Assembly: GCA_021776235.1 (NCBI GenBank)
Contig: JAJFGG010000159.1
Span: 1 to 45,826 of the forward strand
Direction of reading: 5' to 3'
Source: Alphaproteobacteria bacterium
GTDB lineage: Bacteria > Pseudomonadota > Alphaproteobacteria > GCA-2731375
DNA: 45,826 nt
The notes under the pieces are model-generated. The model was given only the letters and a program-made list of their open reading frames with translations, made no database searches and had not been told where the DNA came from. How positions within the stretch are numbered: the first letter of the stretch is position 1; every line of letters starts with the position of its first letter. A program made the position numbers and the translations under genes. Below, piece by piece: positions 1-45,826 of this stretch.

Positions 1-124
1 CATCCGTGGCAAGCTGTGGCCCCTGGGCAACGATACCGAATTCATCCCCGGCCATGGCGATATGTCGACCTTCGCCTGGGAGCGCGCCGCCAATGCCTAT
101 GTCTGCGATTTCGTTGAGTATTAG
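1..124 (+). pseudogene. 3' fragment of a second gloC-like gene copy (partial at window edge)
   Basis: Forty codons and the stop TAG (122-124) encode the same C-terminus as the complete gene on the other strand, including the FIPGHGD motif whose His is a metal ligand of metallo-beta-lactamase-fold hydrolases. The 5' part lies outside the window, so it cannot be told whether the full gene is duplicated. It may be an artefact of the inverted arm rather than a real second gene. Confidence 0.6.
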
Positions 125-216
125 AGGCTGCGAACCCGGCATAGCGCTATTGAACAAGCCGTTTCGCAGGCAACAACTGGCAAAAATGCTGCGCGAGGCG
201 TTATACCAAGTTGCGG
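1..216 (+). repeat. Left arm of a 216-bp (or longer) inverted duplication
   Basis: Bases 1-216 are the reverse complement of 304-519 with a single mismatch (125 against 395). The arm carries the last 40 codons of the GloC-like hydrolase plus about 90 bases after its stop codon. The window begins inside the arm, so the true length is unknown. The arms are separated by 87 bases (217-303) that are not shared. Either a real palindromic duplication or an assembly/amplification chimera at a contig end would look like this. Confidence 0.9.
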
Positions 217-236
217 TGATATATAACCATATATAA
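126..236 (+). pseudogene. Receiver-domain C-terminal remnant, left copy
   Basis: Just past the hydrolase stop, a different frame reads GCEPGIALLNKPF followed by RRQQLAKMLREALYQVA. This has the form of the end of a response-regulator receiver domain: hydrophobic beta-5, the conserved Lys-Pro, then helix alpha-5. No start, Asp pocket or other receiver motif precedes it, so it is a decayed or transplanted gene end. The reading frame leaves the repeat arm and stops at TAA 234-236. Identification is from motif shape only. Confidence 0.4.
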
Positions 237-303
237 GCGTTGCGTAGACGTTAGGGGGCCGCCCCCAAACCCTTCCAAACGCCGAATATTGGTTTTTTTT
301 ACC
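217..303. other. Spacer between inverted arms
   Basis: AT-rich start (217-238), then a GGGGGCCGCCCCC near-palindrome at about 254-266 and an eight-T run at about 293-300. The G/C hairpin and T run could act as a terminator. No coding sequence is visible. Confidence 0.4.
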
Positions 304-394
304 CCGCAACTTGGTATAACGCCTCGCGCAGCATTTTTGCCAGTTGTTGCCTGCGAAACGGCTTGTTCAATAGCGCTATGCCGGGTTCGCAGCC
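299..394 (-). pseudogene. Receiver-domain C-terminal remnant, right copy
   Basis: Same peptide as the left copy, here ending ...REALYQVAG with stop TAA at 299-301. It abuts the stop codon of the complete gloC gene (396-398), suggesting that a recombination joined the hydrolase 3' end to the tail of a response regulator or hybrid kinase. Short length keeps confidence low. Confidence 0.4.
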
Positions 395-519
395 ACTAAT
401 ACTCAACGAAATCGCAGACATAGGCATTGGCGGCGCGCTCCCAGGCGAAGGTCGACATATCGCCATGGCCGGGGATGAATTCGGTATCGTTGCCCAGGGG
501 CCACAGCTTGCCACGGATG
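304..519 (-). repeat. Right arm of the inverted duplication
   Basis: Reverse complement of 1-216, one mismatch. This arm is continuous with the complete gloC gene (396-1040), so it is probably the parental copy. Beyond 519 the comparison cannot be continued because the partner arm runs off the window. Confidence 0.9.
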
Positions 520-1040
520 GCATTAACCAGTTGCATATGATCGCCCTTGGGTCCATCGCAACGGCCGATAGAGCCGCGAAACAGCACATCGCCGACCACG
601 GCCAATTTGGAAGCCGGGTGATGGAAGACGATATGGCCCGGCGTATGGCCCGGACAATGCAGCACAGACAGGATGAGCGGGCCGATCTCAACCGTCTCGC
701 CTTCGTCCAGCCAGCGATCCGGCGTGAAGCCGCGTGCCCCCGTCAGGCCTGTACGCGCCGCCTGTTTCGCCATGCCATCGATTAGAAAACCATCATCCGG
801 GTGTGGGCCCTCTATCGGCACGCCCAGGCACTCGGACAATTCCGCGGCACCGCCTGAATGATCCGCATGGCCATGGGTGACCAGAATTTTTTCCACCGCG
901 ACGCCCTCTTCAGCTATGGCGGCCTGGATCAGTTCAAGGTCGCCGCCAGGGTCGACAACGGCGGCGCGCAGACTGTCGGGGCACCACAACAGGGAACAGT
1001 TCTGTCGAAAGCGGGTGACGGGAACGATACGGTAGCGCAT
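396..1040 (-). CDS. gloC: GloC-like glyoxalase II (metallo-beta-lactamase fold hydrolase)
   Basis: A 214-residue cytosolic hydrolase of the YcbL/GloC type, expected to hydrolyse S-lactoylglutathione or related thioesters with a dinuclear metal site. Visible ligands: THGHADH (His56, His58, Asp60, His61), GHTPGH (His132), GD at 150-151 and FIPGHGD (His192). The opening MRYRIVPVTRF-QNCSLLWC closely follows the E. coli GloC pattern, and the length matches that protein. An AGGAT ribosome site lies about 6 bases before the ATG. The gene diverges from the MFS permease, and its 3' end is duplicated in inverted orientation at the window start. Function is inferred from family; substrate is not proven. 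Confidence 0.9.
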   Translation of the reverse strand: MRYRIVPVTRFRQNCSLLWCPDSLRAAVVDPGGDLELIQAAIAEEGVAVEKILVTHGHADHSGGAAELSECLGVPIEGPHPDDGFLIDGMAKQAARTGLTGARGFTPDRWLDEGETVEIGPLILSVLHCPGHTPGHIVFHHPASKLAVVGDVLFRGSIGRCDGPKGDHMQLVNAIRGKLWPLGNDTEFIPGHGDMSTFAWERAANAYVCDFVEY

Positions 1041-1109
1041 GAATTATCCTATAATCAGCTTCGAGACATTGTAGACGAGCCGGACGGTTGACGGAATGCG
1101 CGATGCGTA

Positions 1110-2396
1110 GTGACGATGCATAAGGCGGAGGACGAGGCGGCACAGGGGTCCGAAAAGCCCGGCGCGGCGCGTCTGGTCGCCTTGATCTGCACGGCCCAGG
1201 TTTTGGCCCAGGTCGGAGCCTATGCCTGGCCGGCGCTATTGCCGGAATTCATTCCCCGCTGGCAACTGGATTACAGCGAGGCGGGTTGGATCACCGCCAG
1301 CTTCTATCTCTCCTATATGCTGTCAGTCCCCATCCTGGTCACCTTGACCGACCGGATCGATCCGCGCCGGATTTACATGTTTGGGGTCGGCTGCACCGTT
1401 ATCGGACATCTGTTGTTCGCCCTTTATGCGGACGGCTATTGGAGCGCCACCCTGGCCCGGACTATTGCCGGCATCGGCTGGGCCGGCACCTATATGACCG
1501 GTCTGAAGCTATTGGCGGACCGGGTCGAAGGAAAATTGCTATCGCGTGCAGTCACCTGGCATGCGGCCAGCATGGGTATCGCCTCTGCCCTTTCCTTCGT
1601 CTTCGCCGGCCTGATCGCAGATATTTGGGATTGGCATGCCGCCTTTTTCGTTGCAGCGGCGGGCGCCGCCGGCGCCTGGTTGATCGCGGCCTTGTTTGCG
1701 CCCAGGCAGTCGCCTTCTGCCGTCTCAGAAGGACCAAGCTGGGCGCTGTTCGATTTTCGCCCCGTATTCGCGAACCGCTCGGCCATGGCCTATAGCGTGG
1801 GTTACTGCATCCATACCTGGGAGATGGGCGCCATGCGCGGTTGGGCGGTGGCCTTCCTGGCCTACGTCGCCCTGCAGGATTACGGACCGGACAGCAGCGA
1901 AGCGCCGCTTTTGAGCCCCCCGATGATGGCCACTGCGATGGCCCTGTTCGGTGTCTGGGCCAGCATTGGCGGCAACGAACTATCCATTCGCCTGGGGCGG
2001 CGGCGCCTGGTCCGCCTGGCCATGGCCGGGTCTATGGTCTTTGCCCTGGCAATCGGCTTTCTGGGCTCGTTCAACTATCCCTTGGCGGCCGGCCTGTTGG
2101 TCTTGTACGGCATGGTGATCTGGCTGGATTCATCGTCACTGACCGCCGGTGCGGCGGGCAGTGCCACGCCCGGGCGCCGGGGCGCGACACTTGCCGTACA
2201 CTCCATGCTGGGTTACGGCGGCGGCTTCGTCGGACCGATCATGGTAGGCTGGATCCTGGATCTGGCGGGCGGGCCGTCCCATCTTGCCTGGGGTCTGGCA
2301 TTCGGCCATATGGCCCTGGCCATGTTGGGCGCGCGGATCGCCTTTACCTGGTTGCGGCCCAAAGGCCTGGAAGGGGATAATCCGGCTAGTCGCTAA
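1110..2396 (+). CDS. MFS transporter
   Basis: A 428-residue permease with about 12 hydrophobic segments and the loop-2/3 type motif LTDRIDPRR (around residue 80-90) typical of the major facilitator superfamily. Residues 1-20 are hydrophilic, then the first helix runs from about 22 to 42. The GTG at 1110 and the ATG at 1116 are both possible starts in the same frame. No substrate can be assigned from the sequence. It is transcribed away from gloC, and its last 11 bases overlap the convergent TPR gene. Confidence 0.85.
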   Translation: MTMHKAEDEAAQGSEKPGAARLVALICTAQVLAQVGAYAWPALLPEFIPRWQLDYSEAGWITASFYLSYMLSVPILVTLTDRIDPRRIYMFGVGCTVIGHLLFALYADGYWSATLARTIAGIGWAGTYMTGLKLLADRVEGKLLSRAVTWHAASMGIASALSFVFAGLIADIWDWHAAFFVAAAGAAGAWLIAALFAPRQSPSAVSEGPSWALFDFRPVFANRSAMAYSVGYCIHTWEMGAMRGWAVAFLAYVALQDYGPDSSEAPLLSPPMMATAMALFGVWASIGGNELSIRLGRRRLVRLAMAGSMVFALAIGFLGSFNYPLAAGLLVLYGMVIWLDSSSLTAGAAGSATPGRRGATLAVHSMLGYGGGFVGPIMVGWILDLAGGPSHLAWGLAFGHMALAMLGARIAFTWLRPKGLEGDNPASR

Positions 2397-3306
2397 CGGC
2401 ACTACCGGTGACGATGACTTCCAACATAAAGGGCTTCGCGTGGGCTCGCACCCGATCCCGCCATTGCCGCGCAGCAGCCTGCTCCCCCTTCGCCAGATAC
2501 CATTCGGAGACGAAGAAAGCGCCTTGCGAGCGGGTATCGTCGCTTCTTTGTGCCATCAAGGCAGTGATGGCTTGTTGCAGGGTACCCGTGCCAGCCCATA
2601 ACTGCACCAGGGGCGCCGGCCAGACACCGTCTTCCCACCACCACAAGTAGGGCTCCAAGGCAGCCCTGCCGTCTGCCCCCTGACGGGCCGTGGCAGCTGC
2701 CAGCCACAACACCGCGATGGGATGCCGCACCGGTGATAGAGCCAAAACTTCAACGAACAAGTCGGCTGCAAGGTCAAAGCGGCCTTGTCGGAAACGCAGG
2801 ACGCCCTTGAAGAACAGGGCCAGGGAGGAACGCGGCTCGAGCGACAACGCGTGGGCAAAGTCGGCCAGGGCGGCGGTAGGATCGGCGGCCTGCAAATACA
2901 GCCTGCCGCGATAGGCCAGGGCATCGGCAAAGAAAGGATTCAAGGCGATGGCCCGGTTCAGATCCATCAGGGCCATGGGCAAGCTGGTTTGCGTCAAGCC
3001 GCGCAAAAGATACGCCTTGGCAGAGGCCGGGTTGAGGGCCAGCGCCTGCGCCAACGCCGCGCCGGCCGCTTCGCCATCGCCCAGGCTCAACAGAGCCGCG
3101 GCCTGAGATGTCAACAAGGCCGACCGTTCGGCCGGCGCCAGATCCTGCCGGCTCAAGGCGCGCCGGCAATAGGCTTCGTCCAAATGGACCCGGCCGCTGC
3201 CCATCAGACAGGCTTCGCCGTCGCCCTTGGTCTGGCCCCCGGCGGCCGTGCCAAGGCCGAAGCTAACCGCACAGGCCAATGCCATAACCCGATAATGCGA
3301 GTTCAT
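2386..3306 (-). CDS. Secreted TPR-repeat protein
   Basis: 306 residues, starting at the ATG 3304-3306 (a TTG two codons upstream is less likely). The N-terminus has a signal peptide: a short positive stretch, hydrophobic VMALACAVSFGLGTA, then a likely cleavage near AGG-Q, so it should be periplasmic or envelope-bound. Several tetratricopeptide repeats follow at about 65-190, with typical ALALNPASAKAYLLRG, AIALNPFFADALAYRGRLY and ALSLEPRSSLALFFKG units. The arrangement resembles NlpI-like scaffold proteins, but no specific partner can be named. It overlaps the end of the MFS gene on the opposite strand. Confidence 0.8.
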   Translation of the reverse strand: MNSHYRVMALACAVSFGLGTAAGGQTKGDGEACLMGSGRVHLDEAYCRRALSRQDLAPAERSALLTSQAAALLSLGDGEAAGAALAQALALNPASAKAYLLRGLTQTSLPMALMDLNRAIALNPFFADALAYRGRLYLQAADPTAALADFAHALSLEPRSSLALFFKGVLRFRQGRFDLAADLFVEVLALSPVRHPIAVLWLAAATARQGADGRAALEPYLWWWEDGVWPAPLVQLWAGTGTLQQAITALMAQRSDDTRSQGAFFVSEWYLAKGEQAAARQWRDRVRAHAKPFMLEVIVTGSAVSD

Positions 3307-3363
3307 GCGCAACTATGTCAGGAATTCGAGGGCCACAATAGCCCGGAAGTAATCTAGTCGGAT

Positions 3364-4134
3364 TCAGCTGCTGTTCTTGCGGTAGGTCACCAGGCCCTGA
3401 CCGGTCGGCAGCTCGAGAATCGGGTGGCCATGCCGGCCCCACCATTCCAGATGCGCCCGACATAAGTCACTCATTTCCAGGCGGCCAAAATCATCAAGCA
3501 CGACCATGGCGCCATCGCTCAAGCGTGAAACCAGATGATCCAGGGCCGCCGTTTCCGCCGCCGCCGCATTCAGGTCCAGATGCAGAAAGGCGATACGGTC
3601 GGGCACCACGGTGTCGAACACCTCCGGCACAATGCCCTTGACCACACGCACATTGGGATAAATGGCAAACCGGTTCAGGACATCTTCATAAACGCCGTCC
3701 CACTGGTAACCTGGATTGACTTTCCTTCTTTCGAGTTCAGTGGACCACTGTTCAGGCAAACCGGAAAACGTGTCATAGAGATAGAATTGCCGCGGCTGCC
3801 CTTCGAAGCGTAAATACTGCGCAACTACGCCCGCGTAGAATCCCTGATAGGTGCCACATTCAACGAAGTCGCCATCGAGCGCAAGCGCCGCGCGCGCGGC
3901 CCAGCAACAGGTATGCAGGCGCCAAATTTTGCACATGTCCCGTTCGCCATCAGCGTTGGCCAGCATGGCCGCAACAAATGGCGCGTCGGAAACGAACGAC
4001 TGGTTGCGCATCAAGGCAACCAGGTTATCCTGCATGAACGTGCTCAGGCCGTGCTGTTCGTAGACTTTCTCTACGCTTTCCAAGCCCGACGTTACCTGCC
4101 CCAGTTGCTCCCGGGGTGGACCATAGAAACTCAT
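3364..4134 (-). CDS. TylF/MycF-type class I SAM-dependent methyltransferase
   Basis: 256 residues. The Rossmann-fold SAM site is seen at FVECGTYQGFYAG (about 110-122), followed by FYLYDTFSGLPEQW (about 138-151), the acidic loop-plus-aromatic segment characteristic of the TylF/macrocin O-methyltransferase family. The metal-binding or post-motif region is IAFLHLDLNA (about 180-189) and MVVLDDFG (about 212-219). These enzymes usually methylate a sugar or other hydroxyl group in secondary or surface glycan metabolism. No sugar-biosynthesis genes are nearby, so the substrate is unknown. Confidence 0.8.
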   Translation of the reverse strand: MSFYGPPREQLGQVTSGLESVEKVYEQHGLSTFMQDNLVALMRNQSFVSDAPFVAAMLANADGERDMCKIWRLHTCCWAARAALALDGDFVECGTYQGFYAGVVAQYLRFEGQPRQFYLYDTFSGLPEQWSTELERRKVNPGYQWDGVYEDVLNRFAIYPNVRVVKGIVPEVFDTVVPDRIAFLHLDLNAAAAETAALDHLVSRLSDGAMVVLDDFGRLEMSDLCRAHLEWWGRHGHPILELPTGQGLVTYRKNSS

Positions 4135-4257
4135 ACCACACGAGTACCTTTGCTAGTTGCACCAGTGGAGACCGGGAACGATGTACCGCATGATGTCTAA
4201 AAAACGGTTAATTTCCCGCCATCACCCCATGCCAATGGGCGCAGAATTCTAACAATT

Positions 4258-5217
4258 TCATGGGCGGGGCCGGTACCTGGTCAAAGATCCCGCATGCATA
4301 ATGCGGCCATTCAGGGGTCTGCCGATGATGTCTTCGGCCAACAGGGCACTATCGATCAAAGCGTCCAGGTCGATGCCGGTGTCGATGCCCATTTCCTGGC
4401 ACAGAAAAACCATGTCCTCGGTACAGATGTTTCCCGCGGAACGGGCTGAACCATGGCCGGCGAAAGGGCAGCCGCCCAGCCCCGCGACCGAGGAATCGAA
4501 CAGATCCACCCCCATCTGCAAGGCGGCATAGACATTGGCGGCGCCCAAGCCCCGGGTATCATGCAAATGCAAACCGATACGCGCGTCGGGTGCCAGTTCT
4601 CGTACCATACCGATGCGCCGCTTCATGTCCTCCGGGTTGGCCCAACCGACCGTATCCGCCAGATAGATCGCCGGCAGCGGCACGTCCCGCGCGGCACACA
4701 GTTCAATGATCCATTGCACCAGATCGGACACCGCCCCGATCGGCACCGGTCCGCCGAAATTGCAGCCGAATGCGGTCATGATATAGGCCGACGTCGGGGC
4801 CAAGCCCTGTTGCAGGTATAGATCCAGCCATTCCGCCTGGCGGTCGCGCATTTCCGTGGCCGAACAATTATTGTTGGCCTGGGAGAATTCATCCGTGGTG
4901 TAAAACAACAACCGCGTATCCATGTGGACCCGAGGCGCCTCACCCGCCAACATGAAGCCCTTCTTGTTCAGCCACAGGGCGGTGTATTCAACACCGTCCC
5001 GGCGCCTGATGGCGCCGAATAGTTCGGCGGTATCGGCCATGGTTGGAACCACCTTGGGGCTGACGAAAGAGCCGACCTGGATTTGTTTCAAACCGGTCTC
5101 GCTAAGACTATCGATCAGGGCGGCACGGCGGTCCAGGGGATAGCTCACCGCTTCGATCTGAAAGCCTTCCCGGGGTCCTTCTTCGTGGAACTCAACGAAC
5201 CTGGGCAGATCGGTCAT
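4258..5217 (-). CDS. HMG-CoA lyase-like pyruvate carboxyltransferase-family enzyme
   Basis: 319-residue DRE-TIM metallolyase that would cleave a 3-hydroxy-acyl-CoA such as HMG-CoA to acetyl-CoA and a keto acid. Catalytic pieces seen: GPREGFQ (Arg16; the next residue is Glu17 where HMG-CoA lyases usually have Asp), GLHLHDTRG (metal ligands His216 and His218) and the signature SVAGLGGCPFAG with catalytic Cys249, then SAGN. A GAGAGG site precedes the ATG. The acyl-CoA dehydrogenase lies 44 bases upstream on the same strand, so the two probably form a branched-chain or acyl-CoA degradation operon. The Asp-to-Glu change leaves the exact substrate open. Confidence 0.85.
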   Translation of the reverse strand: MTDLPRFVEFHEEGPREGFQIEAVSYPLDRRAALIDSLSETGLKQIQVGSFVSPKVVPTMADTAELFGAIRRRDGVEYTALWLNKKGFMLAGEAPRVHMDTRLLFYTTDEFSQANNNCSATEMRDRQAEWLDLYLQQGLAPTSAYIMTAFGCNFGGPVPIGAVSDLVQWIIELCAARDVPLPAIYLADTVGWANPEDMKRRIGMVRELAPDARIGLHLHDTRGLGAANVYAALQMGVDLFDSSVAGLGGCPFAGHGSARSAGNICTEDMVFLCQEMGIDTGIDLDALIDSALLAEDIIGRPLNGRIMHAGSLTRYRPRP

Positions 5218-5261
5218 GGGTGCATCCTCTCAAAGACAAACAGCTTGATCCCAACCGCGCC

Positions 5262-6422
5262 CTAATAGGACCTGGGCATGCCCAAAACCCGTTCGCCGAT
5301 ATAGTTCAGGATCAGTTCCCGATTGATTGGTGCCGTGCGCAATAGCCGCGCCACGGAATACAGATCGTACAGGCCGTATTCGTGAGTGAAGCCGCTGCCG
5401 CCGTGGGCCTGCAGGGCTGCTTCCACCGCCATGATGCCGGCCTCGGCGCCGGCATATTTCGCCATGTTGGCGGCCGGGCCGGCTTCCTCGCCCCGGTCGA
5501 ATGACCAGGCAGCCTGACGCAGCATTAGCGAGGACAGTTCCACCTGGGTCTTGGCCGCCGCCAGAGGGTGCTGCACGCCCTGATAAGCGCCGATGGGGCC
5601 ATCAAAGACCACCCGTTCGGAGGTATAGGCCACCGCCTTGTCGATGGCGAACCGGCCAATGCCGCAGGCCATGGCAGCGACTGTGACACGCTCCGGGTTC
5701 AGCAGATCGAACAGGATGTTGAAGCCTTTGTCGACCTCGCCCAGGACATCCTCCGGGCCCAGGTCAACCTCATCGAAATACAGAGTGAACTGCTCTTCCG
5801 GATTGACGACGCTCATATCCATGGCGTGAAAGTCCACGCCCTTGGCCTTCAGATCCACGATGAAAACGGTGAAGCCGTCGGTCTTGCGCTTGACCTGATC
5901 ATGGGGCGTAGTGCGGGCCACCACCACGGCATAATCGCTGACATCGACGCCGGTGATGAAGACCTTGGAGCCACTCAATTTAAAACGGTTTCCATCCCGC
6001 CGGGCCACAGATTGGATGCGCATCGAATTGCTGCCAGCCGTCGGCTCGGTAATGGCGAAGCAGAACATGGTCTTACCGGCGGCGGCATCAGGCAGATAAC
6101 GGGATTTCTGTTCGTCCGTGCCGTGCATGTTGATGTGGCCGAGAGACATAGTGGGGCCGACCACATACATCAACAAGGGCAGGCCATGGTTGCTCATGCC
6201 TTCAATCAACAGCGCCATTTCCAACAGGCCCAGGCCGCTACCGCCATAGGCCTCGTCAATCATCAGGCCGGCAAAACCGTCGTCGGCCGTTTGCCGCCAT
6301 AATTCCTCGGGGAATTGGCGTTTGCGGGCGTTTTCCAGCCAGTACTTGTGATCAAACGATTGCGCCACCTTGGCGCCGTAGTCGTAAATCATCCGCTGTT
6401 CGGGGCTGAGAGTGAAATCCAT
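5262..6422 (-). CDS. Acyl-CoA dehydrogenase
   Basis: 386-residue FAD enzyme that introduces a 2,3 double bond into an acyl-CoA. The start is set at the ATG giving MDFTLSPEQRMIY, the standard N-terminus of the family; a longer frame to 6461 has an atypical basic extension. FAD/substrate signatures are FAITEPTAGSNS (about 122-133) and KLSGSKVFITGVDVSD (about 148-163), and the C-terminal HGGSGFTHEY (about 345-354) has the Glu in the usual catalytic-base position. It is probably co-transcribed with the HMG-CoA-lyase-like gene. Acyl chain specificity cannot be read from the sequence. Confidence 0.9.
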   Translation of the reverse strand: MDFTLSPEQRMIYDYGAKVAQSFDHKYWLENARKRQFPEELWRQTADDGFAGLMIDEAYGGSGLGLLEMALLIEGMSNHGLPLLMYVVGPTMSLGHINMHGTDEQKSRYLPDAAAGKTMFCFAITEPTAGSNSMRIQSVARRDGNRFKLSGSKVFITGVDVSDYAVVVARTTPHDQVKRKTDGFTVFIVDLKAKGVDFHAMDMSVVNPEEQFTLYFDEVDLGPEDVLGEVDKGFNILFDLLNPERVTVAAMACGIGRFAIDKAVAYTSERVVFDGPIGAYQGVQHPLAAAKTQVELSSLMLRQAAWSFDRGEEAGPAANMAKYAGAEAGIMAVEAALQAHGGSGFTHEYGLYDLYSVARLLRTAPINRELILNYIGERVLGMPRSY

Positions 6423-6513
6423 CTGCCTGCGCCTGACCTTCCGTCGTGAAGACCTCGCCATGATAACCCAAAGACGATGCTTGGACAGCTCGCAAGCCCA
6501 ATTATTCCCTGTC

Positions 6514-6534
6514 GCTGCAATTGGAAATTGCGGC
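6514..6534. promoter_or_regulatory. Inverted repeat between divergent acyl-CoA dehydrogenase and selenoprotein genes
   Basis: GCAATT-GGA-AATTGC (6517-6531) is a perfect 6-bp palindrome with a 3-base centre. It extends outward by one G-T wobble and two further pairs to 6514-6534. It sits about mid-way between the two divergent starts (6422 and 6616), where an operator for a dimeric repressor would be expected. A hairpin in the selenoprotein mRNA leader is the alternative. Confidence 0.35.
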
Positions 6535-6615
6535 CTTGCTGGGGTAAGCTGCCGTGCCCGCGATCAGCCTTCAAGAACAGCCGGCATGGAAAAAACCCGA
6601 CCGAGGAGCATATGA

Positions 6616-7296
6616 ATGGCAGGCACCACCCCTACCTCTCCGGTTACCCTGGAACAATACCGCGCCATGGACATGGCGGAGAAGCGCGAAGTGTGGCTGG
6701 AAATTTCCGATATCACCGAGGCCGAGTTCGAAAACCATATAGCGACCCAAAAGGCCCGCGAGGCGAAGGTACCCAAGGTGGGTGCGGTGGCGCCGGATTT
6801 CGTCGCCGACGTCCTGGACCGGCACCGCCAGCGTACCGGCGAACGGGTGCGTCTGTCGGATTTGCGGGGCAAACCGGTGGGCATCGTTTTCGGCTCGTAT
6901 ACCTGACCCCCATTTCGCTCAAAGGCCGTGCGCCTTAACGAACTCTACGCCAGGTACCAGGATCAGGTTCGGTTCTACATCGTCTATATCCGCGAGGCGC
7001 ATCCCCAGCGCGGCTGGCAGGTGCCCAACAATCTGATCGAAGATATCCTCTACGACGAACCCACCACGGATGCCGAACGCACCGCCGTTGCCTCGGCCTG
7101 CCAGATTGGCCTGAACCTTCACATCCCCATGCTGGTGGACGGCATCGACAACGATATCGACGAGAAATACGTCGGCCTGCCCATGCGCCTGTTCCTGGTC
7201 GATAAGGAGGGCAAGATCGCCTACGCTGGCGACAAGGGGCCCTTCGGCTGGGACGACGAAGCCTTCGAGGCGGTGCTGAAAACGCTGATCGCCTGA
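6616..7296 (+). CDS. Deiodinase-family selenoprotein (in-frame UGA = Sec97)
   Basis: One gene read through a TGA at 6904-6906. The ATG at 6616 follows GAGGAG at good spacing; read-through gives 226 residues ending in TGA at 7294-7296. The active site reads FGSYT-U-PPF, the iodothyronine deiodinase motif (GSxT-Sec-PPF), and downstream VYIREAHPQRGW (His129) matches the conserved YIxEAHxxDGW block of that thioredoxin-fold family. The N-terminus (about 10-60) is a helical extension, and residues about 180-226 complete the redoxin fold. A SECIS-like hairpin follows the UGA. Bacterial members are probably thiol or selenol peroxidases/reductases rather than hormone deiodinases; the substrate is unknown. 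TGA is an ordinary stop in other genes of the window. Confidence 0.88.
6904..6906 (+). other. Selenocysteine codon (UGA)
   Basis: TGA stands exactly at the Sec/Cys position of the deiodinase active site. The reading frame stays open and conserved on both sides without any shift, which argues against a sequencing error or a pseudogene. Confidence 0.88.
6914..6942 (+). promoter_or_regulatory. Bacterial SECIS-like hairpin
   Basis: Downstream of the UGA, AAGGC (6922-6926) pairs with GCCTT (6932-6936) around the loop CGTGC. A lower stem TTCG (6914-6917) pairs with CGAA (6939-6942), with an internal loop between the two helices. The loop has G in its second position and begins 20 bases after the UGA. 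Both agree with the bacterial SECIS model as I recall it (a G among the first two loop bases; spacing about 16-37). SelB would bind here to insert selenocysteine. Confidence 0.7.
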
Positions 7297-7382
7297 GGCC
7301 AAGCCAGGGCCAGAGAGAGCAAAGAACGCCGCAGCTTATATTCCCGGACGTGCGGACCCATCCAATTTCGCCGCACAATTGG

Positions 7383-7526
7383 ATGAACGAGGCCGTTGGC
7401 CTGATTATCCCCGATGCCTATTTCGAATGGCTGGAGCGAAATCGGGGACAGCCCCAAGATGGCTTGACGCGCGTCAAGGTAGACTTTTCGGCGGCGTGCA
7501 ATCCTGTCCTAGTGACGGGATACTGA
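7383..7526 (+). CDS. Possible 47-aa ORF or gene remnant
   Basis: The frame starts MNEAVGLIIPDAYFEWLERN and ends DFSAACNPVLVTGY with a TGA stop. Composition is protein-like (acidic and aromatic residues well placed), and the frame stays open upstream to at least 7350 (GTG). It has no clear ribosome site and I recognise no family. It may be the tail of a decayed enzyme gene. Listed only because it is more protein-like than the overlapping frames. Confidence 0.25.
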   Translation: MNEAVGLIIPDAYFEWLERNRGQPQDGLTRVKVDFSAACNPVLVTGY

Positions 7527-7647
7527 CTTGGCGTCGGTGGTTGCTCCATAGGTTTTGCCGTAAACCGGTGCATGTGAGGTGCGCCCTAAGGGCACGATGC
7601 GATTTAGCGGAATGGATCGGTTCCGGCCAAGTTTGAAGAACGTCAGC

Positions 7648-7699
7648 AGCCGATCAATCCGGGTATAGAGAGGTTTGCGGTCGCGGCGGTTGATCGGCT
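7648..7699. promoter_or_regulatory. 10-bp inverted repeat upstream of nfeD
   Basis: AGCCGATCAA (7648-7657) and TTGATCGGCT (7690-7699) are perfect complements, 32 bases apart, ending 17 bases before the nfeD ATG. The position fits an operator pair or a leader hairpin; there is no T run, so it is not a simple terminator. Confidence 0.35.
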
Positions 7700-7716
7700 A
7701 TCTGGGAAAGGTTGCC

Positions 7717-9075
7717 ATGCACATCAGGCTGATCATATTTGCTTTCGGTTTGTTTCTGTTCTCTACACTTTCCCACGCCCAACAGAAGGGCGTCTTTTTC
7801 TTGCTCGATCTGCAAGGGCCCGTTGGTCCGGCGGCGAGCGACTACATACACAGGGGCGTTGATAAGGCATGGGATCAGCGCGCTAAATTCGTAATACTGC
7901 GCATCGACACGCCCGGTGGGCTCGACACTTCGATGCGAGAAATCATTAAGGATCTTCTACAAGCCCCCCTTCCCGTTGTGAGTTTTGTGGCGCCCAGCGG
8001 TGCCCGCGCGGCCAGTGCTGGCACCTATATCATGTATGCAGGCCATGTAGCCGCCATGGCGCCCGGGACAAACCTGGGAGCCGCCACGCCGGTGCAGATC
8101 GGCGGTGGAATACCCATGCCAAAGGGTCCCGGCAAAAATGATGATGATGGGACGGAGACGGAAGCAAGCGGGGAACAACGCGTCCCGGCCATGGCGGAGA
8201 AAGCTGTAAACGATGCCGTCGCCTATATTCGCAGCCTTGCCCAGATGCGCGGACGCAACGCCGACTGGGCCGAAAAGGCGGTGCGTGAGGCCGCAAGTCT
8301 GTCCGCCGAGGAAGCATTGAAGGCAGGCGTGATCGACCTGATCGCTGATGATATCGACGACCTTCTAGCCAAGCTTGACGGACGCGAGGTCGTGGTTCTG
8401 GGGCAGCCCCATCGCCTGCAGACGTCCGGCCTCAAATTACAGGCCATGGAGCCTGACTGGCGAACCCGTCTGCTTGGCATCATCACCAACCCAAATATCG
8501 CCTACGTGCTGATGCTGATTGGCATCTACGGGCTGATCCTGGAATTCTACAGCCCTGGCGTTCTGGTGCCCGGCGTGGTCGGCGCCATCTGTCTGCTTTT
8601 GGCGCTGTATTCCTTCCAGTTGCTCCCTATCAACTATGCCGGCTTCGCCCTCATTCTGCTCGGCCTTGCGCTGATGGTTGCGGAGGCCTTTGCGCCCAGC
8701 TTCGGCGTACTGGGCATTGGCGGTGTGACCGCGTTTGTCGCCGGCTCGATCATGTTGCTGGAAACCGACGTCCCGGGATATGGCATTTCCTGGCTTTTGA
8801 TCGGGTCGATTGCCGTGGTGGGGGCCGGCTTCTTCATTATCGTGCTGACGATGCTGGTGCGCTCCCGCCGCCGCCCGGTGGTAAGCGGGCCCGAGGAAAT
8901 GATCGGCAGCAGCGGACAGGTGATCGACTGGGACGGCCATGCCGGCACGGTCCGTGTTCACGGCGAAGTCTGGAGTGCACGGGCGTCCAGGGCGCTTGCC
9001 GCCGGGCGCCGGGTGCGCGTCGAAAAGATCGATGGCTTGACGCTGATCGTACAACCCCAATCGAATCGGAGTTAG
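7717..9075 (+). CDS. nfeD: NfeD family membrane serine protease (ClpP-class)
   Basis: 452 residues from the ATG at 7717, chosen because it gives a signal peptide (MHIRLIIFAFGLFLFSTLSHA, cleavage before QQKG) and follows a purine-rich AAAGG. Residues about 20-230 form a ClpP/SppA-like protease domain: RIDTPGGLDTSM, then VAPSGARAASAGTYIMYAG, which holds the likely catalytic Ser, and later Lys in the AEKAV segment. Four or so transmembrane helices span about 265-385, and a soluble OB-like NfeD C-terminal domain runs from about 385 to 452. It is 3 bases from the slipin gene. Family members cleave slipin/stomatin C-termini and act in membrane quality control. Confidence 0.9.
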   Translation: MHIRLIIFAFGLFLFSTLSHAQQKGVFFLLDLQGPVGPAASDYIHRGVDKAWDQRAKFVILRIDTPGGLDTSMREIIKDLLQAPLPVVSFVAPSGARAASAGTYIMYAGHVAAMAPGTNLGAATPVQIGGGIPMPKGPGKNDDDGTETEASGEQRVPAMAEKAVNDAVAYIRSLAQMRGRNADWAEKAVREAASLSAEEALKAGVIDLIADDIDDLLAKLDGREVVVLGQPHRLQTSGLKLQAMEPDWRTRLLGIITNPNIAYVLMLIGIYGLILEFYSPGVLVPGVVGAICLLLALYSFQLLPINYAGFALILLGLALMVAEAFAPSFGVLGIGGVTAFVAGSIMLLETDVPGYGISWLLIGSIAVVGAGFFIIVLTMLVRSRRRPVVSGPEEMIGSSGQVIDWDGHAGTVRVHGEVWSARASRALAAGRRVRVEKIDGLTLIVQPQSNRS

Positions 9076-9078
9076 CTC

Positions 9079-9846
9079 ATGTCTTGGATAGTTAGCGAAG
9101 CGTGGATCGCCGTCGTCCTGATACCGGTCTTCATCCTGTTGTACTCCCTGAAGATCTTGCGGGAATATGAAAGAGGCGTCGTTTTCCTGCTGGGGCGCTT
9201 CTGGAGGGTCAAAGGTCCTGGTCTGATCATTATCATCCCCATAATTCAGCAGATGGTCAGGGTGGACCTGCGGACCCGCGTGCTGGATGTGCCGGAGCAG
9301 GACGTGATCTCACGGGACAATGTCTCCGTAAAGGTGAATGCAGTGGTTTACTTTCGCGTTGTCGATGCTCAGAAAGCCGTCATTCAGGTAGAAGACTTTC
9401 TTGTCGCCACCAGTCAACTTGCACAAACGACCCTACGCTCCGTATTGGGACAGCACGAGCTGGATGAAATGCTGGCAGCACGGGAAAGGCTGAACTCGGA
9501 TATCCAACGCATACTGGACGAGCAGACCGACGCCTGGGGCATCAAGGTTTCAAATGTTGAACTCAAGCATGTCGACCTTGATGAAAGCATGATCCGCGCG
9601 ATAGCCAAACAGGCGGAAGCGGAACGCTCACGCCGCGCCAAAGTCATCGACGCGGAAGGCGAGGTTCAGGCAGCCGGCAAGTTTCTCGAAGCCGGGCAGA
9701 TACTGGCCGAGACTCCCCAGGCCATGCAGCTGCGTTATCTGACCACCCTGCACACGATTGGCGTGGAAAACAACTCAACCATTGTGTTTCCGTTCCCGAT
9801 CGAGCTGATGCGGATTTTTTCGGGCCAGGACAAAAACCAGGCCTGA
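9079..9846 (+). CDS. Slipin (SPFH/Band 7, stomatin-like) protein
   Basis: 255 residues. One N-terminal transmembrane segment (about 8-25) is followed by an SPFH domain opening [14 protein letters not shown] and including [20 protein letters not shown], the stomatin signature. A coiled-coil with many Ala/Glu repeats ([19 protein letters not shown]) spans about 175-215, and the end [13 protein letters not shown] is the conserved slipin tail that NfeD proteases recognise. It should form membrane microdomain rings. Immediately downstream of nfeD, the classical pairing, so co-translation is likely. Confidence 0.92.
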
Positions 9847-9971
9847 CAGGCGGCACAGCAAGGAGGAGAGGAAGTCATGCCGGAGGAGAACACGTGGTGA
9901 AGTTGGAAGCACGACAAAGCAAGGCAGTTGCAGAGACTATCGGATTAATTTTTGCAGAACGGGAGATCATC

Positions 9972-10397
9972 ATGAAGTCGATCAAAACACTCATGCTCGC
10001 AGGGACCTTTTTGGCATTGGGTTCAGGAACAGCTTTTGCCGAAGAACTGAATATTGGCGAACGGGAATACCAGTCGCGCTGCGCCGTCTGCCACGGCAAG
10101 ACAGGAACCGGCGACGGCCCGATGGCAATTTATCTGGCGCCCAAGCTGCCCAATCTACGTGCGCTTTCAAGCAACAACGGCGGGGTATTTCCTTTTGACC
10201 GGGTCTATCGGGTGATTGATGGCAGAGAAGAAGTAAAGGCACATGGTTCAAAAGGCATGCGGGTCTGGGGAAACGAATACAATGATGAAGCGGTTGAATA
10301 CTATTCGTTTTACCTGAGTTTGCGCGACGCCAAATCCTATGTCCGCGGACGTATTCTCGCGCTCGTGACCTACGTTTTTGACCTTCAGGACAAATGA
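9972..10397 (+). CDS. Periplasmic c-type cytochrome
   Basis: 141 residues from the ATG at 9972, chosen for its signal peptide (MKSIKTLMLAGTFLALGSGTAFA, cleavage before EE) and the GGGAG site ahead of it; an in-frame GTG at 9894 would add 26 residues and spoil the signal. One haem site CAVCH (Cys37, Cys40, His41), followed by GKTGTGDGPMA, the class I cytochrome pattern, with Met96 the likely axial ligand. It follows the slipin gene by 125 bases and is the last gene before a terminator, so it may belong to the same transcript. The redox partner is unknown. Confidence 0.85.
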   Translation: MKSIKTLMLAGTFLALGSGTAFAEELNIGEREYQSRCAVCHGKTGTGDGPMAIYLAPKLPNLRALSSNNGGVFPFDRVYRVIDGREEVKAHGSKGMRVWGNEYNDEAVEYYSFYLSLRDAKSYVRGRILALVTYVFDLQDK

Positions 10398-10404
10398 CAT
10401 ATTG

Positions 10405-10447
10405 AGGCATGCCGGGCCTGTAAAGAACAGGCGCGGCATGCCTTTCT
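10405..10447 (+). terminator. Rho-independent-type terminator after cytochrome gene
   Basis: AGGCATGCCG (10405-10414) pairs with CGGCATGCCT (10434-10443), with an inner CCTG/CAGG helix, followed by only a short T-rich run. The stem is strong, the T tract weak. It may also serve the convergent GMC gene. Confidence 0.6.
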
Positions 10448-10544
10448 GACTCCGTTGGTTGCGCGCCAGAGCCTTGTTCATATTGCGAAAACGGTCACGT
10501 CCACGCTATTCTTGAGCCTAATAAGATGGTCATCGATATAAGGC

Positions 10545-12140
10545 CTACGCCGCACTCTCCAACACCATGGCCGAGGCTTTTTCGCCGATCATGATGGACG
10601 GTGCGTTGGTGTTGCCCGAGGTCAGCGTCGGCATGATCGAGGCGTCGGCAACGCGCAGGCCGGTCAGGCCATGCACGCGCAACTGGTCGTCGACCACAGC
10701 CATTGTGTCATCGCCCATCTTGCAGGTGCCGACCGGGTGATAGGTGGTCTCGGCGTTTTGCCGAACCCAGTCCAACAACTCGTCCTCCGCCTGCATGGTG
10801 GCGCCGGGGGCGGTTTCCCGACCGCCCAGAAAGGCCATGGCGGGTGCGTTCATAATCCGGCGAACGATATCCATGGCGGCCAGGGTAATCTGGCCATCAA
10901 GCTCGGCCGAGAGGAAATTAAAGCGAATGGCCGGCGGCGCCTTGGCATCGGCGGCCGCAATATGGATGGAGCCCTTGGATTCGGAACGCAGGGGATGGGT
11001 AATCATCGTCAGGCCCGATTTGTCGGCCAGTTTGTAGCCGTCCTTGACCAGGAACGGGATCATCGAGATACCCGCGTCCGGTGAGGTCAGGCCCGAACGG
11101 GTGCGCACATAGGCCCGGATCGGCGAGGCCGGCAGGCCCAGAAGGCCGACGCCCTTGACCGCATAGCGCAGCGCCTGCCAGACCATGCGGACGCCCCGCG
11201 CCTTGTCGTTATAGGTCAGACCGGGCGCCGCGACTTCCCACAGCATGCGCGGGGCATAGTGGTCGCGCAGGTTTTCGCCGACCCCGGGCAGCGCGTGCTG
11301 CACGGTGATGCCATGCTCGCCCAAATGTTCCGGCTGGCCGATGCCGGACAGCTCCAGCAATTGCGGCGAGTTGACGGCACCGGCGCTGACGATCACCTCG
11401 CGGCCCGCCCGGGCCTCGTTGCTGACGCCGCCCAGGCTGTAACGCACCCCGACGCAACGCGTCCCCTCGAAAACCAGGGCCTCGGTCAAGGCGCCGGTTT
11501 CGATCCGCAAATTGCTGCGCCCACGCGCCGGATCGAGATAGCAGTGGGCGGTGCTCATGCGCCGGCCCTTGCTGATGGTCGCCTGGGTCATGGAAATGCC
11601 ATCCTGGACGGCGCCGTTATAGTCCGGATTATGCTCGATCCCTACTTCCTTGGCGGCCGCTATCATGGCCTCGTACAGCGGGCCGTGTTCGTCCAGATCC
11701 GTCACCTTTAACGGCCCGTCGCGGCCGCGGAACTCGTCCTCGCCGCCGCCATAATTCTCCATTCCCTTGAAGAACGGCAACACGTCGCGATAGCTCCATC
11801 CGCGATTGCCCAACTGAGCCCAGGTATCGAAGTCCTGGGCCTGGCCACGGACGAAAACCATGCCGTTGATAGCGGACGAGCCACCCAGAAGCTTGCCCCG
11901 CGGGACCGGAATGTTGCGTTGTCCCGTGCTCTCCTCCGGCTCCGATTGATAAAGCCAGTTGGCGGCCGGGTTATCGATTAGCCTGGCGAAGCCGACGGGG
12001 ACGCGTGACCAGGGATGGCTGGGCCGCCCGGCTTCCAGCAACAGGACCCGATGCCTGCCCGAGGCGGTCAGGCGATTGGCCAGTACCGAGCCGGCAGAGC
12101 CGGCCCCCACAACGATGTAATCATAGGTCTGGTTTTCCAT
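10545..12140 (-). CDS. GMC family FAD-dependent oxidoreductase (choline dehydrogenase-like)
   Basis: 531 residues from the ATG at 12138-12140, which has GGGGAGG at good spacing and puts YDYIVVGAGSAGSVLANRL (FAD-binding Rossmann motif) at the N-terminus. Other GMC marks: GKLLGGSSAINGMVFVRG (about 83-100), the second signature VIVSAGAVNSPQLLELSG (about 250-267), and near the C-terminus TTYHPVGTCKMG with the catalytic His and TSGNTNAPSIMIGEKAS. Such enzymes oxidise an alcohol to an aldehyde. It diverges from the Rieske oxygenase gene by 143 bases, and the two probably share regulation in one catabolic pathway. Confidence 0.92.
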   Translation of the reverse strand: MENQTYDYIVVGAGSAGSVLANRLTASGRHRVLLLEAGRPSHPWSRVPVGFARLIDNPAANWLYQSEPEESTGQRNIPVPRGKLLGGSSAINGMVFVRGQAQDFDTWAQLGNRGWSYRDVLPFFKGMENYGGGEDEFRGRDGPLKVTDLDEHGPLYEAMIAAAKEVGIEHNPDYNGAVQDGISMTQATISKGRRMSTAHCYLDPARGRSNLRIETGALTEALVFEGTRCVGVRYSLGGVSNEARAGREVIVSAGAVNSPQLLELSGIGQPEHLGEHGITVQHALPGVGENLRDHYAPRMLWEVAAPGLTYNDKARGVRMVWQALRYAVKGVGLLGLPASPIRAYVRTRSGLTSPDAGISMIPFLVKDGYKLADKSGLTMITHPLRSESKGSIHIAAADAKAPPAIRFNFLSAELDGQITLAAMDIVRRIMNAPAMAFLGGRETAPGATMQAEDELLDWVRQNAETTYHPVGTCKMGDDTMAVVDDQLRVHGLTGLRVADASIMPTLTSGNTNAPSIMIGEKASAMVLESAA

Positions 12141-12283
12141 GGCAAATAGCCTCCCCTTTGGCCGCATGGTAGCGCAACCCTGGACCTTCTGCACAGGGTC
12201 AACCGATGCCATTAATAGCAAGCGCCGGGGGCGATAACTGCTAGACTTGGCATGGGGTATTCTTCTTTGACGGGACGGTCGCC

Positions 12284-13600
12284 ATGTTGAGCCAGGAGAA
12301 CAACGATCTTTTGACCCGGGCCGGACCGGCGACGGATGCCGGAAAAGTGCTGCGCCAATACTGGATACCCGCGGCTTTGTCCGAAGAAATCAATGGCGAG
12401 AGACCCATTGTGCCGGTGGATTTACTGGGCGAGAGGTTGCTGTTGTTTCGCAATGGCAGCGGCGATCTGGGCCTGATCGATCGCCACTGCGCCCATCGCG
12501 GCGTCGATCTATGGCGCGGGCGGTTGGAGGCCGATGGCCTGCGCTGCCCCTTTCATGGCTGGAAGTACGGCGTCGACGGCCGTTGTCTGGAACAACCAGG
12601 TGAACCGATGGGCTCCCGCGCCTTCGAAAAGGTCAGGACGACCGCCTACCCGGTGGTGGAGAAAAACGGCGTCGTCTTTGCCTTTCTGGGAGAAAACCAG
12701 GCGCCGCCGTTACCCAATTTCGATTGCTTTCGCGCCCCGGACAGCCACGTTTTCGCCTTCAAGGGGTTATGGAACTGCAACTGGCTGCAAGCCCTGGAAG
12801 TGGGCATAGACCCGGTGCACGCATCGTTCCTGCATCGTTTTCTGCAGGACGAAGATCCCAGCGCGCAGTATGGCCGGCAGTTCCGCGATACCGCCGCCAA
12901 TACCGATATTCCCATCACCCAGGTGTTGCGTGAATATCCCCGGCCCGACATTGCGGCGGAGGAAACCGACTTCGGTCTTCGGATTACCGCCCTGCGGCAT
13001 ATGGCCGGCGGCCTGACCCACGTGCGCATCACCAATCAGGTCTTTCCCTGCGCCGTGACGATCCCCATGTCCAGCACCATGAACATCACCCAATGGCATG
13101 TGCCCATCGATGATACGCGGTGTTACTGGTACGCCATGTTCACCAGCTTTGCCGAACCGGTGGACAAGAAAACCATGCGGGCGCAGCGGCTGGCGGAACA
13201 TATGCTGCCCGACTACGCGCCAACGCGCAATGCCGGCAACGATTACGGCTTTGACCGGTTGGAGCAGGAAACCCTGACCTATACGGGCATGGGAATGGAC
13301 ATCAACGTCCACGACCAATGGGCCTGCGAATCCCAGGGATCGATCCGGGACCGAAGCAAGGAGCAATTGGCAAGCTCCGACAAGGCGATTACCGCGCACC
13401 GGCGCATGCTGATCAACGCAATCAGGAAGGTCCAGGGCGGCGAGATGGATCTGAGCCGCTTTCTGTCGGAACAACCGGCGGAGAGATTGCTTGGGCCGGT
13501 TGCCATTGATGCCATTGGGGCAACGGGTAATCATGCCGGAATCTGGCGCGATATGGACGCCGAACGGCGGTCGGCCTGCCCCTGGGATGCCTCTCTATAG
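12284..13600 (+). CDS. Rieske non-haem iron aromatic-ring/demethylating oxygenase, alpha subunit
   Basis: 438 residues. The Rieske [2Fe-2S] site is C69-A-H71-R-G and C88-P-F-H91-G-W. The mononuclear iron site follows in LEVGIDPVHASFLHR, with Asp176 bridging and His179/His184 as ligands. The layout resembles the phthalate 4,5-dioxygenase and Rieske O-demethylase branch (N-terminal Rieske domain, long catalytic domain). These enzymes need a reductase, and none is encoded nearby. Downstream by 26 bases is a glutamine-synthetase-like gene, suggesting that the substrate is an amine or amide compound. Substrate cannot be told from sequence. Confidence 0.9.
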   Translation: MLSQENNDLLTRAGPATDAGKVLRQYWIPAALSEEINGERPIVPVDLLGERLLLFRNGSGDLGLIDRHCAHRGVDLWRGRLEADGLRCPFHGWKYGVDGRCLEQPGEPMGSRAFEKVRTTAYPVVEKNGVVFAFLGENQAPPLPNFDCFRAPDSHVFAFKGLWNCNWLQALEVGIDPVHASFLHRFLQDEDPSAQYGRQFRDTAANTDIPITQVLREYPRPDIAAEETDFGLRITALRHMAGGLTHVRITNQVFPCAVTIPMSSTMNITQWHVPIDDTRCYWYAMFTSFAEPVDKKTMRAQRLAEHMLPDYAPTRNAGNDYGFDRLEQETLTYTGMGMDINVHDQWACESQGSIRDRSKEQLASSDKAITAHRRMLINAIRKVQGGEMDLSRFLSEQPAERLLGPVAIDAIGATGNHAGIWRDMDAERRSACPWDASL

Positions 13601-13626
13601 GCGCCGCGGCGGGGGATAGGGAAAAA

Positions 13627-15063
13627 ATGACGAGCTTTGTGCAACGGCATGGCCTGCGGGGGCAGGCTGAGCAGGACGCGGCGACGGATTTGCTGAGGCG
13701 GGTCGAGGCGGCCGGGATTGAAGTGGTCCGCATTTCTTTTGTGGATCAGCATGGTGTCCTGCGCGGCAAGACCCTGATGGCCGATAGATTGAAAGCCGCC
13801 CTGGAAGACGGCGTGGCCATGACCTCGACGCTGTTGCTGAAAGACACCTCGCACAGAACGGTTTACCCGGTTTGGCAAGAGGATATCGGCTTTGGCCGGG
13901 GCCAATTGACCGGCGCCGGCGATGTCCTGATGGTTCCCGACCCAGCCACCTTCCGCGTCCTGCCATGGTCGCCCAGGAACGGCTGGCTGTTGGCCGATCT
14001 ATACCTTCCCAATGGCGAGTCGGCGCCGGTCTGTTCCCGCACCAGACTGCGGGATGCCCTGGGCCGCCTGCACGCCAGGGGATTTGAAATCGTCACCGGC
14101 CTGGAGATCGAGTTCCACGTCTTCCGCGTTACCGATCCAAAGCTGGCCCTGGAAGATGCCGGCCAACCGGGCGCACCGCCGGAAACCGCCTTGATGGCCC
14201 AGGGCTACCAGTATCTGTCCGAGCAGCGCTACGACGAACTGGAAGCGGTCTTCGATCTGCTGCGGCAAAACTGCGTCGGCCTGGGTCTGCCCCTGGCCTC
14301 CCTGGAAATCGAATTCGGGCCGAGCCAGATTGAAGTGACCTTCAATCCGGCCAGCGGCATGGCCCATGCCGATAACATGGTGCTGTTCCGCTCCATGGTG
14401 AAACAGGTCTGCCGGCGCCAGGGCTGGCACGCCACCTTTATGTGCCGGCCCCGGTTCGACGATGCCATGGCCAGCGGCTGGCACCTGCACCAATCCCTGA
14501 TCAGCAAAGACAGCGGCAGGAATCTGTTCATGCCGGCGCCGGAAGAGCCTATTTCCAGGCTGGGCCAGCAGTGGATCGCCGGTATTCTCGAGCACGCAGG
14601 GGAAAGTTGTCTGTTCTCCACGCCGACGGTCAATGGCTACAAACGTTATCGCCCCTTTGCGCTGGCCCCCGACCGCATCCAGTGGGGCCGCGACAACAAG
14701 GGCGCCATGGTCCGCGTCTTGGCGGCCGAAGGGTATCAGGACAGCCGCATTGAAAACAGAATTGGCGAGCCGGCCGCCAATCCCTATCTCTATTTCACCT
14801 CGCAAATTCTGTCCGGTCTGGACGGCATCGAACGGGATCTGGCGCCGCCGCCGCCCGTGGAACGCCCTTATGAGAACGACGCCGCCGCTTTGCCCAAAAA
14901 CCTGATGGAGGCAATTGTCGCCCTGAAACAAAGCGCGTTCTACCGGGCCGAAATGGGCGATTCCTTTGTCGACTATCTCACCCGGATCAAAACGGCGGAA
15001 TGGGAGCGTTATATGGCCGTGGTGTCCGAGTGGGAAGAACGGGAGTATTTCTCGCTCTTTTAG
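13627..15063 (+). CDS. Glutamine synthetase family ligase (gamma-glutamyl-amine type)
   Basis: 478 residues. The N-terminal beta-grasp part carries VVRISFVDQHGVLRGKTL, and the catalytic domain holds TGLEIEFHVF (first metal Glu), LASLEIEFGPSQIEVTF, SGWHLHQSL (ATP/Glu-binding His) and NGYKRYRPFALAPDRIQWGRDNKG (ammonia-site region), then the RIENRIGEPAANPYLY metal Glu and Arg. It is longer than PuuA-type ligases and lacks the GlnA adenylylation loop, so a role in ATP-dependent gamma-glutamylation of an amine is more likely than ammonia assimilation. GGGGGATAGGG precedes the ATG. Probably in one transcript with the Rieske gene. Confidence 0.88.
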   Translation: MTSFVQRHGLRGQAEQDAATDLLRRVEAAGIEVVRISFVDQHGVLRGKTLMADRLKAALEDGVAMTSTLLLKDTSHRTVYPVWQEDIGFGRGQLTGAGDVLMVPDPATFRVLPWSPRNGWLLADLYLPNGESAPVCSRTRLRDALGRLHARGFEIVTGLEIEFHVFRVTDPKLALEDAGQPGAPPETALMAQGYQYLSEQRYDELEAVFDLLRQNCVGLGLPLASLEIEFGPSQIEVTFNPASGMAHADNMVLFRSMVKQVCRRQGWHATFMCRPRFDDAMASGWHLHQSLISKDSGRNLFMPAPEEPISRLGQQWIAGILEHAGESCLFSTPTVNGYKRYRPFALAPDRIQWGRDNKGAMVRVLAAEGYQDSRIENRIGEPAANPYLYFTSQILSGLDGIERDLAPPPPVERPYENDAAALPKNLMEAIVALKQSAFYRAEMGDSFVDYLTRIKTAEWERYMAVVSEWEEREYFSLF

Positions 15064-15136
15064 GCCGGACTCCAGGAAAAACAGGCGCTACGCCATTCCA
15101 GGATACGCTGCGCGACCTGGGTTCGGGCCAATTCGC

Positions 15137-16030
15137 CTAGGCCGCGACGACCGGGCCGTCGCCAATAATGGTGGCGCGATGCATGACCCGGCGCTGGGCC
15201 AGATCATACGGCGTGACCTGATGCATGGTACAGCGGTTGTCCCACATTACGACATCATCGGGGGACCAGCGATGGCGATAGATGAATTCATCACGGCCCG
15301 CCAGTTCGGCCAGTTGTGCTACCAGTGCCAGCCCCGCCTCGTCAGCCATGCCCTCGATGGCATCGTTGTAGATCGGGCTGATGAACAAGGATTTTCGGCC
15401 CGTCACCGGATGTTGGCGCACCATGGGCTGCCAGACCGCCGGCATGGCCTGACGCTCCGCCTCGGTCAGGGGCTTGATCGGGGCCAAGGTGGCTAGATGG
15501 GCGAAATCGTGCCGCGCCTTGCGGCCTTCGATCTGCTGGCGCAGGGCGGCCGGCAGAGCATCATGGACCCGGTACATATTGGTGAACCAGGTTTCGCCGC
15601 CCTCCCGGGTTACCTCTATGCCATGCAGGATCGAACCCATGGAGGGGATAGGCCGGTAGCTGGAATCCGTATGCCAGCGCTGGGCCAGGGAGATCTGCGC
15701 CACGGACGGGTCCCCCGCCGCCATCAGATTGCCGTCATCGTCCACGTTGGCGACGCGGAAGATCTCGGGCGCCGCACGGGATTTGATGATATCCTGGTGG
15801 TGCACTTCCAATTCGCCGAACTGGCGGGCAAAGGCAATCTGCTGCCCATCGCTCAAGGCCTGTTCTGGGAACACCAGCACCAGATAGTCCATCCACGCCT
15901 GATGCAAAGCCTGAAAAGTCCCGGGCGCCAGGGGCACGGCCAGATCAAGACCCGTCACCTCGGCGCCCAGGGCCGGGTGCAGGGGGCGGATGTTCAGCTT
16001 TGTTTCCATATTCTCGTCGGCGATGGACAT
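15137..16030 (-). CDS. TauD/TfdA-family 2-oxoglutarate dioxygenase
   Basis: 297 residues, opening with the family mark IRPLHPALGAEVTGLDL (about 14-30). The Fe(II) facial triad is visible: His120 and Asp122 in WHTDSSY, and distal His270 in TMHQ. Arg285, 15 residues after the distal His, fits the 2-oxoglutarate carboxylate ligand seen in TauD. Such enzymes hydroxylate a C-H bond next to a heteroatom, often releasing sulfite or an amine. GGAGG sits 9 bases before the ATG. It is convergent with the glutamine-synthetase-like gene and probably acts on a substrate of the same pathway. Confidence 0.9.
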   Translation of the reverse strand: MSIADENMETKLNIRPLHPALGAEVTGLDLAVPLAPGTFQALHQAWMDYLVLVFPEQALSDGQQIAFARQFGELEVHHQDIIKSRAAPEIFRVANVDDDGNLMAAGDPSVAQISLAQRWHTDSSYRPIPSMGSILHGIEVTREGGETWFTNMYRVHDALPAALRQQIEGRKARHDFAHLATLAPIKPLTEAERQAMPAVWQPMVRQHPVTGRKSLFISPIYNDAIEGMADEAGLALVAQLAELAGRDEFIYRHRWSPDDVVMWDNRCTMHQVTPYDLAQRRVMHRATIIGDGPVVAA

Positions 16031-16097
16031 CGGCGTCCGCCTCCTTCATTTTTTAATCCCTCAAGGGGTAAAGCCACTGCTGCCGGCCGTTCCAACA

Positions 16098-16520
16098 TTA
16101 CCGGGCGTAGGGAAAACATTTCTCACGTTCCAGATTCAGGCCGAAATTCCGTCCCAAGGCCTGAATGGCGTCGGCCTGATCGGCGTAGGGATCGCTATTC
16201 TTCACACCGACGATGACGATCTTGAATCCCTTGTCGTCGCCGCCTCCCGGGGGCAGCATGGCCGTGGCCAGGCCATCGCCGTCAGCATCGCGCAAGGTCA
16301 GAAACAACGGCATTTCCCGCTGTAAATGCGCCGCCAGACCGATATTCTGCTCAATGAAGACCGTCGACGTGGGTTTGTAGGTTGCCTTGGCCTTGGTCAT
16401 TTCACGGCGGAAATGTTTCTCGACCGCGTGCTGCATCAGATTGGATTCCTGCTCTGCCTCCACCTCGGTCTCAATGCGGAACCAGGTTTTTCCGCCCGGG
16501 GCATCACAAACGTATTTCAT
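16098..16520 (-). CDS. Conserved-looking hypothetical protein (140 aa)
   Basis: No family recognised. It is a soluble protein without signal peptide: a charged N-terminal half (WFRIETEVEAEQESNLMQHAVEKHFRR in outline) and a C-terminal half with DADGDGLATAMLPPG and KIVIVGVKNSDPYADQADAIQALG. It lies 67 bases upstream of the TauD-type gene on the same strand, so it may be co-transcribed. Codon use and length look like a real gene. Two cysteines (residue 5 and near the C-terminus, EKCFPYAR) are the only notable residues. Confidence 0.65.
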   Translation of the reverse strand: MKYVCDAPGGKTWFRIETEVEAEQESNLMQHAVEKHFRREMTKAKATYKPTSTVFIEQNIGLAAHLQREMPLFLTLRDADGDGLATAMLPPGGGDDKGFKIVIVGVKNSDPYADQADAIQALGRNFGLNLEREKCFPYAR

Positions 16521-16615
16521 GGCGCCATCCCCGTTGCCTGTTGGGTCATGCTAAAGTCTAGCCCAACCATCCAGTTCGCAATAGTAGATGCTCCAATGAA
16601 AATTAGGCCAGCGAA

Positions 16616-16966
16616 ATGAACCCAATCGATCTCGCCAAGAAACTGGCGACCTTTTCCGAACACTGGTCACCCAGGATTGTTTCCAAATTCAACGGTCATG
16701 ACGTGATGGTCGTAAAAGTGAAGGGGGAGTTTGTCTGGCACGCCCATGCGGAAACGGATGATTTTTTCATGGTGCTGGACGGCACTTTGAAGATTGAAAT
16801 GAGAGATGGAGATGTGATTTTGAATGCAGGCGATCTGTATGTTGTTCCCAAAGGTGTGGAACACCGTCCTGTTGCGGACGAAGAAGCACACGTACTTCTC
16901 ATCGAGCCGCATGGAACGCCCAATACCGGCGACGAGACCACGGCGGCGGCGAAGCTGGAAATCTAA
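16616..16966 (+). CDS. Cupin-domain protein
   Basis: 116 residues forming a single small cupin. The two cupin motifs are seen: WHAHAETDDFFMVLDGTLKIEM (about 42-63; G-x5-HxH-x4-E type with D in the last place) and GDLYVVPKGVEHRPVADEEAHVLLI (about 75-99). The metal would be held by His43/His45 and His86 or so. Role is unclear: cupins of this size act as isomerases, dioxygenases or regulatory binding proteins. It is 31 bases upstream of the DUF1028 gene on the same strand. Confidence 0.8.
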   Translation: MNPIDLAKKLATFSEHWSPRIVSKFNGHDVMVVKVKGEFVWHAHAETDDFFMVLDGTLKIEMRDGDVILNAGDLYVVPKGVEHRPVADEEAHVLLIEPHGTPNTGDETTAAAKLEI

Positions 16967-16997
16967 CAGCAGGTTCAATTGCAGACGAGAGGCCTCC

Positions 16998-17699
16998 ATG
17001 ACCTACACCGTGATCGCGCGTTGCGCCCGCACCGGCCAGTTGGGCATCGGCATCGCTACCTATTCCCTGGCCGTGGGCGGTTATTGCCCCGCCATCCGCG
17101 GCGGCTTGGGTGCGGTATCGACCCAGGCCTTCGTCAATCTGAAGCTGGGCAGCCTGGCCCTGCGCCTGCTGGATCAGGGCTTCGCACCCGCCAAAGTGTT
17201 GGCGGAACTGGACAGCGATGACCCGCAGTTCGCCTATCGCCAGGTCGGCATTGTCGACGCTACAGGCCAAACAGCTGTCCATACCGGCGCGCATACGCGG
17301 CCCTGGTCGGGGCATGTGACGGGGGACGATTATCTGGTTATGGGCAATGTGCTGGCGGGCGAAGGCGTACTGGCTGCCATGGCCGCCGCGTTCGAGGCCG
17401 AACCCGGCGAGGATCTGGATGAACGCCTGTTGCGCGCGTTGGAGGCGGGCCGGGATGCGGGCGGGCAGCAGGCCGCCGACGGCAGCCATTTGAACGAACG
17501 CTCGGCCGCCGTCATCAGCCATGGCCACAAGGACTATGGGCATATCGATCTGCGGGTCGATGCCCACCATACGGCGGTGGAGGAATTGCGCCGGGTGCAC
17601 GGCATCTACAAGCCCTTCATACCCTATTACCAGTTACGCCACGACGACCCCGAAGCGACCCCGGCCCAGGATGTCTGGGCCCGGGAAAACCTGAAATAG
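16998..17699 (+). CDS. DUF1028 family putative N-terminal-nucleophile-like hydrolase
   Basis: 233 residues from the ATG at 16998 (GAGAGG upstream). The N-terminus MTYTVIARCARTGQLGIGIA and the following GYCPAIRGGLGAVSTQAFVN are characteristic of DUF1028, which is structurally related to Ntn hydrolases. Later, GDDYLVMGNVLAGEGVL (about 111-127) and the C-terminal SHGHKDYGHIDLRVDAHH block complete the family pattern. Members often sit in amino-acid or amide catabolic clusters, and this neighbourhood fits. It ends 9 bases from the convergent aroG gene. Confidence 0.85.
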   Translation: MTYTVIARCARTGQLGIGIATYSLAVGGYCPAIRGGLGAVSTQAFVNLKLGSLALRLLDQGFAPAKVLAELDSDDPQFAYRQVGIVDATGQTAVHTGAHTRPWSGHVTGDDYLVMGNVLAGEGVLAAMAAAFEAEPGEDLDERLLRALEAGRDAGGQQAADGSHLNERSAAVISHGHKDYGHIDLRVDAHHTAVEELRRVHGIYKPFIPYYQLRHDDPEATPAQDVWARENLK

Positions 17700-17708
17700 A
17701 AACTCCGG

Positions 17709-18779
17709 TTAGGCCACGGCGGCGCTCACCTCCCGGCGTTTCGCGACAGCGTCCGCCAAGCCTTCAAGAACCGTAACGGAGGTGTCCCAGTCGATGCAGC
17801 CGTCCGTGATGCTCTGGCCGTAATTGAGGGGTTGCCCGGCAACCAGATCCTGGCGCCCGCCAACCAGGTGGCTTTCGACCATGACACCGATAATGCGGCG
17901 GTCACCGGCGGCGATCTGGCGCGCCACGTCTTCCATCACCTGCGGCTGATTGTCCGGGTCCTTGGCGCTGTTGGCGTGGCTGGCGTCGATAATCACCGCC
18001 GGCTTCAATCCGGACCGGTGCGCCATATCGCATGCGGCGTCCACGCTGGCAGCATCGTAATTGGGAGCTTTGCCGCCGCGCAGGATTATGTGGCAGTCCT
18101 TGTTGCCGGCCGTGCTGGCGATGGCCGAACGGCCGTCTTTCGTGACCGCCAGAAAATGATGCGGTTGCGAGGCGGAGGCCACGGCGTCGACCGCGATTTT
18201 CACGTCGCCATTGGTGCCGTTCTTAAATCCCACGGGGCAGGAGGTACCGGAAGCAAGCTCTCTGTGGACCTGGCTTTCGGTGGTGCGGGCGCCGATGGCC
18301 GCCCAGGAAACCAGGTCGGCGATGTACTGCGGCATGGTCATATCGAGGAACTCGCAACCCGCCGGCAGGCCGAGGTTGTTGATATCCAGAAGCAGCCCCC
18401 GGGCCAGGCGCAGGCCGCGCTCTATCTCGAAACTGCCATCCAGGTTGGGATCGTTGATCAGGCCCTTCCAGCCCACGGTGGTGCGCGGTTTTTCGAAATA
18501 CACCCGCATGACAATTTCCAACCTGTCGCCAAGGCGCTGGCGCAGTTCAGCCAGGCGGGCGGCATAGTCCATGGCAGCCTCGGTGTCATGGATCGAACAG
18601 GGGCCGATGACGACCGCCAGACGGTCATCGTCGCCATGCACGATCCGTTGCAAGCCCTGGCGTGCGCTGGCAACCGTACGCGTGGAGGTATCCGTGCGCG
18701 GGAATTCACCGATAATTTCGGCCGGGGTGTTCAGGGCCTTGATGTCGCGAATGCGAAGGTCGTCAATATTGTCCAACAC
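17709..18779 (-). CDS. aroG: 3-deoxy-7-phosphoheptulonate synthase (DAHP synthase, type I)
   Basis: 356 residues, first enzyme of the shikimate pathway: phosphoenolpyruvate plus erythrose-4-phosphate gives DAHP. The start is set at GTG 18777-18779 because GAGGAG lies 8 bases upstream; a longer frame begins within the leader. Family marks: VVIGPCSIHD (about 70-79), RVYFEKPRTTVGWKGLINDP (about 106-125), VGFKNGTNGD and DASHANSAKD (metal Cys/His/Asp sites). Length matches E. coli AroF/AroG/AroH; which allosteric class it belongs to is unclear, though the Phe/Tyr leader suggests Phe and Tyr control. The gene is expressed behind a leader-peptide attenuator. Confidence 0.93.
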   Translation of the reverse strand: MLDNIDDLRIRDIKALNTPAEIIGEFPRTDTSTRTVASARQGLQRIVHGDDDRLAVVIGPCSIHDTEAAMDYAARLAELRQRLGDRLEIVMRVYFEKPRTTVGWKGLINDPNLDGSFEIERGLRLARGLLLDINNLGLPAGCEFLDMTMPQYIADLVSWAAIGARTTESQVHRELASGTSCPVGFKNGTNGDVKIAVDAVASASQPHHFLAVTKDGRSAIASTAGNKDCHIILRGGKAPNYDAASVDAACDMAHRSGLKPAVIIDASHANSAKDPDNQPQVMEDVARQIAAGDRRIIGVMVESHLVGGRQDLVAGQPLNYGQSITDGCIDWDTSVTVLEGLADAVAKRREVSAAVA

Positions 18780-18819
18780 GGCGTTAGCTCCTCGTTTTGC
18801 TGGGCTAGGCCGGCGGCAC

Positions 18820-18846
18820 AAAAAAACCGCCAGCAGTCTGGCGGTT
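18820..18846 (-). terminator. Attenuator terminator in aroG leader
   Basis: On the minus strand, AACCGCCAG (18838-18846) pairs with CTGGCGGTT (18825-18833) around an ACTG loop, running into seven T (18820-18826). It lies between the leader peptide and the aroG ribosome site, so it can stop transcription before the gene. It is a textbook intrinsic terminator with a 9-bp stem. Confidence 0.85.
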
Positions 18847-18899
18847 TCGGGATTCTTTTAGATCATAATTCAGATCAATTGCACCCCTACCTCCGCCAA
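18838..18899 (-). promoter_or_regulatory. Antiterminator pairing of aroG attenuator
   Basis: UUGGCGG (18893-18899, inside leader codons 19-21) can pair with CCGCCAG (18838-18844), the 5' arm of the terminator: seven pairs including one G-U. A ribosome held at the Tyr/Phe codons just upstream leaves this segment free, so the antiterminator forms and aroG is read. A ribosome reaching the leader stop covers it, and the terminator forms. Confidence 0.65.
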
Positions 18900-18953
18900 C
18901 GGCATCGGATAGCCAAAAAATCCAAAATAATATGTGGCGGCTGCGAGGTTCAT
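18870..18953 (-). CDS. Aromatic amino acid leader peptide (27 aa) for aroG
   Basis: MNLAAAT-YYFGFFGY-PMPLAEVG..., i.e. seven Tyr/Phe codons out of eight positions apart from one Gly (residues 8-15: Y Y F G F F G Y). Such clusters occur in pheA- and aroF/aroG-type attenuators, where charged tRNA level controls ribosome stalling. The peptide ends at TGA 18870-18872, 24 bases before the terminator stem. The ATG has almost no room for a ribosome site if transcription starts at the promoter seen just upstream, so translation is probably leaderless. Confidence 0.82.
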   Translation of the reverse strand: MNLAAATYYFGFFGYPMPLAEVGVQLI

Positions 18954-18960
18954 GGCTGGG

Positions 18961-18989
18961 AGTATAGAACACACGGATCTATCTGTCAC
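18961..18989 (-). promoter_or_regulatory. Promoter of aroG leader
   Basis: Minus-strand GTGACA (18984-18989) and TATACT (18961-18966), exactly 17 bases apart, match the sigma-70 consensus at 5 of 6 and 5 of 6 positions. The ATG of the leader peptide begins 7 bases after the -10 box, which is where transcription should start. Confidence 0.75.
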
Positions 18990-19055
18990 GCGGTCTCGAA
19001 GGTTTGCTCCGTCCGACTGTCGCGACGCGGGTGCATAATTGTCCCGCAATGGAAT

Positions 19056-19105
19056 GGAATGATCATCGAGAATGGCGCTCATAACCACCTTGTATTGATC
19101 ATTCC
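19056..19105. repeat. 10-bp inverted repeat at the end of the YeeE-like gene
   Basis: GGAATGATCA (19056-19065) and TGATCATTCC (19096-19105), spacer 30 bases, overlap the stop codon of the upstream transporter gene and end 67 bases before the aroG promoter. Without a T tract it is not a classical terminator; a stabilising hairpin or an operator pair is possible. Confidence 0.35.
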
Positions 19106-19551
19106 CCTTTCGCTCCATACTCCGGCTCGGCATCGGTGAAGGGGTTGAAGATGGTCTGCTTGGCAAGCATGGCGCCGACCAACATCGCAAAAACAAAGAC
19201 CAGGATCTTCGGTCCGAAGAATGCCAGCGAGGAGAATGCCGGCCCTGGACAAAGACCGGCCAAGCCCCAGCCGACCCCGAACAATGCGGCGCCGATGATG
19301 AGCGGTGCATCCAGATCCCGTTTTGTCGGAACCTGAAAAATTCCGCCCAGAACCGGTGCCGGCCGGCGCAGGACAAGCCGGAAACAGATCGCCGTTACAA
19401 AGACCGCCGCGCCCATGACAAATGCCAGACTCGGATCCCAGTTTCCGGTGATGTCAAGAAAACCAATGACCTTGCTGGGGTCAATCATGCCCGATATAGC
19501 CAGACCAAGGCCAAAAATCATGCCGCAGAGCAACACGGAAAGGTTCCTCAT
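19099..19551 (-). CDS. YeeE/YedE family transporter, second half protein
   Basis: 150 residues with about four hydrophobic segments. It has the family motif GVGWGLAGLCPGPA (about 98-111) with a conserved Cys, and DPSKVIGFLDITGNWDPSLAFVMG (about 24-47). It pairs with the gene 4 bases upstream; together they equal one full-length YeeE/YedE permease, the form known as PmpA/PmpB in some proteobacteria. The family imports thiosulfate or handles persulfide sulfur in the inner membrane. No sulfur enzyme is adjacent except the distant GloC-like hydrolase, so substrate is inferred from family only. Confidence 0.85.
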   Translation of the reverse strand: MRNLSVLLCGMIFGLGLAISGMIDPSKVIGFLDITGNWDPSLAFVMGAAVFVTAICFRLVLRRPAPVLGGIFQVPTKRDLDAPLIIGAALFGVGWGLAGLCPGPAFSSLAFFGPKILVFVFAMLVGAMLAKQTIFNPFTDAEPEYGAKGE

Positions 19552-19555
19552 ATGA

Positions 19556-20002
19556 CTAACCTCCCACGCCGGCGCGGATGATGAAAACGGTGATCCCCGC
19601 CGTAATCATGAACGTGACCGTCGCGACAATCGACCGCACGGAAAATTGACCGATACCGCAGACGCCATGGCCGCTGGTACAACCAGATCCAAGTTGGGTG
19701 CCCAGACCAACCAAAAGTCCGCCCGCGATCAACACGGCGAAGTGGGTGCCATCGCCGAAAGCAAAGGGATTGATATTCCGCAGCGAGACATCTCCGCCAA
19801 GGGCCACGAAAACAAGGGTGCCAATAACCAGACCCAGCAGGAACAGCCACCGCCACAATCCAAAGTCCGCCTTTGGCGGCAACAAGCCACCGAGAATGCC
19901 GCTGATGCCGGCAATTCGGCCTTGCAGCGCAAGTAACATGACCGCCGATAGTCCGATCAGAAATCCGCCGATAGTGGCGGCTACAGGCGTAAAGTTTTCC
20001 AT
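19556..20002 (-). CDS. YeeE/YedE family transporter, first half protein
   Basis: 148 residues, several membrane segments. The hallmark GLGTQLGSGCTSGHGVCGIG (about 100-119) contains the two Cys thought to relay sulfur through the channel. The partner gene starts 4 bases after its stop, so they are co-translated. Upstream (20003-20240) the DNA is AT-richer, with a GATATT/AATATC pair (20098-20122) that could be an operator. Confidence 0.88.
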   Translation of the reverse strand: MENFTPVAATIGGFLIGLSAVMLLALQGRIAGISGILGGLLPPKADFGLWRWLFLLGLVIGTLVFVALGGDVSLRNINPFAFGDGTHFAVLIAGGLLVGLGTQLGSGCTSGHGVCGIGQFSVRSIVATVTFMITAGITVFIIRAGVGG

Positions 20003-20240
20003 ATGGATGTGTCCTCACTCTATATTCGAAATTTGATCCGGTTAACTTGACAACACCTTTTCGGGCTGCGGACCGCTGCACCGCTACTCTCGGATCTGAT
20101 ATTGGCTCAAATCTTGAATATCCAACTTGTACTGCAAATCGCGGCGACTTAACAATTCAAGATCCGGCCCTCGCGAAACTTGTTGCGCACCACTAAACCG
20201 ACATTGACAATATGCAGCGCTTTCAGATTTTATAAGCAGC

Positions 20241-21224
20241 ATGTTCGATCAGCCCTATACGTCTTGCGGAGCCGCCATTGGCGGGCCAGGAGCTCATCTG
20301 AAGTTAATAAGTTACCTTTGCAAGTGGTGTCTTTGTGGCGTTATCGTTCTGGGGCTCGCTGTCCCTTGCGGGGCACAGGAAATAGAACCGCGCCGGTGGA
20401 GCCACCTCCCCACCGGGCTGAATTTTGCCGGCGCCGGGTATGTCTATACCGAGGCTGATATCTCCGATAGCCCTGCGTTGCGGCTTGAGGATGTGGAAAT
20501 GGAGATGGATACCTGGGGCGCGCAATATATTCGAACATTCGAACTGTTTGGAAAATCCGCCCGCGTCGATATCGCACAGGCCTACCAGACGGGTTACTGG
20601 GCCGGACTGCTCAATAGCAGTCCGGCGTCAACCGAGCGATCCGGCTGGACCGACACAATCGCGCGCTTTGCCGTGAATGTTTACGGCGCACCGCCATTAA
20701 CAGGTAAGGCGTTTGGTTCGTATCATGCCAATCTCGAGGAAGAGACCATCGCCGGCGTTGCCCTGGCGGTCCACCTGCCCACGGGACAGTACAAAGAGGA
20801 ACGCCTTATCAATCTGGGCACAAATCGCTTTACCATTCGGCCGCAGGCGGGGATCGTGCACAGCAAAGGAAAATGGTCGGTGGAACTGACGGGCTCTGTG
20901 TGGTTCTTCACCGAGAACGACGAGTTTTTTGAAGGCACCAAGCTTGAGACGGATCCATTGTACGTCGGGCAGGGACACATTTGGTATACCTTTCGCCCGG
21001 GACTTTGGATCGGTGCGGGCGGGGGCTTTGGATATGGAGCGCAATCGACAATAAACGGGATCGCGGAAGATGATCGGAGGGAAGTCCTGGGATTTGTCGC
21101 CAGCTTTTCCTACCCGCTGTCCCGCGACTGGGGCGTCAAGATTGCCTATGCCGGCCGGCGCCGGCAGGTCTCGACGGGCAGCGATTCAGACACAGTAGCG
21201 ATTGGCTTCGCGCACTCGTGGTGA
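20241..21224 (+). CDS. Outer-membrane-type protein of the phenol MetA-degradation/transporter-like family
   Basis: 327 residues. A hydrophobic signal-like stretch (LCGVIVLGLAVPCGA, about 32-46, cleavage before QE) lies after a longer N-terminus, so a later start is possible. The mature part has alternating beta-strand pattern, RRWSHLPTGLNFAGAGYVYTEAD at the start and repeated aromatic strand ends to a terminal W, as in small outer membrane barrels of the Phenol_MetA_deg group. It is divergent from the YeeE pair, 238 bases away. Specific function is unknown. Confidence 0.65.
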   Translation: MFDQPYTSCGAAIGGPGAHLKLISYLCKWCLCGVIVLGLAVPCGAQEIEPRRWSHLPTGLNFAGAGYVYTEADISDSPALRLEDVEMEMDTWGAQYIRTFELFGKSARVDIAQAYQTGYWAGLLNSSPASTERSGWTDTIARFAVNVYGAPPLTGKAFGSYHANLEEETIAGVALAVHLPTGQYKEERLINLGTNRFTIRPQAGIVHSKGKWSVELTGSVWFFTENDEFFEGTKLETDPLYVGQGHIWYTFRPGLWIGAGGGFGYGAQSTINGIAEDDRREVLGFVASFSYPLSRDWGVKIAYAGRRRQVSTGSDSDTVAIGFAHSW

Positions 21225-21316
21225 TCCGGCCGGGCAGTGCCTTGCCCGTGGCTAGAGCATTTCCGGGCTATTGTGAGTCTTGAATTCGGTCCGGAGAGTT
21301 CCGGAGACTTGAAGCA

Positions 21317-22771
21317 ATGAAGGGTAGGAACATGAAGCCGACAACGGTCATTCGAAATGCCGCCTGGGTTGTGGCCTGGAACGGCGCCTTGGGAAAACAT
21401 CACTATTTAAGGGATGTGGACGTCGCCTTTGCCGGTAACGAGATCAGCCATGTTGGCGGTGCCTATGACGGCCCGGTGGATCAGGAAATTTCCGGGCGTG
21501 ACCTGATGGTTATGCCCGGTCTGGTCAATATCCACAGCCATCCCACCTCGGAACCCCTGCGCAAGGGCATCACGGATGAAACCCTCAGCCCGAATTTCTA
21601 CCATTCATCGCTGTATGAGTTCCTGACGATCTTCAACAACGACCCCGACGGCACGCCGCCCTGCCACAGGGTCGCCATGGCGGAATTGCTGCAAAGCGGC
21701 TGCACCACGATCGTGGATTATTCCATGGCCTTTGACGGCTGGCTCGAACTTTTAGCCGAAGCCGGCATTCGCGCCTGTGTCGCGCCGTCGTTCCGCGAGG
21801 CGCCCTGGTATACCAGGGACGGGCATCTTCTGGAATACGATTGGAGTGACAAGCAACGCGGACCGAATGGCTTCGAGGCCGCGAAGCGGACCATAGATCT
21901 CGCCAATCAGCATCCGTCCGGCCGTTTGACGGGCATGCTCGCCCCGGCCCAGATCGACACCTTGGGGGGAGACCTGTTACGCGAGGCGCACGACTACGCC
22001 GAGGAACGAAACCTGCCGTTCCAGATCCATGCGGCGCAATCGGTCAACGAATTCATCGAAATTGTGCGCCGCCATGGCTGCACGCCGATCCGCTGGATGG
22101 ACGAACTCGGTATACTGACGGAACGCGCCATTATCGGTCACGGCATTTTTCTCGATCATCATCCCTGGCTGCATTGGTCCACACAGGACGATCTGGCCTT
22201 GCTGGCCGAGAGAGGCGCCACGGTGGCCCATTGCCCGACAGTTTTCATGCGCCGGGGTATCGCGCTCAATACCTTCGGTGGCTACCTCAGGGCCGGCGTC
22301 AATATGGGCATCGGCACGGACACCTATCCGCACAATATTCTCGACGAAATGCGCAATGTGGGAACGGTTGCCCGTGCCGTTGCCGGCACGGTCGCAGATC
22401 TGAAAACAGCGGACGTGTTCGAAGCCGCCACCATCGGCGGCGCCAAGGCCCTGCGGCGCGACGACATCGGCATGTTGAAGGTCGGCGCGAAAGCCGACCT
22501 GGTATTGGTCGACCTGAAACACCAGGCCATGCGGCCAATGCGGGAGCCCCTTCGCAGTCTGATATTCGTTGCCGCCGAAAGGGCCGTGAAAGACGTCTAT
22601 GTGGACGGCCTGCAGGTTGTGAAAAACGGCAAATGCCTGACCATCGACCTCGATGCGGAACTGGAGGCCCTGGAGGCCGCCCAGCAGCGCTCTATGGAAC
22701 GTGTCCCCTCGATTGACTTTGCCGGACGGACGGCCGAGGAAATGGCGCCCATGGTGTATGATATCGGCTGA
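21317..22771 (+). CDS. Amidohydrolase (cytosine/chlorohydrolase-like deaminase family)
   Basis: 484 residues. A metal-dependent TIM-barrel hydrolase: HSHPTS (about 73-78) for two metal His, HAAQS (about 238-242), GHGIFLDHH (about 274-282) and GIGTDTYPHN (about 332-341) with the metal Asp. N- and C-terminal beta-sandwich parts are present (MPGLVNIHSH and GAKADLVLVDL). Substrates of this family are deaminated or dechlorinated heterocycles and amides. Either ATG (21317 or 21332) could start it. Its final codons ...MAPMVYDIG are copied at 26308. Confidence 0.9.
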   Translation: MKGRNMKPTTVIRNAAWVVAWNGALGKHHYLRDVDVAFAGNEISHVGGAYDGPVDQEISGRDLMVMPGLVNIHSHPTSEPLRKGITDETLSPNFYHSSLYEFLTIFNNDPDGTPPCHRVAMAELLQSGCTTIVDYSMAFDGWLELLAEAGIRACVAPSFREAPWYTRDGHLLEYDWSDKQRGPNGFEAAKRTIDLANQHPSGRLTGMLAPAQIDTLGGDLLREAHDYAEERNLPFQIHAAQSVNEFIEIVRRHGCTPIRWMDELGILTERAIIGHGIFLDHHPWLHWSTQDDLALLAERGATVAHCPTVFMRRGIALNTFGGYLRAGVNMGIGTDTYPHNILDEMRNVGTVARAVAGTVADLKTADVFEAATIGGAKALRRDDIGMLKVGAKADLVLVDLKHQAMRPMREPLRSLIFVAAERAVKDVYVDGLQVVKNGKCLTIDLDAELEALEAAQQRSMERVPSIDFAGRTAEEMAPMVYDIG

Positions 22772-22773
22772 AA
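22741..22773 (+). repeat. 33-bp direct repeat, copy 1 (end of amidohydrolase)
   Basis: Identical to 26308-26340, with further diverged similarity for roughly 30 bases beyond. Here it is coding: the last nine residues and stop codon of the amidohydrolase. The repeat brackets the 22774-26307 block. Confidence 0.9.
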
Positions 22774-22831
22774 GGGGAAACATCGCAGCGCGGCTGGGCG
22801 CGGGAACGATCAGCCCCGACATGCGCTAGAA

Positions 22832-24067
22832 TCAGGCGCTGTCGCTGCCGTTGGAAAACACCCGTTTCAGGATGATCGGGCTGAGCACGGTGGTCACCAC
22901 CGCCATCACCACCACGGCGGAGAACAGGTTCGCAACGATACGGTTTCCGGGGCCTACCACTTCGAACAGTCCGGCATTCAGGGCGATGCCGGCGATGACC
23001 AGTTCGACGGCGCCGCGCGGGCTCATCCCGACGCCGATCGCCGTAGCGTCCCTGGCGGAAAATCCCGCTGCCCGGGCGGCGCCGCCGGCGCCGGCGATTT
23101 TGCCGAAAAAGGCGCAGGCAATCAGCAGACCGGCGAACAGCGGCGCTCCGCTCAACGCACCGAGATCAAGGTTGAGACCGATCGAGGCGAAGAAGATCGG
23201 CGCCAGAAAGCCGAAGGTCATCGCCGAGACAGTGTTCTTCACTCGTTCGTAGCTTTCCGCGTCGATGGTTCTGCGGCCGAAGTAGAGCCCGGCCACGAAG
23301 GCGCCGACGATAAAGTGGAGCGCCAGCCATTCCGCCAGCACGGCAAAGGCGAAGGCGCCGGCCAGGACGGCGCTGATCTCCAGCTCGCGCGCCTTCAGAT
23401 AGTGCATCAGGCGGCCGCCCCTGGGAAACACATAGACGCCGACAAATGTGGTGACGGCGAAAAACAGCGCGATCTTGCCAAACAGCAAGGCAACATCCGC
23501 AAAACCCAACGGCGCGCCGAAAGTCAGCAGACCGGTCAGCCAAGCCAGCAGGATCAGGCTCATGACGTCGTCGAACACCGCCGCCGAGATGATGGTCTGG
23601 CCGACCCGGGTGGTCAACTGGCCAAGGTCCATCAGGATCCGCACCGTCGCCGGCACCGCGGTGATTGCCAAGGCGGTGCCGATGAACAGGCACTGGGCCA
23701 GTTTGGCGTCGCTTTCGGGCAGGAACGCCCAGCCCAGGCCGAGGCCCAACGCCAGCGGCAGCGCCATGCCGCCCAGCGCCACCACCAGCGCGCCGCCCGA
23801 ATACTGAAGAATCTTGTGCGGCTGCATCTCGATACCGGCGAACAGCATCAGCAGAAACATCCCCAGATCCGTGAGAGAGACAAAAACCTCGTTGCCCGCC
23901 AGGCCAACCAGATCCGGAAAGACACCTGGATATTCTGCGACGATGGCGCCCAGCGTAATGCCGGCGATCAACTCGCCGACCAGGGCCGGCTGGCCGACAT
24001 GCTCCGCGATCTCGCCGAACGCCCGGGTTGCCACCAGCAGTATCAGAAGGACGTAAAATAAATCCAC
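22832..24067 (-). CDS. Kef/CPA2-type cation:proton antiporter
   Basis: 411 residues, about 12 hydrophobic helices. The opening ILLVATRAFGEIAEHVGQPALVGELIAGITLG (about 7-38) is the CPA2 signature, and FDDVMSLILLAWLTGLL (about 165-181) holds the Asp-Asp pair thought to carry cation and proton. Later SPRGAVELVIAGIALNAGLF (about 350-369) is the conserved glutathione-antiporter-like stretch. There is no C-terminal RCK (Trk-N) domain, so it is the short form. It probably moves Na+ or K+ against H+. It opens the repeat-bounded block. Confidence 0.88.
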   Translation of the reverse strand: MDLFYVLLILLVATRAFGEIAEHVGQPALVGELIAGITLGAIVAEYPGVFPDLVGLAGNEVFVSLTDLGMFLLMLFAGIEMQPHKILQYSGGALVVALGGMALPLALGLGLGWAFLPESDAKLAQCLFIGTALAITAVPATVRILMDLGQLTTRVGQTIISAAVFDDVMSLILLAWLTGLLTFGAPLGFADVALLFGKIALFFAVTTFVGVYVFPRGGRLMHYLKARELEISAVLAGAFAFAVLAEWLALHFIVGAFVAGLYFGRRTIDAESYERVKNTVSAMTFGFLAPIFFASIGLNLDLGALSGAPLFAGLLIACAFFGKIAGAGGAARAAGFSARDATAIGVGMSPRGAVELVIAGIALNAGLFEVVGPGNRIVANLFSAVVVMAVVTTVLSPIILKRVFSNGSDSA

Positions 24068-24297
24068 CGCAACAGGTTCACTTCCTCATCGCCAAGTAAT
24101 CTAGTCATATTGTCAGGAGTTTACGCGAGACGCCAGCGCATCGGGGCGATCCAAGGACCGAGAGCATGTCGGGGCTATGGCGGCGTATGTTCCAGGCCGG
24201 CACATTCCATACGTTCCCGCTTGAGGCAAATCAAGGCCACGGTACCGGCCATATCGCAATCTCAATTAATCAACACATACAGAACGGATGGACGGCT

Positions 24298-24537
24298 ATG
24301 TCACATGTACCTCATGAGCTTGCGGAAGAGTTTCCCGCGGATAAAGACAAAATCCATGCCCTCAACGAAACGGACAGCCACTTTTCCAAGCTGGCCGATC
24401 AATATCACACCGTGAACCGGAAAATTCATCGCATCGAAACGAATGTAGAGCCAGCCGACGAGGGATACGAAAAACAACTACGCCGTCAACGATTGGCCCT
24501 AAAGGATCAAATCGCCGTCTACCTAAGGCAAAGGTGA
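24298..24537 (+). CDS. YdcH family (DUF465) small protein
   Basis: 79 residues from the ATG at 24298. An all-helical protein, MSHVPHELAEEFP then KIHALNETDSHFSKLADQYHTVN, a Glu-rich middle and LRRQRLALKDQIAVYLRQR at the end, matching the DUF465/YdcH pattern. Function of the family is unknown; it is very common in alphaproteobacteria. It is convergent with the response regulator gene 23 bases downstream. Confidence 0.85.
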   Translation: MSHVPHELAEEFPADKDKIHALNETDSHFSKLADQYHTVNRKIHRIETNVEPADEGYEKQLRRQRLALKDQIAVYLRQR

Positions 24538-24560
24538 CGCTCTGGCGACCAGCCTGGATA

Positions 24561-24965
24561 TCACAACTTTGGCTGCGCGCCGCTGAACATGCTGTGCTGA
24601 CGGGCAGCCTTGCGGACCGCTTCCACCAGCTTTTCCTTCTCCACGGGCTTGACCAGATAATCGACCGCGCCGACCTTCATGAAATCGACCGCCAGCTGTA
24701 CATCCGGATAGCCGGTCAACACGACGACCGGGATGCCGGCGTAATTCTCGCGGAAGTAGGCAACGGCCTCAACGCCATTTACCTTGGGCATGCGGACATC
24801 ACAGATGATAGCGACAACCTCCAGGATGTTCTCGTTGTTGAGCACCTCGATGGCCTTTTGCCCGTCTTCCGCTTCGACAATATCGTAGTCAGTGCCCTCC
24901 AGCTGCAGACGGATGGTATTGCGGATCGGCGCCTCGTCATCGATCACCAGTATTTTACGTTTCAT
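24561..24965 (-). CDS. Single-domain response regulator
   Basis: 134 residues, a receiver domain only, with no output domain. Acidic pocket in VIDDE (Asp9/Asp10), phosphorylation site Asp56 in ICDVRMP, Thr84 in VLTGYPD and Lys106 in VKPVEK. GAGGGA precedes the ATG, which lies inside the kinase gene: the last 11 bases of the kinase overlap the start, so the pair is translationally coupled. Likely phosphorylated by the neighbouring kinase, it works by protein-protein contact, for example in phosphorelay or chemotaxis-like signalling. Confidence 0.92.
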   Translation of the reverse strand: MKRKILVIDDEAPIRNTIRLQLEGTDYDIVEAEDGQKAIEVLNNENILEVVAIICDVRMPKVNGVEAVAYFRENYAGIPVVVLTGYPDVQLAVDFMKVGAVDYLVKPVEKEKLVEAVRKAARQHSMFSGAQPKL

Positions 24966-26214
24966 GTCGCGTTCCCTCGCCATTTCTTTCTCGAATCGGA
25001 AATGTGATTGTGCACAAGGTCCCTTTGCCCACATCGCTCGCGTATTCGATGCTGCCGTCATACTTGTTGATGATTTGCTGGACTACGAATAGTCCGATGC
25101 CTTCGCCCTCGTCCGGCCCCTTGGTGGTGAAGAATGGGTCATAGATCCGGGTCAGGTCATCGGGCGCAATTCCCGTGCCCGTGTCGCGAATTCGCACGGA
25201 GACCTGACTTGCTCCGCTATCGCTCTCGATCTCCAGTGTTCCCTCGCGGCCCATTGCCTGCAGCCCATTGCGGATGACGTTGAAGAATACCTGTTGGACA
25301 TCCTCGGATTTGGCGGATATCGCGGGTACCGTGCCAAGCCGCTGGTTAATTTCCATGGTATCCGCAATGAGTGATAGCCGGGCCATTGAGACGGCCTCGG
25401 CAATCGCCGTGTTGACGTCGACCGGTTCCAGGCCGTGCTTATCCGCCGGACGGATATAGCCGGTCAGGTTCTTGATAATGCCCGCGATATGCTTGCAATA
25501 GTCAATAATGTCTTGAGCGTGCGCCTGGCCGCGGGCCAGGTCGCCGCCGTCGCGAATGGCCTCGGCCGCGCCCAGGATGGCATAGAGGGGATTGTTGATT
25601 TCGTGCCCGATGCCGCTGGCCAGGGTGCCGACAGCGGCCATCTTCTCGGCCTGGATAAGGGCCTGCTCGGCCCGCTCCTTGGCGGCGATCAGTTCGGCCT
25701 CGGCCTGTTTCCGAACGGTCACGTCGTGCAGCATCACCGTCAGGATGGTTTCGCCGTCCATCTCCAGCTTGGACACCGAAGCCTCGGCGGGAAATTCCGA
25801 ACCGTCCGCGCGCAGCCCAAGGATCTCGCTACGCTCGGTCATCAGCCGGCTCTGTTCCGGCGAGGCGCGGAAACGCGCCATGTGTCCGGCATGCGCGCCC
25901 CGGAAGCGGGCGGGGATCAGCTCTTCCAGCGGCCGGCCCATGATGTCCGCCGCCCGGTGGCCGAACAGTGTCTCGGCGCCTGAATTGAAGACACGGATTG
26001 TAGTGTCACCACCGACGGCGACGATGGCGTCCGGCGCCACGGAAAGCATCCCCGCCAAGCGGAGATCGCGGTTGATCACCGGGTCATTGTAGCGCTCGCC
26101 GCGCGGAGACGTTGCGGCCTGCGCCTCGCGGGCGCGCGACTGCCCCTCAATTGGCTGGGGACCGTTAGTCTCAGGGTTGTTCGTTTTCGGCTCGGTTTGA
26201 TCGACCATCGCCAT
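24955..26214 (-). CDS. PAS-domain sensor histidine kinase
   Basis: 419 residues, cytosolic (no membrane segment). Residues about 50-165 form a PAS sensor (SVAPDAIVAVGGDTTIRVFN, DGSEFPAEASVSKLEMDG, HDVTVRKQAE). Then a short coiled coil and the HisKA box GIGHEINNPL with phospho-His204, N box NVIRNGLQAM, G1 DTGTGIAP and G2 GEGIGLFVV. The N-terminal 45 residues are low-complexity. It is the kinase of the single-domain regulator encoded immediately downstream. PAS kinases of this build sense redox, oxygen or small ligands; which one is not visible. Confidence 0.93.
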   Translation of the reverse strand: MAMVDQTEPKTNNPETNGPQPIEGQSRAREAQAATSPRGERYNDPVINRDLRLAGMLSVAPDAIVAVGGDTTIRVFNSGAETLFGHRAADIMGRPLEELIPARFRGAHAGHMARFRASPEQSRLMTERSEILGLRADGSEFPAEASVSKLEMDGETILTVMLHDVTVRKQAEAELIAAKERAEQALIQAEKMAAVGTLASGIGHEINNPLYAILGAAEAIRDGGDLARGQAHAQDIIDYCKHIAGIIKNLTGYIRPADKHGLEPVDVNTAIAEAVSMARLSLIADTMEINQRLGTVPAISAKSEDVQQVFFNVIRNGLQAMGREGTLEIESDSGASQVSVRIRDTGTGIAPDDLTRIYDPFFTTKGPDEGEGIGLFVVQQIINKYDGSIEYASDVGKGTLCTITFPIRERNGEGTRHET

Positions 26215-26307
26215 GCCTTCATGTGGTATTTCAAGATTGCTTAATCGACATTATCCGGACCGCCGCCATGGTTGTCGTGATCGTAGCATACCGGCCGGCG
26301 CCCTGGT

Positions 26308-26340
26308 AATGGCGCCCATGGTGTATGATATCGGCTGAAA
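26308..26340 (+). repeat. 33-bp direct repeat, copy 2 (upstream of epimerase-like gene)
   Basis: Exact copy of the last 33 bases of the amidohydrolase region at 22741-22773 (with its stop codon), here non-coding and followed by similar but diverged sequence. It lies 48 bases before the epimerase-like gene. Confidence 0.9.
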
Positions 26341-26388
26341 CGGGCAACGTCATGGCGCTGGCGAGAGATCAGACAAGATAGGTGACAG

Positions 26389-27417
26389 GTGAATACATCG
26401 GAAAAAGTCATATGCGTCGCCGGGGCAAGCGGCCTTGCGGGCTCCCATATCGTCAAGGCCGGGCTTGACCGGGGTTACACGGTTCGCGGCACCCTGCGGG
26501 ATAGGGATGCACCGGACAAGGCCCCGTTTCTCAATGCCCTGACCGGTGCCGCCGGACGCCTGTCGCTGTTCAGCGCCGACATGGCCAATGAAGGCGCCAA
26601 TGAAGGGGATTTTGACGAGGCCCTGATGGGCAGCGATTGCGTCTTCATCGCCTGCCTGATCCCCACCTATTTCGGCCCGTCCGGCAAACCGGCGCGGGAG
26701 ATGGACGATGCGCAGGGCTATGCCGAGATCATCATGCCGACCGTGGACGGCTGCCTGAACATCATGCGCGCCGCCGCGCGCCAGGGCGTCCCGAACGTGG
26801 TGATTTGCAGCAGCACCAGCAGCACCAATCCGCTGCCGGCCGTGGCCGTCAAGAACGAAGTCGATCACTGGTCGGACGAACGGCAGCAATGCCAGGCAAA
26901 AAAGCACACCTCGGCGGCAAAGACCGTCATGGAAAAGGCGGCGATCAAGTTTGCCCAGGACAATGGCATGCGCCTGTCCATCATCCTGCCAACCGGCATG
27001 TTCGGCCCCGTCATTCTGCCGGCGCAGATGAACAACAACCCGCATCTTTGGTTGCGCGCCCTGATTAATGGTGAGAAAGGCAGACACAAACAGATCCCCA
27101 ATGACTCCAGCTCCATGATCCATCTGCATGATCTCGCCGCGCTGTTTCTGGCGGCCTACGAAAACCCGGCCGCCTCGGGCCGCTATTTTGGCGTTTTCGA
27201 CAGCTGGCATTGGCAGGAGATCTATGAGGAGCTGCACAAAATCCTGCCCGCCATGCAGATGCCGGCACCGCTGACGGAACCGCCCGTTCCGCCCACCGGC
27301 TTTGACTTCACCCGCCGCGACAGCCTTGGCGTTGCCCTGCGGGACATACCGACCCTGCTGCGGGAAACGGTCGAGTGGCTAAAGACCCAGCCATCGCACC
27401 CGCACCCATCAGACTGA
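26389..27417 (+). CDS. NAD(P)-dependent epimerase/dehydratase-like protein with altered active site
   Basis: 342 residues from a GTG start. VICVAGASGLAGSHIVKAGL (about 7-26) is the extended-SDR nucleotide-binding motif, and CSSTSSTNP (about 143-151) the substrate-side Ser/Thr region, so the fold of dihydroflavonol reductase-like SDRs is clear. However, the usual YxxxK is not intact: the segment reads HTSAAK (Thr in the Tyr place, Lys kept), so catalysis may be changed or lost. It is probably the gene that followed the amidohydrolase before the intervening block arose. Convergent with the large cassette. Confidence 0.8.
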   Translation: MNTSEKVICVAGASGLAGSHIVKAGLDRGYTVRGTLRDRDAPDKAPFLNALTGAAGRLSLFSADMANEGANEGDFDEALMGSDCVFIACLIPTYFGPSGKPAREMDDAQGYAEIIMPTVDGCLNIMRAAARQGVPNVVICSSTSSTNPLPAVAVKNEVDHWSDERQQCQAKKHTSAAKTVMEKAAIKFAQDNGMRLSIILPTGMFGPVILPAQMNNNPHLWLRALINGEKGRHKQIPNDSSSMIHLHDLAALFLAAYENPAASGRYFGVFDSWHWQEIYEELHKILPAMQMPAPLTEPPVPPTGFDFTRRDSLGVALRDIPTLLRETVEWLKTQPSHPHPSD

Positions 27418-27495
27418 CCGCCGTATTTTCCGCAATGCCTGTGTGGAAATCCGCAACTCCCGGCACAACACCACCAGCGCCGTGCGAAGGGCCGC

Positions 27496-28899
27496 CTATT
27501 CGTCGGATTGGTTACTGACCGGCTCCAGATAATCGAATTGCAATTGCAAGGATCTTTCCACGACGCCAATCCGTCTGCGGCGCGCCGACCAGAAATACTC
27601 CTCTCCCTGGCTACCGCGGGCGAAACGTTTCAGGCGCTGCACCGTGATCCCAGTGCGCGGGATGGCGTCTTCGTCGAGACGCCAAGACTCCCGGACTACT
27701 TGGCTTTGGTATTGAGGTTTGGCGAGTGAAGCCGTCTCCACCGAACGCGCGCGTCTTAAATAGGTGTCGCCATCCGCAAGTGAATCCGGATTGATCCGGA
27801 TCGGCATATAGGGCACATGCCGTGCGGACAGGCGCGACTTGAGTTTGTAGTGCGGCGCGCCCTTCAAGCTGTCCGCCAGATCATCATCGCTTTCAGGTAC
27901 CGCGTCGGGAATGGCTTCTTCGGCGCGATAGCGGCCCTGTCCATTGCTGTCGGTGACATAGTTTTCGATCGCCCAGGTAAAGTTCGCCAGTTCATCGCGC
28001 ATAAAATCAACTTCCTCGCAGATCGCGCCCTGCAGAGGTTCATTGGCGACTTCGGGCAGGAACAATACATCGCCGCCGATCCTGACGGTGGATTTTTCCG
28101 TGGCGGCCAGGTTGAATAACTGGAAGCTATCGGGATTGGTGCTCCATTGGCGGAACATGGGTTGGATTTCGGTGCCGATGTCAAAACTGTCGATGGCCGT
28201 CAGGTTTTTGATCCGCCGAAGGCAGCCGGTTTGTTGCTCCAGCGGGAAGACGAACCAATTGTTGACATCGGCATAGACAAACTCGACCAACAGGGTCGAG
28301 AGAACATTGGGTTCAGGGTCTATGCCCGAATCTAAAAAGACGTCTCCGTCCTCAAAGCGCCACCAACGGGGGTGGGGCATGCCCTTGAAATAAAGGCTTT
28401 GCGGTATGATCTTGCGGCTCTGTTCTTGCTTGTCGGCGTTGCGGGGGCTCTTGCGCCCGATGTCGAAACTGAACCAATCCAATCCGTTGCCGTCATAATC
28501 CTTGGCTTCGAGACGCCACCCTTGGGACGATCCGGCGGTTCCCGTGCGGATTTCGAACGAATAATCCAGGCTTTCACTGTTCCAGGCATCCGACAGTCCG
28601 TCGGCATCTTCCTTCTCGACCAGGGATTCCATGGGCCGGCCGGAAGCCAGTGGATGTTCCTGGCCCTCGATCAAGCAGCGGGTAATGGGCTCTTCTTCCC
28701 ACTCCACGTGAACCGCGCCGACCCGTCCGCCATTCTCCGCTTCGAACTCGCCGCTTAGCCATTGCAAAGACAAAAACCACAGGGGATCGTGAACCTGGGC
28801 AGCCAATCCCTGGTCGATGTGAGCCGTGCCATTGTTGGGCTGGAGATCCTGACCCTTCAGATAGGCTTGGGAAATGGATCCCGGAAACACCGTCGGCAT
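27496..28899 (-). CDS. Cassette protein A (467 aa, uncharacterised)
   Basis: Last gene of a four-gene operon. No signal peptide or membrane helix. The N-terminus reads MPTVFPGSISQAYLKG, then QVHDPLWFLSLQWLSGEFEA (about 34-53), a Trp-rich motif. I recall such a motif from large uncharacterised proteins of other bacteria (forms like DPLWLLARQWQfGEF). The middle has GMPHPRWWRFEDGDVF (about 172-187) and VYADVNNWFVFPLEQQ (about 207-222). The C-terminus is basic (YFWSARRRRIGVVERSLQLQFDYLEPV). The ATG starts 3 bases after the stop of protein B, so the two are coupled. No enzymatic motif found. Confidence 0.8.
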   Translation of the reverse strand: MPTVFPGSISQAYLKGQDLQPNNGTAHIDQGLAAQVHDPLWFLSLQWLSGEFEAENGGRVGAVHVEWEEEPITRCLIEGQEHPLASGRPMESLVEKEDADGLSDAWNSESLDYSFEIRTGTAGSSQGWRLEAKDYDGNGLDWFSFDIGRKSPRNADKQEQSRKIIPQSLYFKGMPHPRWWRFEDGDVFLDSGIDPEPNVLSTLLVEFVYADVNNWFVFPLEQQTGCLRRIKNLTAIDSFDIGTEIQPMFRQWSTNPDSFQLFNLAATEKSTVRIGGDVLFLPEVANEPLQGAICEEVDFMRDELANFTWAIENYVTDSNGQGRYRAEEAIPDAVPESDDDLADSLKGAPHYKLKSRLSARHVPYMPIRINPDSLADGDTYLRRARSVETASLAKPQYQSQVVRESWRLDEDAIPRTGITVQRLKRFARGSQGEEYFWSARRRRIGVVERSLQLQFDYLEPVSNQSDE

Positions 28900-28902
28900 G
28901 GT

Positions 28903-31900
28903 CTACCCCTTGTTGATCAATGTTTCGGACACTGTGTGGACGGAAAGCGAAGGACGGCCGGCCCGAACTCTGGCGGTTCTGAATACGCTGAAGGTGTTTT
29001 TCCCCGTCGGTACCCGCCTGTCATGGCTATTGCCCTGTTTCTTGGCGTCGACGGAATTGAAACTCGAGGGCAACAATTGGCCGGCCTCGGTCGGCAGGGC
29101 CCGAACCTGCATGAGACGGATGGCTTCAATCACCACATCAGCGGCACGGCGTTCGGTCCAGGTCGTTTTGCCATCGGTATCGGCGAGGCCCAGCAACAGG
29201 ACATTGGGCGCCTCGTTCTGTGGCGCATTATAATTGACGGCAAGGCCGGTGATCTGTTTGTCGGACGGTTGTTGCTCCGACCATTCATCAACCACAAGGC
29301 CGCAATAAGTGGCTTGCCGTCGCATCGCGGCGCGTGACCGCAATCTGGAGATAAAGACACCGTCGTGGTGCGATAAAGGGTACAAATTCTGGTCCGTGGG
29401 GTCGATCTGCGGAATACCGGTCACCTCCGGTCCGGTCAGCCATGTGCTGTATCTGGCCAAACGCTCCGCCGCGTTCAGACAATGTCCCAGGATCGGGCGC
29501 AGGTCCGTCCATCCGTCGAGGACATTCGACAGCTCAACGGCATCCGGTTGCACCTCGGGGGTGGTCGCGCTGATGCGCGCAAAGGGTGGATAGACTTTCA
29601 TGCCCTCGCCATCGACGCTGTTTTGCAAGGCGGCAACCAGTTCGCGGATCGCCGCCTCGATCATCTCCTCATCTTCGAGATCGGCAAATTCCTGTCCCGC
29701 GGCAGCGGCAAGGGCGTTCGATTTTCCGGTCAGGGATTGCGCCAGCTGTTGCCAATGTTCCCTTAAAATCTCCCAGCCCTGGAGTAGTTCCGTAGTGGTG
29801 TAGGGCTGCAGGGCCTGGGGAAGCCCGTAACCCGAAACCGCGGTCAGGACATCGTCCCAGGCATTCCGGCTCGTTTCCAGAGCCGTCAGCCGGGCCTGGC
29901 GGATGGCGGGGGTCGCCGTCGCATTGTCGAGGGCATGATGGGCCTGAAACACCACGGTTTCCAATTGTTCGAGCTGGTTTTTGAGGCCCAACCGAAGCAA
30001 TTGCAGTTCTTCGTTTTGCCGGATTGCCCGGGCCCGCAGCGCGGCATGGGCAACTTCCATGGCGGCTTCATAGGCGGCAGCGTCCAGTTTGTGTTTCGGC
30101 AGGGCGGCATTGTTCATATCGGCCGGGGCAAGCGGTCTGGCCTGGCCAATGGTTTTGACGAGACCGGATATCATTCCGACAAGGGAATTGACGCTCATCC
30201 TGCCGGCATCGAAATCGAAAGTGAGGGGCTGAGTTTGGTTAATATGAGCGTTCAGGTCATAGGCAGGCAGGGGGCCCAATGCCGTCGTCATGGCCTCGTC
30301 CTGGCGCCACTTTTTTAGGACCCAGTTGCGGCCGCGGCCGATAACCTCGTTCTTGCCGCCAATCAGAAAGTCGAGCGGCGTCATGCCGAGATCACGGGCA
30401 AGCGAAAGGCTCCCTTGAAAAATTCGTCCTTCGCCCGCCGCCCCAGAACCGTTGACCGTGAATTGCAGGCTGGCTCTGCCGAAGTTGGGCAAGGCATCCC
30501 GGGCAAGCGCGCCAAGCGCCGGTTCGACGATACTTCTGGGCGTGCCGCCGCTGGCCGCGGCTGGGTCGAGCAAAACCGTCACGCGATGAGTAGACGCCTG
30601 TCCCTCACCCACGGTGCGGATAAAATCGCACCGGGTTGGCACCGATCCGCCGGACAGCACCTGCTGCCAGGCATTGGCGGCGGTGACGTTTCCTGCCGCC
30701 ATTTGGTGTACGGCCTCGGCCATCACCAGGTCACTGACGCAATCCAGATCCTCATCGAGGGCCTTTCTTAATAGGACCAAGGTCGCAGCAAAAGCGTTTC
30801 TCATGGCCGCCGGAAGGGCCGCATTGGCGCTGTCGTCAAGCAATGCACTGCCGTCGATCAAGGATAATTCGCTGGACGCGTCACTGTCGGCCGTTTGCAA
30901 CTTGATCGGATAGGCCAACCGCAGGTCATATTTCATCCCGCTGTTGCCGCTTTCCTTGAGCCAGCGTTCGGCGACGTATCCCAGTACCTCTCGCAGCGTC
31001 AGTCCCTGGCGCAGGGAATCCAACAATACGCGGGCCCGCCGGGATCGGGTCGAGTTCAAATTGATGGCAAAGGCGGAGTCCTGGCCAAATCGCAAATGCG
31101 CCGAGCGCATCAGTCCGGCACTGACGGCCTGGGGGACCGATGGCGCCTGCATATAGCCGTCGTCCCGGTTCTTTGTCTTGGGCTGCAATTGGCCAAGAAA
31201 GCCGTAATAGCCGCAGCGCAAGCCGTCGTATTTCCGGTCCCGCTGTTTGACGAGGCGATAATAGGCCAGGCCGGTCGCCCAGGCATCGGCGCGATAATGC
31301 AACAGGTCGAGAATTTCCATCATCAGGGTTTCCAGTTGCGCCACCCCGTTGTCACGTCCGGCGATCGCCTTGAGACGGCGCAGCGCGGCGTTCACGTGAT
31401 CGGGCATGCTGTTGCCCGAAAGAGGCCGCCGCACCCGCCCTCCGGCCGACGTATCCCGCCGCCGGACGCTGTCCGTTATGGTTCGGCGCGTCAGGCTCCG
31501 CGGCGAGATTGACCCGCCCAGTGCCAACCGGGCGGCACCCGGCCGGGTTGCCGATACCGTTGAATCTGACCGTGTGCTGTCATAGTAACCCAGACTTAAA
31601 CGGATCAGGCGGTACAGAAGCGGATAAGCCCTTGTTTTCGCAGTTGGGTCCGGCATTCGTGCGGCCGGGGTCCTGAGAAATCGGTTCAGATATACCGCTG
31701 GCTTGAATCTCGAATGGTAGACATAGGGGCAGCCCAGTACATTATCGTCGTCTGCCTCGGCGCCGTCGGGTACATGGCTGGTTACATCCAGCCTGGTTGA
31801 AACGGCACTGAGTTTGAGAATAGCTTCCAGTTTTTCGAATGTGGCGCCGTCATCGGGTTCGATGACAGGGTGACGCACCGATGATTTGGTCCCCGACGCC

Positions 31901-33501
31901 ACGGATTGGCCGGAGGTGAGTTTTATGTATTCAAAGATCTTCCGGTCGCTGTCGCTTGCATCGGCGGGGGGCGCCATATTTTCCAGCGGCGACAGCGGCA
32001 TCACACCATAGGCCGACTGGCCGAGCCGCATCGGCGCCAGGGCGCCCCGCGCGGAAATATAGGCGGCGAAGTAATCCGTCAGTTGCCCCACATCGAATTG
32101 ATCCCGAAACAGTTCCTGCACGATGGGATGGGAGGTGAAGGCACTTTCCAGCAGCGCCGGCAGCAGGACCACTGCCATCGCTTTTGCATCTTCGCTGTCA
32201 CCGTTATCGGCGCCGGGAAGCTGATAAAGCAATTTCGCATCCAGCCCCAGGGTCATGGCGAGAAGGTCGGCGGCGTTTTCCGGATCCTTGCTGTCACGGC
32301 GCTCGGCGTAGCTCAGGTTTTGTATGGAGGCTTTGCTCGCCTTGGGCCGGCTTTGATAGCCCGAGGCGCTGCCGTCGATGTTATTGGTCGATGTCCCGAT
32401 ACGTAGAAAAGCGGCGTTACCGTTGGCGGCGGCATCGCGCAAATAATCTTCCACCTGTTTGGCGCTATCGCCGGAACGCAGTCCAATGGCAACCAGCCAA
32501 TCCGCGTCCAAGGCCAATTGTACCCGACCGGGATCAGTGATTTTTACGCCCATGCCGTTTGCCACTGCGTTGGCAAAACTGGACAACCACCCGGACTTCT
32601 CGGCGCTGACAGCGTCGGGATTGTATTTCACGCCAGGGCGAAGAGTTTTTCCCAATGCAATGCGCTGAACCCTTCCCGCCGTTACCGCGAACAGGGACAC
32701 CCGCCGCGGCAGGGCGAGGATTTTGCCGTAGTTCTTATGCCACGCGTCTTGATGAATGACGCCCTGTTGGCGCAGCAAATGCACGCCACGATATAATCCC
32801 ACATCCGCGGCCAGGGATTGCCAAGCCTCGAGAACGGCATCGTTTTCGACATCATACCAAGGGCTTTGCCCAATCGCGCTGTTGAAAGCCTGCAGGGCAA
32901 GTGCTTCGGTTCCCTTGGTGGCTTCATCATCTTGCGGTTCCACCGCGTCGATATCGGCAATGCCATCAAAGGTGAAGACGTCATCGGGATACCAGCGGAA
33001 CCAAATTTCCCGGCGTTTTCGGGTTGTCCGGGTCGACGGCAATTTCAAGGGCGATATTTTCAGACTCGAACTGGATTTGACGATGCTGGCGGTGGCGCCG
33101 GTGCGGCCAGCAATAATGGTCCGGTTGCCGCGGGCGTTTTTGCGGGCGGCAATTTTTGCATCGACCGCCGCGGCACGGCTGCCGGCGGCGCGGACGCCCG
33201 ATCGCGTTCCCGGCCGAACCGCGGCAGGGCCGCTTGGACTGGCCAGCTTTAACGGCACGTCCGTGCTCAGACAACGGTATTCCAGGCGCAGCGGCAGCAG
33301 TAATAGCGGGTCCGCCGGCTCCTTCGCGGACTGGGCGCTGGCGCCCCGGCCACCGGCCAGGGTGCCGATGGTCGACCGGGTAATGTCAGGGGCCGCGGTG
33401 CGCCTGGTCGCGCTTGCCGCCGCCCCTCTGGTCGAGCCGGACCGCGGCGTTGCCGCTGTTGCAATTGACGGTCTCGTTGTCAGGGTTGGCCTTATTACCA
33501 T
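28903..33501 (-). CDS. Cassette protein B (giant 1532-aa uncharacterised protein)
   Basis: A single uninterrupted frame of 4.6 kb. Residues 1 to about 150 are low-complexity, Ala/Arg/Ser/Thr-rich and probably disordered, with LLLLPLRLEYRCL (about 68-80) inside. EIWFRWYPDDVFTFD (about 165-179) resembles, from memory, a YPDD motif seen in other giant uncharacterised proteins. The rest is mixed helix and strand, with a helical stretch near 1170-1290 (LRLGLKNQLEQLETVVFQAHHALDN and following). No signal peptide, membrane segment, protease or nuclease motif seen. GGGCAGGAG gives the ribosome site 10 bases after the stop of protein C. Function unknown. Confidence 0.82.
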   Translation of the reverse strand: MVIRPTLTTRPSIATAATPRSGSTRGAAASATRRTAAPDITRSTIGTLAGGRGASAQSAKEPADPLLLLPLRLEYRCLSTDVPLKLASPSGPAAVRPGTRSGVRAAGSRAAAVDAKIAARKNARGNRTIIAGRTGATASIVKSSSSLKISPLKLPSTRTTRKRREIWFRWYPDDVFTFDGIADIDAVEPQDDEATKGTEALALQAFNSAIGQSPWYDVENDAVLEAWQSLAADVGLYRGVHLLRQQGVIHQDAWHKNYGKILALPRRVSLFAVTAGRVQRIALGKTLRPGVKYNPDAVSAEKSGWLSSFANAVANGMGVKITDPGRVQLALDADWLVAIGLRSGDSAKQVEDYLRDAAANGNAAFLRIGTSTNNIDGSASGYQSRPKASKASIQNLSYAERRDSKDPENAADLLAMTLGLDAKLLYQLPGADNGDSEDAKAMAVVLLPALLESAFTSHPIVQELFRDQFDVGQLTDYFAAYISARGALAPMRLGQSAYGVMPLSPLENMAPPADASDSDRKIFEYIKLTSGQSVASGTKSSVRHPVIEPDDGATFEKLEAILKLSAVSTRLDVTSHVPDGAEADDDNVLGCPYVYHSRFKPAVYLNRFLRTPAARMPDPTAKTRAYPLLYRLIRLSLGYYDSTRSDSTVSATRPGAARLALGGSISPRSLTRRTITDSVRRRDTSAGGRVRRPLSGNSMPDHVNAALRRLKAIAGRDNGVAQLETLMMEILDLLHYRADAWATGLAYYRLVKQRDRKYDGLRCGYYGFLGQLQPKTKNRDDGYMQAPSVPQAVSAGLMRSAHLRFGQDSAFAINLNSTRSRRARVLLDSLRQGLTLREVLGYVAERWLKESGNSGMKYDLRLAYPIKLQTADSDASSELSLIDGSALLDDSANAALPAAMRNAFAATLVLLRKALDEDLDCVSDLVMAEAVHQMAAGNVTAANAWQQVLSGGSVPTRCDFIRTVGEGQASTHRVTVLLDPAAASGGTPRSIVEPALGALARDALPNFGRASLQFTVNGSGAAGEGRIFQGSLSLARDLGMTPLDFLIGGKNEVIGRGRNWVLKKWRQDEAMTTALGPLPAYDLNAHINQTQPLTFDFDAGRMSVNSLVGMISGLVKTIGQARPLAPADMNNAALPKHKLDAAAYEAAMEVAHAALRARAIRQNEELQLLRLGLKNQLEQLETVVFQAHHALDNATATPAIRQARLTALETSRNAWDDVLTAVSGYGLPQALQPYTTTELLQGWEILREHWQQLAQSLTGKSNALAAAAGQEFADLEDEEMIEAAIRELVAALQNSVDGEGMKVYPPFARISATTPEVQPDAVELSNVLDGWTDLRPILGHCLNAAERLARYSTWLTGPEVTGIPQIDPTDQNLYPLSHHDGVFISRLRSRAAMRRQATYCGLVVDEWSEQQPSDKQITGLAVNYNAPQNEAPNVLLLGLADTDGKTTWTERRAADVVIEAIRLMQVRALPTEAGQLLPSSFNSVDAKKQGNSHDRRVPTGKNTFSVFRTARVRAGRPSLSVHTVSETLINKG

Positions 33502-33511
33502 GCTCCTGCCC

Positions 33512-36298
33512 TCACAGCGGCAACAGTTGATCCGCCGGAATTACGGCGCAGACGGGCTTTTGCATGGTTGCCTTGGCAAGGCTGGCGGAATGCCGGTTTG
33601 CGCCCCATAGGTCTTCACCGTCCATCGGCGCGGGGATCGTATCCGCGAAATCGACATAGCCGGATGCAGTCGGCTCCACATGGGACCAGGAGATGTCATC
33701 CCAACTATCGAGGCCCGCAGCCGAATTCAGTGGCGCCTTGTTCAGGCGCTTGTAGCTGAATTCGAAGCTTTCGTTTCTTATGCTCGAGCGCGCCAGGCCT
33801 TTGACCGGAAACGGCGCCTTGACCAGTTGAAAATTCACCTTGCTCCGGCGCGCCGAATAGGACCCGATATCGAGACCGAAACGAGGCCTGCCCATGGGTT
33901 CGAATATCAAAAAATAATACTGATCGAGAAATTCCTTCAGGCTGTCCAGGGACACGTCGAAGCCGTAATAGGCGATATCGTCGCCGATCAGTCCGCTAAA
34001 GGCTTGCGGCAGGAAAATGCCGGGGTCTTTCTGTTGCTCTTCGCCGGGCATCTCCCAGTCATTTCCCGACGCCACCGTTTGCCGGTTTAAGACCATCGAA
34101 AACCCGGGATACCGCCTGACCAGGTCTCCGCGAATGATCAACACCAAGGCGGGATCATCGGTTCGCCGATAGTGCCGGCCAAGACGTCCGGTCCAGCGGT
34201 GAATGTCGCTGATGTCATCTTTGCTTTTGTCATTCTCCGGGTGGCCCTGGTCCCAAAAGCGGGGCAGAACGGTCGCGCGCATGTCACCCGGGAACTCCCG
34301 CCAGCGCAGTTCCCGGTTCATCTCATGATTTGCGCCCAACATGACACTTTCGATGAAAGCCTTGTTTTCCTCCGCCAAAGCGACCGAATTGTAGGGGATA
34401 TCTCCGGCATTCGGTAATATGGCGTCCGGGTTCTCCTTACACAATATATCGGCCAGGGGATCCGGGATCCTCGGCCCACGCAGAATATCGTCGAGAGAAT
34501 TCTTCTCCGAAGCGGGCAGCATTTTGAACAAATGCTGTCCCTTGAGCCGGGCCAGCTTGGAAAGTTTATCGCCAATCTCGGCGACGTATTCGCCTGCGTC
34601 GAGTTTGCCAACCTCCAGGGCTTTCCCGCCAACCGGCCGCTTGTTCGGAACCAGGCTATCATCCCCGACAACCCGGTCAGCGGCAAGAATGTTTGCGAAC
34701 AACGTGACGCGGGAAGCGGCGAAGGCGTCCGATTTCCTGCCGCGGCTGGCAAAACCATAATTCCATGCTTTTACCCCCGGCGTACCGGGCAGGCGCAGAA
34801 GTTTACCGGTCACTTTTCCAACCCCGCTTTGCTTGGCGGCCCGCTTCGAGGCCAGGCGCCGCATCGAGCGCACCATGTAGCCACCGGGCATGCCCTTGTT
34901 TTCCATGTCTCCGAGGATACTTTTGCCACCGACCTGCAATCCACCCAACAAAGACTGGCTCAACACCAGGGCGACGTCGTTGGGCAATTTCCGGAAATGC
35001 TTGTTCATCATGCGGTTCGACAGCGTATCGGCCAGTTTCAGCCGACCGCGCAAACGGTTCGCACGGATGATATCACCTACCTGGGCCCAGCTTTTCTTCA
35101 TGAAAAGCTCCTGGCGCCCCTGCACCAGCCGGGTTCCGTCGCCGGCGCCAAAGCGGAACCGGAGGTCCAGGTTGACGGCGTTCAACCACGCCTTGGCGCC
35201 CCTGTGCCGGTTTTCAATTTTGTCGGCTTTGACAAAACGCCAGCCATATGGCGGCAGGGCGACAAGGGGATCCTCCTTGTCCGGGCCGTCCGACTCCGGG
35301 AGGATTTGGCTCCCAATTACATTGTTCAAGGATTGCGCCAGATTATCGGTCAGTTGCTGTTGCTGGATAATTCTGGGTACCGGCCTGTCGCCGGGCTGGC
35401 GCAAGGCGCCTTCGGCCAGGAATGACTCGCCAGGTTCGTCGTAGCCATCATAATAGCCGGGCCGTCCGCTGAAGATGACCGTCTTGCCGCCGACAGCCAC
35501 CGCGTCTTCATCAGGCAGCGAGATCCGGCGGACCAGATGTTCAAAATCCTCGGTGGCCCGCGTCGTGATCCGGGACCGCCAGTAGATGGGAAGGACCAGA
35601 TCGGAGCCGCCGTCGTCCTGCCAGGCCAGCTTGTCCCAGGGCGACACATTTGCCTCTTCGCCGAGTCCACGCAACCGGCCGGCCTCGAAGGTCGGAACCA
35701 GGAAGAGAAAATAAACCGAACTTTCCTCCAGTTTTCGCGGGCACAGCAAACGCGAATGATGGCTATCGGGCCGGGTTTGCAGAAGCGTGTCCAGCGGCGT
35801 ATCCCCCACCCGTTTGATATGAGCATGGGCAAAAGCCCAGCTTTGCTCAAGTTCGGGCAGGCTGGCGGCTGGCGTCGAAACGACAATCCGCGGCAGGGGC
35901 CCGGCGCCCCGCGCGGCGAAATCAAACTCATCCGCTTTCAGCGCAATCAGGACCAGCCACGGTTTCACCCGGCTGCCGTTGCCTGTGTCCAGACTCAGGC
36001 GCCAGGGAAAATCGACATCAAAAAACTCCACATAGGGAAAATAGTTGGGCTCGACACCGACGCTGCTTTGCGTCGGTTCGACCCGGGCAATGGCATCGGG
36101 GACCAGGCTGATGACATCGCCGGCGCCATAAATTTCGTTCTCCAGCCTGATCGGCAAACGGGCATCGGAAATCCTGGCGCCATTACCTTCCACGCCGATG
36201 TCAATGGGGATCACCCGGCGCTGGACTCCGGCCTCGCCTGGCGCGCGGCTGCCGGCGACAAGGGCGCTTTTGACTTGCGGCAAAAACGTGTAACTCAT
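33512..36298 (-). CDS. Cassette protein C (928 aa, uncharacterised)
   Basis: Start taken at ATG 36296-36298 because AAGGAAAGGG precedes it; a longer frame has no ribosome site. The N-terminus MSYTFLPQVKSALVAG is followed by VEPNYFPYVEFFDVDFPWRL (about 80-99), VKPWLVLIALKADEF (about 109-123), LPELEQSWAFAHAHI (about 139-153), FLVPTFEAGRLRGLG and LPIYWRSRI. This string of motifs is one I recall from uncharacterised bacterial proteins, not from any enzyme with known function. No signal or membrane segment. Close spacing to both neighbours shows that it is part of the operon. Confidence 0.82.
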   Translation of the reverse strand: MSYTFLPQVKSALVAGSRAPGEAGVQRRVIPIDIGVEGNGARISDARLPIRLENEIYGAGDVISLVPDAIARVEPTQSSVGVEPNYFPYVEFFDVDFPWRLSLDTGNGSRVKPWLVLIALKADEFDFAARGAGPLPRIVVSTPAASLPELEQSWAFAHAHIKRVGDTPLDTLLQTRPDSHHSRLLCPRKLEESSVYFLFLVPTFEAGRLRGLGEEANVSPWDKLAWQDDGGSDLVLPIYWRSRITTRATEDFEHLVRRISLPDEDAVAVGGKTVIFSGRPGYYDGYDEPGESFLAEGALRQPGDRPVPRIIQQQQLTDNLAQSLNNVIGSQILPESDGPDKEDPLVALPPYGWRFVKADKIENRHRGAKAWLNAVNLDLRFRFGAGDGTRLVQGRQELFMKKSWAQVGDIIRANRLRGRLKLADTLSNRMMNKHFRKLPNDVALVLSQSLLGGLQVGGKSILGDMENKGMPGGYMVRSMRRLASKRAAKQSGVGKVTGKLLRLPGTPGVKAWNYGFASRGRKSDAFAASRVTLFANILAADRVVGDDSLVPNKRPVGGKALEVGKLDAGEYVAEIGDKLSKLARLKGQHLFKMLPASEKNSLDDILRGPRIPDPLADILCKENPDAILPNAGDIPYNSVALAEENKAFIESVMLGANHEMNRELRWREFPGDMRATVLPRFWDQGHPENDKSKDDISDIHRWTGRLGRHYRRTDDPALVLIIRGDLVRRYPGFSMVLNRQTVASGNDWEMPGEEQQKDPGIFLPQAFSGLIGDDIAYYGFDVSLDSLKEFLDQYYFLIFEPMGRPRFGLDIGSYSARRSKVNFQLVKAPFPVKGLARSSIRNESFEFSYKRLNKAPLNSAAGLDSWDDISWSHVEPTASGYVDFADTIPAPMDGEDLWGANRHSASLAKATMQKPVCAVIPADQLLPL

Positions 36299-36344
36299 GA
36301 ATTCCCTTTCCTTGTGCCGTCCTGCGCGAAATGGTTCATGGCTT

Positions 36345-39300
36345 TTATGCGGCCACGTCCTGGTAAAAATAGCTGGGCAACACGGTATTCGTTTCCCCCG
36401 GTCCCCGTTTGAGTCCCGCAAGCCGTTGATCGAATTTGGCCTCGACGCCGGCGGCGACGGGCCGCCGGGCCACGGCCGCGACATCCGCCGCCGCTGATTT
36501 CTTCACCATCCCGCCGATCTGGTTGCCCATCACGGTCGGCGCATCCTGAACCAGATCGGAGGCAATATCCGCGACGGAACCGACAAAGTGCGTGTTCAAG
36601 ATCTCAACCGGGTCGGTGAGTTCAGGGTGCAGCCAGGCCGCGCCTGGTTCACGGGCCACTGCGGCGAAATTCCTGTTCATCCAGCGGTCCGCGACACCAG
36701 GCCCCAGGACAGCGAGGGAGATGGACGCCGTTTCCTCGTCATCATCGCCCAGGGGGATGATTTCATACTCGAAGTCCCCGGACACCGCGTCGTCGGCATC
36801 ATATTTCCAATTGCCGCCGCCATGGATTTCAACACCGCCCTTGTAGGAACGGGTCACTTCGCCGCGTAGTTTCTCATCCTCGCTGAGATCGAAATACTGC
36901 CCGCGCACGAACTCCAACTCTAAATCCGTTGCCTCCAGGGCCGCGCCGCCATGGTCTTCGAAGATCAAATCGAAGGTATCGTAGGGGCCGGTGATCTGTG
37001 CTTCGCCAAGTTTTTGCAGGGCGGTATTCAACGGCAAGGCCCGCTGCACGAACCGCAGACCGCTGACCGGATCGATCGGCGTTGCCTCGTCCGCCCCGCT
37101 GGCCGCGAAACTGACCCCGGTTTGCAGATAGGCGGTGTCGACCGCTTCCATTTCCGCCGTCCGGCCAAGGGTATCCAGCAACATGGTCAGCGGGTTGGCC
37201 GTTAACGTGTCTTCCGACTTCTTGCCGCCCCAGCGGTGGGTGATGCCGATTTTAACATCTAAGCCGAAGACCGTGATCCAGACCTTGCCGCTGATATAAT
37301 AGGAATTGGGGCCGGTCAGCTTCAAATCCGCATTTATGCCGCATTCCACCGAACCGTCGATAAGAAGCTCCAAGCCGGCGTACAGATGCACGTCAAACCG
37401 GAAGGGGTTGAAATATATCAGGGCATCAAAGCCGGCCCAGCCCTTGGCCGCGACCTGCCCCAGAAGGAATATCTCCGGCCCCTTGGCATAAATGGTCAGG
37501 TTCGCGCCCATTTGGAACGAATTGGCGGTCACCGCCTGATAGGCCGTGATCGTAACCTGCGGATTGTTGGAACCGAAATTGATGCTCATCCGCTGCAGGG
37601 ACAGAACATTGGCGGGGGCATCGAAGGCGGGGTGGAAACCGCCGAAAGAAACGACGTTGTAGATATCGGGGCCCCAGCCGGTACGCATCGCCATTTCGCC
37701 GCTGACCGGCCAGGTCAGAATGGTTGAATGGGTCAAAGCGGCGTCAAAGGATACCCGGCCATAGGTAAAGTCGATAACCCCGAGAAAATCCAGATTAAGC
37801 GCAATGATGGCCTTGTTCGGGTTGGGCAGGTTTAACCCGACCGCACCGAGGATAACCAAGCGCTTTTCTTCGCCGAGTTCGAGAATGACGGCGATTTTTC
37901 CTTCGATCAGCGGCACGCCCGTGCCCCAGGCCAGTTTGGCGGCCGGGCCGAACAGGTACTGTCCCTGGCGGGCGGGAAATACCGTGTCCAGGGTATTCAG
38001 GATCAGGCTGGCGTCTTCAATCGGCGCAGGGGGAAACAGAATGGTGTTGAGATTGCCGGCATAGAGCGCGTCGCGCAGGGCTTCCACGTCCGCCGTCCGG
38101 TGGACGCCGATGATGCCGCCCAGCCCGGTTAGAATAAAGCCATAGCCAAGCTGGACCTCGAACTCGCCGAAGATGGAGACGAGAAAGGAAAACCCCTCGG
38201 CGCCATCGGGCATTTTCGTGGTCAGAATGCCGAACGCGCTGAGCCCGAAGGTCTGGAACTTCAGCGACAGGGCGCCGCGGTAGCCATCGTCGGTTTTGAA
38301 CAGGGCGCCGCCGCCGGTGATGATGTCCGAGGTCAGGGCCGCGGCATAGCCGGTGGGCAGTCGAAGGCCCACATCGATATCATAATTGCCCAGCAGGCCG
38401 CTTTCCGCTTCCTCCAGCGAAAGATTGATGCCAAGGCCCTCGGCGCCAAGGAACAGCGGCCCAATGGTCAGATCCCCATTGACCCAGGCGGACAGGGTCG
38501 TGGCATCGGCAAAACCAACTTCGATGCCAAGGCGGTGGATGCGCAGGACATCGGCGAAATTCAATTGCAGCGGAATTTCGACCCCCAGGGTGCCGCCGCT
38601 TTCAAAATAAATGCCTTTGCCCAGGCGCCAGCCAAGCAACAGGTCGCCGGCACTGACGACGACGTCATCGGACAACACCGAACTCAATAGCCCGTCCTCG
38701 CCGGGACTGATGATCAGGGACAGCCCCTCGGCGCCGCCGGCGATGTAAAAATCCCTGTCGTCCGGCGACGTGCCGATGCTGCCGCCAAGGGACAGCAACA
38801 GCGCCTCGGCCTGCAGGCGGGTTGCATCCGCCGCGCCAAACAGGATGATGCTGTCCTCGCCGTCCGCCGCGGCACGCTGCAATTCCAGATCGACGCTGAC
38901 CTCGCCGGTGATCCCGTTATGGACGGCCAGGCCGTTTGGAAAAAGCTTGAAGCCGAATCCACCTTCCAGGCCGCCCGCGCTTGTTACGTTGAGCGTTGTG
39001 CTGTCGCCCACAAGGAACGTGCTGTCGATGGCGCCCTGCAGGTACGGGATCAGGGCCAGGCCCTTTTGACCAGCGGTCTCGGCCGGCAAACCCATGACGC
39101 CAACCGAACCCCGTGGCGCATTGTCGGTCAAACTCGGCAGATAGCGCCCCAGACGAAAGACCGGCAGTTCATACAGGGTCGGGGGTGGATCGGGAAAATC
39201 CGAATCCGATGGCGGGTCCGGCAAATCCAGATAGGACGCCATCATATTGCGCGGCATGGGCCGGGCGAAGGAAATCAGGCCAAGATGGTCGAAAACATCC

Positions 39301-39905
39301 CCCAGCCGGCTTAACAGGGTCGCCGAATCAAAATCTTCGCCGCCCCATTTATAGTAAGTCCGCGCCCATTGCCCCGAGTCCCTGAACAAATCGCCGAGCG
39401 CGGCCCAGTTGAAGCGGTAAATCAGGTAGCTTCTGCCGCGGTCGGCGGCGGCATGAGGCTCCAACTCGATCACCGCCAGCAAATGCAGCAGCTTCAGGAG
39501 GCCCGGACTGCGGCGGCGCAAATACCCATAGAGCATGTTGTCCAGCAGATCCTGGAACAGTTGCCCGGGCGCGCCCGTGGCTTCGGTGACGACGGCGCTC
39601 AGATGCCCTGGCACCTGCGCAAGGGCGGCGGTCATTTCCGCCGTGCGGTTCATGAACGACACCACGTCTGACAGTTCCGGCTCGCCTGCATCGAACAGGG
39701 TGCCGGCGTCTTCGATCAAGGTATTGATGTCGCCGCCCAGCCCGGAAATGCCGTTGGGCATGGCAGCGCCCGGCGCCAGTTCGAAGCCAAGCTCATTTAC
39801 CAGATCTTCGAACGCGTTTAGCGAGCTGAAAGCATTGGTCAAGGGATAGAGGAAGGAAAGAGCTTCTCTCAGAACGAATTGATAGCTGCTGGACACGAAA
39901 TCCAT
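36345..39905 (-). CDS. Cassette protein D (about 1186 aa, DUF6603-like, beta-rich)
   Basis: First gene of the operon. ATG 39903-39905 is preferred; an in-frame GTG lies two codons upstream and neither has a strong ribosome site. The middle holds GLGGIIGVHRTADVEALRD (about 620-640) and NLNTILFPPAPIEDASL, features I associate with DUF6603 proteins. From about 250 to 920 it is mostly short beta-strands separated by Gly-rich turns (LEGGFGFKLFPNGLAVHNG; GYRGALSLKFQTFGLSAFG), suggesting a large repetitive beta structure. The C-terminal 50 residues are Ala/Lys-rich. Function of the family is not established as far as I know. Confidence 0.82.
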   Translation of the reverse strand: MDFVSSSYQFVLREALSFLYPLTNAFSSLNAFEDLVNELGFELAPGAAMPNGISGLGGDINTLIEDAGTLFDAGEPELSDVVSFMNRTAEMTAALAQVPGHLSAVVTEATGAPGQLFQDLLDNMLYGYLRRRSPGLLKLLHLLAVIELEPHAAADRGRSYLIYRFNWAALGDLFRDSGQWARTYYKWGGEDFDSATLLSRLGDVFDHLGLISFARPMPRNMMASYLDLPDPPSDSDFPDPPPTLYELPVFRLGRYLPSLTDNAPRGSVGVMGLPAETAGQKGLALIPYLQGAIDSTFLVGDSTTLNVTSAGGLEGGFGFKLFPNGLAVHNGITGEVSVDLELQRAAADGEDSIILFGAADATRLQAEALLLSLGGSIGTSPDDRDFYIAGGAEGLSLIISPGEDGLLSSVLSDDVVVSAGDLLLGWRLGKGIYFESGGTLGVEIPLQLNFADVLRIHRLGIEVGFADATTLSAWVNGDLTIGPLFLGAEGLGINLSLEEAESGLLGNYDIDVGLRLPTGYAAALTSDIITGGGALFKTDDGYRGALSLKFQTFGLSAFGILTTKMPDGAEGFSFLVSIFGEFEVQLGYGFILTGLGGIIGVHRTADVEALRDALYAGNLNTILFPPAPIEDASLILNTLDTVFPARQGQYLFGPAAKLAWGTGVPLIEGKIAVILELGEEKRLVILGAVGLNLPNPNKAIIALNLDFLGVIDFTYGRVSFDAALTHSTILTWPVSGEMAMRTGWGPDIYNVVSFGGFHPAFDAPANVLSLQRMSINFGSNNPQVTITAYQAVTANSFQMGANLTIYAKGPEIFLLGQVAAKGWAGFDALIYFNPFRFDVHLYAGLELLIDGSVECGINADLKLTGPNSYYISGKVWITVFGLDVKIGITHRWGGKKSEDTLTANPLTMLLDTLGRTAEMEAVDTAYLQTGVSFAASGADEATPIDPVSGLRFVQRALPLNTALQKLGEAQITGPYDTFDLIFEDHGGAALEATDLELEFVRGQYFDLSEDEKLRGEVTRSYKGGVEIHGGGNWKYDADDAVSGDFEYEIIPLGDDDEETASISLAVLGPGVADRWMNRNFAAVAREPGAAWLHPELTDPVEILNTHFVGSVADIASDLVQDAPTVMGNQIGGMVKKSAAADVAAVARRPVAAGVEAKFDQRLAGLKRGPGETNTVLPSYFYQDVAA

Positions 39906-39911
39906 CCCCAC

Positions 39912-40117
39912 GGAGAAGGCAGTTCAACTACAAATAATGTTTTTATTTCGTCTATTTCAACTTTGACAGCATCCGCATTTCGATGCAACTATCATAAAGT
40001 GTGATTTTGATTTTTCTCTTATAAGTTATCGCTCGCTGCCATTTTGCGCAGACGGGTCAATAAGAGCGCACAGCCGGTCCGATTCCCAAGACCAGGGACA
40101 GAGCGTAGACGGGACAC
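39912..40117. promoter_or_regulatory. AT-rich divergent promoter region of the cassette
   Basis: 206 bases, clearly more AT-rich than the surrounding genes, between protein D and the quinoprotein oxidase. On the plus strand TTGACA (39963-39968) is followed by the inverted repeat GCATC...GATGC (39969-39986) and TATCAT (39990-39995). That spacing is 21 bases, longer than usual, so a bound activator may be needed. On the minus strand TTGAAA with a weak CATTAT -10 could serve protein D. One regulator could set both directions. Confidence 0.45.
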
Positions 40118-41875
40118 ATGGCGCGAACGAAAGAATATCACATTCATCCGGCGGTGGGCGTGGCCCGCATGGGAAACAGCACCAAAGGCGTTCAGCTCGC
40201 ACCCGAGGTGCCTTGGGGCGCGGCGCTTGGTGAGTATTATGACGGCGGCATCTCGCATCTGGCCGAAACCGATGTCGCACAAAAAGCCGCGCAATTTCGC
40301 GGCAGCGAAGGCGGCATCCGGCGCAGCGCCGCCCGTTTTCGCATTTTCGAGTATTCCTATGAAGAGACTTTTAACCTGGGGGATTTTGACTTTTCGGATT
40401 ATGGCTACAGTAAATCCAAAATTGAAGTGAAGGAGGTCACCACCGCGGAGTTCGAGATCGAATGGGAGCTGACCCTTTGCAACAAAAAGAATAATGACCT
40501 TGACCCTAACAGCGTGAGCAAAACCTTGACCGCGACGGGAAGCGCCCCGACCGGAACGGAAATCTTCAAACAGGGCGATCGCCTGATGTTGGGCGAAGCA
40601 CTGGTCGAGGCGGACGGTCAATTGGTTCTAATCGGCAGCCGCGGCAATGTGCAAACCTTTGACGCGGGCAACGGGAACCCAAAAAAATTGGCCTTGGATG
40701 CGAATGGCGCCCCCACGAATGACAACATGTCCGGGAGCGTTTCCGAAGAGTCCATGTGGACGCCCTTCGTCGAAGATGATGCGGCGGACGGTCCTGTGAA
40801 GGCGACAATCAAACTCAAGGGCGGCACGGAAGAATTTACCGCGGCGGCCTGGTCGGTGGTTGCCCTGCCCCGTTTCGGCGGCGACATCATACCCATTGTG
40901 TCATTGTACGATCTGGCCCTTAGCCATGCGCTCGACGGGGTGCCGCCGGCAGCTGGCTCGGGTCTTCATGACACCTCGTTTACCCGTCACATCTATCCCA
41001 TTTTCAAATCCCTGGCGCAGATGGCCGAAGTGCACGGCGAACAGAAAAAAACCGGGGCCGGTTCGGCGATGCGGAAGCATGGACGGACGGGAAGCTTTTA
41101 TTATTTCGCCAATGCGCTCATGACCACGTTGAGCGACAACACCCTGCCGCAAACAACCCGGCAACCCTACTTCGACCGTCTGGCGCTTCCCGATACGCAA
41201 CTTTCATCGGACACCTACCCGAATTACACACAGATTCCCGGTGGAGTCCCGAACGCGGAACTGCCCACTCCGTCCACGCAAGACATGCCGTACTTGCGGG
41301 CGCTGCCGCTCATGCGGCTGCAATACAAGCATATGGAGAACTGGCTTCAGGGAAACTTCCTCAACGATTGGACCGGGCACCCAGGCCCAGGCGGCGGTCT
41401 CGGAACCGTTGCCGTCAAGGATCAACCCCAACTCATGGACCAGGCCCACATGCAGCATGTCTGCGGCGGCTCCTTTTATCCCGGGATCGAGGTAGGCCGC
41501 GCGGCGTGGGATCCCAACCTTTGGACCGCGATTACCGGCCTTACCGACCACCCCCTGGTTCGCCTGAGCCCTGGATGGACGACCGGCAATATGGCTGCCG
41601 GCGACTTGACCGGGAGTCTGGCGGTGCCCTGGCAGGTGGATTTTGTCGACTGTGAAGACAGTTTTTGGCCGGCCTCCCGGCCGGGGATCGCCTCGGCCGA
41701 CGGGACCAATTTTTACCGATGGATGGAATTCCCTAGCGGCGGCGGCGTCAAATACCTAAGCAGAGCGGATTTTGTGCGTGACTGGCGCAAGATGGGAACC
41801 ATGGTTTGGGACAACGCGAGCCATGCAGCGAGAGAGGTGGAGAGGACCTTGGGGCCGGGCAGTCCGGCGCCTTGA
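40118..41875 (+). CDS. LodA/GoxA-family cysteine tryptophylquinone oxidase
   Basis: 585 residues. Family signatures: IHPAVGVARMGNS (about 8-20), IRRSAARFRIFEYSYEE (about 68-84), MQHVCGGSFYPGIE (about 445-458) and AVPWQVDFVDCEDSFWPASRP (about 502-522). In LodA the cofactor forms from Cys516 and Trp581; the corresponding residues here are most likely Cys449 and Trp505. Such enzymes oxidise amino acids (for example L-lysine at the epsilon-amine, or glycine) and give H2O2, with antimicrobial effect in some hosts. The usual partner LodB flavoprotein, needed to make the quinone, is not in this window. No signal peptide. Divergent from the four-gene cassette. Confidence 0.9.
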   Translation: MARTKEYHIHPAVGVARMGNSTKGVQLAPEVPWGAALGEYYDGGISHLAETDVAQKAAQFRGSEGGIRRSAARFRIFEYSYEETFNLGDFDFSDYGYSKSKIEVKEVTTAEFEIEWELTLCNKKNNDLDPNSVSKTLTATGSAPTGTEIFKQGDRLMLGEALVEADGQLVLIGSRGNVQTFDAGNGNPKKLALDANGAPTNDNMSGSVSEESMWTPFVEDDAADGPVKATIKLKGGTEEFTAAAWSVVALPRFGGDIIPIVSLYDLALSHALDGVPPAAGSGLHDTSFTRHIYPIFKSLAQMAEVHGEQKKTGAGSAMRKHGRTGSFYYFANALMTTLSDNTLPQTTRQPYFDRLALPDTQLSSDTYPNYTQIPGGVPNAELPTPSTQDMPYLRALPLMRLQYKHMENWLQGNFLNDWTGHPGPGGGLGTVAVKDQPQLMDQAHMQHVCGGSFYPGIEVGRAAWDPNLWTAITGLTDHPLVRLSPGWTTGNMAAGDLTGSLAVPWQVDFVDCEDSFWPASRPGIASADGTNFYRWMEFPSGGGVKYLSRADFVRDWRKMGTMVWDNASHAAREVERTLGPGSPAP

Positions 41876-42559
41876 ATTTGTCTGCCGCGGCAACTGATCC
41901 TGGTGCATTCGCCGTGTTCATCGCTGGGTCGGGACAGGCCGCCGCCACAGATTAAATAGATAGGGCGTATTCGCGACAGTTAGGTATTGCGTTCCCTATC
42001 TTTCGTCCACTTGTCTTCCGGCCCCGCCGGTTAGCGAATGAGGCTAAGGATCGAAAACGGGTCACTCATCACGAGGCGGTCGATTGAAGAAACAGCCGCC
42101 TCGTCGCGGGTACCCCGGGCGAGGCCCTCTTTGTCATTGCTTTCTGCTCGTCCAGGATCCCTGGTTTCGACGGGCGCGGTAGCCCCGCGAACCGGGGACA
42201 GACATGCCAGATCACATTCATTGTCATTCCTGAAGGCGCAGGCATCGACCTCAATTCGGGTCGGAATGAAAAACCTGTTTGCAACCCGGAAGGTCACGGA
42301 CGTCCATGCGCCGTTTCGGGCACAGAAGACCATTTCATCGGTTTGCCGGTGGTTCGGCTTCATCTGGGGAGCGGGGTTTCGCCGGGCAGATCCTCGCATG
42401 GCGGTCATTCCTTTTCAGACTGGCGTCGTGCCCGCCTGCGGGCGGGAAACACGAACCCAACCCTGAGAGGTTACCCCGAAGGAAACCTTTCCGCATTGCG
42501 ATAGATCAATGGCGAATATCGGGGCGCCGGGCTCCCATAGAGCATTTTGGGGCCTTTTT
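41876..42559. other. 684-bp gap: no supported gene; short palindromes
   Basis: Frames in this stretch have repetitive, Arg/Ser-rich products and no start sites worth trusting. Two short palindromic stretches look like extragenic repeat remnants: CCAGGATCCCTGG (about 42150-42162) and CCCGCCTGCGGGCGGG (42431-42446). It separates the oxidase gene from the luciferase-like gene and may mark the right edge of the cassette. Confidence 0.5.
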
Positions 42560-43552
42560 TTACGCAAAAGCAGGCATGACTTCTTCGGCGAATATCCGCA
42601 ACCCGTCCGGTGCCGGCGAGGACAGCAGCACATAGGCAACGCCCTGGGCCTCGAGCCATTTCAATCGTTCAATGATCTCATCCGGCGTTCCCAGCAAGAC
42701 GCCTTCGACGGCGGCTTTGCGCAGATCCCTATCGGAGAGCATGCTGGACTGCAATTTCTGCCCCGCGGTCGTGGCAAAAGCATTCATCACCTCCTGTGAT
42801 TTCATGCGCGCCGCGATCGCCGCTTCGCGCTCCTCGTCGGTGCGGGCGATGAAGAGGCCACGGGCCACGGCCACGCCCAAGGGGTCATAGGCGCGGCCGG
42901 CTGATTGCAGCGCCTGCTTGAATATGGCCAGCCGCTCCAGGATGACTTCGAAAGTCTGGAACTGATCCAGGAACAGGTTGTAGCCCTCCCGCGCCGCGTA
43001 TTGCAGCGATTCCGGGCGGCCCGCTGCCAGCCACAGGGGCGGATGGGGCTTTTGCAGCGGTGCCGGTTCGACCATGATATTCTCGAACCGCCAGCGCTTG
43101 CCGTGATGGGAAAACCGGCCTTCCGTTGTCCAGGCCTTGCCGATCACCGTCATGGCTTCCTCGAAACGCTCCATCGCTTCCTCTATGGGAATGGCAAAGC
43201 CTTCAAACTCGTTGTGGCGGTAGCCCTTGCCGACCCCGAAATCAAAACGCCCGCCAGACAACAGATCCAATGTCGCGGCCTGTTCCGCCACCAGCACCGG
43301 ATTGTGCCAGGGCAACACGACAACAGCGGTGCCGAGGCGGATGTCGCTGGTCCGCGCCGCCAGAAACGAGAGCAGACTAAGGGAGGCGGACACCTGGCCC
43401 ATGCCGCTGAAATGATGTTCCACCAGGAAATTGCTGAAATAGCCGAGCTGTTCCGCCTCGACGACCGCGTTGATATAGGCGTTGTAACCTTCGTGGTATC
43501 CGTCATCGGCATTTGCAACCGTGCGGGCGCCGCCAAACATGCCGAATTTCAT
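42560..43552 (-). CDS. LLM-class flavin-dependent monooxygenase (luciferase-like)
   Basis: 330 residues with the alpha/beta-barrel of bacterial luciferase-type enzymes: MKFGMFGGARTVAN at the start, AEQLGYFSNFLVEHHFS (about 34-50), SDIRLGTAVVVLPWHNPVLVAEQAATLDLLSGGRFDFGVGKGY (quoted in outline, about 69-112), and PPLWLAAGRPESLQYAAREGYN. It would use reduced flavin and O2 to oxidise an organic substrate. A flavin reductase is not encoded nearby. It is divergent from the aldolase gene. Confidence 0.9.
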   Translation of the reverse strand: MKFGMFGGARTVANADDGYHEGYNAYINAVVEAEQLGYFSNFLVEHHFSGMGQVSASLSLLSFLAARTSDIRLGTAVVVLPWHNPVLVAEQAATLDLLSGGRFDFGVGKGYRHNEFEGFAIPIEEAMERFEEAMTVIGKAWTTEGRFSHHGKRWRFENIMVEPAPLQKPHPPLWLAAGRPESLQYAAREGYNLFLDQFQTFEVILERLAIFKQALQSAGRAYDPLGVAVARGLFIARTDEEREAAIAARMKSQEVMNAFATTAGQKLQSSMLSDRDLRKAAVEGVLLGTPDEIIERLKWLEAQGVAYVLLSSPAPDGLRIFAEEVMPAFA

Positions 43553-43734
43553 AACACACCGCTAGTTTGAGATTCCACGCAGGAAGGCCGAAAGCGGCCC
43601 TCGCCGTTAGTCTATGTCAACCAACACAGGATAACAAAACCCGGAAAGATCCGACCCTGGCCTGAGTGACGGCCTTGGCATGACCGGCACCGGTCGGCTA
43701 TTACAGGGCTCCGATCAATTCGACGAGGTGACTT

Positions 43735-44550
43735 ATGAACCCGACCAAACTCAGGCGTACGTTAAAATCAGGTGGCCACGTGTTCGGCTGCATGCTGTCG
43801 CAAATGGCTTCAACCCGGTTTGAACAGGTGCTGGCCGGCAGCACGCTGGATTACGCGATCATCGATTCCGAGCACGGCTCGCGGGACCGTACCGAGATTC
43901 AGCAGCTCACCGGGATGCTGCAGCGGGCCGACATCACGCCGATTGTCCGGGTTCCGATCCCAAAAGCGGAATGGGTCGCCATGGCCCTGGACGCCGGGAC
44001 GGCCGGTGTTCTGGTGCCCTATTGCGAGACGGTGGAGGAAGTCCAGGCGGTGGTGGCGACGGCCAAATGGCATCCGTTGAAAGGTGAATATCTGCGCCGG
44101 GCCGTGGAGAAAAACGAACTGCCCAGCAAGGCGACCAGGAAGTACCTGCAGAACAGGCGCAAGGAATCCTTCGTCATTATCGGTATCGAGTCCGAACCCG
44201 CCTACCAAAATTTGGATGCAATCCTGGACGTCGGCGGCATCGATGGCGTTTTCATCGGACCCAATGACATGTCCACATCCCTGGGTATTCCGGATGACTA
44301 CGGCAACAGGAAATATCTGCGCGTGATCGAGGACATTATCAAGCGCTGCGCGGCGCGAAAAACTCCGGTGATGGTGCACCAGCAAACCATGGAAACGTCC
44401 AGCAAGGCGATCAAGTTAGGCGCCCGCTTTGTTCTCCATTCGACCGATGGGCGGATGCTGCAACGTGTTATGCAGAACGAGATGAATGCCCTGAGGAAGG
44501 TCGCCGGCGCGACAGCGACGTCGGCGAAAGATACAGTCGAAACGGTATAG
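43735..44550 (+). CDS. HpcH/HpaI family aldolase
   Basis: 271 residues, TIM-barrel metal-dependent class II aldolase. LDYAIIDSEHGSRDRTEI (about 38-55) is the family signature with the catalytic His; IIGIESEPAYQNLD (about 147-160) supplies the metal Glu and GIDGVFIGPNDMSTSLG (about 168-184) the metal Asp. GAGGTGA precedes the ATG. These enzymes cleave 2-keto-4-hydroxy acids to pyruvate plus an aldehyde. With the luciferase-like monooxygenase divergent from it, it probably belongs to a ring or side-chain breakdown route. Substrate not readable. Confidence 0.9.
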   Translation: MNPTKLRRTLKSGGHVFGCMLSQMASTRFEQVLAGSTLDYAIIDSEHGSRDRTEIQQLTGMLQRADITPIVRVPIPKAEWVAMALDAGTAGVLVPYCETVEEVQAVVATAKWHPLKGEYLRRAVEKNELPSKATRKYLQNRRKESFVIIGIESEPAYQNLDAILDVGGIDGVFIGPNDMSTSLGIPDDYGNRKYLRVIEDIIKRCAARKTPVMVHQQTMETSSKAIKLGARFVLHSTDGRMLQRVMQNEMNALRKVAGATATSAKDTVETV

Positions 44551-44641
44551 AGGAAGAAAATCGTCTGGAACTAGTGAGATTATTTTTGTTCCGCTATTTC
44601 GGCTCGGAAAAATTTTTGGGTCCGGTCTTAAAGCGGCGAAC

Positions 44642-44947
44642 CTACGATCCGCCGCACCGGCTTGCCTCGCGTTCCATCGCTTTCCTGTTCATCAGCCTAA
44701 GGTAATGTTCAGCGTGCTGGTAATTGTTTTCCGAGTCGACCGCATCGCCGGCCGTGGCGGCTGCGCGTGCGAGCGCCATATAATGCTCAAAGCGTTCCCG
44801 CGGATTGCTGGAAGCATTGGCACGCCGCCGTCTGCTATCCGGCGCCGAAGTTTTCCTCCGGCTCGGGAAAGATCCCTTGCCTTTTCGGCCCTGGAATGCG
44901 GGCGTCCGCTCTCTCGCCTTGGCGACTTCCTTGGCTCTATTCGCCAT
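44642..44947 (-). CDS. Small basic DUF4167-like protein
   Basis: 101 residues, strongly basic N-terminal half (KARERTPAFQGRKGKGSF, SRRKTSAPDSRRRR). The C-terminal half carries NPRERFEHYMALARAAATAGD and ENNYQHAEHYLRLMN, the core of the DUF4167 pattern seen in alphaproteobacteria (LA...AGD...AENYYQHAEHYFRL). It is shorter than usual family members. Function unknown; basic tail suggests nucleic-acid or ribosome contact. Confidence 0.75.
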   Translation of the reverse strand: MANRAKEVAKARERTPAFQGRKGKGSFPSRRKTSAPDSRRRRANASSNPRERFEHYMALARAAATAGDAVDSENNYQHAEHYLRLMNRKAMEREASRCGGS

Positions 44948-45051
44948 GGCGGCCTCCTCTGAATTGCGTCGGCAAATTTGGCAAAATTGTAGGCGGTGAT
45001 TTCAGGAACAGCGTGGAAATACCGGAAACTCCTCCATGATCGGCCGCGCCA

Positions 45052-45237
45052 TCAGCCCGTACGCCAAGCCGAGCTCGATTTACACTTGCGGCAGATGCGC
45101 TCGCCTGCCCACGCACTCAGGAACATCTCCTCGCACATCAGGCAACGTCTACTTTTGCGTTCGTTATCGCGTTTAGTGTCTTGTTCTGTTTGCTTCGTGT
45201 CTTGCTCTGTTTCCGCTACCTTGCGATCAACTTGCAT
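45052..45237 (-). CDS. Small zinc-ribbon protein
   Basis: 61 residues. Acidic/basic N-terminal helix (QVDRKVAETEQDTKQTEQD), then CLMCEEMFLSAWAGERIC and CRKCKSSSAW: a CxxC...CxxC pair that should bind one Zn. The second half resembles small zinc-ribbon proteins common in alphaproteobacterial genomes and prophages. Role unknown. Confidence 0.65.
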   Translation of the reverse strand: MQVDRKVAETEQDTKQTEQDTKRDNERKSRRCLMCEEMFLSAWAGERICRKCKSSSAWRTG

Positions 45238-45826
45238 GGTTCGTTTTCTTCCCTTCGCGGGCCAAGCGTCCCGCTTTCATTTTGCGTGCCATGATGGACC
45301 TGCTTTTCAGCACAGCAGGCCGGCGATACAGAACCGGTGTGCTTGCAGATTTTTGCGTGTTGCCGTCTTGAGGGTTGTGCGCCGAAAGGCTTCGGGCCCT
45401 CAACAAACGGCCCTCTGCGTCGAGATGCGGAACCGTTTCACCCCTGGCGGATCAAAAATGTACATCTCAACCTCATCAACCATGCGGCGAGAACGAACAC
45501 CAGGGTGTCATGTATATGGCGCATTTATTACTGAATTCAAGCCATGCAGCCAAGCATTACGGTGCATTACGGTGACGCATTACGAGGCAAAGGGGAGGGC
45601 AAAGGGGACGCTACCCTCTAATAAAGGTGACCTGCTCCCCTGAAAGATCCCCAATTTGTAAAAAATTTCGGGGTCAAAAAATTTCGGGGTCACCCATTAG
45701 GCATTCAGTCAAGCAGGCACATTGATTTTTTTCCGCCGCTGTTGTGTCGGCGGTTGTATTGATCCAGTTGTTCCCGGCTGGCTGCATCGCCTGGTGCAGT
45801 TTTCTATTGGTTCGGCATCGCGCGCA
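45238..45826. other. 589-bp window end: no supported gene; tandem duplications
   Basis: Frames here give no recognisable protein. The stretch has three small tandem copies: GCATTACGGT twice (45554-45573), a GGCAAAGGGGA-like unit twice near 45586-45608, and AAAAAATTTCGGGGTC twice (45661-45692). The last base-pairs of the window may hold the end of a gene read on the minus strand, but no frame could be supported. Confidence 0.5.
45661..45692 (+). repeat. 16-bp tandem repeat (2 units)
   Basis: Two exact copies of AAAAAATTTCGGGGTC, followed by ACCC. It may be an end sequence of a mobile element or a slippage product; there is no transposase frame to link it to. Confidence 0.6.

What the first reader, a model, noticed from the sequence alone, without database searches (positions are those of the whole stretch)
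27496..39905. Four-gene operon of very large uncharacterised proteins (candidate undescribed system)
12.4 kb of co-directional genes with gaps of 46, 10 and 3 bases encode proteins of about 1186, 928, 1532 and 467 residues. None has a signal peptide, membrane helix or known enzyme motif, yet each has sharp Trp/Pro-rich motifs (FLPQVKSAL, EPNYFPYVEF, WYPDD, DPLWFLSLQW) that I recall recurring in giant unknown proteins elsewhere. Tight spacing suggests fixed stoichiometry, as for parts of one large complex. The DUF6603-like member is beta-rich and could be a scaffold.
Basis: partly seen in the sequence, partly recalled or inferred. Interest (0 to 1): 0.85.

Follow-up and report, generated by a model that had tools for sequence, protein, structure and literature searches.

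The report
Four-gene module of giant proteins
Four very large proteins for which I found no described function are encoded side by side, in the same order, in scattered bacteria and salt-loving archaea, often beside a gene that looks like a pore-former or an enzyme, so they may be a shared carrier for weapons or a scaffold for surface enzymes.

Summary
Four co-directional genes (window 39905 to 27496, minus strand; gaps 46, 10, 3) encode 1186, 928, 1532 and 467 residues. Only the first has a known domain (DUF6603). The same four genes, in the same order and strand, recur in all 16 multi-gene loci I examined (Alphaproteobacteria, Betaproteobacteria, Actinomycetota, Gemmatimonadota, haloarchaea). 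In the 11 loci with usable genes their distance matrices agree (r 0.87-0.96). The distribution is patchy (13 of 72,556 plasmids; 0 of 397 other sampled genomes of the phylum), so the module travels as a unit. Genes 2-4 have no significant match in Pfam, NCBIfam, PHROGs, PADLOC or PDB sequences, apart from one unfollowed G4 hit at E 0.0056; no paper in the searched library names DUF6603.

New here: in 11 of 16 loci an adjacent gene encodes a predicted enzyme or pore-former, and its type changes. Four haloarchaeal loci carry a weak, consistent match to pore-forming T6SS effectors; others are PhoD-like, trypsin-like, subtilase or, as in the window, LodA-like. No background rate was measured. My best reading is a four-protein carrier or scaffold for interchangeable effectors (0.4). 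That the module is real is near certain; its job is inferred.

The parts
36345..39905 (-). G1, 1186 aa, DUF6603 protein: helical-looking N-terminal part (about residues 1-240), then beta-rich
   Evidence: PF20248 E 3e-100, 336 bits against cut-off 27; periodicity; relatives in first position in all 16 loci, cut by the contig end in L019
33512..36298 (-). G2, 928 aa, EPNYFP-type protein, no known family
   Evidence: no Pfam, NCBIfam, PHROGs, PADLOC or PDB match; 10-member alignment A2
28903..33501 (-). G3, 1532 aa, YPDD-type protein, no known family
   Evidence: no significant family match (among ten members one carries a decapeptide-repeat region); 10-member alignment A3
27496..28899 (-). G4, 467 aa, DPLW-type protein, no known family; three haloarchaeal relatives are annotated with a lamin-tail domain
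   Evidence: 13-member alignment A1; annotation of relatives
40118..41875 (+). LodA-like protein, 585 aa, divergent from G1 (212 bp apart); candidate locus-specific partner
   Evidence: LodA_N 88 bits and LodA_C 64 bits, both over cut-off; a LodA-like gene sits in the same divergent place in Mesorhizobium
39906..40117 (.). intergenic region between G1 and the LodA-like gene, probably holding both promoters
   Evidence: position only; promoters not tested

Best explanation
G1-G4 are the constant part of a mobile, multi-protein particle or scaffold, apparently made without signal peptides. It carries or displays a locus-specific partner protein encoded next to it: a pore-former, protease, phosphatase-like enzyme or amine-oxidase-like protein. 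The likely use is against competing cells. Shown: a four-gene unit conserved in order, strand and co-variation; patchy spread across two domains of life; an adjacent predicted enzyme or pore-former of changing type in 11 of 16 loci; no T6SS sheath gene in the two genomes and four plasmids tested. Inferred: that the four proteins bind each other, that the neighbour is their cargo, how the assembly leaves the cell (lysis or an unknown route), and that the target is another cell. In the window the partner would be the LodA-like protein; whether it is a working oxidase is open.
For: (a) Order and strand G1>G2>G3>G4 kept in 16 of 16 multi-gene loci (L014 and L023 counted as one Halobellus locus). 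25 of 30 junctions measured in 10 of the 16 loci are -4 to +12 bp, taking longest-ORF or annotated starts. (b) Distance matrices of the four proteins correlate at r 0.87-0.96 over 11 of the 16 loci, 0 of 5000 label permutations as high for each of six pairs. (c) In haloarchaea the gene directly upstream of G1, touching or overlapping it, matches NF041559 (BTH_I2691 T6SS effector family) at E 2.7e-10, 4.8e-7 and 2.5e-5: three distinct proteins, four loci, three organisms. All match the C-terminal stretch 705-853 of the 858-position model, and the hydrophobic segment of each lies in its matched part. Their joint profile has colicin A's pore-forming domain as top PDB hit, E 0.017. (d) Other partners: PhoD-like (L009, 40.5 bits against cut-off 27, partial domain; L007 homologous to it), trypsin-like (L012, 29.9 against 27.6; L011 homologous to it), subtilase downstream (L010, 43.6 against 21.8). 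(e) tblastn with one BTH-like and one trypsin-like partner finds, besides the query's own record, one other plasmid each of 72,556, and that one bears the module. (f) The Nocardia subtilase shares a 95-residue stretch (59% identity) with a phospholipase-D-like gene near the Streptomyces NBC_01724 module, and no other plasmid matched that stretch. (g) No VipB (PF05943) in G000, the Mesorhizobium genome or four haloarchaeal plasmids.
Against: No background rate was measured: enzymes are common neighbours anywhere, and my choice of 'partner' was after the fact. 5 of 16 loci show no recognised effector-like neighbour: WD40 (L005), pentapeptide repeats (L006), an unknown 427-aa protein (L013), nothing within about 600 bp (L004), and L019, not judged. 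The NF041559 scores are far below that model's cut-off (39.5, 28.7 and 23.0 against 150 bits), and the colicin match is marginal. The search in (e) missed the Halobellus BTH-like protein, so its 'nowhere else' holds only at that sensitivity. PhoD-like relatives are not module-specific (4 of 20 records bear the module). The 828-aa divergent gene of L006 has no plasmid relative at all. No immunity gene was identified. The window and Mesorhizobium LodA-like proteins have no Cys at the cofactor column, so the window's partner may not be an active enzyme. Physical interaction and secretion were not tested.
Confidence: 0.4

Rival explanations
1. G1-G4 build a cell-surface or matrix scaffold (biofilm, coat or adhesive structure), and the neighbours are ordinary secreted or surface enzymes that work on it or in the same niche.
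For: Some relatives carry annotations typical of outside-the-cell proteins: lamin-tail in G4 of three haloarchaea, BGTF surface domain in G3 of two, VCBS repeats in the S. longwoodensis G2. LodA-like proteins are tied to biofilm development and hydrogen peroxide in other bacteria (PMC4417212, passages read). CVNH- and LGFP-repeat genes lie downstream in R. lusitanum.
Against: In the simple hydropathy scan only one of 45 members (Paraburkholderia G3) stands out with a start that could be signal-like. Pore-former-like genes touching or overlapping G1 in haloarchaea are unexpected for a matrix operon.
Confidence: 0.25
2. G1-G4 do something unrelated (for example an intracellular or plasmid-maintenance job), and the enzymes and pore-formers are hitchhikers that gather on the same genomic islands and plasmids.
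For: Islands and plasmids collect toxin, defence and mobile genes; transposases, recombinases or toxin-antitoxin genes lie near several module loci. The partner types are unrelated to each other, and no background rate was measured.
Against: In 8 of 13 measured cases the neighbour lies -11 to +7 bases from G1 or G4, and two partner types were found only on module-bearing plasmids at the sensitivity used.
Confidence: 0.25
3. A degenerate or divergent contractile injection machine or phage tail whose parts are too diverged to recognise.
For: Large, apparently co-expressed proteins without clear signal peptides next to an effector-like gene; T6SS-effector-like partner.
Against: No significant PHROGs match for the four window genes or three Streptomyces ones (best 0.027, a family of unknown function), no meaningful PDB sequence match for the four profiles, no VipB sheath in six genomes or records, no motor domain found in the four.
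Confidence: 0.05

Closest known systems
DUF6603 (Pfam PF20248)
   Same: G1 is a clear member (336 bits against cut-off 27)
   Different: The Pfam entry is a family of unknown function; the library searched has no paper with 'DUF6603' or 'PF20248'. I found no description of its constant link to three further giant proteins.
T6SS effectors of the BTH_I2691 family (Tke5, Ptx2, Bte2)
   Same: Haloarchaeal upstream partners match the C-terminal part of the family model
   Different: Scores below the family cut-off, archaeal hosts, only that part matched, no T6SS sheath on those plasmids. The Tke5 paper does not use the word archaea and speaks of homologues across Pseudomonadota (PMC12909789, passages read).
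LodA/GoxA quinoprotein oxidases
   Same: LodA_N and LodA_C domains in the divergent gene of the window
   Different: 585 aa, 22-27% identity to the plasmid relatives that cover 78% or more of it, no LodB-like gene found on the window's contig, no Cys at the cofactor column
Polymorphic toxin systems (constant trafficking part, variable toxin)
   Same: Constant module plus changing effector-like part, scattered distribution
   Different: The variable part is a separate gene, not a C-terminal domain; no immunity gene identified; no known trafficking domain in G1-G4. Comparison from general knowledge; the review PMC3482391 was seen only in a search listing.

Membership tests
DUF6603 (PF20248) | Score above the curated cut-off | tested here: met
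   336.5 bits against 27, residues 453-1012, profile 6-501 of 502
Type VI secretion system | TssC/VipB sheath gene in the genome | tested here: not met
   PF05943: 0 of 6 genomes or records (G000, Mesorhizobium genome, four haloarchaeal plasmids); the control E. coli rang. The haloarchaeal chromosomes were not searched.
Phage tail or contractile injection system | Match of core proteins to phage structural families | tested here: not met
   PHROGs: nothing significant for the four window proteins and three Streptomyces relatives (G4 at 0.027 and G1 at 0.19, both families of unknown function)
Tc toxin complexes and other solved toxin complexes | Sequence match to solved structures | tested here: not met
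   Profiles A1-A4 against PDB sequences: no match to a toxin complex (best: A1 to an uncharacterised protein at 0.0056 over 132 residues, not followed up). Fold comparison was not possible.
BTH_I2691 effectors (for the haloarchaeal upstream gene) | Score above the curated cut-off | tested here: not met
   39.5, 28.7 and 23.0 bits against 150
BTH_I2691 effectors (for the haloarchaeal upstream gene) | Pore-forming activity | not testable with these tools
   marginal colicin A profile match only, E 0.017
LodA/GoxA family (window 40118-41875) | LodA_N and LodA_C domains | tested here: met
   88.2 against 26.3 and 63.7 against 25 bits; NCBIfam GoxA and LodA equivalogs not met (104 against 750, 73 against 600)
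LodA/GoxA family (window 40118-41875) | Cys and Trp of the CTQ cofactor | tested here: not met
   Trp column kept; at the Cys column the window has Val (Cys is the next residue) and Mesorhizobium Met, while two annotated plasmid relatives have Cys. Rests on one four-sequence alignment.
LodA/GoxA family (window 40118-41875) | Adjacent LodB-like flavoprotein | tested here: not met
   with the Mesorhizobium LodB-like protein as query, G000 gave one match, on contig C159 and not on the window's contig; in Mesorhizobium a FAD-binding protein is adjacent

The most novel reading that the evidence does not exclude
An undescribed, sheath-free delivery or packaging machine shared by bacteria and haloarchaea: four giant proteins form a particle that is loaded with a swappable neighbour-encoded effector (colicin-like pore-former, protease, phosphatase, oxidase), moved between lineages on plasmids and islands.
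Probability: 0.3. Interest if true: 0.92.

Novelty: categorically new. Interest (0 to 1): 0.72.

Why it matters
A module of four giant proteins kept in order across Archaea and Bacteria presumably does something specific, yet I found no described function, and three of its four families have no entry in the libraries searched. If it carries effectors, it would be a new route of antagonism that also works in haloarchaea, where, to my general knowledge, few such systems are described. Even if it is a surface scaffold, the changing neighbour gene makes the function testable: most loci name their own candidate partner.

Tried and rejected
Structure prediction: of my loci only those from the search for related loci were admitted, so the alignments had two rows. 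G4 gave pLDDT 28.6 and G1 29.2. No fold search was run on such models.

A phage origin: MT835531 ('Bacteriophage sp.', unverified) carries G2-G4 and an edge of G1, but two of its other ORFs are an nSTAND/BTAD protein and a resolvase, so I read it as bacterial. One IMG/VR contig holds only the first 68 codons of a G4-like gene. A viral scan with G2 found none.

LodA cofactor loss as a hallmark of module-linked LodA: weakened, because the second LodA of the window's own genome (L034 6533-9730, not beside a module) reads PTVGG where a plasmid relative reads PCVGG (by eye, since the five-way alignment failed).

An empty site in relatives: the flanking epimerase has close orthologues in G003 and G006 and the flanking luciferase-like gene in G001 and G002, but apart from that one gene I saw no clear synteny in the stretches taken, so no empty site could be shown.

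Internal repeats in G1: top self-match 10.6 against a shuffled maximum of 12.5, so none seen. Homology among G1-G4: three of six pairs compared (G2-G4, G2-G3, G3-G4), none found.
Full report
What is there. The window holds four co-directional genes on the minus strand, here called G1 to G4 in the order of transcription: G1 36345-39905, G2 33512-36298, G3 28903-33501, G4 27496-28899. Gaps are 46, 10 and 3 bases. G1 has one Pfam domain, DUF6603, at 336 bits; G2, G3 and G4 have no significant match in Pfam or NCBIfam. Scanned as whole alignments, G2 gives nothing significant and G3 gives a decapeptide-repeat region in one of ten members plus two weak single hits. PHROGs gives nothing significant (best 0.027) and PADLOC nothing. 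Profiles of the four families find no meaningful PDB sequence (the one G4 match, an uncharacterised protein at E 0.0056, was not followed up). The 13 other window ORFs that I scanned are metabolic, transport, membrane or sensor genes. Upstream, 212 bases away and divergent, lies a LodA-like gene (40118-41875).

The module elsewhere. tblastn against 72,556 plasmid records finds G4 in 14, G2 in 13 and G1 in 15. Thirteen records hold all three. Three hold one alone: Streptomyces anthocyanicus a G4, and two Embleya records a weak G1-like stretch. Queries from a Streptomyces europaeiscabiei member return the same 13 (G2) and 14 (G4) records. G3 was not searched this way. A whole-collection genome scan with short G4 peptides, which reaches only close relatives, finds one Mesorhizobium MAG. 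Searches of relatives are otherwise empty: 1 of 116, 1 of 398 sampled in the phylum and 1 of 15 in the order, the one being the window's own genome each time. The hosts of the 13 plasmids are Streptomyces (5, of which 3 are S. longwoodensis; I opened one of these 3), Nocardia, Gemmatirosa, Paraburkholderia, Rhizobium lusitanum and four haloarchaea. Other phyla could be sampled only through plasmid and phage records.

Order. With profiles of G1-G4 I marked the loci. Sixteen loci hold more than one gene: the window, Mesorhizobium, L003, L004, L005, L006, L007, L009, L010, L011, L012, L013, L022, L015, L023 with L014, and L019. All 16 keep G1>G2>G3>G4 on one strand. In L019 G1 runs off the contig; in L015 the record ends inside G3, so its G4 was not seen. 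L008 has G4 alone. In ten of the 16 loci I measured 30 junctions: 25 lie between -4 and +12 bases (using longest-ORF or annotated starts). In R. lusitanum G2 and G3 are each annotated as two frames that overlap by four bases, which looks like gene fission; in Halobellus several genes of both copies are split.

One evolutionary unit. Over 11 loci the pairwise distance matrices of the four proteins correlate at r 0.87 to 0.96, and 0 of 5000 label permutations reach the observed value in any of the six comparisons. Five loci were left out because genes were split, cut or of uncertain frame (R. lusitanum, both Halobellus, Gemmatirosa, L019). The pattern is not the species tree: Mesorhizobium and R. 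lusitanum, of one order, are 25% (G1) and 26% (G4) identical, no closer than R. lusitanum and the archaeon Halalkalicoccus (26 and 33%). The window's nearest relative is Mesorhizobium at 38-44%.

What the proteins look like. No member of the four alignments (45 rows) has a 19-residue segment with mean hydropathy of 2 or more; one N-terminus (Paraburkholderia G3, 12-residue mean 2.02) could be signal-like. G1 has a helical-looking first 240 residues and alternating hydrophobicity at about 240-600 and 716-943, as in beta strands. Structure prediction failed for lack of admitted relatives. Some relatives are annotated with outside-the-cell domains: lamin-tail in G4 of three haloarchaea, BGTF surface in G3 of two, VCBS in the S. 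longwoodensis G2.

The changing neighbour. The gene next to the module differs by locus. Halalkalicoccus, Natrinema (second copy) and both Halobellus copies have, touching or overlapping G1, a protein that matches NF041559, the BTH_I2691 family of T6SS effectors, at E 2.7e-10, 4.8e-7 and 2.5e-5. Three proteins were scanned; the second Halobellus copy carries the same protein accession. In Halobellus the gene is split into two overlapping frames and the match is in the second. All three match the same C-terminal stretch of the model, and the hydrophobic segment of each falls inside the matched part. Of 18 proteins scanned against NCBIfam at E up to 1, only these three showed a hit to that model; for the histidine kinase only the best 25 of 86 families were printed. 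A multi-pass sodium/proton antiporter was among those without a hit. The joint profile has colicin A's pore-forming domain as its best PDB hit, E 0.017. In Tke5, a member of this family, the helical region with the predicted membrane segments is sufficient for killing (PMC12909789, passages read). Salinigranum has a PhoD-like gene (partial domain match) overlapping G1, and a homologue of it with a peptidoglycan-binding domain lies upstream of the S. longwoodensis module. Paraburkholderia has trypsin-like genes upstream, and Gemmatirosa related ones (the Gemmatirosa ORF itself reached no Pfam cut-off). Nocardia has a subtilase gene overlapping the end of G4. The window and Mesorhizobium have a divergent LodA-like gene.

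Count and limits. That makes 11 of 16 loci with a predicted enzyme or pore-former adjacent. The other five are WD40 (L005), pentapeptide repeats (L006), an unknown protein (L013), nothing within about 600 bases (L004) and L019, not judged. I did not measure how often a random neighbour would count as such, and the choice of neighbour was after the fact. tblastn with the Halalkalicoccus pore-former-like protein finds only itself and Natrinema, and with the Paraburkholderia trypsin-like protein only itself and Gemmatirosa; all four records bear the module. The first search missed Halobellus, so it shows rarity only at that sensitivity. The PhoD-like protein is found elsewhere too: 4 of 20 records bear the module. 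The subtilase shares a 95-residue stretch only with a phospholipase-D-like protein near the Streptomyces NBC_01724 module; its protease domain matches other plasmids. The divergent 828-aa gene of S. europaeiscabiei has no relative on other plasmids.

The window's partner. The LodA-like protein has both LodA domains but is short and divergent. Published LodA-like proteins were all reported to have a Cys and a Trp for the cofactor, and nearly all a LodB gene nearby (PMC4417212, passages read). In a four-sequence alignment the window protein keeps the Trp but has Val at the Cys column with Cys one place later; the Mesorhizobium one has Met; two annotated plasmid relatives have Cys. A second LodA of the window's genome, with a LodB-like gene on the same contig, reads Thr there by eye, so this is not special to the module. 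No LodB-like gene was found on the window's contig. Activity is therefore open.

Reading. A constant four-protein part, a changing effector-like neighbour, scattered spread on plasmids and no clear secretion signal resemble the logic of effector carriers. No T6SS sheath gene was found in the window's genome, the Mesorhizobium genome or four haloarchaeal plasmids; the haloarchaeal chromosomes were not searched. I therefore favour a carrier or scaffold for interchangeable effectors at 0.4. A surface or matrix scaffold (0.25) and unrelated function with hitchhiking neighbours (0.25) remain open. What is settled is the module, not its job.

Literature. Searches of the held library for DUF6603 and for PF20248 return no paper. 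A combined search for T6SS effector, haloarchaea and pore-forming also returns none, and a search for LodA with operon, DUF and hypothetical-protein terms listed no paper whose title or abstract start points to this module (listing only). Most subscription journals and all bioRxiv preprints are missing from that library, so a description elsewhere is possible.

Noticed in passing
L034 3743-9730 (contig C159 of the window's genome): A second LodA-like gene (1065 aa) with a LodB-like gene and, by eye, a phosphatidylserine-decarboxylase-like gene; it reads PTVGG where a plasmid relative reads PCVGG, so the cofactor Cys may be missing although a LodB-like gene is present.
   Followed up: partly
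L033 30-14429 and L025 441-3283: Beyond the LodA-like gene of the Mesorhizobium module lie a 2409-aa repeat-rich protein, two proteins that look like membrane-fusion and M50-peptidase proteins (by eye), a SecA-like motor (Pfam) and a small HlyD-like protein (by eye): a possible export cluster.
   Followed up: partly
L019 (MT835531): A record deposited as 'Bacteriophage sp.' from human faeces carries module genes, an nSTAND/BTAD protein and a resolvase; it looks bacterial, not phage.
   Followed up: partly
L014, L015, L023 (Halobellus plasmid NZ_CP134947.1): Two copies of the module on one plasmid, both with split genes, each preceded by similar molybdopterin-oxidoreductase genes: probably a large duplication with decay.
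   Followed up: no
L004 14138-22026: G2 and G3 of Rhizobium lusitanum are each annotated as two genes overlapping by 4 bases, which may mark natural domain borders.
   Followed up: no
L037 10208-15733: Embleya: an 1841-aa ORF with a partial G1-like stretch (profile 632-858, E 3e-30) and no G2-G4 match in the 28-kb stretch; a DUF6603 relative in another setting.
   Followed up: partly
L017: A 4-kb IMG/VR contig with phage-like replication genes (by eye) ends in the first 68 codons of a G4-like gene.
   Followed up: no
L005 27122-29068 and L010 6433-10143: A phospholipase-D-like and a subtilase protein near two modules share a 95-residue stretch (59% identity) that Pfam did not name; by eye it resembles a peptidoglycan-binding domain.
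   Followed up: partly
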